Of a stretch of 49,567 nucleotides of DNA, positions 1 to 49,567 are shown piece by piece; the first letter of the stretch is position 1; each line of letters opens with the position of its first letter. Source of the DNA: Clostridia bacterium (GTDB taxonomy: Bacteria; Bacillota; Clostridia; Oscillospirales; Acutalibacteraceae). Position numbers and translations under genes: made by a program. The stretch covers positions 1 through 49,567 of the forward strand of contig JAFRUA010000024.1 of assembly GCA_017434855.1 (NCBI GenBank), given 5' to 3'. The notes under the pieces were generated by a model, which worked only from the letters and a program-made list of their open reading frames with translations, did not search any database and was not told where the DNA came from.

Positions 1-51
1 CCTTTTCCGATTGGAATACTCCAAATCGGACAAATTCATCTGCTGATTCAT
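1..51 (-). mobile_element. IS5-like transposase, N-terminal fragment (runs off the window)
   Basis: On the minus strand an ATG at position 51 opens a frame that continues past the left edge. It reads MNQQMNLSDLEYSNRKR. This resembles the opening of IS5-family transposases, which often begin with a short Met/Gln stretch followed by a 'L-D-EY--RK' pattern. An AG-rich ribosome site (GAGGGTG) and a promoter-like sequence precede it. Only 17 residues are visible, so the family call is from memory of the N-terminal pattern and is tentative. No terminal inverted repeat could be identified inside the window. Confidence 0.5.
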
Positions 52-82
52 TCTTTCGCACCCTCTTCTTCTTGGTGCTTCT

Positions 83-111
83 ATTATATCACTTTTTATG
101 GTAATTGAAAA
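83..111 (-). promoter_or_regulatory. Promoter candidate for the transposase-like gene
   Basis: Read on the minus strand: -35 TTTTCA (106-111), a 17-bp spacer and -10 TATAAT (83-88). It lies about 30 bp upstream of the ATG at 51. The -10 is perfect and the -35 is weak. Confidence 0.5.
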
Positions 112-131
112 GAATTAATCAGTGCTTACCT

Positions 132-159
132 AACTGCTAACGGCTAACAGCTGACAGCT
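132..159. repeat. Heptamer tandem repeat, four copies
   Basis: Four consecutive 7-bp units: AACTGCT, AACGGCT, AACAGCT, GACAGCT. Each differs from its neighbour by one or two bases while the 7-bp phase is kept. It lies between the IS-like gene and the spore operon, just upstream of the candidate sigma-E promoter at 171-200. Confidence 0.7.
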
Positions 160-170
160 GCGCTTCTTTT

Positions 171-200
171 GTCACCTTCCTGCATCCTCGCGCATAGGAT
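171..200 (+). promoter_or_regulatory. Candidate sigma-E promoter for the 48-aa gene and spoVM
   Basis: GTCACCTT (171-178), a 14-bp spacer and CATAGGAT (193-200). The sigma-E pattern known from Bacillus is roughly GTCATATT, 13-15 bp, CATACAAT. The spacing and the CATA core fit, and spoVM belongs to the sigma-E regulon in Bacillus. No good sigma-A promoter was seen here. Confidence 0.4.
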
Positions 201-251
201 GGATTGACGGCGGCGTGAAGCAGCCGAACATGAAGCGGGGGAGGGAACGGT

Positions 252-398
252 ATGCGCAGACCGCGGGGCGTTAAAAAAGGGCTGATCTTTGCTGCGTTCG
301 GCGCGGGGCTGCTGCTGGCGCTGTGCTTTCCGACAAAGTTCATGCTGTGCGTGCTGGCGGTGCTGCTGATCGTGCTGGGCCTGTTTTCCTGCGTTTGA
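252..398 (+). CDS. Small two-helix membrane protein (48 aa) of the spore-coat locus
   Basis: Short frame with ATG at 252 preceded by GGGGGAGGGAA, a strong ribosome site at correct spacing, and ending TGA at 396-398. The peptide starts with a basic head (MRRPRGVKKG), followed by two hydrophobic stretches of about 18 residues (roughly 9-27 and 31-47) split by a short polar turn (PTK). That is the layout of a small integral membrane protein with a hairpin topology. It is followed 15 bp later by the SpoVM gene, so the two are probably co-transcribed in the mother cell. I do not recognise a named family. The ribosome site, the hydrophobic pattern and the position make it a credible real gene. Confidence 0.65.
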   Translation: MRRPRGVKKGLIFAAFGAGLLLALCFPTKFMLCVLAVLLIVLGLFSCV

Positions 399-413
399 CG
401 GAGGTTGGTCGGA

Positions 414-482
414 ATGAAGATCGTGGTTGTGAAAAGTCCCAAGGCGCTCAGAGGTATTTTGAAATGGATCTTTAAAATGTGA
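414..482 (+). CDS. spoVM: Stage V sporulation protein M (SpoVM), 22 aa
   Basis: A 22-codon frame, MKIVVVKSPKALRGILKWIF then KM, with GGAGG about 9 bp upstream of the ATG. SpoVM in Bacillus is a 26-residue amphipathic helix that recognises the positive curvature of the forespore outer membrane and recruits SpoIVA. The Bacillus peptide starts MKFYTIKLPKFLGGI. The shared features here are the start MK, Lys7, the key Pro9, Lys10, Gly14 and the alternating hydrophobic/basic helix after it. This copy is four residues shorter at the C-terminus. Its partner gene spoIVA lies 157 bp downstream, which strongly supports the call. It is too short for most gene finders. Confidence 0.88.
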   Translation: MKIVVVKSPKALRGILKWIFKM

Positions 483-565
483 GATACAGATGAATCGACG
501 GTGCCTGCCGCCGATTTTTCGTTTGGGCACCCGCAAAAACGGCGCGAGCTTTTTGAAGCGCCCAG

Positions 566-594
566 GCATAATCACGGCTGTTGCTTCATAGATA
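566..594 (+). promoter_or_regulatory. Candidate sigma-E promoter for spoIVA
   Basis: GCATAAT (566-572), a 14-bp spacer and CATAGATA (587-594). This fits the sigma-E -10 core CATA and the usual short spacer, and would start transcription near 601, about 40 bp before the spoIVA ATG. spoIVA is sigma-E dependent in Bacillus. Together with 171-200 it suggests two mother-cell promoters in the locus. Confidence 0.45.
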
Positions 595-639
595 TTAGCA
601 AACGGGCGATGCCCGAACCAAAAAGCGGAGGAACAGCGT

Positions 640-2118
640 ATGAATGCAAATGCGATCTATCAGTCGATCTCAACGCGCACCCAGGGCGACATCTATATCG
701 GCGTCGTCGGCCCGGTGCGGACCGGAAAATCCTCGTTTATCAAGCGGTTCATGGACGTCCTTGTGCTGCCCAACATGACGGACGACGCAAAAAAAGACCG
801 CGCGACCGACGAACTGCCGCAGTCTGCGTCCGGCCGGACAATCATGACGACCGAACCGAAATTCATCCCGGAGCAGGCGGCGCAGGTGTCGTTTGACGAA
901 ACCACGGCGGTCAAGGTCCGCCTGATCGACTGCGTGGGCTATATCGTTCCAAGCAGTGTGGGCTACATTGAAAACGAGCAGCCGCGCATGGTCAAAACCC
1001 CGTGGTTTGACGAAGAGATCCCCTTTAACATGGCGGCCGAGATCGGCACGCAAAAGGTGATCCGCGAGCATTCCACCATCGGGCTGGTCGTCACAACGGA
1101 CGGCTCCATCGGCGACATTCCGCGCAGCGAATATGAAGAGGCCGAGGCGCGGGTGATCGAAAACCTGCGCGAGATCGAAAAGCCCTTTGTCATCCTGCTC
1201 AACAGTACCGCCCCGCAGGGCGAAGAGGCGCAGGCGCTTGCCAAAACGATGTCTGCGCGATACGGCGTCAGCGTGCTGCCCGTCAACTGCATGGAGCTGG
1301 ACGAAAGCGCCATCCTGACGATTCTGAAAGAGCTGCTGTTTGAGTTCCCGCTGCAGGAGGTCCGGCTGGACTTTGCGCCCTGGCTCACAAAACTGGCGGC
1401 AGACCATCCGCTGCGCCGCGCCCTGTATGGGGCGGTTCGCACCGCCGCGCAGGACCTGCACAAGGTGCGCGACGCAAGGCCGTTTTTGACGGCGCTGACC
1501 GCACTGGATACGGTGGAGACCGGCAAGGTTGCCTCTGTGGACCTTGCCACCGGCAGTGTCCGGCTGGCGCTGACCGTGAAGCCGGAACTGTTTTTCCGCG
1601 TGCTTTCCGAAAAGAGCGGGCTGGAGATTGCAGATGAACTGTCGCTGATGGAAACGGTGACGTCACTGTCTCAGATGAAGAAAGAATATGAGCGGTTTGC
1701 CGAAGCGCTGCAGGAGGTGCAGACCACCGGATACGGCATTGTGATGCCGACCATGGATGAACTGACGCTGGAGGAACCGGAGATCATGAAGCAGGGCGGC
1801 CGCTACGGCGTGCGGCTGAAGGCGTCTGCGCCGTCGATCCACATGATGAAAGCAAACATCAAAACCCAGGTGGCGCCCATCGTGGGAACCGAAAGCCAGT
1901 CAGAGGAACTGATCCTCTATCTGCTCAAAGAGTTTGAAGAGGATCCGTCAAAAATCTGGGAATCCGACATTTTCGGCAAATCGCTCAGCTCGCTGGTCAA
2001 CGAAGGACTGCACAACAAGCTGTATAAGATGCCGGCGGACGCGCGCAAAAAGCTGCAGGAAACGCTGGAGCGCGTGATCAACGAGGGCTGCAGCGGCCTG
2101 ATCTGCATCATCCTTTGA
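640..2118 (+). CDS. spoIVA: Stage IV sporulation protein A (coat morphogenetic ATPase)
   Basis: The protein is 492 aa, the same length as Bacillus SpoIVA. SpoIVA is an ATPase that polymerises irreversibly around the forespore and forms the base layer of the coat. It is anchored by SpoVM. A Walker A motif GPVRTGKS occupies residues 24-31 with the catalytic Lys30, as in Bacillus. The C-terminal end GCSGLICIIL matches the strongly conserved tail that contacts SpoVM and the membrane. The start is fixed by GGAGG 8 bp upstream of ATG 640. The gene follows spoVM and probably has its own sigma-E promoter. No terminator follows it. The promoter of the next gene begins within 30 bp of the stop. Confidence 0.97.
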   Translation: MNANAIYQSISTRTQGDIYIGVVGPVRTGKSSFIKRFMDVLVLPNMTDDAKKDRATDELPQSASGRTIMTTEPKFIPEQAAQVSFDETTAVKVRLIDCVGYIVPSSVGYIENEQPRMVKTPWFDEEIPFNMAAEIGTQKVIREHSTIGLVVTTDGSIGDIPRSEYEEAEARVIENLREIEKPFVILLNSTAPQGEEAQALAKTMSARYGVSVLPVNCMELDESAILTILKELLFEFPLQEVRLDFAPWLTKLAADHPLRRALYGAVRTAAQDLHKVRDARPFLTALTALDTVETGKVASVDLATGSVRLALTVKPELFFRVLSEKSGLEIADELSLMETVTSLSQMKKEYERFAEALQEVQTTGYGIVMPTMDELTLEEPEIMKQGGRYGVRLKASAPSIHMMKANIKTQVAPIVGTESQSEELILYLLKEFEEDPSKIWESDIFGKSLSSLVNEGLHNKLYKMPADARKKLQETLERVINEGCSGLICIIL

Positions 2119-2144
2119 CTTTTTTGACATTTTTTGCAAAACGC

Positions 2145-2173
2145 TTGAAAATCGGCGCCGATTGCGGTATGAT
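2145..2173 (+). promoter_or_regulatory. Promoter with a 12-bp palindrome in the spacer
   Basis: TTGAAA (2145-2150), a 17-bp spacer and TATGAT (2168-2173). The spacer begins with ATCGGCGCCGAT (2151-2162), a perfect 12-bp palindrome lying between -35 and -10, a classic operator position. It drives the FAD oxidoreductase gene at 2221. Confidence 0.75.
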
Positions 2174-2220
2174 AAAAACAAGTCGAACTTTGGGAAGAAA
2201 CAAATAAAGGAGCGAACACT

Positions 2221-3546
2221 ATGGGTAAAAAAATCATTGTTGCCGGCGGCGGCCACGGCGGCATCGCAGCCGCATCCATCCTTGCGTCCAACGGGTACGA
2301 CGTGACCGTCTATGAGCGCCATGCCCGCGATGCCATGGGCTATGAATGGACCGACATTTTTGACAAGGCGGGTTTCACCGCAGCGGGGATGCCCCTTCCG
2401 CCGCAGGACAAATTCAAGCTGAAGGAAGATATGACCTTTGTCGGCCCGGCCGAAACGATCAAGCTGCGGCAGAACACCGATCCCGAAAACCTTGAGATTC
2501 AGATGGAGCGCAAGGACATCTATACGCACCTGATCACGCAGGCTCAGCAGAACGGCGCAAAGTTTGTATTTGAATGCGAGATCACCGGGCCCGTTCTTTT
2601 CGGGAACCGCGTGGTCGGCATTCAGACCGCGCAGGGGATCGTCTATGCCGATCTGGTGATCGACGCGGCAGGTCTGCATTCTCCGATCCGCGAGCAATTG
2701 CCGGAAAGTCTCGGCGTTCAGACTAAGGTCGGTGAATACGAGCGCTTCTTTGTGTACCGCGCCTTTTTCAACAAGGCGGCAGAAACGGCAGAGGACAAAT
2801 TCAAAATCTATCTGCTGCGCGAGGGCAAGCTCGGCATCTGCTGGGTCGCGGCGGAAGAGACACACACCGACGTGCTGATCGGCCGCTTTGAGCCGTTTGA
2901 CATTGAAGAAGCGAACCGCACCATCGCCAGCCTGCGTGAAAGCAACCCCGCCATCGGCACGGAGATCGTGCGCGGCAATCAGTTTGTGGAAATTCCGGTG
3001 CGCCAGGCGCTCGGCCTTCTGGTTGCAGACGGCTATGCCGCCATCGGCGATTCCGCGTTTATGACGGTGCCGATGATCGGTTCCGGCATTGCAAACAGCC
3101 TGAAAGCGTCGCGCCTGCTTGCAGACGCCGTTATGGCGGACACCGAGGGCGCCTTCAGCGCATCGACACTGTGGAAATATCAGCGTGATTTCTTCAAAAA
3201 CATCGGTGCACCGCTGGCACCGATGGCCTGCGTCAAACTGCTTTTGACCCGTCTGCAGCCGCAGGAGCTGGATTATATCTTTGAAACCGGCATCCTCAAC
3301 GGCGACGACATGACCATGGACGCGACGTCCACCAGCCTTTCTGCAATCTTTTCCGGCATGAAGCCGGCCGACGTCATGACCAAGGTGCGCGGCGTCATCA
3401 AGAACCCGGCGGTTTTGCAAAAGATTCTGCGCCTCGGCAAACAGATCGCCGCCGCCACGCTTGCAACCTCAACCATGCCGCGCAGCTATTCGCCGGAAAA
3501 AGCATGTGCCTGGGTCAAAAACTACAACAACGCCTTCAAGCGATAA
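2221..3546 (+). CDS. FAD-dependent oxidoreductase, geranylgeranyl-reductase-like
   Basis: The protein is 441 aa. A Rossmann FAD/NAD(P)-binding start IIVAGGGHGG (dinucleotide glycines around residues 9-14) is followed by an acidic residue at the end of the second strand (VYER). A second FAD signature, AAIGDS (G276-D277), precedes the helix GSGIANSLKASRL. This is the layout of the p-hydroxybenzoate hydroxylase / geranylgeranyl reductase / lycopene cyclase superfamily. The substrate cannot be deduced. The C-terminal third (after about residue 330) looks helical and holds no motif I recognise. The ATG at 2221 follows AAAGGAG. The gene is a single transcription unit with a sigma-A promoter and a terminator at 3577. 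Confidence 0.8.
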   Translation: MGKKIIVAGGGHGGIAAASILASNGYDVTVYERHARDAMGYEWTDIFDKAGFTAAGMPLPPQDKFKLKEDMTFVGPAETIKLRQNTDPENLEIQMERKDIYTHLITQAQQNGAKFVFECEITGPVLFGNRVVGIQTAQGIVYADLVIDAAGLHSPIREQLPESLGVQTKVGEYERFFVYRAFFNKAAETAEDKFKIYLLREGKLGICWVAAEETHTDVLIGRFEPFDIEEANRTIASLRESNPAIGTEIVRGNQFVEIPVRQALGLLVADGYAAIGDSAFMTVPMIGSGIANSLKASRLLADAVMADTEGAFSASTLWKYQRDFFKNIGAPLAPMACVKLLLTRLQPQELDYIFETGILNGDDMTMDATSTSLSAIFSGMKPADVMTKVRGVIKNPAVLQKILRLGKQIAAATLATSTMPRSYSPEKACAWVKNYNNAFKR

Positions 3547-3576
3547 GGTACCGTCAATTCGCATTGAATAGGAACG

Positions 3577-3606
3577 CCGCATCCCCAGACGTGGATGCGG
3601 TATTTT
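3577..3606 (+). terminator. Rho-independent terminator after the oxidoreductase
   Basis: Perfect 8-bp stem CCGCATCC / GGATGCGG with an 8-base loop, then TATTTT. Confidence 0.85.
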
Positions 3607-3640
3607 CATGTGAAAATGCACAGAACTTCTCGGGAATTTG

Positions 3641-3669
3641 TTGCATTTAGATTATAATGATGTTATAAT
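3641..3669 (+). promoter_or_regulatory. Promoter of the recJ-rel operon
   Basis: TTGCAT (3641-3646), a 17-bp spacer and TATAAT (3664-3669). This is the only strong promoter seen before the co-directional run that continues to about 13.4 kb. Confidence 0.85.
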
Positions 3670-3716
3670 ACTAAAATAAGCTCGGTATAAGCATTTGCAT
3701 GAAAAGGAGTGGCAGT

Positions 3717-5756
3717 ATGGCAAGAAAGGAATGGATCGTTTCTCCGCTTGACAAAGACCTTGCGTCCGAAATCTCGGAACGCTATGCGATCGACCCCTTT
3801 GCCGCACTGCTGCTGACGGCGCGCGGCGTCACACGCGAAGAGGAGGTCTTGTCTTTTCTGCGTGAGGATGCCCCGCTGCGCAATCCTTTTGAACTCAAGG
3901 ATATGGATAAGGCCGTGGCCGAAATCAACCGCGCCCTGAACGCGGGCGAAAAGATCGCGGTGTTCGGCGACTATGACGCGGACGGCGTGACGGCCTCTTC
4001 GCTGCTGTTTCTGTATCTTGAAATGCTCGGCGCCGAGGTGGTGTGTTATATTCCGGACCGGAACAGCGAGGGCTACGGCCTGAACCCGGGCGCCGTTCGC
4101 CGCTTGCATGACGACGGGGTGCAGCTTATTGTGACCGTTGACAACGGCATTTCCGCAATTCCGGAGGCGGAGCTGATCTATGAACTCGGTATGCGCCTGG
4201 TCGTGACCGACCACCACCGGGTGGGCAAACAGCTGCCGCGGGCCGAAGCGGTTGTCGATCCGCACCGGCCGGACTGTCCAAGCACGTTCAAGGACCTGGC
4301 GGGTGTGGGCGTGGCGTTTAAGCTGATCTGTGCGCTCAGCGGCGACACACAAAGCAATCTGGATGAATTTGCCGACCTGATCTGTATCGGCACCATCGGC
4401 GACGTGGTTTCGCTGACGGATGAAAACCGGGTGCTGGTGCGCAGCGGCCTGAAAAAGCTCAATGAAAATCACAATTACGGCCTTGCCGCGCTGCGCGGGG
4501 CGGCGGGTGCTGCCGACAAAGATCTGACGGCAAACAGCGTGGCGTTTTCCATTGTGCCGCGCATCAACGCCGTCGGCCGCATCGACCGCGCAGACAAGGC
4601 GTTTGAACTATTGATCAGCGACCAGGAGGCGCAGGCGGAAGCCATTGCCCGTGACATTTCTGCCCTCAATGCCGAGCGGCAGTCGCTGGAGCAGCAGATC
4701 ATGCGCGAAGCGGAAAAGCAGATGGAAACCGACCCCGCAATGCGCTTTGCGCGTGTTTTGATCTTTGACGGCGCCGGCTGGCACGGCGGCGTGATCGGCA
4801 TTGTGGCCGCGCGGCTTGTTGAGCGGTACGGCAAGCCCTGCATCGTCATCACAAGCGACGGTGACGAATCCAAGGGCTCCGGCCGCAGCCTGGACGGGTT
4901 TTCACTGTACGATGCGATCTTCAGCGTCAGTGACCTGCTGACCCATTTCGGCGGCCACCCGCTGGCGGCGGGCTTCGGCATCCGCACGGCGGACATCCCC
5001 GAATTTAAAAAGCGCATCAACGACTATGCCAAATCCATCGACATGCCGTTTCCGCAGATCCGTCTGGACTGCAAGCTGCGCCCGGCGTTCATTTCGGGCG
5101 ACCTGTTCCCGGTGATTGCCACGCTGGAACCGTTCGGCGCCGGCAATCCGCAGCCGACCTTTGGGCTGTTTGACGTCACGCTTCGCAGCGTGCAGCCGCT
5201 CAGCGGGGGCAAACACCTGCGCCTGAGTTTTTCAAAGGGCGACGTCAGCTTTCAGGCGCTGCGCTTCGGCGTCACGCCGGACCGTTTTCCGTATCATGCC
5301 GGGGATCGGCTGGACCTGGCGGTTCGGCTGGAACCGAACGAATATATGGGCGTGCGGCGGGTCAGCATCTATATCAAAGACATCCGCATGACGGGCACGG
5401 ACGACCTTCGCTTTTTAAAATCCGTGCGGCTGTATGAAAAGATTCGGCGCGGGGACCCCGTCAGCCGGCGGGCCGCTGCCTTTGCTTTGCCGGACCGCAC
5501 GTTTGTTGCCGATGTGTTCCGATACATCCGAAAGATCCATTTTTATGAAGACGACCTGGACGTGCTCTGCTATCGCCTTGACGACGACGGCGCCGGCGCA
5601 TGCAAGGTGCTGATGAGCCTTGCCGCGCTGACAGAGCTGGGCGTTCTGGTGCGTGAGCCGGACGGGCGCTACCGTGTGGACCCGTCAAAAAAAGCAGACC
5701 TGGAAACGTCTGAAATATTGAATCAACTGAAACGGGCCGCAGGGGCCGAAGAATAA
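3717..5756 (+). CDS. recJ: Single-stranded-DNA-specific exonuclease RecJ
   Basis: RecJ is a 5'-3' single-strand exonuclease of the DHH superfamily, active in recombinational and mismatch repair. This 679-aa protein carries DYDADG (residues 85-90) and DHH (165-167), the metal-binding motifs. It also has the DHHA1 substrate-binding glycine motif region (GWHGGVIGI, GGHPLAAGF) in the second half and an OB-like region before an extra C-terminal domain. An upstream ATG at 3699 is in frame, but AAGGAG at 3704-3709 sits correctly for the ATG at 3717, so that start was chosen. The rel gene begins 17 bp after the stop, as often seen in Firmicutes recJ-relA runs. Confidence 0.95.
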   Translation: MARKEWIVSPLDKDLASEISERYAIDPFAALLLTARGVTREEEVLSFLREDAPLRNPFELKDMDKAVAEINRALNAGEKIAVFGDYDADGVTASSLLFLYLEMLGAEVVCYIPDRNSEGYGLNPGAVRRLHDDGVQLIVTVDNGISAIPEAELIYELGMRLVVTDHHRVGKQLPRAEAVVDPHRPDCPSTFKDLAGVGVAFKLICALSGDTQSNLDEFADLICIGTIGDVVSLTDENRVLVRSGLKKLNENHNYGLAALRGAAGAADKDLTANSVAFSIVPRINAVGRIDRADKAFELLISDQEAQAEAIARDISALNAERQSLEQQIMREAEKQMETDPAMRFARVLIFDGAGWHGGVIGIVAARLVERYGKPCIVITSDGDESKGSGRSLDGFSLYDAIFSVSDLLTHFGGHPLAAGFGIRTADIPEFKKRINDYAKSIDMPFPQIRLDCKLRPAFISGDLFPVIATLEPFGAGNPQPTFGLFDVTLRSVQPLSGGKHLRLSFSKGDVSFQALRFGVTPDRFPYHAGDRLDLAVRLEPNEYMGVRRVSIYIKDIRMTGTDDLRFLKSVRLYEKIRRGDPVSRRAAAFALPDRTFVADVFRYIRKIHFYEDDLDVLCYRLDDDGAGACKVLMSLAALTELGVLVREPDGRYRVDPSKKADLETSEILNQLKRAAGAEE

Positions 5757-5773
5757 GAAAGGAGGGGAATTTG

Positions 5774-7999
5774 ATGGAATCAAACCAGACAATGCCAACC
5801 GTGGACACGCCGGCGGATTTCGGCTTTTCCGCTTTGCTTGAAACGCTGAAAAAGTCAAATTTCCCGCCTGAAGAGATCGAGCGTATCACCGCCGCATTTG
5901 ACTTTGCGCGGAATGCGCACGAGGGTCAGTGCCGCCGCTCCGGGGAACCGTATATCATTCATCCCGTGGCCGTGGCCGGGATTCTGGCAGAGATCGGGAT
6001 GGACGGCGATTCCATCTGCGCCGCACTGCTGCACGATGTGATCGAGGATACGCCGGTCACCGACCAGCAGGTGCGCGCCCGGTTCGGCGACAGTGTGGAG
6101 CAATTGGTGGACGGCGTGACCAAGATCGGCCAGATCCCGTTTTCCATGTCGCAGGAGGACCAGCAAAACGAGAACATCCGCAAGATGTTCCTTGCCATGT
6201 CAAAGGACATCCGCGTCATCATCATCAAGCTGGCCGACCGCATCCACAACATGCGCACGCTCAAATATATGCCGCCGGAAAAGCAGCGCTTCAAGGCAAA
6301 AGAAACGCTGGAGATCTATGCTCCCATCGCGCACCGCCTCGGTATCCGTGCCTTCAAAGAGGAGCTGGAGGACCTGGCCATCCGCTTTCTGGACCCGGTG
6401 GCCTATGACGAGATCGCCAAAACGCTGGAATCTCAGGTGGAATCGCGCCAGGCGTTTCTGGAACAGATTCGCACCGAGATTCAGGACCGCGTGCGCAAGG
6501 ACGTGCCGAACGCGCACGTCACCGGCCGCATCAAGTCCGTCCATGGCATTTATCGCAAAACCTATATGCGCGGAAAGACGATGGATGAGATCTATGATAT
6601 TTACGCGGTGCGCATCATCGTCGATTCCGTATTCGAGTGCTACTACTGCCTCGGCATCATCCACGATATGTTCAATCCGCTGCCCGGCCGGTTCAAGGAT
6701 TATATTTCCACGCCGAAACCGAATATGTATCAGTCGCTGCACACCACCGTGATCGGCAAGCAGGGCGTGCCGTTTGAGGTGCAGATCCGTACCTGGCAGA
6801 TGCACCACACGGCGGAATACGGCATTGCGGCGCATTGGAAGTATAAGCTCGGCATCGGCGGCAAGGATAAATTTGAAGAGCGTCTGGCCTGGATCCGTCA
6901 GCTTTTGGAAAGTCAGAAGGAAAGCGACGACGTGGAAGAGATCGTCAATGTCATCAAAAGCGATTTTTCGCCGGACGAGGTCTTTGCCTTCACGCCGAAG
7001 GGCGACGTCATCAGCCTGCCGATGGGCGCCTCCATCGTGGACTTTGCCTATGCCATCCATTCGGCGGTCGGTTCCAAAATGATCGGCGCCAAGGTGGACG
7101 GGCGCATCACGCCGCTGGATCATCAGATCAACAACGGCGAAATCATCGAGATTTTGACCTCTTCGCATCCGCGCGGGCCCAGCCGCGACTGGCTGAAGAT
7201 TGCCAAGACCTCTTCGGCGCGCAGCAAGATCAAAAGCTGGTTCAAAAAAGAAAAGCGCGATGAAAACATCGTTGAGGGCCGGGCCGAGATGGAACGCGAA
7301 TTCCGCCGCAACAACATCGTTCTGCCGGAAAAACAGATGCAGGACTTTTTGCAAAAGATCGCGGAGCGGCATCATTTTGCCACAACGGACGACCTGTTTG
7401 CCGCGATCGGCTACGGCGGCTTTGCGCTGAACAAATATATCCCGCGCATCCGTGACGACTATAACAAACTGGTCAAAGAGAGCGAGCCGCCAAAGCCGGA
7501 AGAGGCGCCGACGTTGCTGCCGCAGAAAAAGCTGACCAAAACGCCGGAGGGCATCATCATCGAGGGCATCGACAACTGCCTGGTCAAGTTTTCCCGCTGC
7601 TGCGACCCGCTGCCCGGGGACGAGATCATCGGCTTCATCACGCGCGGCCACGGCGTTTCGATCCACACGCGCAACTGCAGCAACGTGCCGAAAAACATTG
7701 CCCTGGCTCCGGAACCGGAGCGTTGGGTCAACGCGTGGTGGGATAAAAAGGTGGACGCCTCTTATCGCGTGACGCTGGCCTGCACCTGCATCAACCGCGT
7801 GGGCATGCTGGCGGACCTGTCGGGTCAGATCGCAAATATGCACGTCATGATCCATTCGATCTTTACCAAAGAAATGAAGGATTCGCGCACAGTGATCTAT
7901 GTCACGGTGACGGTCAATTCCGCCGAGCATTTGAAATCGCTCAGTGAAAAACTCAAAAAGGTCAAGGGCATCCTGTCTGTGGAGCGTTCGGGACTCTGA
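5774..7999 (+). CDS. relA: Bifunctional (p)ppGpp synthase/hydrolase Rel
   Basis: The protein is 741 aa and has the full long-RSH layout. There is an N-terminal HD hydrolase domain (HD at 87-88, ED at 91-92, KLADRIHNMRTL near 152-163). A synthetase domain follows with GRFKDY at 305-310 and EVQIRT, then TGS (VFAFTPKGDVISLP), a linker with CCDPLPGDEIIGF, and a C-terminal ACT domain. The RFKD tetrad is the RXKD signature of bifunctional Rel proteins, not the EXDD of RelA-type synthetases. It makes and breaks the stringent-response alarmone in response to uncharged tRNA. A TTG at 5771 is in frame, but GGAGGGG at 5761-5767 favours ATG 5774. Confidence 0.97.
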   Translation: MESNQTMPTVDTPADFGFSALLETLKKSNFPPEEIERITAAFDFARNAHEGQCRRSGEPYIIHPVAVAGILAEIGMDGDSICAALLHDVIEDTPVTDQQVRARFGDSVEQLVDGVTKIGQIPFSMSQEDQQNENIRKMFLAMSKDIRVIIIKLADRIHNMRTLKYMPPEKQRFKAKETLEIYAPIAHRLGIRAFKEELEDLAIRFLDPVAYDEIAKTLESQVESRQAFLEQIRTEIQDRVRKDVPNAHVTGRIKSVHGIYRKTYMRGKTMDEIYDIYAVRIIVDSVFECYYCLGIIHDMFNPLPGRFKDYISTPKPNMYQSLHTTVIGKQGVPFEVQIRTWQMHHTAEYGIAAHWKYKLGIGGKDKFEERLAWIRQLLESQKESDDVEEIVNVIKSDFSPDEVFAFTPKGDVISLPMGASIVDFAYAIHSAVGSKMIGAKVDGRITPLDHQINNGEIIEILTSSHPRGPSRDWLKIAKTSSARSKIKSWFKKEKRDENIVEGRAEMEREFRRNNIVLPEKQMQDFLQKIAERHHFATTDDLFAAIGYGGFALNKYIPRIRDDYNKLVKESEPPKPEEAPTLLPQKKLTKTPEGIIIEGIDNCLVKFSRCCDPLPGDEIIGFITRGHGVSIHTRNCSNVPKNIALAPEPERWVNAWWDKKVDASYRVTLACTCINRVGMLADLSGQIANMHVMIHSIFTKEMKDSRTVIYVTVTVNSAEHLKSLSEKLKKVKGILSVERSGL

Positions 8000-8036
8000 G
8001 TCAGCGCATAGCGCACAGTGAAAATGGAGGAAATCT

Positions 8037-8495
8037 ATGAAAGCAGTGATTCAGCGCGTAACAACGGCGTCTGTGACAGTGGACGGCAAAACCGTCGGCG
8101 CCATCGGCCGGGGGTACCTCATTCTGCTCGGCATCATGGACGGCGACACAGATGCAGAGGCGCTGCTGCTGGCCAGAAAAGTGGCCGAGCTGCGCGTCAA
8201 CGAGGATGAAAACGGCAAAATGAACCTTTCGCTGCAGACGATCGGCGGCGCGGCGCTGGTGGTGTCGCAGTTTACGCTTTGCGCCGATGTTGCGCACGGG
8301 CGGCGTCCGTCCTTCACCCCGTCGGCCCCGCCGGCGGTTGCCGAGGCGCTGTATCTTCGCTTTTGCGAAGCAATGAAAGAAAACGGGATCACCGATGTGC
8401 AGACCGGCGTCTTTGGCGCAGACATGGCCGTGTCGCTGGTCAACGACGGCCCGGTGACCATCCTGATGGATACCGAAATCTGGAAAAAGAAGTGA
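8037..8495 (+). CDS. dtd: D-aminoacyl-tRNA deacylase
   Basis: The protein is 152 aa and typical of DTD, which removes D-amino acids (and glycine from tRNA-Ala) from mischarged tRNA. Hallmarks are the start MKAVIQRV, the SQFTLCAD motif near residue 80, GRRPSF about ten residues on, and NDGPVT near the end, which holds the Gly-cisPro pair that rejects L-amino acids. GGAGG lies 7 bp before the ATG. It follows rel closely, the usual Firmicutes neighbourhood. Confidence 0.96.
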
Positions 8496-8499
8496 TTGG

Positions 8500-9129
8500 A
8501 TGAATTTATCTGTAATCCGCTGCGAAGTGGGCTTTATGCCGACCAACGCCTATGTGGTCAGGGACACGGAGAGCGGCGACAGTCTGGTGGTCGATCCCGG
8601 GTTTTATGATCCGGCGCTGACCGAAGCGCTGCAAAAGCTGGGAATCAACCGGCTGCGCTATATCCTTTTGACGCACGGGCATTACGATCACATTCTCGGC
8701 GTGCGGCAGTTGAAAGACCGTTATGGCGGCGATGTGGTGATTTATGAAAGCGAAGCGGCCTTTTTGAAAGATGATTCGCTGTCGCTGGTCAAGCCGTTCT
8801 GCAACGGCATTCCGATGATCCGCGCCGCAGACCGTCCGGTGCGTGACGGCGACCGTCTGCCCTTCGGCGACGGCGAGATCACGGTGCTGCACACGCCCGG
8901 CCACACGTCCGGCAGCGTTTGCTATCTGCTGGGCGACTTGCTGCTGACCGGCGACACCCTGTTTTGCGAAAGCGTGGGGCGGGCCGATCTGCCCACCGGC
9001 GATGATCATGCGTTGCTGCGGTCGGTGCGCCGCCTTGCCGCGCTGGGCGGGGATTACAAGGTCCTGCCCGGCCACATGGAAACATCTACTCTTGCATACG
9101 AACGGGCAAACAACCCGTATCTTGAATAA
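8500..9129 (+). CDS. MBL-fold metallo-hydrolase, glyoxalase II-like
   Basis: The protein is 209 aa with the full set of metallo-beta-lactamase-fold metal ligands: THGHYDH (HxHxDH), HTPGHTSGS, GDTLFCESVGR and the final GHMETST. Family members of this size include hydroxyacylglutathione hydrolases and many uncharacterised thioester hydrolases, so the substrate is open. The ATG lies 4 bp after the dtd stop and has only a weak ribosome site, which points to translational coupling. The same hydrolase commonly precedes hemZ in Clostridia. Confidence 0.88.
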   Translation: MNLSVIRCEVGFMPTNAYVVRDTESGDSLVVDPGFYDPALTEALQKLGINRLRYILLTHGHYDHILGVRQLKDRYGGDVVIYESEAAFLKDDSLSLVKPFCNGIPMIRAADRPVRDGDRLPFGDGEITVLHTPGHTSGSVCYLLGDLLLTGDTLFCESVGRADLPTGDDHALLRSVRRLAALGGDYKVLPGHMETSTLAYERANNPYLE

Positions 9130-9179
9130 GTGGCGCCGGTGCAGCCAAGTAAAATCCGGGCTACAGAACTTGTCAATGC

Positions 9180-10682
9180 GTGAATATTATGAACTTGGTC
9201 ACAGTCAACCATTCCTTTCAATACGAGCTGGAAAAGCTGCTGCGCGTGTTTTTCCCCGCGGCAAAGATCGCGGTCACGACGGAACCGAACGGCGAGCCGG
9301 ATGTTGCCCTGACCGTGCTGGAGCGCACGGCGGGCGGCGCAAACGTCACTGCCACGCTGTGTGTCTTTGGCAAAACGCGCACCGAAACCGCGTTCGTTTC
9401 CGATACGGAAACACAGTTCGGCGACACAGACGACAGCCTGTTTGAGCGCAAGCTTGCGCTGACGCTGTTTTCACTGCTGTGCGACGCCACGGGCTACACG
9501 CCGCCGTGGGGCATCCTGACCGGGGTGCGCCCGGCAAAGCTGATGAACCATCTGGTGCACGGCTGGGGCGAGGCTGCCGGGACGGCGTACTTCCGGAACG
9601 AACTGCGCGTCAGCGAAGAAAAAACGGCGCTGGCCCTTGCGGTCGCGAGACAAGAGGCGCCCATCATGGCCACCGGTGACCCGCGATCGTTCAGCCTGTA
9701 TGTGTCGATCCCGTTCTGCCCGTCGCGGTGCAGCTATTGCTCGTTTGTGTCGCATTCCAACGAACACGCCAAAAAGCTGATGCCGGACTATGTGCGCCTG
9801 CTGTGCGGCGAGCTGCGCGAAACCGCGCGGATTGCAGCGCAGCTTGACCTGAAGCTGGAAAGCGTTTACATCGGCGGGGGTACCCCGACTGCGCTGTCCG
9901 CCGAACAGCTCAGGACAGTGACCGACGCCATCGGCACGCATTTTGCCCTGACGCCCGGCGTGGAGTATACCATTGAGGCCGGTCGGCCCGACAGCGTGAC
10001 CGACGAAAAGCTGGACGTCATCCGCAACTGCGGCGCGACGCGCATCAGCATCAATCCGCAGACATTCAACGACAGTGTGCTGGAAGCCATCGGCCGCCGC
10101 CACACCGGGGCGCAGACCGAAACGGCGATGCACATGGCGCGATCGCACGGGTTTGACAACATCAACATGGACCTGATCGCCGGTCTGCCGACGGATACGT
10201 TTGACAGCTTTTGCGCCACGCTGGAAACCACCTTGTCGTTCCGGCCGGAAAATGTGACCGTGCATACGCTTTCGCGCAAGCGCGCCGCCACGATGGTGAC
10301 CGAAAAGCTGGAAAGCGGCGACGCCGAAGCGGCCAACGCCATGCTGGATCACGCAAAGCGGGTTCTGACCGCTGCGGGCTATGTGCCGTATTATATGTAT
10401 CGGCAAAGCAACTGCCTGGGGAATCTTGAAAACGTCGGCTGGGCCAGGCCGGGCTTTGCCTGCCGCTACAACGTCTATATGATGGAAGAGACGCACACTG
10501 TCCTTGCCGTGGGCGCGGGCGCGGTCACCAAGCTGTGTGCACCGGCTGAAAACCAAATTGAACGCATTTTTAACTTCAAATATCCGTATGAATATATCAG
10601 CCGGTTTGATGAACTCCTTGCGCGCAAACAACGCATCCCGGCGTTTTATGACGAGGTCTTTGCAACGAAAGGCGGCGAATGA
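9180..10682 (+). CDS. hemZ: Coproporphyrinogen dehydrogenase-like radical SAM enzyme HemZ
   Basis: The 500-aa protein has an N-terminal region of about 165 residues (HemZ-type) followed by a radical SAM domain. The cluster ligands C180, C184 and C187 lie in FCPSRCSYC, and a GGGTPTALS motif follows, typical of the HemN/HemW superfamily. HemZ is thought to be an oxygen-independent coproporphyrinogen oxidase. In anaerobes lacking haem synthesis its real role is unclear. The start is uncertain: GTG 9180 is used here, ATG 9189 is equally possible, and no clear Shine-Dalgarno was seen. It ends one base before the next gene. Confidence 0.88.
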   Translation: MNIMNLVTVNHSFQYELEKLLRVFFPAAKIAVTTEPNGEPDVALTVLERTAGGANVTATLCVFGKTRTETAFVSDTETQFGDTDDSLFERKLALTLFSLLCDATGYTPPWGILTGVRPAKLMNHLVHGWGEAAGTAYFRNELRVSEEKTALALAVARQEAPIMATGDPRSFSLYVSIPFCPSRCSYCSFVSHSNEHAKKLMPDYVRLLCGELRETARIAAQLDLKLESVYIGGGTPTALSAEQLRTVTDAIGTHFALTPGVEYTIEAGRPDSVTDEKLDVIRNCGATRISINPQTFNDSVLEAIGRRHTGAQTETAMHMARSHGFDNINMDLIAGLPTDTFDSFCATLETTLSFRPENVTVHTLSRKRAATMVTEKLESGDAEAANAMLDHAKRVLTAAGYVPYYMYRQSNCLGNLENVGWARPGFACRYNVYMMEETHTVLAVGAGAVTKLCAPAENQIERIFNFKYPYEYISRFDELLARKQRIPAFYDEVFATKGGE

Positions 10683-10683
10683 G

Positions 10684-11601
10684 ATGCAGCACCTGTATAC
10701 GACCGAACAAATCAATCGGCGCATCAGCACAGAGCCGGCGCGGTTCATTCTGGACTGCGAGGCACGCTTTCGGTCGCAGGTGGAATCGCTGGTTGACGCC
10801 GTGGCCGGGCGGCCGGGGACACAGCTTGTCATGCTGGCGGGGCCCAGCTCTTCCGGCAAGACCACCACGGCAAAGCTGATGTGCGAGGGCTTTGCGCGGT
10901 ACGGTCGGCCGTCGCAGACAATTTCGCTGGATGATTTCTATATTGACCAGAGCGAAATGCCGTGCTTTGAAGATGGCGCGCCGGACTATGAAACCGTGCA
11001 TGCACTGGACATCGACGCCATTGTGCGGTGCATCAATCAGTTGATGCTTGAAGAGAAAAGCCTGCTGCCGCGCTTCAGCTTCCTAACCAAGCGGCAGGCG
11101 GCAGAGCCGGTCGAAACGACCCTTGCGCCGGGCGGCGTTCTGATTGTGGAGGGTCTGCATGCGCTGAACCCGCTGATCACCGACGCAATCGAAAGCGATG
11201 CGGTGACCAAGGTCTATGTCAGCGTCTCATCCCGCATTCTGGAGCAGGACGCGGTGGTGCTGACCAGGCGGGACCTGCGGTTTGTGCGCCGTATGGTGCG
11301 CGACTATCAGTTCCGCAATTCCCCGGTGGACCACACGTTTTATCTTTGGAAGGGCGTGCGAAAGGGGGAGGACCGCTATCTGTTCCCGTTTCGCCGGTTT
11401 GCAGACGTCTGCATCGATTCCATCCATCCGTATGAGCCGTGCGTGTTCAAAGGGGCTGCTTTGCCGCTGCTGCAGGAGATTCCGGACGGCAGCGTCTATG
11501 CCCCGGGCGCGCGGGCGATCGAACACAAACTGACGAAGTTTATTGCTGCCGACGTGTCAAGCGTCCCGAAGAATTCTCTTTTGCGGGAATTTCTCGGCTG
11601 A
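10684..11601 (+). CDS. Nucleoside (uridine-type) kinase, short form
   Basis: The 305-aa P-loop protein carries AGPSSSGKTTTA (Walker A, residues 52-63) and a DDFY motif (LDDFYID) typical of the uridine kinase/phosphoribulokinase family, then VEGLHAL (Walker B-like). Many Firmicutes relatives are about 550 aa, with TGS and threonyl-tRNA-synthetase-like domains in front of the kinase. Those are absent here, leaving only a 45-residue leader. An open frame extends upstream to 10504 but lies inside hemZ. AAAGGCGG and the one-base gap after the hemZ stop support ATG 10684. It phosphorylates a nucleoside, probably uridine or cytidine. Confidence 0.8.
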   Translation: MQHLYTTEQINRRISTEPARFILDCEARFRSQVESLVDAVAGRPGTQLVMLAGPSSSGKTTTAKLMCEGFARYGRPSQTISLDDFYIDQSEMPCFEDGAPDYETVHALDIDAIVRCINQLMLEEKSLLPRFSFLTKRQAAEPVETTLAPGGVLIVEGLHALNPLITDAIESDAVTKVYVSVSSRILEQDAVVLTRRDLRFVRRMVRDYQFRNSPVDHTFYLWKGVRKGEDRYLFPFRRFADVCIDSIHPYEPCVFKGAALPLLQEIPDGSVYAPGARAIEHKLTKFIAADVSSVPKNSLLREFLG

Positions 11602-11622
11602 TCACCGATAGGAGGGTTACTT

Positions 11623-13386
11623 TTGGAAAACCGAAAAAAACAAAACTTTTTGACCGGTGCGGGGGTACTCGCGATCGCGACGATCCTGGTTAAAATCATT
11701 GGGATCTTATATAAGTTTCCTCTGGTGAGACTGATATCTACCGAAGGTTATGCCTATTTTCAGGGAGCTTATGAGATTTATAATCCGCTGTATGCCATCT
11801 CCATGGCGGGTCTGCCCATCGCCGTGTCAAAGCTGGTGTCTCAGAACGTGCAGGCCGGGCGGATGCGCGACGCGCAAAACATCTTCCGCGTGTCGCGGCG
11901 GCTGTTCCTGACGGTCGGCGCGGTCGGTACCGTGCTGCTGCTGTCGATCGCCGTACCGTATTCTTTGTTTGTGCACTCCTCGATGAACTACATCAGCATT
12001 CTGGTTGTGGCGCCCTGCATCCTGTTCTGCTGTCAGATGAGTTCCTTCCGCGGCTACTATGAGGGCCTGAAGAACATGACGCCCACCGGTGTGTCGCAGG
12101 TCATCGAGGCCGTGATCAAGCTGGTGGTCGGCCTTGCAGCGACCTATGTTTTTGTCAATCGCTGCGAGACATACTATGATACGCACAACATCGACGGCTT
12201 TCTGCACTTTTTCGGTGTTGATGTTTACAATCACAATCAGTTTCTTGCCGCGATTTATCCCTATTCCGCTGCGGTGGCGATCTCAGGTGTGACGCTTGGG
12301 TCCATGGCCGGTCTGCTGTTCCTGTTCCTGCACAATAAGAGAAAGGGCTTCGGCTTCACACGGGAAGAGCTGGTCAACTCCCCGCCGCCGCAAAGCGACC
12401 GGACGCTCCGCAATCAGATCATCCGCATTGCCGCACCGGTGGCGCTGACGTCTGTGATCCTCAATCTATCCAATATTATTGATGCCGTTACAATTCGCAG
12501 ACGATTGGCAGACGTTGTTGAAACGAGCCTTGCGACCATAAAAGGTTTATACGGAGAATGCTTTTTAGCTTCCGGAACGCTTGACAGCAGCATCAATCAA
12601 TATCTTTACGGTGCGCACGGGACGGTTCTGAATCTGAGAAACCTGATCCCGACGATCACGCTCACACTTGGGATCAGCGCGATCCCGGTGCTGTCTGCCG
12701 CGTGGCAGCGGAAAGATCACCGCGAGATCAAAACCACGATCGAATCTGCGCTGCGCATCTGCATGACGATTGCCCTGCCCGCCGGCCTCGGTATGGCGGC
12801 ACTTGCGGAACCGATCCTGCGGCTGCTGTATCCCAGCGAAGCGCATTCTCTTCCGATTACAGTTCCGCTTCTGTTGATGTACGGTCCGTTTGTGTTCTTG
12901 TTTTCAACAACGTCGCCGGTTACAAATATGCTGCAGGCGGTCGGTCGGATGGATGTTCCGATCAAGAGCATCATTGTCGGCTCGGTTCTTAAAGTTGGGC
13001 TGAACTATGTTCTGGTGGGAATTCCGCGCGTCAATATTCATGGCGCGCCGATCAGCACCGCGTTGATGTATGCCGTGATGCTGGCCATCAACCTGACCAT
13101 GCTGCTGCGCGTGACAAAGGTGAAGATCAATTTCGTGTCGGTGTTCCTCAAACCGTTCATCGCGGCGGCGGTCTGCGGCGGCACGGCCTGGGGCAGCTAT
13201 TATGCGATGACGCATGTTCTGTCCCTGAACGCGAAGCTTTCCACCCTTGCGGCGATCGTTGTCGGCGGCGGTTTTTATGTGGTTGTGCTGCTGTTTGTCA
13301 AAGGAATTGCCAAAGATGATGTGGAAATGTTACCAAAAGGAGAAAAAATTGCAAAAGCCCTTGCAAAATTCAAACTATTGGGGTAA
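11623..13386 (+). CDS. SpoVB/YabM-like polysaccharide flippase (MOP superfamily)
   Basis: The 587-aa polytopic membrane protein has about 14 hydrophobic segments. Its start (FLTGAGVLAIATILVKIIG) is characteristic of the SpoVB/MurJ/oligosaccharide-flippase group. Members move lipid-linked glycans across the membrane, and SpoVB itself is needed for the spore cortex. The initiation codon is TTG at 11623, fixed by GGAGGG at 11611-11616, and no ATG is available nearby. The next gene is mazG, as in Bacillus where yabM precedes yabN, so a YabM-like role is as likely as SpoVB. A promoter for mazG lies within its last codons. Confidence 0.88.
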   Translation: MENRKKQNFLTGAGVLAIATILVKIIGILYKFPLVRLISTEGYAYFQGAYEIYNPLYAISMAGLPIAVSKLVSQNVQAGRMRDAQNIFRVSRRLFLTVGAVGTVLLLSIAVPYSLFVHSSMNYISILVVAPCILFCCQMSSFRGYYEGLKNMTPTGVSQVIEAVIKLVVGLAATYVFVNRCETYYDTHNIDGFLHFFGVDVYNHNQFLAAIYPYSAAVAISGVTLGSMAGLLFLFLHNKRKGFGFTREELVNSPPPQSDRTLRNQIIRIAAPVALTSVILNLSNIIDAVTIRRRLADVVETSLATIKGLYGECFLASGTLDSSINQYLYGAHGTVLNLRNLIPTITLTLGISAIPVLSAAWQRKDHREIKTTIESALRICMTIALPAGLGMAALAEPILRLLYPSEAHSLPITVPLLLMYGPFVFLFSTTSPVTNMLQAVGRMDVPIKSIIVGSVLKVGLNYVLVGIPRVNIHGAPISTALMYAVMLAINLTMLLRVTKVKINFVSVFLKPFIAAAVCGGTAWGSYYAMTHVLSLNAKLSTLAAIVVGGGFYVVVLLFVKGIAKDDVEMLPKGEKIAKALAKFKLLG

Positions 13387-13389
13387 AAT
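13361..13389 (+). promoter_or_regulatory. Promoter of mazG inside the end of the flippase gene
   Basis: TTGCAA (13361-13366), a 17-bp spacer and TAAAAT (13384-13389). It starts transcription near 13396, giving a very short leader before the mazG ATG at 13411. Confidence 0.65.
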
Positions 13390-13410
13390 AAGACAACTGA
13401 GGAGTACGGC

Positions 13411-14217
13411 ATGATTGAGTTTGCATTCAAAGAAACTTATGGGTTTGACGATCTGGTTGAGATCATGGCAATTTTGCGCGCCCCGGGCGGCTGCCCGTGG
13501 GACCGGGAACAAACCCACGCGTCCATCAAACGCTCCCTGATCGAAGAGACCTATGAGGTCATTGAGGCGATCAACAAGGATGACAAGACGCTGCTGTGCG
13601 AAGAACTTGGCGACGTGCTGCTGCAGGTGGTGTTCCATGCCGAAATGGAGCGCGAGGCCGGTGTGTTCGACATTGGCGACGTCTGCGACGGCATCTGCAA
13701 AAAACTGATCGAGCGCCACCCGCATGTGTTTGGCGAAACCGTTGTCAGCGGTACGGATGAAGTCCTTGACAACTGGGATGCCATCAAGCGCAGGACCAAG
13801 CACCAGAGCACCCAGGGCGAGGCGATGCAAAAGGTTCCGCTGGAGCTGCCGGCGCTGATGCGCGCCGAAAAGATCCAGGGCAAGGCCAAAAAGGCCGGCT
13901 TTGACTGGGACGAAGTGAGCGGCGCCTATGACGCGCTTGACAGCGAGATTGCCGAACTGAAAGCTGCCGACCGGGCCGGCAACGCCGCAGCGGTGGAAGA
14001 GGAGCTCGGCGACGTGCTGTTTTCCGTGGTCAACGTGGCCCGGTTCTTAAAGGTGGACCCGGAGCAGGCGCTGACGAACGCCAGCAACAAATTCCTGAAG
14101 CGATATCTTGTTGTGGAACGCCTGGCCGCCGAGCGCGGCGTCGATATGAAAACGACGCCGATTGACGCGCTGGACAAGCTTTGGGTCGAGGCAAAAACCG
14201 TTTTAGAGACCAATTGA
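13411..14217 (+). CDS. mazG: Nucleoside triphosphate pyrophosphohydrolase MazG
   Basis: The protein is 268 aa with two MazG domains. The first carries [14 protein letters not shown] and EETYEV...EELGDVL (EExxE...ExxD metal ligands). The second repeats this as EIAEL...[13 protein letters not shown]. MazG hydrolyses NTPs and dNTPs to monophosphates, including aberrant or excess nucleotides, and is linked to lowering of (p)ppGpp in stressed cells. It corresponds to the MazG part of Bacillus YabN without the methylase half. The ribosome site GAGGAG precedes ATG 13411. Confidence 0.95.
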
Positions 14218-14278
14218 GATGGGCCGGCTTCTGCTTGCCGGGTCATCTGTTGGAAATATATTTTTGGAGGCAAAAAGA

Positions 14279-14551
14279 ATGAATAAAGTTGAATTGATCA
14301 ACGCTGTTGCAGCAAAAGCAGAAATCAGCAAAAAGGATGCCGAAAAGGCAGTGTCCGCAGTGCTTGCATCCATCGAGGAATCCCTTGTGAAGGGCGAAAA
14401 GGTCCAGCTGATCGGCTTCGGTACCTTTGAAGTGAAGGAAAGAGCCGCCCGTGTCGGCCACAACCCGCAGACCGGCGCTTCCATCGAGATCGCCGCGTCC
14501 AAGGTTCCGTCCTTCAAGGCGGGCGCCGCGCTGAAGAACGCAGTGAAATAA
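14279..14551 (+). CDS. hup: DNA-binding protein HU
   Basis: The protein is 90 aa, the standard HU length. The start [11 protein letters not shown], the signature [18 protein letters not shown] near residues 46-63 and the end [13 protein letters not shown] are diagnostic. HU is the abundant nucleoid protein that bends and compacts DNA. TTGGAGG at the right distance supports ATG 14279. The longer frame starting at 14219 lacks a ribosome site. A terminator follows directly. Bacillus places other genes here, so hup within the yabM-yabN-yabO order is a clostridial feature. Confidence 0.98.
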
Positions 14552-14561
14552 GAGAGACATC

Positions 14562-14589
14562 GGCTGCCTTGCGCAGCCTGTTTCTTTCA
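14562..14589 (+). terminator. Rho-independent terminator after hup
   Basis: GGCTGC / GCAGCC stem (14562-14578) with a 5-base loop, followed by TGTTTCTTTC. The stem is short, so it may allow read-through into the S4 gene. Confidence 0.65.
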
Positions 14590-14612
14590 TTGCCGCAGAT
14601 TTGGAGGCTGTC

Positions 14613-14852
14613 ATGCGTCTGGATAAGTATCTGAAGGTGTCGCGCATCATCAAGCGCAGAACGGTTGCCAACGAGGTTTGCGACGCAAAGCGCGTCACGG
14701 TGAACGGCAAGATCGCCCGCGCCTCATACGAGGTCAAGGTCGGCGACGTCATCGAAATCCAGATGGGGCCGAACCTGCTGCGGGCAAAGGTTTTGTCTGT
14801 GAGTGAGCACGCGACCAAGAGCGACGCGCCGTCGATGTATCAAATCCTTTAA
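14613..14852 (+). CDS. S4-domain RNA-binding protein, RqcP/YabO-like
   Basis: The 79-aa protein consists of one S4 RNA-binding domain: MRLDKYLKVSRIIKRRT, then CDAKRVTVNG and SYEVKVGDVIEI. In Bacillus this protein (YabO, now RqcP) works with RqcH in ribosome quality control, promoting poly-alanine tailing on stalled 50S subunits. It is also homologous to Hsp15. TTGGAGG ends 6 bp before ATG 14613, so the longer TTG start at 14601 is rejected. Its position after mazG matches yabN-yabO. The expected yabP and yabQ do not follow. Confidence 0.92.
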   Translation: MRLDKYLKVSRIIKRRTVANEVCDAKRVTVNGKIARASYEVKVGDVIEIQMGPNLLRAKVLSVSEHATKSDAPSMYQIL

Positions 14853-14881
14853 AAAAAGTGTGATTTTCTGAAAAGAAAGGC

Positions 14882-14910
14882 TTTACTTTTTGAAAAGGAT
14901 GTGTTATAAT
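14882..14910 (+). promoter_or_regulatory. Promoter of rpsO
   Basis: TTTACT (14882-14887), a 17-bp spacer and TATAAT (14905-14910). Transcription would start near 14917, leaving a leader of about 86 nt that contains two hairpins. Confidence 0.75.
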
Positions 14911-14938
14911 CCTTAGGCATTGTGCCGATTTCTCAGTG

Positions 14939-14973
14939 TGCGGACTTCACCGACCGCATGCCGGGGGTCCGGC
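14939..14973 (+). promoter_or_regulatory. rpsO leader: two adjacent hairpins, candidate S15 autoregulatory RNA
   Basis: Hairpin 1: TGCGG / CCGCA (14939-14958) with a 10-base loop. Hairpin 2: GCCGG / CCGGC (14960-14973) with a GGGT loop. Both lie in the 5' leader just before the rpsO ribosome site. Ribosomal protein S15 is known to bind structured leaders of its own mRNA in several bacterial groups. The specific fold is not verified here. Confidence 0.45.
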
Positions 14974-15002
14974 GAATGAAATATTTTTATGAGGTGAACA
15001 GC

Positions 15003-15269
15003 ATGATCACAAAAGAAGAAAAGAACGCAATCATCAAAGAGTATGCGACCCACGAGGGCGACACCGGTTCGCCGGAGGTTCAGATCGCGATCCTGACGCA
15101 TCGCATCAACACCCTGACCGAGCACCTGAAGGTCAACAAAAAGGACCACCATTCCCGCCGCGGCCTTCTGATGATGGTCGGTCACAGAAGAAACCTTCTT
15201 GCTTATCTGCAAAAGGTGGACATCGAGCGCTACCGTTCGATCGTTGCAAGACTCGGTTTGCGTAAATAA
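15003..15269 (+). CDS. rpsO: 30S ribosomal protein S15
   Basis: The protein is 88 aa, the standard bacterial S15 length. The S15 signature ([20 protein letters not shown] and [16 protein letters not shown]) is intact, with the 16S rRNA-binding residues H41-D48 region present. It binds the 16S central domain early in 30S assembly. ATG 15003 is preceded by GAGGTGA. pnp lies downstream, the classic rpsO-pnp pairing. Confidence 0.99.
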
Positions 15270-15281
15270 GTTCTTGACAGA

Positions 15282-15313
15282 CAGCAGGCACACAGGGTTG
15301 TGTCTGCTGTTTA
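15282..15313 (+). terminator. Rho-independent terminator between rpsO and pnp
   Basis: An 11-bp stem CAGCAGGCACA / TGTGTCTGCTG (one G-U pair) with a 6-base loop, followed by TTTAT. The T-tract is short, so partial read-through into pnp is likely. Confidence 0.75.
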
Positions 15314-15351
15314 TCCCGTTTTATCCCTTGATTTTGATGCGGGGCTGTTTT

Positions 15352-15440
15352 GGGTTAGCACGAAATTGAGCGGTCTCTGACGTTGAGCGACCGTTGACTT
15401 TTCTGCTAAACCCGGCCTTGCGTTGAAAATAAATTTTCAA
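15352..15440 (+). promoter_or_regulatory. Structured pnp leader: long imperfect hairpin plus AT-rich palindrome
   Basis: GGGTTAGCA (15352-15360) pairs with TGCTAAACCC (15404-15413). Inside it CGGTC (15371-15375) pairs with GACCG (15389-15393), giving a hairpin of about 62 nt. A perfect palindrome TTGAAAATAAATTTTCAA (15423-15440) follows just before the ribosome site. In E. coli the pnp leader forms stems cut by RNase III, after which PNPase represses its own mRNA. The layout here suggests a similar control. No convincing sigma-A promoter was found between the rpsO terminator and pnp. Confidence 0.5.
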
Positions 15441-15459
15441 GAAAGGTTAGGTAACAACC

Positions 15460-17649
15460 ATGTTCCCGGAATTCAAAAAATTCGAAACAACACTTGCCGG
15501 CCGCCCGCTTGTGGTGGAAACCGGCAAAATGGCCGGCCTGGCCGGCGGCTCCTGCCTCATCCGCTACGGTGAGACGGAAATTCTCTGCACAGCCACCATG
15601 TCCGCAAAGCCGCGCGAGGGCGTGGATTTCTTCCCGCTTTCTGTCGACTTTGAAGAAAAGCTCTATTCCGTCGGCAAGATTCCCGGCTCTTTCCTGCGCC
15701 GTGAGGGCCGCGCCAGCGAAAAGGCGACGCTTTGCTCCCGCGTGATCGACCGCCCGATCCGTCCGCTGTTCCCGAAGGATATGCGCAACGACGTCGGCGT
15801 GGTCGCCACCGTGATGAGTGTGGACCAGGACTGCCTGCCCGAAATCACCGCCATGATCGGCGTGTCCATCGCCATCAGCATTTCCGAGATCCCGTGGGAC
15901 GGCCCGATCGCGGGCGTGTCCGTCGGTCTGGTGGACGGCAAGTTTGTCATCAACCCGACCGAGGCAGAGCGTGCCAAGTCTGAAATGGCGGTCACGGTCG
16001 CGTCCACGGCAGACCTGGTCGCGATGATCGAGGCCGGCGCCAACGAAGTGGACAATGAAACCATGTTTGACGGCATCATGTATGCCCACAAGGTCAATCA
16101 GGAGATTGTTGAATTTATCAAGGGCATCCAGAAGGAAGTCGGCAAGCCGAAGATTCCCTTTGAATCGCAGGATCCCGCGCCGGAGATGTTCGAGGCCGTC
16201 AAGGACTTTGCCATCGACATGGTGAAGGAGGCGCTCGACACCGATGACAAGCGCGTCCGCGACGAACGGCTCAAGCCGGTCTATGCCGCCGTGCATGAAA
16301 AGTTTGACGAGGTCTATCCGGAAGAGATCACCAAGCTGGACGACTGCCTGTATAAGCTGCAGAAATACGTCGTACGCCGCTGGCTGCTGGACGAAAGCAA
16401 GCGTGTGGACGGGCGCGGCATCAACGACATGCGCCCGCTGGATGCGGAGATCGATCTGCTGTCCCGTGTGCACGGTTCCGGCATGTTTACCCGCGGCCAG
16501 ACGCAGGTTCTGACGGTCACAACGCTCGGCACTGTCGGCGACGCCCAGATGCTGGACGGCCTTGACAACGAAGAGACCAAGCGCTATATCCATCACTACA
16601 ATTTCCCGTCCTATTCTGTCGGTGAGACCCGCCCGTCGCGCGGCCCCGGCCGTCGTGAGATCGGTCACGGCGCCCTTGCAGAGCGCGCGCTGCTGCCGGT
16701 GATTCCGTCGATGGAAGAATTTCCGTATACCATCCGCCTTGTTTCCGAGGTTCTGTCCTCCAACGGTTCCACTTCACAGGCGTCCGTCTGCGGTTCCACG
16801 CTGTCGCTGATGGCGGCCGGCGTGCCGATCAAGGCGCCGGTGGCCGGCATTTCCTGCGGCCTGATCACAGAGGGCGACCGTTTCATGACGATGGTCGACA
16901 TCCAGGGTCTGGAAGACTTCTTTGGCGATATGGACTTCAAGGTTGCCGGTACCAAGAACGGCATCACCGCCATCCAGATGGACCTCAAGATCCACGGCCT
17001 GACGCCGGAGATCATTAAGGAAGCGCTGGAAAAGACCTATGCCGCGCGCTGCAAGATTCTCGACGAAGTGATGCTGCCGTGCATTGCCGAACCGCGCAAA
17101 GAGCTGTCAAAGTATGCGCCGAAGATGCTCACGACCAAGATCGACGTGGACAAGATCGGCGACATCATCGGCAAACAGGGCAAGGTCATCCAAAAGATTT
17201 GTGCCGAATGCAACTGCAAGATCGACGTGGAAGAGGATGGCTCCATCTTCATCACGTCGCTGGATATTGAAGACGCGAAGCGCGCCCTCACGATCATCGA
17301 GACCATTGCGAAGGATCCCGAGATCGGCGCCATCTATCGCGGCATCGTGACCCGTCTGATGAGCTTTGGCGCGTTTGTTGAGATCGCACCGGGCAAGGAA
17401 GGTCTGGTCCACATCAGCAAGCTGGACGTCAAGCGTGTGGATAAGGTGGAAGACTGCGTGGCCGTCGGTGACGAGGTCATTGTCAAGGTCACCGAGATCG
17501 ACGATCAGGGCCGCCTGAACCTGTCACGCCGCGACGCGCTGATCGAGATCGAGGGCGCTGTGCCCGAGGCCGGCAGCGACGACCAGCCGCCCAGACGCGG
17601 CGGGCGCCGTGACGGCGGTCATGGCAGACGGAACCATCGCCACGAATAA
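15460..17649 (+). CDS. pnp: Polyribonucleotide nucleotidyltransferase (PNPase)
   Basis: The 729-aa protein has the full PNPase layout: two RNase PH-like domains flanking a helical domain, then KH (GDIIGKQGKVIQKI near 566-580) and S1 (YRGIVTRLMSFGAFVEI near 626-641). FSVGETRPSRGPGRREIGHG-type phosphate-binding residues are intact in the second core (read in two pieces, YSVGETRPSRGPG and RREIGHGALAERAL). It degrades RNA 3'-5' by phosphorolysis. It ends in a basic Arg/Gly-rich tail (RRGGRRDGGHGRR) likely to help RNA binding. AAGGTTAGG precedes ATG 15460. Confidence 0.98.
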   Translation: MFPEFKKFETTLAGRPLVVETGKMAGLAGGSCLIRYGETEILCTATMSAKPREGVDFFPLSVDFEEKLYSVGKIPGSFLRREGRASEKATLCSRVIDRPIRPLFPKDMRNDVGVVATVMSVDQDCLPEITAMIGVSIAISISEIPWDGPIAGVSVGLVDGKFVINPTEAERAKSEMAVTVASTADLVAMIEAGANEVDNETMFDGIMYAHKVNQEIVEFIKGIQKEVGKPKIPFESQDPAPEMFEAVKDFAIDMVKEALDTDDKRVRDERLKPVYAAVHEKFDEVYPEEITKLDDCLYKLQKYVVRRWLLDESKRVDGRGINDMRPLDAEIDLLSRVHGSGMFTRGQTQVLTVTTLGTVGDAQMLDGLDNEETKRYIHHYNFPSYSVGETRPSRGPGRREIGHGALAERALLPVIPSMEEFPYTIRLVSEVLSSNGSTSQASVCGSTLSLMAAGVPIKAPVAGISCGLITEGDRFMTMVDIQGLEDFFGDMDFKVAGTKNGITAIQMDLKIHGLTPEIIKEALEKTYAARCKILDEVMLPCIAEPRKELSKYAPKMLTTKIDVDKIGDIIGKQGKVIQKICAECNCKIDVEEDGSIFITSLDIEDAKRALTIIETIAKDPEIGAIYRGIVTRLMSFGAFVEIAPGKEGLVHISKLDVKRVDKVEDCVAVGDEVIVKVTEIDDQGRLNLSRRDALIEIEGAVPEAGSDDQPPRRGGRRDGGHGRRNHRHE

Positions 17650-17667
17650 GGGGCGAAATCCATCAAC

Positions 17668-17705
17668 AAAGGTCGTGTAAGTGCTTCGCTTATGCGACCT
17701 TTTTC
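17668..17705 (+). terminator. Strong hairpin terminator or attenuator between pnp and the ECF gene
   Basis: A 14-bp stem (AAAGGTCGTGTAAG with CTTATGCGACCTTT, two G-U pairs), a 7-base loop and a T-run. Only 20 bp separate it from the ECF start codon, so no full promoter fits between them. It could attenuate transcription into the transporter gene. Confidence 0.8.
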
Positions 17706-17725
17706 ACTTGGCAGAGGTGAATACA

Positions 17726-18331
17726 ATGAAGAAAAATCAGTTGTTGTTTTTGACATTGGCCGCGGCGTTCATTGCCGTCATTGCGGTGATGGCGTTTACA
17801 CCGTTGGGGTACCTGAAGGTCGGTGTCATCGAGATCACGTTTCTTGTCATTCCGGTCGTGGCCGGCGGCTTTGTGCTTGGAAAATGGGGCGGCCTGCTGC
17901 TTGGCACCTCCTTTGGCCTGACCAGTCTGTTCCAGTGCTTCGGCTTCAGTCCGTTCGGCGCGGCGCTGCTTGCCGTGTCTCCGGTGCGCACGGCCGTGGT
18001 CTGCCTGCTGCCGCGGATGCTGCTGGGCTTTTTGGCCGCGTGGCTGTTTGAGGGCTTGTCTAAAACGCGGCTACCCGTTTCCGTCGCGTCCGGGCTTTGC
18101 GGTCTGGTCGGTTCCCTGGTCAACACGGTCGGCTTTGTGGGTCTTTTGATTTTGCTGTTTAAAGACAGTGCGGTCATCACGGACCTGATGGTGCAGATGG
18201 AAACCAAAAATGTTCTGTATTTTGCGCTGCTGTTTGCCGGCGTCAACAGCCTTGCAGAGGCTGCGGCCAACACGGTCGTCGGTGCGGCGGTCGGCCCGGT
18301 GATGCTGCGGCTGAAAAAGAGCATTCGCTGA
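17726..18331 (+). CDS. ECF transporter S component (substrate-binding subunit)
   Basis: The 201-aa protein has about six hydrophobic segments and the layout of energy-coupling-factor S components: a basic start, TPLGYLKVGVIEITFLVIPV, then GKWGGLLLGTSFGLTSLFQ. S components capture a vitamin or metal and use a shared ATPase module (EcfA, EcfA', EcfT), which is not encoded in this window. The sequence has pantothenate/folate-family flavour, but the ligand cannot be assigned. GAGGTGA before ATG 17726 fixes the start. The longer frame starting at 17681 would begin inside the terminator loop. Confidence 0.82.
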   Translation: MKKNQLLFLTLAAAFIAVIAVMAFTPLGYLKVGVIEITFLVIPVVAGGFVLGKWGGLLLGTSFGLTSLFQCFGFSPFGAALLAVSPVRTAVVCLLPRMLLGFLAAWLFEGLSKTRLPVSVASGLCGLVGSLVNTVGFVGLLILLFKDSAVITDLMVQMETKNVLYFALLFAGVNSLAEAAANTVVGAAVGPVMLRLKKSIR

Positions 18332-18340
18332 GTAAGACGC

Positions 18341-18369
18341 TTGACAGAACCGGAAAATCCCGATATAAT
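18341..18369 (+). promoter_or_regulatory. Perfect consensus promoter of the GPH symporter gene
   Basis: TTGACA (18341-18346), a 17-bp spacer and TATAAT (18364-18369). Both hexamers match consensus exactly, so a repressor is likely. Confidence 0.9.
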
Positions 18370-18401
18370 AAATCCATGGAGTATCCGCACTCTGTGGATT
18401 T
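18370..18401 (+). promoter_or_regulatory. Dyad at the transcription start: candidate operator
   Basis: AAATCCA (18370-18376) and TGGATTT (18395-18401) form a perfect 7-bp inverted repeat, with an inner GAGT/ACTC pair (18379-18382, 18389-18392). It begins directly after the -10 and spans the likely start site near 18376. It is followed by a T-rich stretch, so an RNA hairpin is also possible for the 3' part. Confidence 0.5.
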
Positions 18402-18427
18402 TTGTCTTTTATGAAAGAGGGAAGCAT

Positions 18428-19969
18428 ATGGCAAAGCTCAAAGAATTCCTGAACAGTCCGCTGATCAAAAAGGACGTTGGCGAAGAGACCGTTCTGACGT
18501 GGAAAGAAACGATCTCCTATGCGCTCGGCCGCGGCGCGCAGGGCATGAACACCGGCATGACCAGTTCCAAATACGTCAACTATTTCCTGACGAATGTGTT
18601 GTTTGCCAAGCTTGGAGAGCACGGCATGACCATCGCGTCGCGCATTCGCCTGTATTGCGGCATCTTTGACGCGATCAACGACCCGATCATGGGTGTGATC
18701 GTGGACCGCACGCGCACCAAAAACGGCCAGATGCGGCCCTATATCAAATGGGCGCCGATCTTTGTGGCAATCGTCATGGTGCTGTTTTTCGTCGGTTCGT
18801 CCAATATGCCGACGTGGTTCAACATTGCCTATACGACGGTTTTGTTCGTCCTGCTCGACGTGACCTATACCGCCTTTGATATCCCGATGGGGGCGCTGGC
18901 GTTTTCCATCACGCCCAGCGGCATCGAGCGCACCAAGCTGTTCGGCGTGTCGTCGATCGTCCGCTCCGTCGGCGGTGCCATCCCGATGGTCTTTGTGGCC
19001 GGCGGCAGTCTGCTGCCATACTTCAAGGACCACACGCCGCAGGCCTATCTGACGTCGGCGATTGTTGCGGCGGTCGGCATCGTCCTTTTGACCCGCCTGA
19101 CCTATGCCAATACCCGTGAGCGTGCCGAGCACAAGGAAGACGTGCCTTCGGTGGTTGAATGCTTCAAGCTGCTGTTTCAGAACCGTCCGCTGCTGATGCT
19201 GTTCCTTGCAAACGTGTGCTTTGTGCTGTGTAAGATCCCGGAGCAGGTGTCGGCGTTCTTCGTCCGCGACCTGATGTATAACCCGAAGTACAACGTCTTT
19301 ATCGACATTGTGAAGTTCCCCGGCAGCCTGATCGCGGCGGTCCTTGTGCCGATGATCATGGAAAAGCTCGGCAAAAACGCAAACCCGAAGCGCTTTTATC
19401 AGTTCTGCTGCCTTTTGGCCATCGCCCTGAGCGCGCTGTTTGCCGTGACGACCTATCCCGGTCTGATGAAAAAAGCACCGGATGCTTCGGTCACGCTGCT
19501 CACCGGCATTCTGATCGTGGCGTTCACCGGTCTGCTTGCCGTCCCGATGGAATTCAAGAACCTCATTCAAAAAGAGATGGAAGCCGAGACTGTGGACTAT
19601 ATCGAATACAAGACCGGCACACGCGTGGAGGGCGTGATGCTGTCGATCATGTCCTTCACCGGAAAGATCGAAAACACGTTTTCTTCCTCCATCGGCCTGT
19701 GGGTCCTGGGCAAAACAAGCTATATTCCGCACGAAGAGGGGAGCGTTGCACAGAACCATCAGACCAACATGGCGCTGTTTCTCATGACGATCCTGGTGCC
19801 GGCCGCAGGCTATCTGCTGATGCTGATCCCGATGCACTTCTATAACATCACCGGCGAAAGCCACCGCATGATGATGGAGGTCATCAAAGAACGCCGCGCA
19901 CATCTGAACGAGGACATTCCGCTGACAAACGAAGAATCTGAAACAACCGCCCTGGCGAATGACGAATAA
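18428..19969 (+). CDS. GPH-family sugar/cation symporter (MelB-like MFS)
   Basis: The 513-aa membrane transporter belongs to the glycoside-pentoside-hexuronide:cation family. DAINDPIMGVIVDRTRT around residue 83 is the family signature (cation and sugar site in helix 2, then the loop 2-3 motif), and about 12 membrane segments follow. A soluble N-terminal extension of about 30 residues (LKEFLNSPLIKKDVGEETV) is longer than in MelB. Start ATG 18428 follows AGAGGGAAGC. The frame extends upstream to 18341, but that TTG is the -35 box. A metallophosphoesterase follows after 29 bp, probably in the same operon. The sugar is unknown. Confidence 0.88.
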   Translation: MAKLKEFLNSPLIKKDVGEETVLTWKETISYALGRGAQGMNTGMTSSKYVNYFLTNVLFAKLGEHGMTIASRIRLYCGIFDAINDPIMGVIVDRTRTKNGQMRPYIKWAPIFVAIVMVLFFVGSSNMPTWFNIAYTTVLFVLLDVTYTAFDIPMGALAFSITPSGIERTKLFGVSSIVRSVGGAIPMVFVAGGSLLPYFKDHTPQAYLTSAIVAAVGIVLLTRLTYANTRERAEHKEDVPSVVECFKLLFQNRPLLMLFLANVCFVLCKIPEQVSAFFVRDLMYNPKYNVFIDIVKFPGSLIAAVLVPMIMEKLGKNANPKRFYQFCCLLAIALSALFAVTTYPGLMKKAPDASVTLLTGILIVAFTGLLAVPMEFKNLIQKEMEAETVDYIEYKTGTRVEGVMLSIMSFTGKIENTFSSSIGLWVLGKTSYIPHEEGSVAQNHQTNMALFLMTILVPAAGYLLMLIPMHFYNITGESHRMMMEVIKERRAHLNEDIPLTNEESETTALANDE

Positions 19970-19998
19970 ACCGGTCCCGCGGACGAGGAGGCAAACGA

Positions 19999-21366
19999 AT
20001 GAAAGAAACAAAGCTGACCTTTATCACAGACACCCATCATTTTTCAAAAACGCTGTCTGACGGCGGCCGGCAATACAAGCTGCGCAGCGGGTCCGATCAA
20101 AAATGCCTGATGGAAACGGGCGACATCATTGACGCTGCGTTCCGGCAGATCGCAGACAGCGACGCCGACGCCGTGATGATCATCGGCGACGTGACCAACG
20201 ACGGTGAGCGCGTCAGCCACGAGGAGTTCCGTGAAAAGCTGTATGCGCTGCAAAAGAAGAAAAAGGTCTATGTCATCACCGCAACGCACGACTGGTGCAG
20301 CGACGACAACCCCCGCCGGTACTGCGGCAACGCGACCTGGCATGACGTGCCAGTCATGGCAAGCGATGAACTGCGCGATTTTTACTATGATTTCGGCCCG
20401 AACGAAGCGGTGAGCGAATTCATCACCCATCTCGGCACAAGCTCCTATGCGGTGGATATTGGCGAAAACGTGCGCCTTCTGGCGCTCAACGACGACCAGA
20501 GCGGGCTGGGCGGCGCCGGCTTTTCCGAAGAGCACTTTCAGTGGATCGAGGCGCAGGCCGCAAAAGCGGCAGCGGACGGCAAAATCCTGATCGCCATGGA
20601 GCATCATCCGCTGATCGCGCACATTCACCCGATGGTCTTTGGCGGCAGTTGTGTCAAGGACCGCGAGATGGTCGCTTCGCGTCTGGCGGACGCCGGCATA
20701 CGGTACATGTTCGTCGGCCACACGCACATCCAGTGCATTGATACGTTTACTTCCAAAAACGGAAACACGCTTAAAGAGGTCAACGTCGGGTCCCTCGTCG
20801 GCTATCCCGCGCCGATCGTCAACGTCACCGTCTGCGACGCCGGGCTGAAAATCGACGTTGATCATGTCAAAACCTTCACCTATGAGGGTGAGACTGTCGA
20901 CGCACTGCCATACCTGCAAAAGCACGCGACCGACCTGTTTGACCGCGTGATGGAGGGCGCGCTGATCTCCAAAGCCGAGTTTGCCGACCGTCTGTCCGCG
21001 CTCGGCGTCAAGGGCAAGGATTTCGGGAACCTTGTTTACATCGTCAAGCCGTTGGCAAAGAAATACTTCCATATGAAGGCGAGCGGCGTGGTCAAACTGC
21101 TGCGGGCGCTGGGCTGCGGCGGCTGCGTTGACAAACAGGCGGCCGAAAAATTCAAGGACAAGCCGCTGATCGACTTTGTGCATGAAACTTGGCTGTCGAT
21201 GCTGGACGGCCACGGCCGCGGTGCGCACGACAAAGATTACTACAATCTGGTCATGAGCGTCGCCAACGCGCTGGTGCATGTCCGCGCCGTCAAGCTGACG
21301 CTGCAGATTCGTCAGATGCTGCACGGCATCCTGACCAACGACCGGTTTGAAAACGCCGTTTTATAA
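19999..21366 (+). CDS. Calcineurin-like metallophosphoesterase, cytoplasmic
   Basis: The protein is 455 aa. The metal-binding motifs are in order: FITDTHH (DxH), IIGDVTND (GDxxx), ATHDW (a variant of the usual GNHD, with Thr for Gly-Asn), MEHHPL and VGHTHIQ (GHxH). No signal peptide is present. A C-terminal helical region of about 150 residues follows the catalytic domain. The ATHD in place of GNHD removes the usual metal-bridging Asn, so activity or metal use may differ. GAGGAGG precedes ATG 19999. Co-transcription with the GPH symporter suggests action on a phosphorylated sugar or glycolipid, but this is inference. Confidence 0.85.
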   Translation: MKETKLTFITDTHHFSKTLSDGGRQYKLRSGSDQKCLMETGDIIDAAFRQIADSDADAVMIIGDVTNDGERVSHEEFREKLYALQKKKKVYVITATHDWCSDDNPRRYCGNATWHDVPVMASDELRDFYYDFGPNEAVSEFITHLGTSSYAVDIGENVRLLALNDDQSGLGGAGFSEEHFQWIEAQAAKAAADGKILIAMEHHPLIAHIHPMVFGGSCVKDREMVASRLADAGIRYMFVGHTHIQCIDTFTSKNGNTLKEVNVGSLVGYPAPIVNVTVCDAGLKIDVDHVKTFTYEGETVDALPYLQKHATDLFDRVMEGALISKAEFADRLSALGVKGKDFGNLVYIVKPLAKKYFHMKASGVVKLLRALGCGGCVDKQAAEKFKDKPLIDFVHETWLSMLDGHGRGAHDKDYYNLVMSVANALVHVRAVKLTLQIRQMLHGILTNDRFENAVL

Positions 21367-21409
21367 TCTGACAGGCGCTCGGGCGGCGTAACGAAATCAG
21401 AAAAAACGA

Positions 21410-21465
21410 AGCCCATGACGACAGCTTCCCGGCATTTGGAAGTGTCATCGTGGGTTCTTTGTTTT
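21410..21465 (+). terminator. Terminator after the metallophosphoesterase
   Basis: Long stem pairing AGCCCATGACGACA-GCTTCC with GGAAGTGTCATCGTGGGTT (wobbles and one bulge), then CTTTGTTTT. Confidence 0.8.
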
Positions 21466-21580
21466 CGGCAAGTGGAAAACACTGCGAAATTGAAGCCGCT
21501 CGGCTTCAGCAAAATTTATTTCGGTCCTCAGCTCGTTCCGACGGAACGAATTTAGCCGGGGTGTACATCCTTACGGAAGA

Positions 21581-21603
21581 CGCCCCGTTTGGGCGCCTTT
21601 TTT
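21581..21603 (+). terminator. Second terminator, before the next promoter
   Basis: CGCCC / GGGCG stem with a 5-base loop and TTTTTT at 21598-21603. It lies 117 bp beyond the first terminator with no gene between, implying a separate short transcript. Confidence 0.65.
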
Positions 21604-21615
21604 GCGCCGTTGTTC

Positions 21616-21644
21616 TTGAAAAACGCTTTGCAATGTGCTATAGT
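21616..21644 (+). promoter_or_regulatory. Promoter of the four-gene unit 21683-24285
   Basis: TTGAAA (21616-21621), a 17-bp spacer and TATAGT (21639-21644). Confidence 0.75.
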
Positions 21645-21682
21645 TGTTTCAGCAAACACTGCCACGAATCGGAGGAACCGAA

Positions 21683-22219
21683 ATGGACCCAAAATTGCTT
21701 TCTCATGCCAAAAGCTATATCGACGCGCTGGCACGCGGCGTCAACCCGCTCACCGGCGAAGCCGTGCCGGAGGGCGATGTGATCAATCAGGTGCGCATCT
21801 CCCGATGCCTGTTTTATGTGTCTGACGTGCTGGGCGAGGTGCTGAAAAAAGCGAACGCAAAGGCAGCGCCGGAGCTGGCGACGTTTTCACCGGAACAACT
21901 GGACCTGACGCCGTTTGTTTTTGTACCGGAGGGGCTGACCGTTACGAACTTTGTGGCGGCAATCAACGCCTGCCGACCCGAAACGATGAAAAAGCTGCAA
22001 ATGGCGGATGTGACGCGGTGGCTGGTGGCGCACGACTATCTGCGGGAAGAGATCCGCGGCAACAAAAAGCGCAAGCGTGTGACGCCGCAGGGGCAGCAGA
22101 TCGGCATAACGGAACAGGAACGCACCGGGAATTTCGGAACCTATTATCAGATTTTGTATCTGGAAAGTGCGCAGCGGTTCCTGATCGATCAGTTGTCAGC
22201 GATCGCCGCTGCCGAATGA
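21683..22219 (+). CDS. Conserved-looking hypothetical protein, first gene of a four-gene unit
   Basis: The protein is 178 aa, soluble and without a signal peptide. The N-terminal part (SYIDALARGVNPLTGEAV ... RISRCLFYVSDVLGEV) looks helical. The C-terminal 60 residues (VTRWLVAHDYL ... KRVTPQGQQIGI ... GTYYQILYLE) have the outline of a winged-helix or phage-antirepressor-like end, with a TPxGxxxGI turn and a Tyr-rich strand. I do not recognise a named family and assign no function. GGAGGAA before ATG 21683 is clear, so the longer frame from 21644 is not used. The next gene starts 14 bp after its stop. Confidence 0.75.
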   Translation: MDPKLLSHAKSYIDALARGVNPLTGEAVPEGDVINQVRISRCLFYVSDVLGEVLKKANAKAAPELATFSPEQLDLTPFVFVPEGLTVTNFVAAINACRPETMKKLQMADVTRWLVAHDYLREEIRGNKKRKRVTPQGQQIGITEQERTGNFGTYYQILYLESAQRFLIDQLSAIAAAE

Positions 22220-22233
22220 AGGAGGAAAAGACG

Positions 22234-23070
22234 ATGCAGCAAAAGCAATCGGGCGCCGTGCGGCGGCAGGAGGTCGCCGGGCGGCAGGGGATCGCCGCCG
22301 AGGGTGCATATTATTATGTCAGCGGCTCGACCACACTGACCAAGTATGACCGCGGCTGGAATGTGGTTGCGGAGAACACCGATCCGTTCAGCGTCGGCTA
22401 TCCGCTGCCGGTCAATCACATCGGCGACATCGACGTGTATCAGAATGAAATCTACTGCGGCGTGGAACTGTTTCTGGACGGCGTGGCAAAGAATATCCAG
22501 ATCGCCGTCTATGACGCGGATACGCTGACGCTGCGGCGGACGTTTCCGTTTGACAAAACCAGCGGGCAGACCGAGTGCGCCGGCATCACCGTGGACCCGT
22601 GCAGCGGCACGGTCTGGCTGTGCTCGTGGGCTGACGGCGATTCCGGGCGATATCTGTATCGCTATCGGCTGGCAGACGGCGCCTATCTGGGCAAGGTGCA
22701 CCTGCACCCGGTGCCGCAGTGGCTGCAGGGCGTGGCGTATTATGACGGCGCGCTCTATCTCACGGCCGACGACGGCGACGCCGACTTTGACGAGCCGGAC
22801 CACATCTACCGTGTGGTCGTCCCTGACGGCGCAACGCACGCAAAGGTTGAGGAATTCAAGGCGCTGACCGAAGTTGTGAAACAGGGCGAGATCGAGGGCC
22901 TGGCCTTTGACGCGCAGCTTCGGCAGCTTCTGGTGCTGTATAACCGCGGGGCGCGCATCGTGCTGGGCATGCCGACCGGCTTTTATCCGGGTTATGACCG
23001 CGAGATTCACGAGGTCTATGCCTATGACTTCGATGCGCTTGACTTCCCGAAAAAGGATGTGACGCCATGA
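22234..23070 (+). CDS. Beta-propeller-like protein of unknown function
   Basis: The 278-aa protein has no signal peptide. The sequence is rich in short beta strands with repeating 'YYYVSGSTTLTKYDRGW', 'IQIAVYDADTLTL', 'RYLYRYRLADGAYLG' and 'YYDGALYLTADDG' patterns. That is typical of six- or seven-bladed propellers of the YncE/NHL/quinoprotein type. No catalytic residues can be identified. AAGGAGG before ATG 22234 is strong. The open frame further upstream overlaps the previous gene and is rejected. Its stop overlaps the AlkD-like start by 4 bp (ATGA), so the two are translationally coupled. Confidence 0.75.
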   Translation: MQQKQSGAVRRQEVAGRQGIAAEGAYYYVSGSTTLTKYDRGWNVVAENTDPFSVGYPLPVNHIGDIDVYQNEIYCGVELFLDGVAKNIQIAVYDADTLTLRRTFPFDKTSGQTECAGITVDPCSGTVWLCSWADGDSGRYLYRYRLADGAYLGKVHLHPVPQWLQGVAYYDGALYLTADDGDADFDEPDHIYRVVVPDGATHAKVEEFKALTEVVKQGEIEGLAFDAQLRQLLVLYNRGARIVLGMPTGFYPGYDREIHEVYAYDFDALDFPKKDVTP

Positions 23071-23774
23071 CAGAGATTCAAACCATGCTGTTTTCGCTGC
23101 GGGACGCGCCCTATGCGGCGTTTCAGCAAAAGCTGCTGCCCACCGCCGCGCCGGAAACCGTCATCGGCGTGCGCACGCCGGCGCTGCGCAAGCTGGCAAA
23201 GGAGCTGCACGGTTCGCCGGTGGCAGAAGCGTTTTTGACTGCGCTGCCGCATACATACTTTGACGAAAACCAACTGCATGCCTTTCTGCTTTGCGAAGAA
23301 CGCGATTTTGACGTCTGCGCCGCGCGGGTGGAAGCGTTTCTGCCGTATGTGGACAACTGGGCAACCTGCGACCAGTTGTCGCCAAAGACGTTCAAAAAGA
23401 ATGCGGACCGGCTGCTGCCGTACATCGACCGCTGGCTGCAAAGCGACCGGCCCTATACGGTCCGCTTCGGCGTCGGCATGCTGATGCAGCACTTTCTGGA
23501 TACGCGGTTCGATCCGGCATATTCGCTCCGGGTCGCTGCGATCCGGTCAGAGGATTACTATGTGCAGATGATGGTGGCATGGTACTTCGCCACGGCGCTG
23601 GCCAAGCAGTATGACGCGACGCTGCCCGTTCTGCTGGAAAAGCGGCTGCCGCGGTGGGTCCACAACAAGACGATTCAAAAAGCCGTGGAAAGTTATCGCA
23701 TCACCGACGAACAAAAACATTTTTTGAAGGCGCTGCGCCGAAAAGAAAAGGAAGAAGGGGATTCCAATGACTAA
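23067..23774 (+). CDS. DNA alkylation repair protein, AlkD-like HEAT-repeat family
   Basis: The 235-aa all-helical protein has the AlkC/AlkD pattern: RTPALRKLAKEL near residue 32, VDNWATCDQL near 95, RFGVGMLMQHFLD and YYVQMMVAWYFATAL in the C-terminal half. AlkD glycosylases remove N3- and N7-alkylpurines by trapping the extrahelical base without base flipping. The Trp/Asp motif in WATCD matches the position of the catalytic Asp of AlkD. Some family members are only DNA-structure binders, so activity is probable but not certain. It overlaps the next gene by 8 bp. Confidence 0.85.
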   Translation: MTEIQTMLFSLRDAPYAAFQQKLLPTAAPETVIGVRTPALRKLAKELHGSPVAEAFLTALPHTYFDENQLHAFLLCEERDFDVCAARVEAFLPYVDNWATCDQLSPKTFKKNADRLLPYIDRWLQSDRPYTVRFGVGMLMQHFLDTRFDPAYSLRVAAIRSEDYYVQMMVAWYFATALAKQYDATLPVLLEKRLPRWVHNKTIQKAVESYRITDEQKHFLKALRRKEKEEGDSND

Positions 23775-24285
23775 AACGAAAAAAATTGCGCTGATCGTTT
23801 CCGGCGCGCTGACCGCCGTGCTGCTTGCGGTGATGGACATCGCCCTGCTGCCAAAGATCAAGGCGGCGGCCGGCGGCATGAACCCGTTTGATTTGCAGAT
23901 GCTCGGCTATACGCATGAAACGGCCGTGCGCTTTTTGTCTGAGTTGAGCGACGCGGGCCGGGCGCTGTATCTGCATGTGCAGATTCCGGTGGATTTTGCG
24001 TTCCTTGTGGTCTACACGGTGTTTTTTGCGCTGGCGCTGCGTGCGCTGCTGGGGAACCACCGGCTGCTGTGGCTGCCGCTGGCGCTGGCTGCGGCCGATA
24101 TTGCAGAGAACACCTGCGTCGTCCTGATGCTGCGGGCGGATACGGTCTCCACCGCATTGACGTCGTTTGCAAGCGGCGCAACGCTGGTCAAGTCGATCCT
24201 GACTTATATGACGATCGCGGCGGTGCTGGTTTTTGCGCTGCATCGCTTTTTTGCGTCGCGAAAGAAAAAGCAGGCGGCCGCATAA
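23767..24285 (+). CDS. Four-helix membrane protein of unknown function
   Basis: The 172-aa protein has hydrophobic segments near residues 8-28, 73-95, 97-118 and 136-158, and a basic C-terminal tail (RFFASRKKKQ). A polar loop of about 45 residues after the first helix probably faces outward. No motif is recognised. It overlaps the AlkD-like gene by 8 bp, so it is the last member of the four-gene unit. There is no clear terminator. The metal operon promoter starts 18 bp beyond its stop. Confidence 0.75.
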   Translation: MTKTKKIALIVSGALTAVLLAVMDIALLPKIKAAAGGMNPFDLQMLGYTHETAVRFLSELSDAGRALYLHVQIPVDFAFLVVYTVFFALALRALLGNHRLLWLPLALAAADIAENTCVVLMLRADTVSTALTSFASGATLVKSILTYMTIAAVLVFALHRFFASRKKKQAAA

Positions 24286-24302
24286 CTTTTTTTGAAAAAC
24301 GC

Positions 24303-24331
24303 TTGACAAATCCGAAAGCGCGGGCTATAAT
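24303..24331 (+). promoter_or_regulatory. Perfect consensus promoter of the metal-resistance operon
   Basis: TTGACA (24303-24308), a 17-bp spacer and TATAAT (24326-24331). Such a strong promoter is typical where repression is tight. Confidence 0.92.
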
Positions 24332-24340
24332 AATGACGAA

Positions 24341-24360
24341 GGTTGAACAATCATTCAACC
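24341..24360 (+). promoter_or_regulatory. ArsR/SmtB-type operator 1
   Basis: A 20-bp imperfect dyad just past the start site: GGTTGAA and TTCAACC arms around CAATCA. The core TGAA-N6-TTCA is the pattern bound by SmtB/CadC-family sensors. The block CAATCATTCAA (24348-24358) recurs at 24826-24836. Confidence 0.75.
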
Positions 24361-24382
24361 ATTGAAGGAAGAGGTGTTTCCT

Positions 24383-24751
24383 ATGAGTACGCCGCAGGGC
24401 TTTGAGCTGGACGTTTGTGACTGCGATTCGATCCACGAAGAGGTGGTGGCCGAGGTACGCGAAAAAATGCCGGACGACGATGTGCTGATGGACCTGGCCG
24501 ACGCGTTCAAGCTGTTCAGCGATTCCACGCGGGTCAAAATCCTTTACGCGCTCAAGACGCATGAGATGTGCGTGTGCGACATTTCGGTGCTGCTTGGCAT
24601 GACAAAATCTTCGGTGTCGCACCAGCTTCGCATTCTGAAGCAGTCCAATCTTGTGCGCAACCGCAAGGTCGGCCGCGTGGTGTATTATGCGCTGGCGGAC
24701 GAACATGTTGAAACGATCTTCAGCGCCTGTATGGAGCACATTCTGGAATAA
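24383..24751 (+). CDS. ArsR/SmtB-family metal sensor, CadC/ZiaR-like
   Basis: The 122-aa winged-helix repressor senses Zn/Cd/Pb-type ions and leaves DNA when metal binds. Both known metal sites of the family are present. The alpha-3N site has C12, C14 and H18 in the N-terminal arm, with C63 and C65 in MCVCD on the recognition helix side. The alpha-5 dimer site has D106, H108, H119 and E122, exactly the SmtB spacing. The helix-turn-helix reads SVLLGMTKSSVSHQLRIL. GAAGAGGTG supports ATG 24383 rather than the in-frame TTG at 24362, which lies at the operator edge. It controls the HMA protein and ATPase downstream and itself. Confidence 0.93.
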   Translation: MSTPQGFELDVCDCDSIHEEVVAEVREKMPDDDVLMDLADAFKLFSDSTRVKILYALKTHEMCVCDISVLLGMTKSSVSHQLRILKQSNLVRNRKVGRVVYYALADEHVETIFSACMEHILE

Positions 24752-24764
24752 TTCGGATCAAAGA

Positions 24765-24800
24765 GGGGAGCGCCACCGAAAACGGCGGTCCCCCATTTTT
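24765..24800 (+). terminator. Terminator between the sensor gene and the HMA gene
   Basis: GGGGAGCGCC pairs with GGCGGTCCCC (one G-G mismatch), with a 9-base loop and then CATTTTT. It should lower transport-gene expression relative to the sensor. Confidence 0.75.
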
Positions 24801-24820
24801 GAACATCAACGGTTGAACGG

Positions 24821-24840
24821 TTGCTCAATCATTCAAGCAA
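24821..24840 (+). promoter_or_regulatory. Operator-like dyad 2, upstream of the HMA gene
   Basis: TTGCT (24821-24825) and AGCAA (24836-24840) form an inverted repeat around CAATCATTCA, the same core as operator 1. An extra GGTTGAAC lies just upstream (24811-24818). No clear second promoter was found. Confidence 0.5.
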
Positions 24841-24857
24841 GAACAGGAGGATGCATG

Positions 24858-25076
24858 ATGAAAAAGAAATTCAAGCTGGAATCCGTGGACTGCGCCCATT
24901 GCGCAGAGCAGATGGCGGTTTTGATCCGCAAGATTCCCGGCGTCAATGACGCGTCCATCAACTTTATGACCCAGCGCCTGATCATCGACGCCGACGAAGC
25001 GGCCTTTCCGGAGATTTTACGGCTGGCGCAAAAGGCCTGCGACCGGGTGGATGACGGCTGTGTGATCAAGGTCTGA
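24858..25076 (+). CDS. Free-standing heavy-metal-associated (HMA) domain protein
   Basis: The 72-aa protein is one HMA domain: a strand, then VDCAHCAEQM with the metal-binding C12 and C15, a helix ending KIPGV, and the strands ASINFMTQRLII. It has the ferredoxin-like fold of metal chaperones and of the N-terminal domains of P1B ATPases. The ATPase encoded 14 bp downstream lacks this domain, so this protein is probably its detached metal-delivery domain. GGAGG at 24846-24850 suits ATG 24858. An ATG one codon earlier is also possible. Confidence 0.88.
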   Translation: MKKKFKLESVDCAHCAEQMAVLIRKIPGVNDASINFMTQRLIIDADEAAFPEILRLAQKACDRVDDGCVIKV

Positions 25077-25090
25077 CAGGGGGCGAGCGC

Positions 25091-26962
25091 ATGCGTTTGA
25101 GCAAAAAAGACAGGCACGTTCTGGTGCGGATTGTTTCCACGGCGGCCCTTTTCCTCGTTTTGCTTGTTGCAGAGCACACCGGGCAACTGGAAAGGCTGCC
25201 GTCGGTGTGGCTGCTGCGCGCGTGCTATGCCGTGCCCTATTTCCTGATCGGGTACGACATCCTTTGGAAATCGCTGAAAAACGTTTGTCATCTGCGCTTC
25301 TTTGACGAAGAGCAGCTGATGCTCTATGCCACGGTTGCCGCGTTCTGCATCGGGGAATATCCCGAAGCGACGGCGGTCATGCTGCTGTTTCAGATCGGCG
25401 AGCTGTTTCAGCGCATTGCCGTCGGAAAATCACGCAAGTCCATCAGCGACCTGATGGATATCTGCCCCGTTGTGGCGTACCGCGAAACCGACGGCGCAAT
25501 CGAAGAGGTGGACCCGGAGGACCTGGTTCCCGGCGACATCATCGTTGTCAAGGCGGGAGAGCGCGTGCCGGTGGACGGCGTGGTGGTGCACGGCGTCGCT
25601 TCGCTGGATACGGCGGCGCTGACCGGCGAATCCGCCCCGCGTGACGTGGCGCCCGGCGACGCGCTTTACAGCGGCTGCATCAATCTGAACGGCACGCTGC
25701 GCGTGGAAGTGAAAAAGAAGTTTGAAGATTCCACCGTGGCGATCATTCTGGAGATGGTGGAAAACGCCAGCGACAAAAAGGCCAAAACCGAGGCCTTTAT
25801 CACCCGCTTTGCGCATGTCTATACCCCGGCTGTGATCGCTGCCGCGGCGCTGCTGGCGCTGATCCCGCCGCTGGTTCTGCACGGCGATTGGAGCGAATGG
25901 ATTCGCCGCGCGTGCATCTTTCTAGTGATCTCCTGCCCGTGCGCTCTGGTGATCTCGGTGCCGCTCAGCTTTTTCGGCGGCATCGGCGCCGCGTCCCGGG
26001 CCGGCGTCCTGGTCAAGGGCAGCAACTGCCTGGAGGCGGTTGCAAAGATGACGACCGTGGTCTTTGACAGGACCGGCACGCTCACCTGCGGCCGGTTCAG
26101 CGTCACCGATATCCGCCCCGCAGACGGCGACAAAACGGCGCTGCTTGCGCTTGCCGCGGCTGCGGAGTATTACAGCGACCACCCGATCGCGGCCTCCATC
26201 CGCGCCGAAAATCAGGTGGATCTGACCAATTTTGCAATCGGCAGCAGCGAAACGCTGACCGGGCAGGGCGTCAAGACGGAAGTCAACGATGAAATGGTCT
26301 GGGCCGGCAACGAGGCGCTGATGCGCTCGCTCGGGCACACGCAGCAGCCGGTTGAAACCGGTACGGCCGTCCATGTGGCGACTGCGGCGCGGTACCTCGG
26401 CGTGATCGTCATCAGCGACAGCGTCAAGCCCGGGGCGGCAGAAGCGCTTTGCCGGCTTAAACAAAACGGCGTCAGGCGCTGCATCATGCTGACCGGCGAC
26501 CATGTGTCGGCGGCCGGGGCGGCTGCGGCAGAGCTTCCGGTTGACGATGTGCGGGCCGAGCTGCTGCCGCAGGATAAGGTTGCCGCAGTGGAGGAGCTTT
26601 TGAAAACGCGAAGCAGCAAGGAAACGCTCGGCTTTGTCGGCGACGGGATCAACGACGCGCCGGTGCTGGCCTGCGCCGACGTCGGCTTTGCCATGGGCAC
26701 GCTGGGCAGCGACGCCGCGATCGAGGCGGCCGACGTGGTCATCATGGACGACGACCTGAACAAAATGAACGCCGCGGTGCGCATCGCGCGCAAAACGCTG
26801 CGCATTGCAAAAGAAAACATCGCCTTTGCTTTGGGCGTCAAGGCGGCCGTGCTGCTGCTCGGCGCGCTTGGTATTGCCAGCCTTTGGCTCGCCGTGTTTG
26901 CCGACGTGGGCGTGATGATGCTGGCGGTGCTCAACGCGATGCGGACACTGCGTACAAAATAA
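25091..26962 (+). CDS. P1B-type heavy-metal ATPase (Zn/Cd/Pb-like exporter)
   Basis: The 623-aa protein has eight predicted membrane segments and starts directly with the first helix, with no HMA domain. It carries the P-type motifs LTGES (actuator), CPC at 282-284 in the metal-binding helix, SDHP, LTGDH and GDGINDAP. The final helix ADVGVMMLAVLNAMR carries the Asp typical of ZntA/CadA (P1B-2) pumps, so Zn, Cd or Pb are the likely ions. The phosphorylation motif is DRTGTLT (Asp326, Arg327) where nearly all P-type ATPases have DKTGT. GGGGGCGAG precedes ATG 25091. It is the last gene of the sensor-HMA-ATPase operon. Confidence 0.93.
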   Translation: MRLSKKDRHVLVRIVSTAALFLVLLVAEHTGQLERLPSVWLLRACYAVPYFLIGYDILWKSLKNVCHLRFFDEEQLMLYATVAAFCIGEYPEATAVMLLFQIGELFQRIAVGKSRKSISDLMDICPVVAYRETDGAIEEVDPEDLVPGDIIVVKAGERVPVDGVVVHGVASLDTAALTGESAPRDVAPGDALYSGCINLNGTLRVEVKKKFEDSTVAIILEMVENASDKKAKTEAFITRFAHVYTPAVIAAAALLALIPPLVLHGDWSEWIRRACIFLVISCPCALVISVPLSFFGGIGAASRAGVLVKGSNCLEAVAKMTTVVFDRTGTLTCGRFSVTDIRPADGDKTALLALAAAAEYYSDHPIAASIRAENQVDLTNFAIGSSETLTGQGVKTEVNDEMVWAGNEALMRSLGHTQQPVETGTAVHVATAARYLGVIVISDSVKPGAAEALCRLKQNGVRRCIMLTGDHVSAAGAAAAELPVDDVRAELLPQDKVAAVEELLKTRSSKETLGFVGDGINDAPVLACADVGFAMGTLGSDAAIEAADVVIMDDDLNKMNAAVRIARKTLRIAKENIAFALGVKAAVLLLGALGIASLWLAVFADVGVMMLAVLNAMRTLRTK

Positions 26963-27019
26963 GTAATTTTTTAGGCGTCACACATTTCACAGATTGTTCA
27001 AAACTCAGCGGCGGTCCTG

Positions 27020-27028
27020 TGGTACAAT
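27020..27028 (+). promoter_or_regulatory. Extended -10 promoter before the secreted phosphoesterase
   Basis: TGG followed by TACAAT (27023-27028). There is no good -35, consistent with an extended -10 promoter. Confidence 0.5.
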
Positions 27029-27072
27029 AAAGCCGATGCTTGCATCAAATATTCCGAAAACAGGGTGATCAA

Positions 27073-28041
27073 ATGACTTATGTGAAAGTGATTTTGCGGC
27101 GCTTTTTGGCTGCGGTGCTGTCGGTGATTCTGGCCTTTATCCCGTTTTCCGGCGGGCGCGGTGTCAAGACCGAAGACGAGCTTCGGCTGAAGGTTGCCAT
27201 CGTGTCCGACGTTCACATCGACCGCCGCTTTCCGGTGGGGCAGCTTGCACTCAAAAACTGCTATCGCGACATGCTGGGCTTTGACCCGGACGCGATCGCC
27301 GTGCTGGGCGACCTGACCAATTACGGCGATTATGCCACGCTGGAAAAGTTTTTCCAGATCACAAAGGAAGAGATCCCCGATTCCGTCAAGCCGCTGATCA
27401 TTGCCGGCAATCACGACATCGGCCATGCCAAGGATGTTTCGGACCGCCTGAATCCCGAGGCACTGCGGGATTTTGAGGCGCTTTGCAATCAGTACCTTGG
27501 TTACGGGATCGAGACCGGCTACTATACGCTGGAGGTGAACGGCTATCACTTCGTCTGCCTGAATGACGAAAGCGCTGATAATTACGATCACCCGGAATAC
27601 AGCGACGCGGCCCTGGCATTCCTTGACAGCGAGCTGAACGCTTATGCCGATCAGGGCAAGCCGGTGTTTGTGCTGCTGCACGTTCCGCTTTCCGATATTC
27701 ACGGCGAAGAGAACTATTACGTCGGCGGCGGAACCGAAGAGCCGTGGAACACCCGGATCAAAACGATCCTGCAAAAGCATGAAAACATCTTTTGCCTGAC
27801 CGGGCATTTCCACAAGGGCCTGTCCAACAATCCCGACACGCCGACCTATGTGCGTGACCACGGTGTGCATTATCTGAACCTGCCGTCCTATCTGATGCCG
27901 AACTGGCCGGTCGATCTGGCCATCAACGGCCTCGGTTTTATCATGGAGGTTACCGACAGCAACGTGACCTTCCGCTGCCGCAACTATTACATGCACAACT
28001 GGTATTCGCTGTTTGACTATTCCATTGACCTTGTCAAATAA
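27073..28041 (+). CDS. Membrane-anchored or secreted metallophosphoesterase
   Basis: The protein is 322 aa. An N-terminal basic and hydrophobic segment (VILRRFLAAVLSVILAFIPF) acts as signal peptide or anchor. The calcineurin-like motifs follow in order: SDVHID (DxH), LGDLTN, GNHDI, LLHVP and GHFHKG. It probably hydrolyses phosphomonoesters or diesters outside the cell or at the membrane. It is unlike the cytoplasmic phosphoesterase at 19999, which lacks a signal and the GNHD. ATG 27073 is preceded by CAGGGTGATC. An in-frame TTG at 27040 was judged less likely. It is a single gene with its own terminator. Confidence 0.87.
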   Translation: MTYVKVILRRFLAAVLSVILAFIPFSGGRGVKTEDELRLKVAIVSDVHIDRRFPVGQLALKNCYRDMLGFDPDAIAVLGDLTNYGDYATLEKFFQITKEEIPDSVKPLIIAGNHDIGHAKDVSDRLNPEALRDFEALCNQYLGYGIETGYYTLEVNGYHFVCLNDESADNYDHPEYSDAALAFLDSELNAYADQGKPVFVLLHVPLSDIHGEENYYVGGGTEEPWNTRIKTILQKHENIFCLTGHFHKGLSNNPDTPTYVRDHGVHYLNLPSYLMPNWPVDLAINGLGFIMEVTDSNVTFRCRNYYMHNWYSLFDYSIDLVK

Positions 28042-28126
28042 TCAATTTTGCATATTGTCTTCCTGAAACGGGGCTGTTGCAAGTGCGCGAAAGCGGACGG
28101 TCAGCAGCCCTGTTGTTTGTGCGATG

Positions 28127-28158
28127 AACTGCGCGTGATCGCGCGGCGCGCAGTTTTT
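28127..28158 (+). terminator. Terminator after the secreted phosphoesterase
   Basis: Perfect 9-bp stem AACTGCGCG / CGCGCAGTT, with the T-run beginning in the stem (TTTTTAAA). Confidence 0.8.
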
Positions 28159-28183
28159 AAAGGCGCCCGATCCCGGATTCGTC

Positions 28184-28215
28184 CGAAAAAAAGAAGGCCG
28201 CCCAAAAGGGCAGCC
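28184..28215 (-). terminator. Terminator of the minus-strand zinc-ribbon gene
   Basis: On the minus strand: GGCTGCCC / GGGCGGCC stem with a TTTT loop, then TTCTTTTTTT. Confidence 0.85.
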
Positions 28216-28239
28216 CAAACAAAAAGCGACTTCTTGCGC

Positions 28240-28521
28240 TTATGCTTGCTCTTCTTTCATCTTTGCAAAGCAGTCGCTGCAATACACAGCGCGGCCCTCT
28301 GTCGGTTTGAAGGGGACCTTTGCTTCGCCGCCGCAGCTGGCGCAGGTCGCGATGAACATCTCGCGCTCCGGCTTTGCGGCGTTTTTGCGTGCCTGGCGGC
28401 AGTCTCTGCAGCGCTGCGGCTCATTCTGAAAGCCTTTTTCAGCATAGAATTCCTGCTCGCCCGCCGTGAAAACAAATTCGTTTCCACATTCCTTGCAGAC
28501 CAAAGTTTTGTCTTCGTACAT
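28240..28521 (-). CDS. Small zinc-ribbon protein
   Basis: The 93-aa protein has two treble-clef-like metal modules. The first is CKECGNEF ... CRDCRQ (CxxC ... CxxC) with the intervening helix. The second is CASCGGEAKVPF ... YCSDCF (CxxC ... CxxC). This is the zinc-ribbon family common in Firmicutes and of unknown role, probably nucleic-acid or protein binding. It starts 82 bp downstream of the sigma factor gene on the same strand and shares its terminator, so the two are likely one transcript. Confidence 0.85.
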   Translation of the reverse strand: MYEDKTLVCKECGNEFVFTAGEQEFYAEKGFQNEPQRCRDCRQARKNAAKPEREMFIATCASCGGEAKVPFKPTEGRAVYCSDCFAKMKEEQA

Positions 28522-28603
28522 GTTGATTTACCTCGCTTGCATAAAAGTATTTGTTTGTCCCTATCCGGAATTGCACCGACCGTTGAAACGAGCGTCTCAA
28601 TGC

Positions 28604-29191
28604 TCAACTTTGAGAAAGGACATGTTGACTGAGTTGCTGCTGCAGCTTTTTGCGTGCGCGCTGCAGCGTGCTGTCGACCGCCTTGACCGAAAGCGACGTG
28701 CGTTCGGCGATCTGCTGATAGCTGTTGCCGCCCAAGCGCAGAAAAAAGACCGTGCACTCCTGCGGCGAAAGGACGTCGCGAATCAACTGCATCAGTTGGG
28801 TGCTTTCTTCCCTGGCGATGGCGGCCCTGGCGGGGTCGCCTGCGTCGTCCGCAAACTCCTGCCCCTCCAGCGGAACGCATTGCCGCGACGGAACCAGACG
28901 TTTGGCCTGTGCAGCCTTCAGCGCGTTGCGCATCCGATTTTTGATGCACACCGCGGCATAGGTCCGGAACCCGGCATCCGCGCCTTCCTGAAAGGTCTTC
29001 ACAGCGGAAAGGAAACCGAACAGCCCTTCGGAAACGAGATCTTCCGTTTCCAGCTCGTCAGAGGGAAACCCTGCGGCGATTGCGGTTGTCAGGCGAAGAT
29101 ACCGCTCAAACAGGATACGCCAGGCCGTTTCGTCCTGTGTTCGGCAAAGCGCGACCAGCGCTTCTTCTGACATTGAGCGATAATCTTTCAT
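28604..29191 (-). CDS. Sigma-70 family RNA polymerase sigma factor, SigH-like
   Basis: The 195-aa protein has region 2 (LVSEGLFGFLSAVKTF then GFRTYAAVCIKNRMRN), the -10-binding and core-binding part, and region 4 (LSPQECTVFFLRLGGNSYQQI with the helix-turn-helix SVKAVDSTLQRARKKL). The order and the KAVDxxLQRARKKL end are typical of the SigH branch (stationary phase and sporulation) rather than of classical ECF sigmas. Residue conservation with Bacillus SigH is partial, so it may be a paralogue. ATG 29191 follows AAAGGAAA. The frame starting at 29251 would begin inside the promoter. There is no anti-sigma gene next to it. Confidence 0.85.
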   Translation of the reverse strand: MKDYRSMSEEALVALCRTQDETAWRILFERYLRLTTAIAAGFPSDELETEDLVSEGLFGFLSAVKTFQEGADAGFRTYAAVCIKNRMRNALKAAQAKRLVPSRQCVPLEGQEFADDAGDPARAAIAREESTQLMQLIRDVLSPQECTVFFLRLGGNSYQQIAERTSLSVKAVDSTLQRARKKLQQQLSQHVLSQS

Positions 29192-29222
29192 GCAATTTCC
29201 TTTCGCACACTGTGTTTCGTTT

Positions 29223-29251
29223 ATTTTATGATAAAACAACACATTTGTCAA
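29223..29251 (-). promoter_or_regulatory. Promoter of the sigma factor gene
   Basis: Minus strand: TTGACA (29246-29251), a 17-bp spacer and TAAAAT (29223-29228). Confidence 0.88.
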
Positions 29252-29370
29252 GTTTGTTTTTTACCAAAGAAAAGCGCGGTTTTTTGTCCAAAAAGACCGA
29301 AAAAACCTTGAAATTTTGTTTATATTGCCATTTTGAAAAAAAGCAGTGCTTGAAACAACCTGCGGAGCCT

Positions 29371-30441
29371 TTATTCGATCGTTCCGCCGCCGACCACCAC
29401 GTCGCCGTCATAGAGCACAACGGCCTGCCCCTTTGCAAAGGCGCGCTGCGGTTCGTCAAATGTGACACGCAGGCGATCCGGGCCAATCTGTTCGGCGGTG
29501 GCCCATTGCTCCGGCTGCTTGTAGCGAACCTTTGCCTTGACACGCAGCGGGGCGGTGATTGCGTCCGTCGCAATGAGATTGACGTCGCGTGCGGTCAGCG
29601 TTGTTGCATACAGGCCCTCGTTGGGGCAAAGTACCACCCGGTTGTGTTCCACATCTTTTTCGCAGACATACAACGGCGCGGGAAGCGCCAGCCCAAGCCC
29701 CCGCCGCTGGCCGACCGTGTAGCGGATGATGCCCCTGTGCGTTCCGAGCACGCGGCCGTCGCGGGTCACAAAGTCGCCGCAGGGAAAGGTGCGGCCCAGG
29801 TGCTTTTCGATGAAAGAGGCATAGTCGCCGTCGGGGACAAAGCAGATGTCCTGGCTTTCATGCTTTTTGGCGTTCACAAAACCGTGCGCCGCGGCGATCT
29901 CGCGCACCTCGCTTTTGCGGTATGTGCCAAGCGGAAACAGGGTATGCGACAACTGGAACTGGTTCAGGCAATACAGCACATAGCTCTGGTCCTTGGTTTC
30001 GTCCACACCTTTTTTCAGCAGCCGGCGGCCGCTGCCGGCATCGTATTCGACCCTGGCGTAGTGCCCGGTCGCAACATAATCCATGTCCAGCTCCAGCGCG
30101 CGGCGCAGCAGCTTGTCAAATTTGAGGTACCGGTTGCAGGCGATGCAGGGGTTCGGCGTTTCACCGCGCACATAGGCGTCTACAAACCGCGCGATCACAT
30201 CGCGGCGAAAGTCTTCTGTGAAATTGAAGACATAAAACGGAATCCCAAGACGGTACGCAACACTGCGCGCGTCGTCGGCGTCCTCCAGCGAGCAGCAGGT
30301 TTTGTCTGAAATGAAAGCGTCGTCATTGTCAAAGAACCGACAGTTCGCGCCGGTCGGCGCATAGCCCTGCTCCTTGAGCAGCAGGGCGCTGACGGCGCTG
30401 TCAACGCCGCCGCTCATACCGACCATGACTTGTTTGCACAT
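29371..30441 (-). CDS. mnmA: tRNA-specific 2-thiouridylase MnmA
   Basis: The 356-aa enzyme puts sulfur at position 2 of wobble uridine 34 in tRNA-Lys, Glu and Gln. It carries the PP-loop SGGVDS (residues 10-15) and the two catalytic cysteines, C99 in TPNPCIACN and C200 in SQDICF. The central RYTVGQRRGL and the C-terminal beta-barrel follow the family pattern. GGAGGACGCAGC precedes ATG 30441. The sulfur donor (IscS-type) is not in the window. It may be co-transcribed with the reductase gene upstream on the minus strand (68 bp gap). Confidence 0.96.
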   Translation of the reverse strand: MCKQVMVGMSGGVDSAVSALLLKEQGYAPTGANCRFFDNDDAFISDKTCCSLEDADDARSVAYRLGIPFYVFNFTEDFRRDVIARFVDAYVRGETPNPCIACNRYLKFDKLLRRALELDMDYVATGHYARVEYDAGSGRRLLKKGVDETKDQSYVLYCLNQFQLSHTLFPLGTYRKSEVREIAAAHGFVNAKKHESQDICFVPDGDYASFIEKHLGRTFPCGDFVTRDGRVLGTHRGIIRYTVGQRRGLGLALPAPLYVCEKDVEHNRVVLCPNEGLYATTLTARDVNLIATDAITAPLRVKAKVRYKQPEQWATAEQIGPDRLRVTFDEPQRAFAKGQAVVLYDGDVVVGGGTIE

Positions 30442-30509
30442 GCTGCGTCCTCCAAAAACGCGGCCCGCCCGGGTGCATCGGGCAGGCCGGCGGTGGGTTG
30501 CGTGTTGTT

Positions 30510-32585
30510 TTATGCCAGCAGATCGCGGGCTGCAAGATAGGCGGACTTGGTTGCGTCTGCAATCCGGCCGACCTTTTCACTGTCGCCTACGGCCTTCACA
30601 ATGAAGCCGGCGTTGATCAGCGGCTGATAAAGCGCGTGCGCGCGGCGGGAACCGAGGGCAAGCACCACGGCGTCAAATTCGTCGGCAAAGCGCTGTTTGG
30701 TTCGAACGTTTTCGGTCAGGATGTAATCGCCTTCGATCCGGCACAGCTTTTCGCCCACGCGGAAGGTGGTGCCCGCTGCCTTCAGCTTCGGCAGGATATC
30801 GTCCTTGTGCTGCATCCAGGTGCCCGGCGCGATCTCGTCTGCCATCTCGACCACGGTGACCTTGCAGCCGTTTTTGGTCAGGGTGTGCGCGGTTTCCAGG
30901 CCGGTCATGCCGGAACCGATGACCGCGACCTTCTGATCTTTCAGTGTGACCTTTCCGGTCAGGACGTCCTCAAAGGTGAGAACTTTTTCTTCGTCATACG
31001 TTCCTTCAAAGTGCGGCTTGATCGGGGTGCTGCCGGCGGCAAGGATCACCGCGACGGGCGCCATTTCCTTGATCATCGCCGTGGTTGCTTCGGTGTTCAG
31101 CCGGAAGATCACGCCTTTTTCTTTGCAGGCGGTGACGGCGTCCTCGATGAACCACGCGGTCTTGTCTTTTTTCGGCGGGGCGGCGGCAAGGTTGATCTGG
31201 CCGCCGAGCTTGTCGCTCTTTTCCAGAACCGTCACGGCAAAGCCGCGGTCGGCAAGGATCTCTGCCGCGCACAGGCCGGCCGGGCCGGACCCGATGACGA
31301 CCACCGGGCGGCCGTCGCCGTTCTTGCGCAGCGTTTCGCCCTCGTGCCCGACGAACGGGTTGACCGAGCATTCGCCGTGGCCGCCGATGAAGGCGTTCGC
31401 TTCCATGGATTCGATGCAGTTCAGGCAGCAGATGCAGCGCTTAAGCGGTTTGCCGGCCAGCATTTTGCCGGCGAGGTTGGGGTCCGCAATGTGGGGGCGG
31501 CCCATGGAGACAAAGTCCTGGATGCCGTCTTCCAACTGCTTTTCCGCCTGCTCCGCGGTACGGATCAGGTTTGCGGCCAGCACGGGGATGGACACGGCGT
31601 CTTTGATCGCTTTTGCCATGTATTTGCGCCAGCCGAGGTCAAACGTCACCGGCTCCAGCCAGTAGTTGAATGCGTCGTATCCGGCGGAGGACACGTCAAT
31701 GGCGTCGGCGCCGTTCGCTTCCAGCGCCTTGGCGATCTCAACGCCGTCCTTCAGGGTATAACCCTTGCCGGGCTGGCCGATCTTGTCATAGCATTCGTCG
31801 GCCGTCAGGCGCACGATGACCGGGAAATCCCTGCCGCAGGTTTCTTTGATCCCGCGCAGAATATTGAGCAGGAAGCGCAGCCGGTTTTCAAAGCTGCCGC
31901 CGTATTCGTCGGTGCGCTGATTGGTCGCGGGGGAAAGGAACTGCTGCAGCAGATAGCCGTGCGAAGCGTGCAGTTCCACGCCGTCGCAGCCGGCCTTTTG
32001 CACACGGACGGCGCCGTCGATGAACTGCTGCTCCAGTTTTTTGATCTCTTTGTGCGTCAGGGCGCGCACATGGCCCGCGGCAAAGTATGCCGGGTCGCAC
32101 TTGGACGGCGCGACCGACGGAGGAACGATGTCGCGTGCAAGCAGGCCGGGGCCCACCGCCGGCGTGATCTTATACAGCAGCTTGCCGTACCCGCCCTTCG
32201 TCAGCTTTTCCAGCTTGATCGACAGGGGGACCGTACCGACCAGCAGACCGACGTTCTGGCGGCCGGGATGGTGCAGCTGCACAAAGAATTTTGCGCCGTG
32301 CCGCTGGATGCGCTGCGCCATTTCGCGCAGCGGCTCGATGTGATAATCGTGGCTGACGGCAAGCTGGGCAAACGCGCCCGCGCCGGTCACATCGTTGATG
32401 CGCGTGATCTCTGCCATGACCAGACCCGTGCCGCCCTTGGCGCGCGCCTCGTAATAGTTCATCATCTTTTCGGTCGGTTTGCCGTCAAACTGGCCAAAGC
32501 CCATCAGCATCGGCGGCATGACGATGCGGTTCTTGATCTCGCAGGTTCCGATTTTCATCGGGGTCGAAAGCAGTTTCATCTCCAT
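30510..32585 (-). CDS. NADH:flavin oxidoreductase of the 2,4-dienoyl-CoA reductase/BaiCD type
   Basis: The 691-aa, three-part enzyme is built like FadH and bile-acid/enoate reductases. An N-terminal old-yellow-enzyme FMN barrel is followed (HLHHPGRQN, ELHASHGYLLQQF, SMGRPHIADP) by a 4Fe-4S segment near residue 355 (CICCLNC plus a Cys in GHGECSVNP). A FAD/NAD(P) region comes last, with VIGSGPAGL and a second VIGSGMTGLETA. Such enzymes reduce activated C=C bonds of enoates or steroids. The substrate cannot be told. AAAGGAG before ATG 32585 is strong, and the frame starting at 32639 was rejected. A promoter lies at 32654-32683. Confidence 0.92.
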   Translation of the reverse strand: MEMKLLSTPMKIGTCEIKNRIVMPPMLMGFGQFDGKPTEKMMNYYEARAKGGTGLVMAEITRINDVTGAGAFAQLAVSHDYHIEPLREMAQRIQRHGAKFFVQLHHPGRQNVGLLVGTVPLSIKLEKLTKGGYGKLLYKITPAVGPGLLARDIVPPSVAPSKCDPAYFAAGHVRALTHKEIKKLEQQFIDGAVRVQKAGCDGVELHASHGYLLQQFLSPATNQRTDEYGGSFENRLRFLLNILRGIKETCGRDFPVIVRLTADECYDKIGQPGKGYTLKDGVEIAKALEANGADAIDVSSAGYDAFNYWLEPVTFDLGWRKYMAKAIKDAVSIPVLAANLIRTAEQAEKQLEDGIQDFVSMGRPHIADPNLAGKMLAGKPLKRCICCLNCIESMEANAFIGGHGECSVNPFVGHEGETLRKNGDGRPVVVIGSGPAGLCAAEILADRGFAVTVLEKSDKLGGQINLAAAPPKKDKTAWFIEDAVTACKEKGVIFRLNTEATTAMIKEMAPVAVILAAGSTPIKPHFEGTYDEEKVLTFEDVLTGKVTLKDQKVAVIGSGMTGLETAHTLTKNGCKVTVVEMADEIAPGTWMQHKDDILPKLKAAGTTFRVGEKLCRIEGDYILTENVRTKQRFADEFDAVVLALGSRRAHALYQPLINAGFIVKAVGDSEKVGRIADATKSAYLAARDLLA

Positions 32586-32653
32586 AACGGATTCTCCTTT
32601 TTGTTGTTCTTCGTTGGTTTTATGCGCGGGGTTACTCATTGTCCATTGTTGTC

Positions 32654-32683
32654 ATTGTACCATATCGGGAATATAAAAGTCAA
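32654..32683 (-). promoter_or_regulatory. Promoter of the enoate-reductase-like gene
   Basis: Minus strand: TTGACT (32678-32683), an 18-bp spacer and extended -10 TGG-TACAAT (32654-32659). Confidence 0.8.
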
Positions 32684-32731
32684 GCGCCGAAGACGTCAAA
32701 CCGAGATTTCAATACAAACAATGTCTTCAAA

Positions 32732-32754
32732 CAAAAAAGGCCGCGTGGGGCCTT
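32732..32754 (-). terminator. Terminator after the CarD-like gene
   Basis: Minus strand: AAGGCC / GGCCTT stem with a 6-base loop, then TTTTG. Confidence 0.75.
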
Positions 32755-32763
32755 CTGTTTGTC

Positions 32764-33270
32764 TCATGCGCTTCCTTTTTGAATGGTCTGAACGATATAG
32801 TTGACCGTTGCGGTTCGGTCAAGGCCGAGAACATGGGAAAATTCACGGTCGATCATCTCCTGCGCCCGGGTCAGAAGCCGCGCGTCGGCTGTGCGCAGTT
32901 TTTTGTTTTCGGCTGTTCTGCGGTGCGATTCCGAAAGCAGCGCACCGATCACATTGAGGATGGCTGCGTGGTTGCCGCTCTTCAAAATCGCGTCAAATTT
33001 TTCTTCACGTTCTTTATCGTCTTTGTACCAGAGCGCGGGCGCGGCCCCGGCGTTTAAAAGCAGCGTGTCGATCTGTGCCTTTTGCAGCGGGCGTCGCAGC
33101 TTGATCCGGTCGCTGCTTACCGGAACAAAGATGCGCGTCTCGATCTTTTCGCCGACCGGAACGAGCAGGTAATAATTCTGCGCCTGTTTTTCAAATCTTT
33201 CATGCCGGATGTCTTTGACTTTGCAGACGCCGGCTGTCGGGTGTATGACGATGTCGTTGATCTGGAACAC
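32764..33270 (-). CDS. CarD-family transcription factor
   Basis: The 168-aa protein has an N-terminal CarD/TRCF RNA-polymerase-interaction domain (DIVIHPTAGVCKVKDI ... YYLLVPV ... IFVPV) and a helical C-terminal DNA-contacting domain (SHRRTAENKKLRTADARLL). CarD/CdnL proteins bind the RNA polymerase beta subunit and stabilise open complexes, affecting rRNA and many housekeeping promoters. The initiation codon is GTG at 33270. The upstream AAAGGACG is about 11 bp away. The start codon lies in a perfect palindrome (33265-33277), and the promoter is very strong. Confidence 0.9.
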   Translation of the reverse strand: MFQINDIVIHPTAGVCKVKDIRHERFEKQAQNYYLLVPVGEKIETRIFVPVSSDRIKLRRPLQKAQIDTLLLNAGAAPALWYKDDKEREEKFDAILKSGNHAAILNVIGALLSESHRRTAENKKLRTADARLLTRAQEMIDREFSHVLGLDRTATVNYIVQTIQKGSA

Positions 33271-33277
33271 TGTGTTC
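33265..33277 (-). promoter_or_regulatory. 13-bp palindrome over the carD start codon
   Basis: GAACAC-T-GTGTTC, perfect around a central base, covering the GTG codon at 33268-33270. It may be an operator or an RNA hairpin that limits translation. Confidence 0.4.
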
Positions 33278-33303
33278 GCCGTCCTTTGCTGAAATCTGTC
33301 TCA

Positions 33304-33332
33304 ATTATACCAAAGAAACGGCCGCATTTCAA
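33304..33332 (-). promoter_or_regulatory. Promoter of the carD gene
   Basis: Minus strand: TTGAAA (33327-33332), a 17-bp spacer and TATAAT (33304-33309) with an upstream TGG (extended -10). Confidence 0.9.
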
Positions 33333-33398
33333 ATGGGCAAAATGACGAAATTTCAGGTTTTCACCCGCTGTGCGCGCTGCTTTGATGCGAAAAGCAAA

Positions 33399-33619
33399 GG
33401 GGCTGTTGCATTTAGATGAAGACGGCGTTTTCTTCGACTGAAGGCTGTACAAAAGTACGCCGAAGGAGAAAAAACGTCGAAAAAAGAAAAACAAAATTTG
33501 GGTATGTGCGCAGTCCATCCAAAGAAACCATAAAATCAGGGCGCAGAATGTTCTCTACGTCCTGATTTTGATCTATTTATTGTTTTTTCTTTTTGCTCTT
33601 CGCTAAATGCAACAGCCCC
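33399..33619. mobile_element. MITE-like element (221 bp) with perfect 17-bp terminal inverted repeats
   Basis: The left end GGGGCTGTTGCATTTAG (33399-33415) is the exact inverse of the right end (33603-33619). The interior has no gene. It holds a 12-bp hairpin (AAAATCAGGGCG with CGTCCTGATTTT) and a minus-strand remnant that could be the end of a degenerated coding region. Just outside the element are AAAGCAAA (33391-33398) and TTTGCTTT (33625-33632), so it sits in the loop of an older stem-loop, probably the terminator of the minus-strand gene next to it. The end sequence resembles those of IS1182-type elements, which I recall as favouring hairpins. That link is an inference. Confidence 0.78.
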
Positions 33620-33636
33620 GATTCTTTGCTTTGACG

Positions 33637-34506
33637 TCAGGTTCCCGTTATGACGAGCGATGCAATGATCGTTTCCAGCTCATCCAGCACGGCGCTGTCG
33701 TTTGCCTTGCAGTGGATATAGACGCCGTAGACCTGCTGCGCTTCTTCGGAGCCGTCCCAGAGCCGTGCGGTCACATTCAGCGGCGCGTCAAACGTACAGT
33801 CATAATAGGCGCAGGCTTTTCCGTTTTGCGTGTAGCGGATCGTGCGATAGCTGAAAGCGCCCAGCGTTTTTTCGCCGGTCACAATGTCGGTCTGGTCGCC
33901 ATAGCCCAGGGTGATCAGCTTATAGTCGTTTCGGCTGGTTTCGGCGCCGTAGTCGGTCATCGGCAGGCCGAATTCGACCGACCAGCTGCCATCGTTTGCT
34001 TCCACGGTGTGATAACGCAGGCTTGCCGCGTCCGTATCGAACTGCACGGTGGCCCAATCGTTTTCCAGAACAGGCACGCTCGGTTCGGCGCCGAAGGATT
34101 CCGGCGCGTCCGGGATCGCGCTTTCGTCGATCGTCAGCGTGGCAAGGATCGCTTCAAAGTCCGCAAGCGACGCGCCGGGCTGCGCTTCCACGATGAAGAG
34201 GAACCCGTAAAGGCCGGGCAGCCCCTTGACCGCGGCGTAATAGGCGGTGTCGCCCTCGTCTTCGTGCAGCACGGCGACCTGACAGATCTCGTTGCCGATG
34301 GCCTTTTCTTCGATGGCGGCGCCGTTTTCCTGCGCCATTTCGATCATGGACGCCACAAAGCTGAACATGCCTTCGTCGGGGCAGAATTCATAGCTTGCGC
34401 ACCAGCTTCCATCATTCGCGGCGATGCCGCCGTCTTCATCGACGGATGCAGCGGCGGGGTCGATTTGAACGGCCGCGAACGCATTCAATGCAGTCAAATT
34501 CTCCAT
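33637..34506 (-). CDS. Two-module protein related to the neighbouring lipoproteins, leaderless (B-A)
   Basis: The 289-aa protein is made of two related alpha/beta modules. The first (about residues 4-130, type B: AANDGSW ... EEKAIGN ... LYGFLFIVEAQ ... FEAILATLTID) and the second (about 150-289, type A: EANDGSWSVEFG ... TLGAFSYRTIRYTQ ... VYGVYIHCKAND) are close copies of the modules in the next gene upstream. It has no signal peptide. It lies in the same reading frame as that gene, separated only by one TGA and eight codons, so it could be the detached second half of a longer lipoprotein. ATG 34506 is best placed for AAAGG. The ATG at 34515 abuts it. The function is unknown. The fold pattern recalls Mog1/PsbP-like domains. 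Confidence 0.72.
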   Translation of the reverse strand: MENLTALNAFAAVQIDPAAASVDEDGGIAANDGSWCASYEFCPDEGMFSFVASMIEMAQENGAAIEEKAIGNEICQVAVLHEDEGDTAYYAAVKGLPGLYGFLFIVEAQPGASLADFEAILATLTIDESAIPDAPESFGAEPSVPVLENDWATVQFDTDAASLRYHTVEANDGSWSVEFGLPMTDYGAETSRNDYKLITLGYGDQTDIVTGEKTLGAFSYRTIRYTQNGKACAYYDCTFDAPLNVTARLWDGSEEAQQVYGVYIHCKANDSAVLDELETIIASLVITGT

Positions 34507-34530
34507 TTGGTTCATCCTTTCAAGTACCGA

Positions 34531-35637
34531 TCAGCCGTTCGGTTCCACGCCGAAGGAATCCGGCACTTCAGGAATCTTGCTTTCGTCGATCGTCAGCGTT
34601 GCCAGCATTTCTTCAAAGCCGTCAAGCGAAGCGTCATAGGCACCCTCAATATAGAAGGTGAAACCGTAAAGGTTGTCCAGCTCGGTCTTGCAGGTATAAT
34701 ACACCTGAAGCTGATCGCTGGGGATCAGCAGGACCCGATAGGTGTAGTCGCCGATCTGCTTTTCTTCGACCGTGTAGCCATTGTCCGGCGCGTTGTCATA
34801 CATCGATTCGGTGAAGCTGTAGAGATTCTCATCAGAGTCAAACTGAACATTCGCCTCCCAACTGTCATTTGCCGCGCGGATGGAGCCGTCGCCCTGCAGC
34901 ACCGCGATTTCGGGATCAAAGGTCATCTTTGCATAGGCGTTCAGTTCATAGGTGTTTTCGTCGTCAGGCGCATCGGTCGGCGCGTCAGTCGGCGCGTCGG
35001 TCGGTTCGTCGGTCGGCGCGTCAGTCGGAGCATCTGTCGGGGTGCCCGTCGTGACGGCGTCGGACACGCTGCCGTTGATGGCAAGCGAGCAGATGATCGC
35101 TTCGATGGTGTCAAGCAGGGCGCCGTCGTTTGCCTTGCAGGTGAAAAATGCGCCGAAAACCTGTTTCGTTTCCGTTGAGCCGTCCCAGGTTTTGGAGATG
35201 ACGCTCATCGGTACATCAAACGTGCAGCCATAAAAGGCGCAGGCTTTTCCGTCCTGTGTGTAGCGGATGGTCTGATACCGAAAGCTGCCCAGCGTTTTTT
35301 CAGCCGTCACGATGTCTGTCTGGCCGCCATAGCCATTGCTGATCAGATTGTAGTCGTTTGCGGCAAGCCCGACGCTGTATTCGCTTGTCGGAAAGTCATA
35401 GTTGACCGACCAGCTTCCGTCGTTGGCCTCAAGGCTTTGATAGCCGGTTTTGACCCTGGTGGGGTCCAGTTGAACCGTGACCCATTCGTCTCCCAGGCTT
35501 TGGGCCGGCAGCGCGGGCGCAAGCGTGGTGGATTCGTCGGTCGCATCGGATTTGCCGCCGTCCTTTTTGCAGCCTGCAAGCATGCCTGCGGTCAGCACGA
35601 GTGTGAGTGCGAGAAGAATTGCCAATGCTTTTTTCAT
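34531..35637 (-). CDS. Two-module lipoprotein with Thr/Asp/Ala/Pro linker (A-B)
   Basis: The 368-aa lipoprotein has signal peptide residues 1-22 ending in the lipobox MLAGC (Cys23), then a short Asp/Ser/Thr tether. Module A spans about 48-195 (EANDGSWSVNYDF ... GGQTDIVTAEKTLGSF ... CKANDGALLDTIEAII). A low-complexity linker of repeated PTDA/PTDE units follows, then module B, about 229-368 (ANDSWEANVQFDS ... GFTFYIEGAYD ... FEEMLATLTIDES). The linker is encoded by a 12-bp tandem repeat. It is expected on the outer face of the membrane. It has its own perfect promoter. The function is unknown. AAAAGGAG precedes ATG 35637. Confidence 0.82.
   Translation of the reverse strand: MKKALAILLALTLVLTAGMLAGCKKDGGKSDATDESTTLAPALPAQSLGDEWVTVQLDPTRVKTGYQSLEANDGSWSVNYDFPTSEYSVGLAANDYNLISNGYGGQTDIVTAEKTLGSFRYQTIRYTQDGKACAFYGCTFDVPMSVISKTWDGSTETKQVFGAFFTCKANDGALLDTIEAIICSLAINGSVSDAVTTGTPTDAPTDAPTDEPTDAPTDAPTDAPDDENTYELNAYAKMTFDPEIAVLQGDGSIRAANDSWEANVQFDSDENLYSFTESMYDNAPDNGYTVEEKQIGDYTYRVLLIPSDQLQVYYTCKTELDNLYGFTFYIEGAYDASLDGFEEMLATLTIDESKIPEVPDSFGVEPNG
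34967..35050 (-). repeat. 12-bp tandem repeat encoding the PTDA linker
   Basis: Six to seven units of the type GGCGCGTCGGTC (plus strand) run from 34967, with single-base variants. All keep the 4-residue reading phase. Copy number could vary by slippage without shifting the frame. Confidence 0.85.
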
Positions 35638-35682
35638 CTTTGAAATCTCCTTTTCAATATGGTTTCGGGAAAACCCCGTTTC

Positions 35683-35711
35683 ATTATAGCGGGCCGCGCG
35701 GTTTTTGTCAA
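35683..35711 (-). promoter_or_regulatory. Perfect promoter of the A-B lipoprotein gene
   Basis: Minus strand: TTGACA (35706-35711), a 17-bp spacer and TATAAT (35683-35688). Confidence 0.9.
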
Positions 35712-35791
35712 GAGCGATCGAAGAACCGCCCGCCCCGGGTGGATCAGGCGGCCGGATCGTTTCGGGCCCCGGGATCATCGGAACCCAAACG

Positions 35792-36424
35792 TCAGGCTGT
35801 TGTTTCGCCGATGACATCGAGCCACGCGATGGTGTCTTCCAGCGGATCCAGCGCAGCGCTGTCTTCTGCGGTGCAATGGATATAAACGCCATAGACCAGC
35901 ACGGTTTCTTCCGCGCCGTCACAGACATCGTCGGTCACATCCAGGGGGCCGTCAAAGGTGCAGGCGTAATAAGCGTGCGCTTTTCCGCTTTGGGTGTAGC
36001 GGATCGTCTGATAGCTGTAATCGCCCAGCGTGGTTTTGCCGGTCAAGACGTCTGTCTGGCCGCCAAAACCGTTCAGGATCGCGTTGTAGTTGTTCTTTTC
36101 GTCTTCAACACCGAATTCGCTCATTGCAAAGCTGATTTCGATCGACCAGCTGCCGTCGATCGCTTTGACGGTATGATCATCCAGCCGGGCTGTTTCCGGG
36201 TCGAAATGGATGGTTGCCCAGTCCTCTTCCAGATACGCCATTGTGCTAACGATCGGCGCCCCGGAGGTGCCTGCGACCGGTTCCGCCAAAGTGCTTTCTG
36301 TCGGCGACTCCGTGGTGCTTTCTGTCGGCAGTTCCGGTTTGTCGTCGCTTTTTTTGCAGCCGGCAAACAGGCAGGACAAAAGGACGAGAATGAGTGCGAG
36401 AAGGATGGTCTGCATTCTTTTCAT
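35792..36424 (-). CDS. One-module lipoprotein of the same family (A)
   Basis: The protein is 210 aa. The signal peptide MKRMQTILLALILVLLSCLF ends in the lipobox FAGC (Cys23). A Thr/Glu/Pro/Ser-rich tether (residues 24-60) leads to a single type A module (IDGSWSIEISFAMSEFG ... GGQTDVLTGKTTLGDYSYQT ... VYGVYIHCTAED). It is clearly paralogous to the next two genes. No promoter was found directly upstream. The preceding gene on the strand is pdp, 128 bp away, so it may depend on the deoC-pdp transcript. AAGGGACC precedes ATG 36424. The function is unknown. Confidence 0.8.
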   Translation of the reverse strand: MKRMQTILLALILVLLSCLFAGCKKSDDKPELPTESTTESPTESTLAEPVAGTSGAPIVSTMAYLEEDWATIHFDPETARLDDHTVKAIDGSWSIEISFAMSEFGVEDEKNNYNAILNGFGGQTDVLTGKTTLGDYSYQTIRYTQSGKAHAYYACTFDGPLDVTDDVCDGAEETVLVYGVYIHCTAEDSAALDPLEDTIAWLDVIGETTA

Positions 36425-36552
36425 AGAGATGGTCCCTTTTTTCGGAAATTGGGATTTGCCGCTGCAGCCCGGCTGCATCAGACCGTGACGCGCGGGACTT
36501 GTCAGGGGTGGGCTTGCAAGACGGTGATGCCTGCATTGCGGCTTTGACGCGG

Positions 36553-37857
36553 TTACGCGTTCACGGTGTCAAAAATGAGCGGAACTTCGTTCAAGGCAGT
36601 TTCGCCAAACGTCAGCGCATCGCAAAACCTGGCCTTTGCCGCGGGAAGCAGCGCTTCGTCGCCTGCAAACAGCTCTGCCAGCACATCGCCGCGACGGACC
36701 GGATCACCGGTCTTTTTGTAAAGACGGATGCCGGCGGCGGGGTCGATGACGTCGTCTTTGGTCTGGCGACCCGCACCCAGCAGCGCGCAGGCTTCGCCGA
36801 TCTGCCGGGTTTCCATCGCCGTCAGGAACCCGTCGCGGTCCGCCGTGATCTGCGTTTGGTACCGGGCGACCGGCAGCTTTTCCGGGTGTGCAGCGACATC
36901 CGGGTCGCCGCCCTGACCGGATATCATGGCCGCAAACTTTTCTTTTGCCGCGCCGGACTGCAGCGCATCCTTTGCCAGAAACAGGCAGTGTGCGTCGTCG
37001 CCCGCGCCGGCCAGCGAAAGCATCTTTGCGGCCAGTGCCGTGCACAGTGTTTCCAGGTCTGCCGGCCCCTTGCCGGACAGAACGCCGATCGCCTCCCGCA
37101 CCTCGATGGCGTTGCCGATGCAGTTCCCCAGCGGGCGGTCCATATTGGTGATGAGCGCGGCGGTTTTCTTCCCGGCGTTGCTGCCGATGGCGACCATGCA
37201 CTTTGCCATCGCGCGGGCGCTTTCCGGCGTTTTCATAAACGCGCCGCTGCCGCATTTGACGTCAAGCACGATCACATCCGCGCCGCCGGCCAGCTTTTTG
37301 CTCATGATGCTGGACGCGATCAGGGGGATGCTGTCGATTGTCTCGGTCACGTCGCGCAGGGCATACAGGCGCTTGTCTGCCGGGCAAAGGTCGCCCGACT
37401 GCCCGATGACGCACAGACCGGTCCGGTTCACCGCGTCCACAAAGGCGTCTGGCGGCAGCGTGGTCTGAAAACCGGGGATGGACTCCAGCTTGTCGACTGT
37501 GCCGCCGGTATGGCCCAGGCCGCGCCCGCTCATTTTGGCCACCTTCAGCCCGCAGGCCGCCGCGATGGGGGCCACGATCAGCGTGGTCTTGTCGCCGACG
37601 CCGCCGGTGGAGTGCTTGTCGGCCTTGACGCCCCGGATACCGCTGAGGTCCGCCATGTCGCCGGAATGTGCCATGGCAAGCGTCAGGTCAACCGTTTCGC
37701 GGGTATCCAGCCCGTTGAGATACATTGCCATCAGCAGTGCGGAAAGCTGATAGTCCGGCGTTTTCGGGTCGGCGGCCGCGCGGGCAACATAATCCAGCTC
37801 GGCGGCGGTCAGCGCTTCGCGGTCGCGCTTTTTGCGGATGATCTCTGTCAGGGTCAT
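36553..37857 (-). CDS. pdp: Pyrimidine-nucleoside phosphorylase
   Basis: The 434-aa enzyme splits thymidine, deoxyuridine and uridine with phosphate to the base and (deoxy)ribose-1-phosphate. Signature residues are KADKHSTGGVGDK (phosphate loop, HSTGG at 82-86) and MSGRGLGHTGGT. The length and the C-terminal domain (GIRLYKKTGDPV) fit the Firmicutes Pdp/DeoA family, which also uses uridine. Thymidine-only specificity cannot be excluded. Its start overlaps the deoC stop by 4 bp. The product deoxyribose-1-P is converted by DeoB and DeoC. Confidence 0.95.
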   Translation of the reverse strand: MTLTEIIRKKRDREALTAAELDYVARAAADPKTPDYQLSALLMAMYLNGLDTRETVDLTLAMAHSGDMADLSGIRGVKADKHSTGGVGDKTTLIVAPIAAACGLKVAKMSGRGLGHTGGTVDKLESIPGFQTTLPPDAFVDAVNRTGLCVIGQSGDLCPADKRLYALRDVTETIDSIPLIASSIMSKKLAGGADVIVLDVKCGSGAFMKTPESARAMAKCMVAIGSNAGKKTAALITNMDRPLGNCIGNAIEVREAIGVLSGKGPADLETLCTALAAKMLSLAGAGDDAHCLFLAKDALQSGAAKEKFAAMISGQGGDPDVAAHPEKLPVARYQTQITADRDGFLTAMETRQIGEACALLGAGRQTKDDVIDPAAGIRLYKKTGDPVRRGDVLAELFAGDEALLPAAKARFCDALTFGETALNEVPLIFDTVNA

Positions 37858-38519
37858 TGCGCGCCCTCCGTCTGCTGCTTTGCCAGCTTGACAATGGCGC
37901 TGGTGCCCAGCCGTTCGCAGCCGAGCGCCAGGAACGCTTCGGCGTCAGCCAGGGTGCGGATGCCGCCGGCCGCTTTCATTTTCAGGTGGGGCGGAATGTT
38001 TGCACGGAACAGCTCGATGTCTGCGATCGTTGCCCCGCCGGTGGAAAAGCCGGTGGACGTCTTGATAAAGTCCGCGCCCGATTCGCCCACAATGCCGCAA
38101 AGCGCTTTTTTTTCTTCGTCGGTCAACAGGCAGGTTTCGATGATGACCTTGAGCACCTTGCCCGGGCAGGCGGCGCGCACGGCCTTGATCTCGTCCAGCA
38201 CGGCGTCATACCGCCCCTCTTTCACCAGCCCCACGTTGATGACCATGTCGATCTCATCCGCGCCGTTCGCCACGGCGTCGGCGGTTTCAAACACCTTTGA
38301 TTCTGCGGTACTGTAGCCGTTCGGGAAGCCGATGACCGTACAGATGGCCAGCTGGTCGCCGACATAGTCCTTTGCCTGCCGCACAAACGACGGCGGGATG
38401 CAGACGCTTGCCGTGCGGCAGCGCAGGCCGTCGTCACAGACGGCTTGAATCTCTTTCCATGTGGCGTCCTGCCGCAGCAGGGTGTGGTCGCAGTGCGCAA
38501 GAATGGCTGAAAGTTCCAT
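37854..38519 (-). CDS. deoC: Deoxyribose-phosphate aldolase
   Basis: The 221-aa class I aldolase cleaves deoxyribose-5-phosphate to glyceraldehyde-3-phosphate and acetaldehyde. The Schiff-base lysine is K153 in FIKTSTGF. K124 in LKVIIETCLL and the Asp in EIDMVIN complete the proton relay. The start was chosen at ATG 38519 because AAAGG lies 9 bp before it. The in-frame ATG at 38528 directly abuts AAAGG. Family N-termini usually begin near this Met. It is the first gene of the deoC-pdp operon. Confidence 0.95.
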   Translation of the reverse strand: MELSAILAHCDHTLLRQDATWKEIQAVCDDGLRCRTASVCIPPSFVRQAKDYVGDQLAICTVIGFPNGYSTAESKVFETADAVANGADEIDMVINVGLVKEGRYDAVLDEIKAVRAACPGKVLKVIIETCLLTDEEKKALCGIVGESGADFIKTSTGFSTGGATIADIELFRANIPPHLKMKAAGGIRTLADAEAFLALGCERLGTSAIVKLAKQQTEGAQ

Positions 38520-38561
38520 ATGCTTCATCCTTTCGTTTCAGATGTTGATTTCGCAGCTTTC

Positions 38562-38590
38562 ACTATAGCACATTTTTCCGGTTTGGTCAA
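38562..38590 (-). promoter_or_regulatory. Promoter of deoC-pdp
   Basis: Minus strand: TTGACC (38585-38590), a 17-bp spacer and TATAGT (38562-38567). Confidence 0.82.
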
Positions 38591-38703
38591 CCGGCTGCCG
38601 ACAGGGTGCGATGATGACAATTTTGTAAATTTTTCGTGCGCTATGGCTTTTTGGCGCTGGATACGCTATAATAAAACAAGTTCATGACAAGGGGGTTTCT
38701 GTG

Positions 38704-40248
38704 ATGAAACGAACAAGCAGAAAGATCTTTGCGCTTTTGCTGGCGGCGGCGCTGCTGATTGGCACGCTGCAGACCGCGGTGCTTGCGGCAGAGGGCAATC
38801 AAGCCGCGGGCGTCTGCCCGACGATCTATGTCCACGGCTTTATGTCTGAAAGTGTTTATACGGATCAAAACGACCCGTCGTCGCCCGAGGTGTTCCCGGA
38901 CGGCGCACAGGAAATACTGGACGCGATCAAACCCGCCCTGCCGGACATTGCCGGCGCGCTTGCCCGCCAGGACTGGGAAGCGTTCGGCGACAAGGCGGCC
39001 GCCGTTGCGCTGGAACTTCTGTCCCCGGCGTTTTTGGGAGAGGACGGCGAAGTCCAGAACGGGTCCGGCGTCTTTTTCGTGTATCCGAAGAAGGAGGACA
39101 TCACGCCGGGCAGCACCCTGCGGTTTTCCTATGACTGGCGCGCCGACCCGATGGACAGTGCGGCAAAGCTCAACGATTTTGTCAACTACGTCTGCGATGC
39201 GGCGGGGGTGCAAAAAGTCAATATGTTCGGTCACAGCCTCGGCGGACTGATCATGCATACCTATTTCACCCTTTACGGGACGGACCATGTTCGCAGCGTG
39301 TGCTTTAACACGGCGGCGATCTATGGCGAAACCTATACCGGCGAGCTGATGAACGGCGACCTCCTGATTTCAGCGGATGCGCTGACCGGCTATCTTCGTT
39401 TTCTGGCGGATGAAAACGACTATCCCGTACTGCTTGACGGCCTGGTGACGTTGCTGGAACAGTCCGGCATTGCAGCGCTTGTGGAGCGCATGGGGAACGG
39501 CCTGCTTGAAAAAATCCGTGACACGCTGCAGCGCCGCGTGATGCTGCCGCTGTTTGCCAACTGGCCGTCGATCTGGAGCATGGTGCCGGACGACTACGTG
39601 GACGGCGCCATTGACTATGTCTTCAACGGCTTTTATGCCGGGGAGGATCACAGCGCCCTGCGTGAAAAGGTTGACGCCTACAACACCCAGGTGCGCGCCC
39701 ATCGGGAAGAGACGCTGCTGGCCCTCAACGAAGCTGCAAACGTCTATGTCATATCGCGGTACGGGTCCATGTCGTTCCCGCTGACGACGTCTTATCGGAA
39801 TCTCAGCGACAGCGTGATCGACACCAAGTTTTCCTCCTTCGGCGCCACGACCGGTCGGTTCAACGAGCCGTTGCCCGAAGATTATCGCGCAACGGTTCCG
39901 GCGGGATATCTTTCGCCGGACGGCACGGTGGACGCGTCCACCTGCCTGTTCCCGGAGCAGACGTGGTTCGTGCGCGGCCTGCATCATTCCAGTCATCCGG
40001 ATGCGATGGAGGAAATGATCTATACGCTTTTGTATTACGACGGCCAGGCCACGGTGGATACGTTTGAGATGTATCCGCGCTTCATGTACTATGAGTATCA
40101 GACAGACACCTTTGCCCCGGATGTGTCCGCGCCGGCGCCGCAGTTCGGCGATCGGCTGCGTGCAGGGTTCCGCGAATTCACGGCGCTGCTGAAGGATCTG
40201 TTTGACCGGCTGCTTTCCCGCCTGAAAGACGCTTTCCGTATCAAGTAA
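38704..40248 (+). CDS. Secreted alpha/beta-hydrolase, lipase-like
   Basis: The 514-aa protein has a Sec signal peptide of about 29 residues (MKRTSRKIFALLLAAALLIG, end VLAAE). A lipase-type fold follows: the oxyanion stretch YVHGFM near 42-47 and the nucleophile elbow GHSLGG with Ser178. A histidine candidate lies in RGLHHSSHPDAM near residue 425. A lid-like insertion of about 150 residues separates the two. It ends in an amphipathic basic helix (LKDLFDRLLSRLKDAFRIK) that could bind membranes. There is no sortase or lipobox anchor. The ribosome site AAGGGGG supports ATG 38704 (GTG 38701 also possible). It divides the two deo operons. Confidence 0.86.
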   Translation: MKRTSRKIFALLLAAALLIGTLQTAVLAAEGNQAAGVCPTIYVHGFMSESVYTDQNDPSSPEVFPDGAQEILDAIKPALPDIAGALARQDWEAFGDKAAAVALELLSPAFLGEDGEVQNGSGVFFVYPKKEDITPGSTLRFSYDWRADPMDSAAKLNDFVNYVCDAAGVQKVNMFGHSLGGLIMHTYFTLYGTDHVRSVCFNTAAIYGETYTGELMNGDLLISADALTGYLRFLADENDYPVLLDGLVTLLEQSGIAALVERMGNGLLEKIRDTLQRRVMLPLFANWPSIWSMVPDDYVDGAIDYVFNGFYAGEDHSALREKVDAYNTQVRAHREETLLALNEAANVYVISRYGSMSFPLTTSYRNLSDSVIDTKFSSFGATTGRFNEPLPEDYRATVPAGYLSPDGTVDASTCLFPEQTWFVRGLHHSSHPDAMEEMIYTLLYYDGQATVDTFEMYPRFMYYEYQTDTFAPDVSAPAPQFGDRLRAGFREFTALLKDLFDRLLSRLKDAFRIK

Positions 40249-40263
40249 CCAATCAATGAAACA

Positions 40264-40316
40264 CAACGCCCGCGCTTCTCTCCCGGTGAAAGAGGCGCGG
40301 ACGTTTTTTAAAATCT
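40264..40316 (+). terminator. Terminator after the lipase gene
   Basis: AACG-C-CCGCGC with GCGCGG-A-CGTT, plus inner TCT/AGA, then TTTTTT. It also lies at the end of the convergent cdd gene. Confidence 0.8.
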
Positions 40317-40320
40317 TTCT

Positions 40321-40725
40321 TTAAAGCTGCGCTTTGGAAAAGCTGAGCGGCAGCAGCTCGGCCAGCGGATAAACCCTGGGTTCGCCGCTGTCGGTCCCGA
40401 GGATCACGCGAAAGTCCGGCGCGCAGAATTCCGCCATCACCTGGCGGCACACGCCGCACGGCGGGCAAAGCGCGTCAAACACGCCGCGCTTTCCGCCGAC
40501 GATCGCGATGGCGCAAAAGCTGCGTTCACCTTCGCTGACCGCCTTGAAAAACGCGGTGCGCTCCGCACAGTTTGTGGGGCCGAAGGCGGCGTTTTCAATG
40601 TTGCAGCCAAGATAGACCTTGCCGCTTTCTGCCAGCAGCGCCGCGCCGACGGTGAAGCCGGAATACGGCGCATAGGCAAAGGATGCGGCCTGTTTTGCCA
40701 GGGCGATCAATCGTTCATCTGTCAT
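40321..40725 (-). CDS. cdd: Cytidine deaminase
   Basis: The 134-aa homotetramer-type enzyme deaminates cytidine and deoxycytidine to uridine forms. Zinc ligands are C53 in NCAERTA (with catalytic Glu55), and C90 and C93 in PPCGVCRQ. GGAGG lies 7 bp before ATG 40725. The first codons overlap deoB by 11 bp. It is the last gene of the deoD-deoB-cdd operon and feeds uridine to Pdp. Confidence 0.97.
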   Translation of the reverse strand: MTDERLIALAKQAASFAYAPYSGFTVGAALLAESGKVYLGCNIENAAFGPTNCAERTAFFKAVSEGERSFCAIAIVGGKRGVFDALCPPCGVCRQVMAEFCAPDFRVILGTDSGEPRVYPLAELLPLSFSKAQL

Positions 40726-41896
40726 ATGGCGCCTCCGTGATCTGATCCTTGAAGCTTTTGCCGGCCAGCGCATTCGGTACGCCGAACAGGTCGGCGATCG
40801 TTTTTCCGATGTCGGCATAGGTCGCGCGTATGCCGAGATTGACCGGCTTTACATGTTTTCCGTAAACGAGCAGGGGAATGTATTCCCGCGAGTGGTCGGT
40901 GCTGGGCGTGCAGGGGTCGCAGCCGTGGTCCGCCGTGATGAACAGCAGGTCGTCGCCTTGCAGCGTCGGCAAAAATGCGGCCAGCCAGCGGTCAAATTCC
41001 ATCAGTGCGTTGGCGTACCCCGGGGCGTCGTTGCGGTGGCCGTAGCGCATGTCAAAATCGACCAGATTCGTGAAGCACAGGCCGCAAAAGTCCGTTTCGG
41101 AATAATCCGACGTCATCTGCATTCCGTCGGCGTTGGAAACGGTGGGGTGCGCCTTGCACAGACCCTTCCCGGCGAAGATGTCAAAAATCTTTCCGACCGG
41201 GAGCACGTCGTATCCGGCGCCCGCCAGCACGTCGATCAGCGTGTCGCCCGGCGGAACCAGTGAAAAATCATGGCGGCGCGGCGTCCGTGTGAAGGGGAAC
41301 GTCCCGGTGAACGGCCGCGCGATGACGCGCCCCACGGCGTGTTTGCCCTGCAGAATGTCCCGCGCGATGCGGCAGTATTCATACAGCGTTTCAACCGGAA
41401 CCTTGTCTTCATGCGCGGCGATCTGAAAGACAGAGTCCGCCGAGGTATAGACGATCAGCGCCCCGGTTTTCAGGTGTTCCTCACCGTAATCTGCGATGAC
41501 CTGCGTGCCGGAATACGGCTTGTTGCAAAGAACGGCGCGGCCGGTCCGGCGGGCGAATGCATCGATGACCTCCGGCGGAAAGCCGTCCGGGTACGTCGGC
41601 ATGGGCGTTTCTGAAATCAGTCCGCAGATTTCCCAGTGTCCGGTGGTGGTGTCTTTGCCGGCCGACGCTTCGGCGCATTTGCCATAGGCGCCGATGGGGA
41701 ACGCCGTTCTTTTGCCGCAGCCCACACCGTCGATGTTGAACAGACCGAGCGATTGCAGCGCCGGAACCTCAAAGCCCGGCTGGGCGCAGCAGGAGCGCAG
41801 CGTGTTGCTGCCGGCATCGCCATAGGCGGCAGCGTCCGGCAATTCGCCGACGCCGACGCTGTCCAGCACGATCAAAAAGACGCGGCGCGGTTTCAT
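40715..41896 (-). CDS. deoB: Phosphopentomutase
   Basis: The 393-aa alkaline-phosphatase-superfamily mutase interconverts (deoxy)ribose-1- and 5-phosphates. The metal-binding Asp is in IVLDSVGVGELPDA (D12), the active Thr in the following SNTLRS stretch, and the other metal ligands lie in TADHGCDP and TDHSREYIP. Its ATG overlaps the deoD stop by 4 bp and its end overlaps cdd. It links the nucleoside phosphorylases to DeoC. Confidence 0.97.
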   Translation of the reverse strand: MKPRRVFLIVLDSVGVGELPDAAAYGDAGSNTLRSCCAQPGFEVPALQSLGLFNIDGVGCGKRTAFPIGAYGKCAEASAGKDTTTGHWEICGLISETPMPTYPDGFPPEVIDAFARRTGRAVLCNKPYSGTQVIADYGEEHLKTGALIVYTSADSVFQIAAHEDKVPVETLYEYCRIARDILQGKHAVGRVIARPFTGTFPFTRTPRRHDFSLVPPGDTLIDVLAGAGYDVLPVGKIFDIFAGKGLCKAHPTVSNADGMQMTSDYSETDFCGLCFTNLVDFDMRYGHRNDAPGYANALMEFDRWLAAFLPTLQGDDLLFITADHGCDPCTPSTDHSREYIPLLVYGKHVKPVNLGIRATYADIGKTIADLFGVPNALAGKSFKDQITEAPYDR

Positions 41897-42621
41897 GCGG
41901 TCACCCCGTCCGATGCGGCGGCGGTTTCCAGCGCCAGGCGGATCATGTCGGTAAAGGTGTTTTGCCGCTCTTCCGCCGTGCAGCCTTCACCGGTGAAGGG
42001 CAGGTCCGACACGGTGCAGATAGCCAGCGCACGTTTTTTGCAGCGCATGGCGGTCAGATACAGGCCCGCCGCTTCCATCTCCACGGCGATGGATCCGCAG
42101 GCCGCCCATTGCTTGAGCACAGTCGGGTCCGGATCATAGAACGTGTCGGCAGACAGCAGGTTGCCGACCTTGAGCGTCAGGCCCAGCGCTTCGGCGCAGC
42201 GGTCCGCCGTTTTCAAAAGGGCATAGGAGCAGGTGGGCGCCAGCGTGCCGGGGACCCCGAACTGATCGGCAAACGCGGAGTTGGTATTGGCCCCCAGACC
42301 GGCGACCAGGTCGCGCAGCCCGACGCCTTCACCGATGCCGCCGGCAGAGCCGACGCGGATGATGTTCTCTACGCCGAAAAAGGTGTAAAGCTCATAGGCA
42401 TAGATCCCGATGGACGGGATGCCCATGCCGCTGGCCATGACCGAGACCTTGTGGCCGTGATAGGTGCCGGTATAGCCCTGAACGCCGCGCACATTGTTCA
42501 CAAGGACGGCGTTTTCCAAAAAAGTTTCGGCAATCATTCTGGCGCGCAGGGGGTCGCCGGGCATCAGCACTGTCCCGGCAAAGCCCACGTCGTTGAGCGG
42601 TACGATATGCGGTGTTTTCAT
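41893..42621 (-). CDS. deoD: Purine-nucleoside phosphorylase, DeoD type
   Basis: The 242-aa hexameric PNP family enzyme carries the phosphate-binding MPGDPLRA at 20-27, RVGSAGGIG and the ribose/base segment AVEMEAAGLY. It splits purine nucleosides to the base and (deoxy)ribose-1-phosphate. GGAGGGAA lies correctly for ATG 42621. The in-frame ATG at 42636 precedes that ribosome site and is rejected. It is the first gene of the deoD-deoB-cdd operon. Confidence 0.96.
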   Translation of the reverse strand: MKTPHIVPLNDVGFAGTVLMPGDPLRARMIAETFLENAVLVNNVRGVQGYTGTYHGHKVSVMASGMGIPSIGIYAYELYTFFGVENIIRVGSAGGIGEGVGLRDLVAGLGANTNSAFADQFGVPGTLAPTCSYALLKTADRCAEALGLTLKVGNLLSADTFYDPDPTVLKQWAACGSIAVEMEAAGLYLTAMRCKKRALAICTVSDLPFTGEGCTAEERQNTFTDMIRLALETAAASDGVTA

Positions 42622-42652
42622 TTTGATTCCCTCCATCTGTCAATCTGACCCG

Positions 42653-42681
42653 ATTTTACCACAGAATGCCGCAATTTGCAA
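42653..42681 (-). promoter_or_regulatory. Promoter of deoD-deoB-cdd
   Basis: Minus strand: TTGCAA (42676-42681), a 17-bp spacer ending TGG, and TAAAAT (42653-42658). Confidence 0.78.
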
Positions 42682-42729
42682 CCTTGGCGCGCAGGAAACT
42701 CAACATTTGTAGGTTATCTTTTCAGAGCA

Positions 42730-42758
42730 TTGACTTTTTGCACCATACCCGCTATAAT
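42730..42758 (+). promoter_or_regulatory. Promoter of the ligase-condensation-ACP operon
   Basis: TTGACT (42730-42735), a 17-bp spacer and TATAAT (42753-42758). It diverges from the deoD promoter about 50 bp away. Confidence 0.88.
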
Positions 42759-42766
42759 GCAAAAAG
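42734..42766 (+). promoter_or_regulatory. Perfect 9-bp inverted repeat around the -10 box: candidate operator
   Basis: CTTTTTGCA (42734-42742) and TGCAAAAAG (42758-42766) are exact inverse copies 15 bp apart, covering the spacer and the -10. The position predicts repression. No regulator gene lies next to it. Confidence 0.65.
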
Positions 42767-42833
42767 ATAAGAGACAGAATTGTGCCTTTTGCCTATGTTT
42801 TAATCAACAAATGTCGAAAAAAGGGGTGCTGTC

Positions 42834-44381
42834 ATGGATATGAAAAACATTCTGACGGTGCGTGATCTTTTGGATGACGCAGCAAATAAATATGCCGATC
42901 AGACCTTTTTGAAATTCTATCGGGACGGTAAGATCGAAGAACGCAGCTTTAACGTCAACCGGCAGCACAGCCTGGCGGTCTGCCGCTGGATCCGTGCGAT
43001 GCACACCCAGCGCATGCATGTCGCTTTCATCGGAAAGACAAGCTATGAATACATCACCTGCCTGACCGGCATCCTCATCAGCGGCAATGTTGCCATTCCG
43101 TTTTCGCCGGACATTTCGGCGCGGGAGGCTGCGATCCTGATGGAGCGCGCCGACGTGGATCTGCTGCTGTATGACGACAGCTTTGCCGCCCAGGCAAAAG
43201 AAATCATCGAAAGCGGCACCCTGCTGCGCGATGTGGTCAATATCGGCGACGCCGCGTTTTTTGAAGAAATCTATCAGACCTACGGGGATGATTCCGAATA
43301 CGCGTCGCTGTCTGATGTTGCGATTGACCCGGACGCCTGCGCCGTGATGATCTATACCTCCGGTACCACCGGCGTGCGCAAGGGCGTGATGCTTTCCTCC
43401 CGGGCGCTGGTCGGCAACGTGATGTATCACGATTATGTGACCGACGCGTTTCGCCCAAACGACGTGGCGCTGTCGGTGCTGCCGATGTTCCATGTGTATT
43501 GCTTCACCGGCGATTATCTGAAAAATATGAAGGACGGTCTGCAGGTCGCGCTCAACGGCAATCTGCGCGACGTGGTCCAGAATCTGACGCGGTTTGAGCC
43601 GCGCGTCATGCGCGTGGTGCCCATGATCGCCCAAACGCTGCTGCGCCGTGTCAAGACGGTGCTTGCCCGCAACCCGGACATGGACCCGCGCGACGCCGCC
43701 AAAAAAGTCTTTGGCCGCAACATCAAATGGCTGATCTCCGGCGGCGCCTATCTTGATCCGGCGCTGGTGGATGAATATGAAACCGTCGGCATTTTCCTGC
43801 GTCAGGGGTACGGCATGACCGAGGCCGGCTGCCGCATCTCGGTGCCGGATGAAGCCGCAGACAAAACGTCTGTGGGCCGCGTGATCGACCTGTGCCGGGC
43901 GCGCATCCAGCACGGAGAGATTCAGGTCGATACGCCGACCAAAATGCTCGGGTACTACAAAATGCCGGAGGAAACGGCGGCGATCTTCACCGACGACGGC
44001 TGGCTGAAAACCGGCGACATCGGCATCCTGACCGACGACGGCGTGCTGTTCATCACCGGCCGGGTGAAAAACCTGATCATCCTTTCCAACGGCGAAAACG
44101 TTTCACCCGAGGCGATCGAAAAGAAATTTGACCATGAGCCGATCGTTGACGAGGCGGTCGTCTATGCGCAAAACGACCGCATCGTGGCGGAAATCTATCC
44201 CAACTACGATTACATCGCGGAAAACCGGATTGACGATGTCAGCGAGGTCATTGAAGCGATGATCGACACGATGAACCTGACGGCCAAGCCGTCGCATGTG
44301 ATTGCAAACTTTAAGCTTCGTTCCACCCCGTTTGAGCGGACCGGCAGCGGCAAGCTCGTGCGGCCCAGTGCAAAGCTTTGA
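42834..44381 (+). CDS. Adenylate-forming acyl/aminoacyl ligase, free-standing
   Basis: The 515-aa ANL-superfamily enzyme activates a carboxylic acid with ATP. Visible core motifs are YTSGTTGVRKG at 174-184 (P-loop), QGYGMTEAG, the TGD of WLKTGDIGIL, and the hinge GRVKNLIILSNGENVSPEAIE (first 20 residues read from G). The catalytic Lys is in GSGKLVR at the end. The substrate could be a fatty acid or an amino acid, since the specificity pocket cannot be read with confidence. It is the first gene of a three-gene operon with a condensation protein and a carrier protein, so it probably loads the carrier. AAGGGGTG precedes ATG 42834. Confidence 0.92.
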   Translation: MDMKNILTVRDLLDDAANKYADQTFLKFYRDGKIEERSFNVNRQHSLAVCRWIRAMHTQRMHVAFIGKTSYEYITCLTGILISGNVAIPFSPDISAREAAILMERADVDLLLYDDSFAAQAKEIIESGTLLRDVVNIGDAAFFEEIYQTYGDDSEYASLSDVAIDPDACAVMIYTSGTTGVRKGVMLSSRALVGNVMYHDYVTDAFRPNDVALSVLPMFHVYCFTGDYLKNMKDGLQVALNGNLRDVVQNLTRFEPRVMRVVPMIAQTLLRRVKTVLARNPDMDPRDAAKKVFGRNIKWLISGGAYLDPALVDEYETVGIFLRQGYGMTEAGCRISVPDEAADKTSVGRVIDLCRARIQHGEIQVDTPTKMLGYYKMPEETAAIFTDDGWLKTGDIGILTDDGVLFITGRVKNLIILSNGENVSPEAIEKKFDHEPIVDEAVVYAQNDRIVAEIYPNYDYIAENRIDDVSEVIEAMIDTMNLTAKPSHVIANFKLRSTPFERTGSGKLVRPSAKL

Positions 44382-44413
44382 GAATAAAAAATATTCGACA
44401 GGAGAATCAAGTT

Positions 44414-45814
44414 ATGAAAAAAGTGATCAAGGGACCCGTCTATGACCTGACCCCGGCGCAGGATATGATTCAGTTCATGCTGAAGTATTCCTTTTTCCAC
44501 AAGCAAGTGACCCAGATTCCCGAATCTATCATCACTGAAAAAGAGATTGATTTTGACGTGATGAAACAGGCCGTCAACCTTGAAATCGAGCGCAACGACT
44601 GCATGCGCCTGCGTTTTTTCAAAGAGAAGGGAAAGATCAAGCAGTATTTCCTTGACAAGCTGACGGTCGACGACATCCCGGTTTTGACCTTCAAGACCGA
44701 AGAGGAGCAGCTTGCGACGCTGACCGCCGACGCGCAGACGCCGGTGCGTATGCTCAAGGACGAGACCTATCGCATCAAATTCTTCCGGTCCTTTGACGGG
44801 CGGTACGGTATCTATATCTGCGTGCACCATCTGGTCATGGACAATTTGGCCTGCTTTGTGTTCTTCAACGATCTGCTGGCGTGCTATGACCACCTGAAGG
44901 ACGGCGCCCCGCTGCCGAAGCCGCTCGGCAAGTTTGAGGACGGCATCAAAAAGGAACTGGCCTGGATCGCCGATCCCGAAAACCTCAAGCGCGAAGAAAA
45001 GGCGTATGAGGAATACATCACCCGCGACGGCGAGCCGACCTATATGGGCGTGGAAGGCCCGAAGTACCTGGAGGCCGAGCGCAAAAAGAAAAAGGACCCG
45101 AACATCAAGTACGTGTCGCTGTTTGATCCGATCCATGACAAGGCCGGCTTCACCAAAAAGACCATTCCCTATGAAGACAGCCAGAAGATCATCAAGTTCA
45201 TGGACGACAACGACTTCGGCGGCGAATGCCTGATCCAGCTTGCCATGCGCATCTTCCTGTCAAAGATCAACAACCATGTGCTGGATTCCTATTTCATCCC
45301 GCTTTGCCCGCGCCGCCGCACAGTGAGCGAAAAGCGCTCCGGCGGCACCTATGCCGCGCCGCTGCCGTGGCGCATGGTGCTCAAGGATGAAGACACCTTC
45401 TATGACGCGATGAAGCTGATCCGCGAGCAGCAGATGTGGGCGTTCCGCCACATGGATTATCCCTATCTGGAATACCGCAACCTGCAGCGCCGCGTGTTCA
45501 ACTACGGTGCGGCGTCCGCGTCCAGCACCATGATGTTCTCGTGGTTCCCGCTGGAAGAGAACACCATGAACAACTGGGACTATGAGTTCGTCGGATACGG
45601 CATCGGCCGCTATGTCATGGTGCTTTATACCTTCGCTATGAAGGACGTCAAAAACGGAACCATCAAGGTCACCTATCAGCACCGCACCAAATTCATCTCG
45701 GTCGAAGACATCGACCGCTTCCAGGACGGTGTGGAGCAGGTGCTGCGCATCGCTGTGGAAAACCCGCAGATCACCATCGGTGAGCTGCTTGACAAAGTTC
45801 AGGTCAAAGCATAA
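44414..45814 (+). CDS. Free-standing condensation-domain protein (NRPS C-like)
   Basis: The 466-aa protein is one complete condensation/acyltransferase domain. The catalytic motif HHLVMDN occupies residues 138-144, matching HHxxxDG with Asn for the final Gly. The N-terminal DLTPAQDMIQFM resembles the C1 motif, and later segments (YFIPLCPRRR, ASSTMMFSWF) follow the two-lobed fold. Such domains join an acyl group on one carrier to an amine or alcohol. Since no second carrier or thioesterase is encoded nearby, the acceptor may be a free small molecule or lipid. GGAG precedes ATG 44414, 32 bp after the ligase stop. Confidence 0.87.
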   Translation: MKKVIKGPVYDLTPAQDMIQFMLKYSFFHKQVTQIPESIITEKEIDFDVMKQAVNLEIERNDCMRLRFFKEKGKIKQYFLDKLTVDDIPVLTFKTEEEQLATLTADAQTPVRMLKDETYRIKFFRSFDGRYGIYICVHHLVMDNLACFVFFNDLLACYDHLKDGAPLPKPLGKFEDGIKKELAWIADPENLKREEKAYEEYITRDGEPTYMGVEGPKYLEAERKKKKDPNIKYVSLFDPIHDKAGFTKKTIPYEDSQKIIKFMDDNDFGGECLIQLAMRIFLSKINNHVLDSYFIPLCPRRRTVSEKRSGGTYAAPLPWRMVLKDEDTFYDAMKLIREQQMWAFRHMDYPYLEYRNLQRRVFNYGAASASSTMMFSWFPLEENTMNNWDYEFVGYGIGRYVMVLYTFAMKDVKNGTIKVTYQHRTKFISVEDIDRFQDGVEQVLRIAVENPQITIGELLDKVQVKA

Positions 45815-45832
45815 GAAACGGAGGAAACAATC

Positions 45833-46081
45833 ATGGATAAAAAACTTGAATCAATCATCGCCATCATTTCCGATTTTGTGGACGTCGATCCCGCAGAAGT
45901 GACCAAGGATTCCAAGCTGCGTGCGGACCTCGGCCTCAATTCGTTTGATTTTGTCAACATCGCCGTGGCGTTTGAGTCGGAGTTCGGCGTTTCGATTCCC
46001 GACAAGGACATTCCGGAGCTGCGCACGGTCGGCGATATTCTGGCGCTGATCGAATCGAAGCAGGACGCGCTGTCCAAATAA
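45833..46081 (+). CDS. Acyl/peptidyl carrier protein, free-standing
   Basis: The 82-aa acidic helical protein has the phosphopantetheine site Ser37 in ADLGLNSFDFVNI, which has Asn-Ser-Phe where fatty-acid ACPs have Asp-Ser-Leu. That variant is common in secondary-metabolism carriers and DltC-like proteins. The C-terminal helix IPELRTVGDILALIE is typical. It lies 18 bp after the condensation gene with AAACGGAGGAAACA as ribosome site. A phosphopantetheinyl transferase is needed but not present in the window. A terminator follows. Confidence 0.94.
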   Translation: MDKKLESIIAIISDFVDVDPAEVTKDSKLRADLGLNSFDFVNIAVAFESEFGVSIPDKDIPELRTVGDILALIESKQDALSK

Positions 46082-46104
46082 TTTGTACATAGATCTTCGG
46101 AAAG

Positions 46105-46130
46105 GGCTGCAGCGGGACTGCGGCCTTTTT
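46105..46130 (+). terminator. Terminator of the ligase-condensation-ACP operon
   Basis: GGCTGCAG / CTGCGGCC stem (one G-U pair), a 5-base loop, then TTTTT. Confidence 0.82.
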
Positions 46131-46216
46131 GGGTACCGGAATGCATGGCGACCGCAGTCCGGGCGTCCATTCATAAAAAATTCAAGGGAATTTTACAGCT
46201 TCGGCATGTGATCTTC

Positions 46217-46245
46217 TTGCATTTTTCAACGGAATGAGATAGAAT
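46217..46245 (+). promoter_or_regulatory. Promoter of the Cys-rich repeat protein gene
   Basis: TTGCAT (46217-46222), a 17-bp spacer and TAGAAT (46240-46245). It leaves a leader of about 95 nt before ATG 46349. Confidence 0.75.
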
Positions 46246-46348
46246 AGAATCAGGAATCGGCGACCTCTGAAAGCGCAAGTTGTTTGCGTGCGCGCAGGTT
46301 TTGAGTTGCCCAATCTATCATATTTTTTCAACAAAGGTTGTGAACGGA

Positions 46349-48031
46349 ATGATAAAACGATTCTGTGCGCTTTTGATCTGCGCATTGCTGCTTTGCACGT
46401 TCGCGGTCCCGCTGTCAGCCGGCGCGGAAACTGCCGAGTGCGAAGACGGGGCGCATCAGTTCGGCGACTGGGTGATCGTGACCGCGTCGACCTGCACGGA
46501 AAAAGGGCTGCAGACCCGGACATGCTCTCTTTGCGGAAAAACCGAGGAGCAAAAGACCAACGCCCTTGGCCATGATTACAGCACGGACTATGTTCCGATC
46601 CGCCCGGCAACCTGCACCGCAGACGGGACCGAGGCGCACAAGTGCAGCCGCTGCGACGATTATATCGGTCTGCGTGTCGTCACAAAGACGGGGCACGCGT
46701 TCAGCGACTGGGCGGTTCGCACGCCGGCGGGCTGTCTTACAGACGGCGAAGAGTATCAGATCTGCGCCAAATGTCAGGAGGAGCGCACGCGCATTTTGCC
46801 GGCGCTGGGGCATGACGAGGTCATTGACGAGCCGATCGAGCCGAAGTGCATGGTCAACGGCCGCACGGCCGGCACACACTGCAGCCGCTGCGGCACGGTG
46901 TTTGTGAAGCCGGAGATCGTTCCCTCCACCGGGCACGATGTGGTCACGGACGAGGCGGTTCCCGCAACCTGCACCACAGACGGAAAAACCGAAGGCAGCC
47001 ATTGCAGCCGCTGCGGACTGGTGATCGAGCCGCAGACCACGGTTCCGAAGCTGGGGCACAAGACCGTGATCGACGAAGCGGTCTCGTCCACCTGCTCGGT
47101 GCCGGGCAAGACCGAGGGCAGCCATTGTGAGCGCTGCGGGCAGGTGTTCTTTCCGCAAAAGGAACTGCCGCTGCGCAGCCATGATTACGAGATCTCCTTT
47201 GTGCCGAAAACCTGCACGACCGACGGCTATACCCTGCACACCTGCCGGTTGTGCGGCGCAACCAGCATGAGCGATTTTGATTACGCGGTCGGGCACAAGC
47301 TGGTCTATGAACCGGCGATTCCGGAAACCTGCACCACCGACGGCCTGTCGGCCAAGGCAACCTGCACGGTCTGCGGCGAGGTGGTGGAGCCGGCGCGGGT
47401 CATTCCGGCGCTCGGTCACCGGTGGGTCCTGACTGTGACGCCCGCAACCACCCGGACGGATGGCCGTGTGATCAAATCCTGCAGCATCTGCGGCGAAGTG
47501 AAACCGGGCTGCGACGTTGCGGTTGCCAAAATCGCTTCGATCAAGCTGTCGCAAAAGAAATACATCTGTGACGGCAAAAAGAAAACCCCGACCGTTACCA
47601 TCACCGACGCGGACGGAAAGACGCTGAAATACAAAAAGGATTATAAGCTTGCCTATGACTCGGGCCGCAAAAAGATCGGGACCTATTATGTCACCGTGAC
47701 CTTCTGCGGCAAATACGCGGGCACCAAGGCGCTGCGGTTCTATGTCGTGTTCGGCCGGCCGGCCGGCCTTGCCGCCAAGGCGAAAGACGGCGGCGTTGTC
47801 GGGCTGAGCTGGGACAAGACGCCCGGCGCGGCCAGATATTACATTGAGTGTTCCACCAGCAAAAAGGGCACCTATACACAGGTCGGCGCCACGGCAAAGA
47901 ATTATATCAATCTCAAGGGCCTGAAAAGCAACACGACCTACTATTTCCGCATCCGGGCCTTCACCGTATCCACCACGGGCGAAAAGGTCTTCAGCGGCTA
48001 CAGCGCGCCGGTCAAGGTGACAACAAAGTAG
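46349..48031 (+). CDS. Secreted protein with nine Cys/His repeats, a beta domain and Fn3
   Basis: The 560-aa protein has signal peptide MIKRFCALLICALLLCTFAV ending near SAGAET. Residues about 35-395 contain nine repeats of 38-41 aa. Each has a first Cys in a TCT-DG-like turn, a CxxC knuckle (CSRC, CERC, CSLC and so on) 8-10 residues later, and a final Gly-His or Ser-His. The ninth repeat lacks the first Cys (TTRTDG). A beta-rich domain (VAKIASIKLSQKKYI ... GTYYVTVTFCGKYAG) and an Fn3 domain (GVVGLSWDKTPGAARYYIE ... TTYYFRIRAF) follow. No anchor motif is seen. Three Cys and one His per repeat could bind metal or form disulfides. The function is unknown, with adhesion or matrix binding plausible. 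Start: AAAGG upstream of ATG 46349. Confidence 0.85.
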   Translation: MIKRFCALLICALLLCTFAVPLSAGAETAECEDGAHQFGDWVIVTASTCTEKGLQTRTCSLCGKTEEQKTNALGHDYSTDYVPIRPATCTADGTEAHKCSRCDDYIGLRVVTKTGHAFSDWAVRTPAGCLTDGEEYQICAKCQEERTRILPALGHDEVIDEPIEPKCMVNGRTAGTHCSRCGTVFVKPEIVPSTGHDVVTDEAVPATCTTDGKTEGSHCSRCGLVIEPQTTVPKLGHKTVIDEAVSSTCSVPGKTEGSHCERCGQVFFPQKELPLRSHDYEISFVPKTCTTDGYTLHTCRLCGATSMSDFDYAVGHKLVYEPAIPETCTTDGLSAKATCTVCGEVVEPARVIPALGHRWVLTVTPATTRTDGRVIKSCSICGEVKPGCDVAVAKIASIKLSQKKYICDGKKKTPTVTITDADGKTLKYKKDYKLAYDSGRKKIGTYYVTVTFCGKYAGTKALRFYVVFGRPAGLAAKAKDGGVVGLSWDKTPGAARYYIECSTSKKGTYTQVGATAKNYINLKGLKSNTTYYFRIRAFTVSTTGEKVFSGYSAPVKVTTK

Positions 48032-48052
48032 AAGCAACAGAAGAATAACTCA

Positions 48053-48088
48053 AACGGGCAAAGCGTGATTGCGGCGCCCGTTCTTTTT
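48053..48088 (+). terminator. Terminator after the repeat protein gene
   Basis: AACGGGC / GCCCGTT stem with a 16-base loop containing a small inner GC/GC pair, then CTTTTTG. Confidence 0.8.
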
Positions 48089-48136
48089 GTGCAAAACAAA
48101 AACATTGCCTTGTCCGGATTTTTTTGCGGAAAAGGC

Positions 48137-48165
48137 TTGCAAATTTTTTCGTTTTGTTATAGAAT
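48137..48165 (+). promoter_or_regulatory. Promoter of pgk-tpiA
   Basis: TTGCAA (48137-48142), a 17-bp spacer and TAGAAT (48160-48165). Confidence 0.75.
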
Positions 48166-48172
48166 AATTCTA
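48160..48172 (+). promoter_or_regulatory. 13-bp palindrome on the pgk -10 box (PerR/Fur-box-like)
   Basis: TAGAAT-A-ATTCTA, perfect around one base. Aligned to the PerR box (TTATAAT-N-ATTATAA) it keeps the 7-1-7 layout with about 11 of 14 positions equal. It overlaps the -10, so a bound repressor would block transcription. Confidence 0.35.
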
Positions 48173-48219
48173 ATTGGAAATCAATGATTTGCCATAAAAA
48201 TACCGAAAGGAACGAAACT

Positions 48220-49413
48220 ATGAACGTACTCAACAAGAAATCTGTCAAAGACATCGACGTCAAAGGCAAAAAGGTCCTTGTCCGCTGCGACTTCAACGTC
48301 AAAATGGAAAACGGCGTCATCACCAGCGACAAGCGCATCGTCGCGTCGCTGCCCACCATTCAATATCTGCTTGACAACGGCGCCAAGGTCATCCTTTGTT
48401 CCCATCTTGGCCGGCCAAAGGGCGAATTCAATCCGGAATTTTCGCTGGCGCCCGTCGCCGCGCGTCTGAGCGAGCTGCTGGGCATCGAGGTCAAAATGGC
48501 CAAGGACGTTGTGGGCGAGAGCGCAAAGAGCCTTGCCGCCGACCTGAAAGCGGGCGAAGTGCTGCTGCTTGAAAACGTGCGGTTCCACGCGGAAGAGACC
48601 AAGAATGACCCCGAATTCTCCAAGGCGTTGGCCTCTTTGGCAGAAATCTATGTCAACGACGCCTTCGGCTCTGCACACAGAGCGCACTCCTCCACCACCG
48701 GCGTAGCCGACTATCTGCCGGCCGTCTGCGGTTTCCTGATCCAGAAGGAGCTGGATTATATCGGCGGCGCGCTTGAAAATCCGAAGCGCCCGCTGGTCGC
48801 CATCCTCGGCGGCGCGAAAGTGTCCGATAAAATCGGCGTCATCACCAACCTGATGGAAAGCGTGGATACCCTGATCGTCGGCGGCGGCATGGCCTACACC
48901 TTCTTTGCCGCGCTCGGCCACACGGTCGGCACCTCACTGCTGGAGGCCGACAAGATCGACCTTGCCAAGGGCATGATGGACAAGGCGAAGGAAAAGGGCG
49001 TCAACTTCCTGATCCCGGTCGATAACGTGATCGGCAAGGAATACAAAGAAGATACCGAATACAAAGTGGTCGATTCCGACGACATTCCTGATGGCTGGAT
49101 GGGCCTTGACATCGGTCCCAAGAGCACGGCGCTCTTTGCCGAGGCTGTCAAGGACGCCGGCACCGTGATCTGGAACGGCCCGATGGGCGTTTCCGAATGG
49201 GAGCACTTTGCAAACGGTACGATCGGCGTGGCCACCGCGATTGCAGAAAGTGACGCGATCTCCATCATCGGCGGCGGCGACAGCGCGGCTGCCATCCAGA
49301 AGCTCGGCTTCGCGGACAAGATGACGCACATCTCCACCGGCGGCGGCGCTTCTCTGGAATTCTTAGAGGGCAAGCAGCTTCCCGGTATCGTCGCGCTGAA
49401 CGAAAAAGTCTGA
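48220..49413 (+). CDS. pgk: Phosphoglycerate kinase
   Basis: The 397-aa glycolytic enzyme transfers phosphate from 1,3-bisphosphoglycerate to ADP. The signature [12 protein letters not shown] near the N-terminus (substrate-binding Asp, Asn, Arg), [19 protein letters not shown] and the nucleotide-side GGGDSAAA with [13 protein letters not shown] are intact. Length is standard. GAAAGGAACG supports ATG 48220 over the in-frame ATG at 48184, which lies upstream of that site. tpiA follows after 27 bp. The usual gap gene is not directly upstream. Confidence 0.98.
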
Positions 49414-49440
49414 TCCCGACATAAAGAAAGTAATAGTATC

Positions 49441-49567
49441 ATGAATAAAGCTCTGCGTAAAGCCGTGATCGCCGGCAACTGGAAAATGAACAAGACGCCC
49501 GCCGAAACGAAGGTGCTGATCGAAGAAATGAAGCCCCTCGTCAAGGACGCGGACTGCGACGTGGTAC
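49441..49567 (+). CDS. tpiA: Triosephosphate isomerase, N-terminal part (cut by window end)
   Basis: A frame opens at ATG 49441 and runs off the window. The first 42 residues include [18 protein letters not shown], where the N-K of GNWKMNK contains the catalytic-site Asn and Lys of triosephosphate isomerase. It is the second gene of the pgk-tpiA glycolytic operon. The ribosome site is weak (AAGAAAGTAATAG). Confidence 0.95.

Follow-up and report, generated by a model that had tools for sequence, protein, structure and literature searches.

Gene content of the locus

Three genes lie in order and close together on one strand of the window (the whole 49,567-nucleotide stretch of DNA that was analyzed), with a promoter-like site before them and a terminator-like hairpin behind them.

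42730..42758, forward strand: sigma-70-type promoter, TTGACT-17-TATAAT, with 11/12 consensus matches, 75 bases before the ligase start
42834..44381, forward strand: ANL-superfamily acid-activating ligase, fatty-acid ligase-like, 515 aa (Pfam AMP-binding)
44414..45814, forward strand: free-standing condensation protein, 466 aa (Pfam Condensation; best PDB match OaaC, 12KH)
45833..46081, forward strand: acyl carrier protein, 82 aa, phosphopantetheine Ser37 (Pfam PP-binding)
46100..46130, forward strand: terminator-like hairpin with a 13-pair stem and a T run in the 3' arm, inside the stem; 60-base fold of -22.1 kcal/mol, no shuffle control

A tightly spaced trio of ligase, condensation and carrier genes had been proposed by a reading of the DNA without database searches (the sequence-only reading) and was confirmed by the open reading frames, by the intergenic gaps of 32 bases (ligase/condensation) and 18 bases (condensation/carrier), and by a Pfam search in which all matches were above cut-off: AMP-binding (165.5 bits) with AMP-binding_C_3 for the ligase, Condensation (107.6 bits) across residues 9 to 457 of the 466-aa protein, and PP-binding (48.8 bits) for the carrier. 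The middle gene more likely starts at the ATG at 44414 than at the TTG at 44378 of the listed open reading frame. Upstream lie genes resembling cdd, deoB, and deoD; downstream are pgk and a gene for a secreted fn3 protein (all but the fn3 protein named by reading translations); these flanking genes are housekeeping or unrelated. In agreement with the sequence-only reading, no thioesterase, second carrier, or PPTase adjoins the trio in the window, nor was an amine-making, acceptor-specific, or envelope gene seen adjoining it there. The sole match to PF01648 (PPTase) in the genome is a 217-aa protein on another contig, C63, which also has an AASDHPPT_N match below cut-off. Rfam gave 0 matches within 38000-49567.

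In 3.8 kb, the consensus scan listed 8 promoter-like sites versus 2.3 in shuffles, and TTGAC-16/18-TATAAT occurs 4 times in the 49.6-kb window versus 0.02 expected. At 11/13 trio loci, window included, the 250 bases before the ligase contain a site with at least 10/12 matches, a count made without a shuffle control. The hairpin at 46100..46130 is absent from the scan's list and is not a consensus terminator. Most likely, the ligase, condensation, and carrier genes form one operon.

Kinship of the condensation protein

A PDB search with the condensation protein put 12KH first (E 4.3e-42), which is OaaC, the condensation protein of an oleoyl-aminovalerate pathway; PvdL came next (E 3.7e-8). For this pathway in Coprococcus eutactus, Chang 2021 is the earlier work cited, and it is also treated in two reviews (PMC9886687, PMC11979265). 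According to a paper on OaaA, OaaC, and OaaACP of C. eutactus (Singh, Grant and Gulick 2026, PMC13142362), the three proteins join oleate, palmitoleate, or laurate to aminovalerate or GABA as amides in vitro, and the gene set consists of separate A, C, and ACP proteins with no thioesterase. The fatty-acid-amide (FAA) pathways found in Clostridia of the human gut are reported there to yield ligands for G protein-coupled receptors (GPCR) of the host. A homodimer that holo-ACP breaks up counts among the features of FAA pathways.

A tree of 79 rows was built. Sixty rows are free-standing condensation proteins, that of the window among them, one is OaaC, and the last 18 are other C domains; for 17 of these 18 the open frame exceeds 1000 aa, and for L104 it measures 533 aa. 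The tree took in 18 of 28 C-domain loci and left out the fragments L011 and L013 and the NRPS match G054; OaaC is its only characterized FAA protein. The 61 free-standing rows, OaaC included, fall on one side of a 100/99 branch that separates them from the 18 other C domains, and their nearest neighbor is row L107, which comes from a frame with two listed C domains and is the first of these. FAA C domains have been described as a clade next to starter C domains (PMC13142362), and the position beside L107 agrees with that description as far as L107 is a starter-type domain. Inside the free-standing group, OaaC belongs to a 21-row clade (100/99), and the window protein belongs to a 37-row clade (100/96), within it to a 36-row clade (100/99), and finally to its own 13-row subclade (100/100). 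The window protein is 22.9% identical to OaaC and 12-18% identical to the 18 other C domains. As judged from these sequences, it is a separate branch and not close to OaaC.

OaaC carries an insertion of 17 residues with a helix (PMC13142362), and an insertion of this type is found around residues 207-230 of the window protein. The stretch between the aligned anchors measures 21-23 residues in all 61 free-standing rows, window included, versus 6-13 residues in the 18 others; rows L092 to L094 have the length of the insertion but lack its sequence pattern. Features of a modular NRPS C domain are absent, the window protein being a 466-aa single-domain protein with no second carrier adjacent. The trio is thus probably of the FAA type of split NRPS-like pathway, the OaaA/OaaC/OaaACP kind, and the connection to fatty-acid-amide clusters of gut Clostridia, which the sequence-only reading had drawn, gains support from the OaaC match, the tree, and the insertion.

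Proposed pathway

PPTases prime carrier proteins, ANL ligases make acyl-AMP and load carriers, and condensation domains transfer acyl groups. We consider it likely that the locus is a self-contained operon for three-protein N-acylation of the fatty-acid-amide kind. Ser37 of the carrier would receive phosphopantetheine from the PPTase encoded on contig C63. The ligase would then use ATP to convert a free fatty acid, most likely of medium or long chain, to acyl-AMP and load it onto the carrier. The condensation protein would bind the acyl-carrier, and a small diffusing amine would attack the thioester, with H139 acting as the catalytic histidine and D143 having a structural role. The amide would leave directly, so that neither a thioesterase nor an acceptor carrier would be needed. 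A fatty acid as the donor is suggested by the ligase models and by kinship. The idea of a one-module acyl-conjugation line, put forward in the sequence-only reading, is supported by the gene set and by the kinship to OaaC.

With the carrier, two NCBIfam models for acyl carrier proteins fell just short of their cut-offs (69.1 against 71 and 64 against 70.45), and nearly all of the carrier's PDB matches (best 60 of 97) are named acyl carrier proteins. The phosphopantetheine serine aligned in 51/51 carriers of these loci. The residue before it is Asn in 26/51 carriers and Asp in 2/51, and the residue after it is Phe in 20/51; at such frequencies, the Asn-Ser-Phe site of the window carrier is ordinary for the group.

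The catalytic motif and the acceptor

The motif HHLVMDN (H138-N144) and the carrier Ser37 are present as the sequence-only reading described them. H139 and D143 are invariant in 10/10 aligned homologs, window included, and the loss of the catalytic His or Asp that would mark an inactive or degraded C-like acyltransferase is not seen. Within the 13-row subclade, the motif is HHLVMDN in 12 rows and HHVVMDN in one; it ends in DN in 13/13 full-length clade members and in 0/66 other rows of the tree. Being fixed in its own subclade and found nowhere else in the set, HHxxMDN is a real mark of a subgroup. Of the two sites that had been called unusual, HHxxxDN therefore kept that standing and Asn-Ser-Phe lost it. 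In the remaining rows of the 36-row clade, the residue preceding the catalytic His is I, C, S, or T and the one following the Asp is A or F; because these rows differ at both places, the first His and the Asn look derived.

The FAA motif has been given as (D/H)HxxxDS, and among 127 proteins its final residue is S in 42%, A in 36%, and G in 17%, together 95% (PMC13142362). The window motif agrees with it in His-His and Asp and ends in Asn, outside the 95%; an Asn at this place would fall among the remaining few FAA proteins, if present there at all. A literature search that excluded most subscription journals found no paper on "HHxxxDN."

A derived change of His and Asn inside the catalytic motif, fixed in all 13 members of the subclade, could mark a change of acceptor. 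The donor chemistry would then be the same, but the acceptor would be an alcohol, or else a polyamine, amino acid, or sugar not bound to a carrier, and the product would be an ester or another conjugate. We think this unlikely: the Asn adjoins the catalytic residues and does not replace them, no acceptor-specific gene was seen beside the trio, and FAA condensation proteins are described as using small amines (PMC13142362).

The ligase, its donor, and its probable exchange between lineages

The P-loop YTSGTTG and the lysine of the C-terminal TGSGK are present in the ligase, and T175-G180 and K507 are invariant in 7/7 aligned ligases. Its PDB sequence matches are headed by 4-coumarate--CoA ligases (E 1.9e-29), which would fit a 4-coumarate-ligase-like pocket for an aryl or short branched acid and hence an aryl or short-acyl amide as the product. 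However, the best NCBIfam model is that of a long-chain-fatty-acid--CoA ligase (207.3 bits, below its cut-off of 476), a long-chain fatty-acyl-CoA synthetase follows the 4-coumarate ligases in the PDB list (E 1.3e-25), and the condensation protein is kin to one that uses fatty acyl groups, all of which makes such a donor quite improbable beside the fatty acid of the N-acylation pathway proposed above.

The window ligase falls in a 24-row group (100/100) together with the ligases from loci with the gene order ligase, condensation, carrier (A-C-ACP). The condensation proteins of these A-C-ACP loci fall into two distant clades, 16 with that of the window (the fragment L011 being assigned by its motif) and 8 with OaaC. 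The 11 C-A-ACP loci of the window's C clade have another ligase, of 575-639 aa (100/99). Trees in which the ligases were forced to follow the split of the condensation proteins (with the second ligases L058 and L087 left out) were rejected (p-AU 1e-57), as were those in which the condensation proteins were forced to follow the gene order (1e-79); since the groups were named after the trees had been inspected, these figures are merely descriptive. The conflict between the two trees is most simply explained by an exchange of parts between lineages, and it is the ligases that seem to have been exchanged.

Distribution and gene neighborhood

At E <= 1e-10, 37/250 genomes of the window's family, its own genome included, encode a relative of the condensation protein; one of these (G054) had just a weak match inside a 2481-aa frame. 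Among 391 genomes drawn from the class, the only match at E <= 1e-60, a cut-off that in the family search is passed by members of the 36-row clade and failed by OaaC-like proteins, was in the window's own genome. Among the genomes sampled, the window's C clade is confined to a single bacterial family. A contig scan gave 11 loci, and the samples, according to the record titles, were sheep rumen, rectum, and colon, horse feces, water deer rectum, and RUG assemblies. A translated search of plasmids with the condensation protein (tblastn) returned 20 records, all with less than 60% identity; among the 8 matches listed, three were RenE (22%) and the others were of NRPS type or unannotated.

A neighborhood comparison, which the sequence-only reading had suggested across Oscillospiraceae, showed the full A-C-ACP order at 9/14 motif-bearing loci of the HHxxMDN clade, which argues that the trio is not a chance arrangement. 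Two further loci are cut by contig ends (L006 and L011), and three (L009, L010, and L012) have the condensation gene with neither ligase nor carrier adjoining. The genomes of these three each encode one window-like ligase elsewhere (E <= 1e-60; 50-51% identical), with a carrier within 1.5 kb of it in 1/3. Other genera show the A-C-ACP order again, at different positions in the genome, and the trio lies beside deoB/deoD-like genes at 5 loci, window included. Housekeeping acylation of a lipid or the envelope (for example, of a cell-wall amine), with no small molecule released, would fit the strong promoter, the position kept at these 5 loci, and the confinement of the C clade to one family in the genomes sampled, but it has very little probability given the patchy occurrence of any relative (the 37/250 above), the different places of the trio in other genera, and the lack of an envelope gene seen beside the window's trio.

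We found no accessory gene common to all window-type loci. Genes that recur at OaaC-like loci encode an alpha/beta hydrolase, a small SCP2-like protein, and a TetR-like regulator (the last two by our own reading), and none of them adjoins the window's trio. A hydrolase of this kind lies near L046 on the opposite strand. A Gfo/Idh/MocA oxidoreductase, encoded after the condensation gene in L009, L010, and L012 and after the trio in L046, was considered as an accessory gene and rejected, as it looks like a shared flank.

A secreted alpha/beta hydrolase at 38701-40248 (in Pfam, alpha/beta hydrolase only) has relatives at 8/63 clustered loci, the window's included. Its family has 25 copies in the window's own genome and 5-17 in each of 23 other positive genomes, and with so many copies per genome, we give nearness no weight and have set aside a lipase link argued from it. 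The family occurs in 24/37 genomes with a condensation relative versus 10/60 without (the C-negative ones among G001-G071; Fisher p 2e-6, with the genomes related to one another), which at most hints at a supply of fatty acids.

On balance, the reading of the trio as an FAA-type N-acylation operon was credited with OaaC as the PDB match, the tree, the insertion, the published gene set, the fatty-acid ligase model, the acyl carrier matches, and the recurring order. Counted against it were the 22.9% identity to OaaC and the other clade, HHxxxDN, the loci with a condensation gene alone, the 4-coumarate matches, and the lack of an amine-making gene.

GH3 proteins near condensation genes

The genome has a second free-standing condensation gene (C76), which is followed by a carrier gene and then by one encoding GH3; in the 13.8 kb covered there, nothing related to the window's ligase was found at E <= 1e-3. 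GH3 lies within 3 kb of a free-standing condensation gene in 5/40 GH3 matches versus 0.19 expected, and GH3 is present in 23/37 genomes with a condensation relative versus 1/40 without (Fisher 6e-9), figures that are inflated by kinship, as the window's genus accounts for three of the five loci, two of these being near-identical. At L064, L069, and L070, GH3 is near the condensation gene and no ANL ligase is beside it; at L069 and L070, no carrier was seen either. At L062 and L083, GH3 adjoins a complete ligase-condensation-carrier set, an arrangement that fits poorly with a simple replacement of the ligase.

Plant GH3 proteins join acids to amino acids via an adenylate, and a link between GH3 and acylation would thus be chemically sensible. 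We know of no GH3 protein with a role in carrier loading or carrier-linked acyl activation, and a literature search outside most subscription journals found nothing that brings GH3 together with a condensation domain and an acyl carrier protein in Clostridia. A further reading, which we consider less likely than not, is that acyl-amide synthesis in this animal-gut family may be a mix-and-match kit, in which a single type of free-standing condensation protein with its carrier works with interchangeable activators, ligases crossed between condensation lineages, the HHxxMDN clade has its own acceptor, and GH3 replaces the ANL ligase at some loci, the second one of this genome among them. If true, GH3 would be a carrier-loading or carrier-linked acyl-activating enzyme.

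Comparison with known systems

Related operons in bacteria that record titles assign to sheep, horse, deer, and rumen samples suggest lipid-amide signaling, with the host or between microbes, beyond the human gut. With its fixed change in the catalytic motif, the clade supplies sequences for comparing acceptor specificity, and the conflict between the ligase and condensation trees suggests that the parts tolerate exchange in nature, which may be useful to pathway engineers. The sequence-only reading had also considered that the trio might already be a named cluster. One of the same kind is named and has been reconstituted, OaaA/OaaC/OaaACP (PMC13142362), but the window's belongs to another clade. 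The general explanation is already in print; the locus adds a new branch, in which an active-site change is fixed and ligases seem to have been exchanged.

The window's trio resembles OaaA/OaaC/OaaACP in consisting of three separate proteins, with a free-standing condensation protein that has the FAA insertion and lies on the same side of the condensation tree, and in having neither a thioesterase nor an acceptor carrier. It differs in that its condensation protein is only 22.9% identical to OaaC, belongs to another clade, and has HHxxMDN where OaaC has DHRLMDS. Loci of OaaC's clade in the family with the A-C-ACP order (such as L075, L077, and L083) share the gene order of the window and have ligases in its 24-row group, whereas their condensation proteins group with OaaC and have the motif HHLAMDA, HHLAFDG, or QHLAMDA. 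The reverse holds for the C-A-ACP loci (such as L051 and L060), the condensation proteins of which share the window's 36-row clade, while the ligase is the one of 575-639 aa and the gene order is changed. Canonical NRPS C domains (18 rows; PvdL and tyrocidine synthases) share the Pfam Condensation domain, the second His, and the Asp with the window protein but are 12-18% identical to it, lack the insertion, and mostly have HHxxxDG or HHxxxDA.

Condensation genes with other partners

The genome that contains the window holds a second free-standing condensation gene (locus L064, contig C76), which is followed by a carrier gene and then by a gene of the GH3 family, considered here as a possible stand-in for the ligase. 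No relative of the window ligase lies beside this condensation gene.

C76 4377-5777, plus strand: free-standing condensation gene
C76 5814-6047, plus strand: ACP
C76 6210-7925, plus strand: GH3 family protein

GH3 genes occurred within 3 kb of free-standing condensation genes at five loci (L064, L069, L070, L062, and L083) versus 0.19 expected, and two of the five also carried a complete ligase-condensation-carrier set. At L062, the GH3-condensation-ligase-carrier set adjoins a large frame in which putative ligase, carrier, reductase-like, and alcohol dehydrogenase-like parts were read by eye.

L062 11179-15309, minus strand: 1,376-aa frame

At L009, L010, and L012, neither ligase nor carrier adjoins the condensation gene of the HHxxMDN clade, and a window-like ligase is encoded elsewhere in each of these genomes. 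The free-standing condensation proteins of L092, L093, and L094 form a small clade on a long branch; their motif is [YF]H[MI]IMDS and the gene order at these loci is ligase-ACP-condensation. The genome containing the window also encodes a large NRPS, whose condensation domain (L001) groups with the NRPS rows of the tree.

C62 5604-12218: 2,204-aa NRPS (locus L095)

Neighbors of the window trio

Two secreted proteins are encoded near the trio, the second directly downstream of it.

38701-40248: secreted alpha/beta hydrolase carrying the lipase-like motif GHSLGG
46280-48031: secreted protein with repeated Cys-rich units and an fn3 domain

This genome encodes 25 members of the hydrolase family. 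Among genomes that encode a relative of the condensation protein, 24 of 37 also have the family, versus 10 of 60 among those lacking such a relative, a difference that may reflect lineage. A relative of the Cys-rich-repeat fn3 protein also lies 3' of the trio at L004. Unlike the window trio, which has no such neighbor, the free-standing condensation genes at L054, L072, L074, and L087 lie near members of a small gene family that, read by eye, are putative PPTases.
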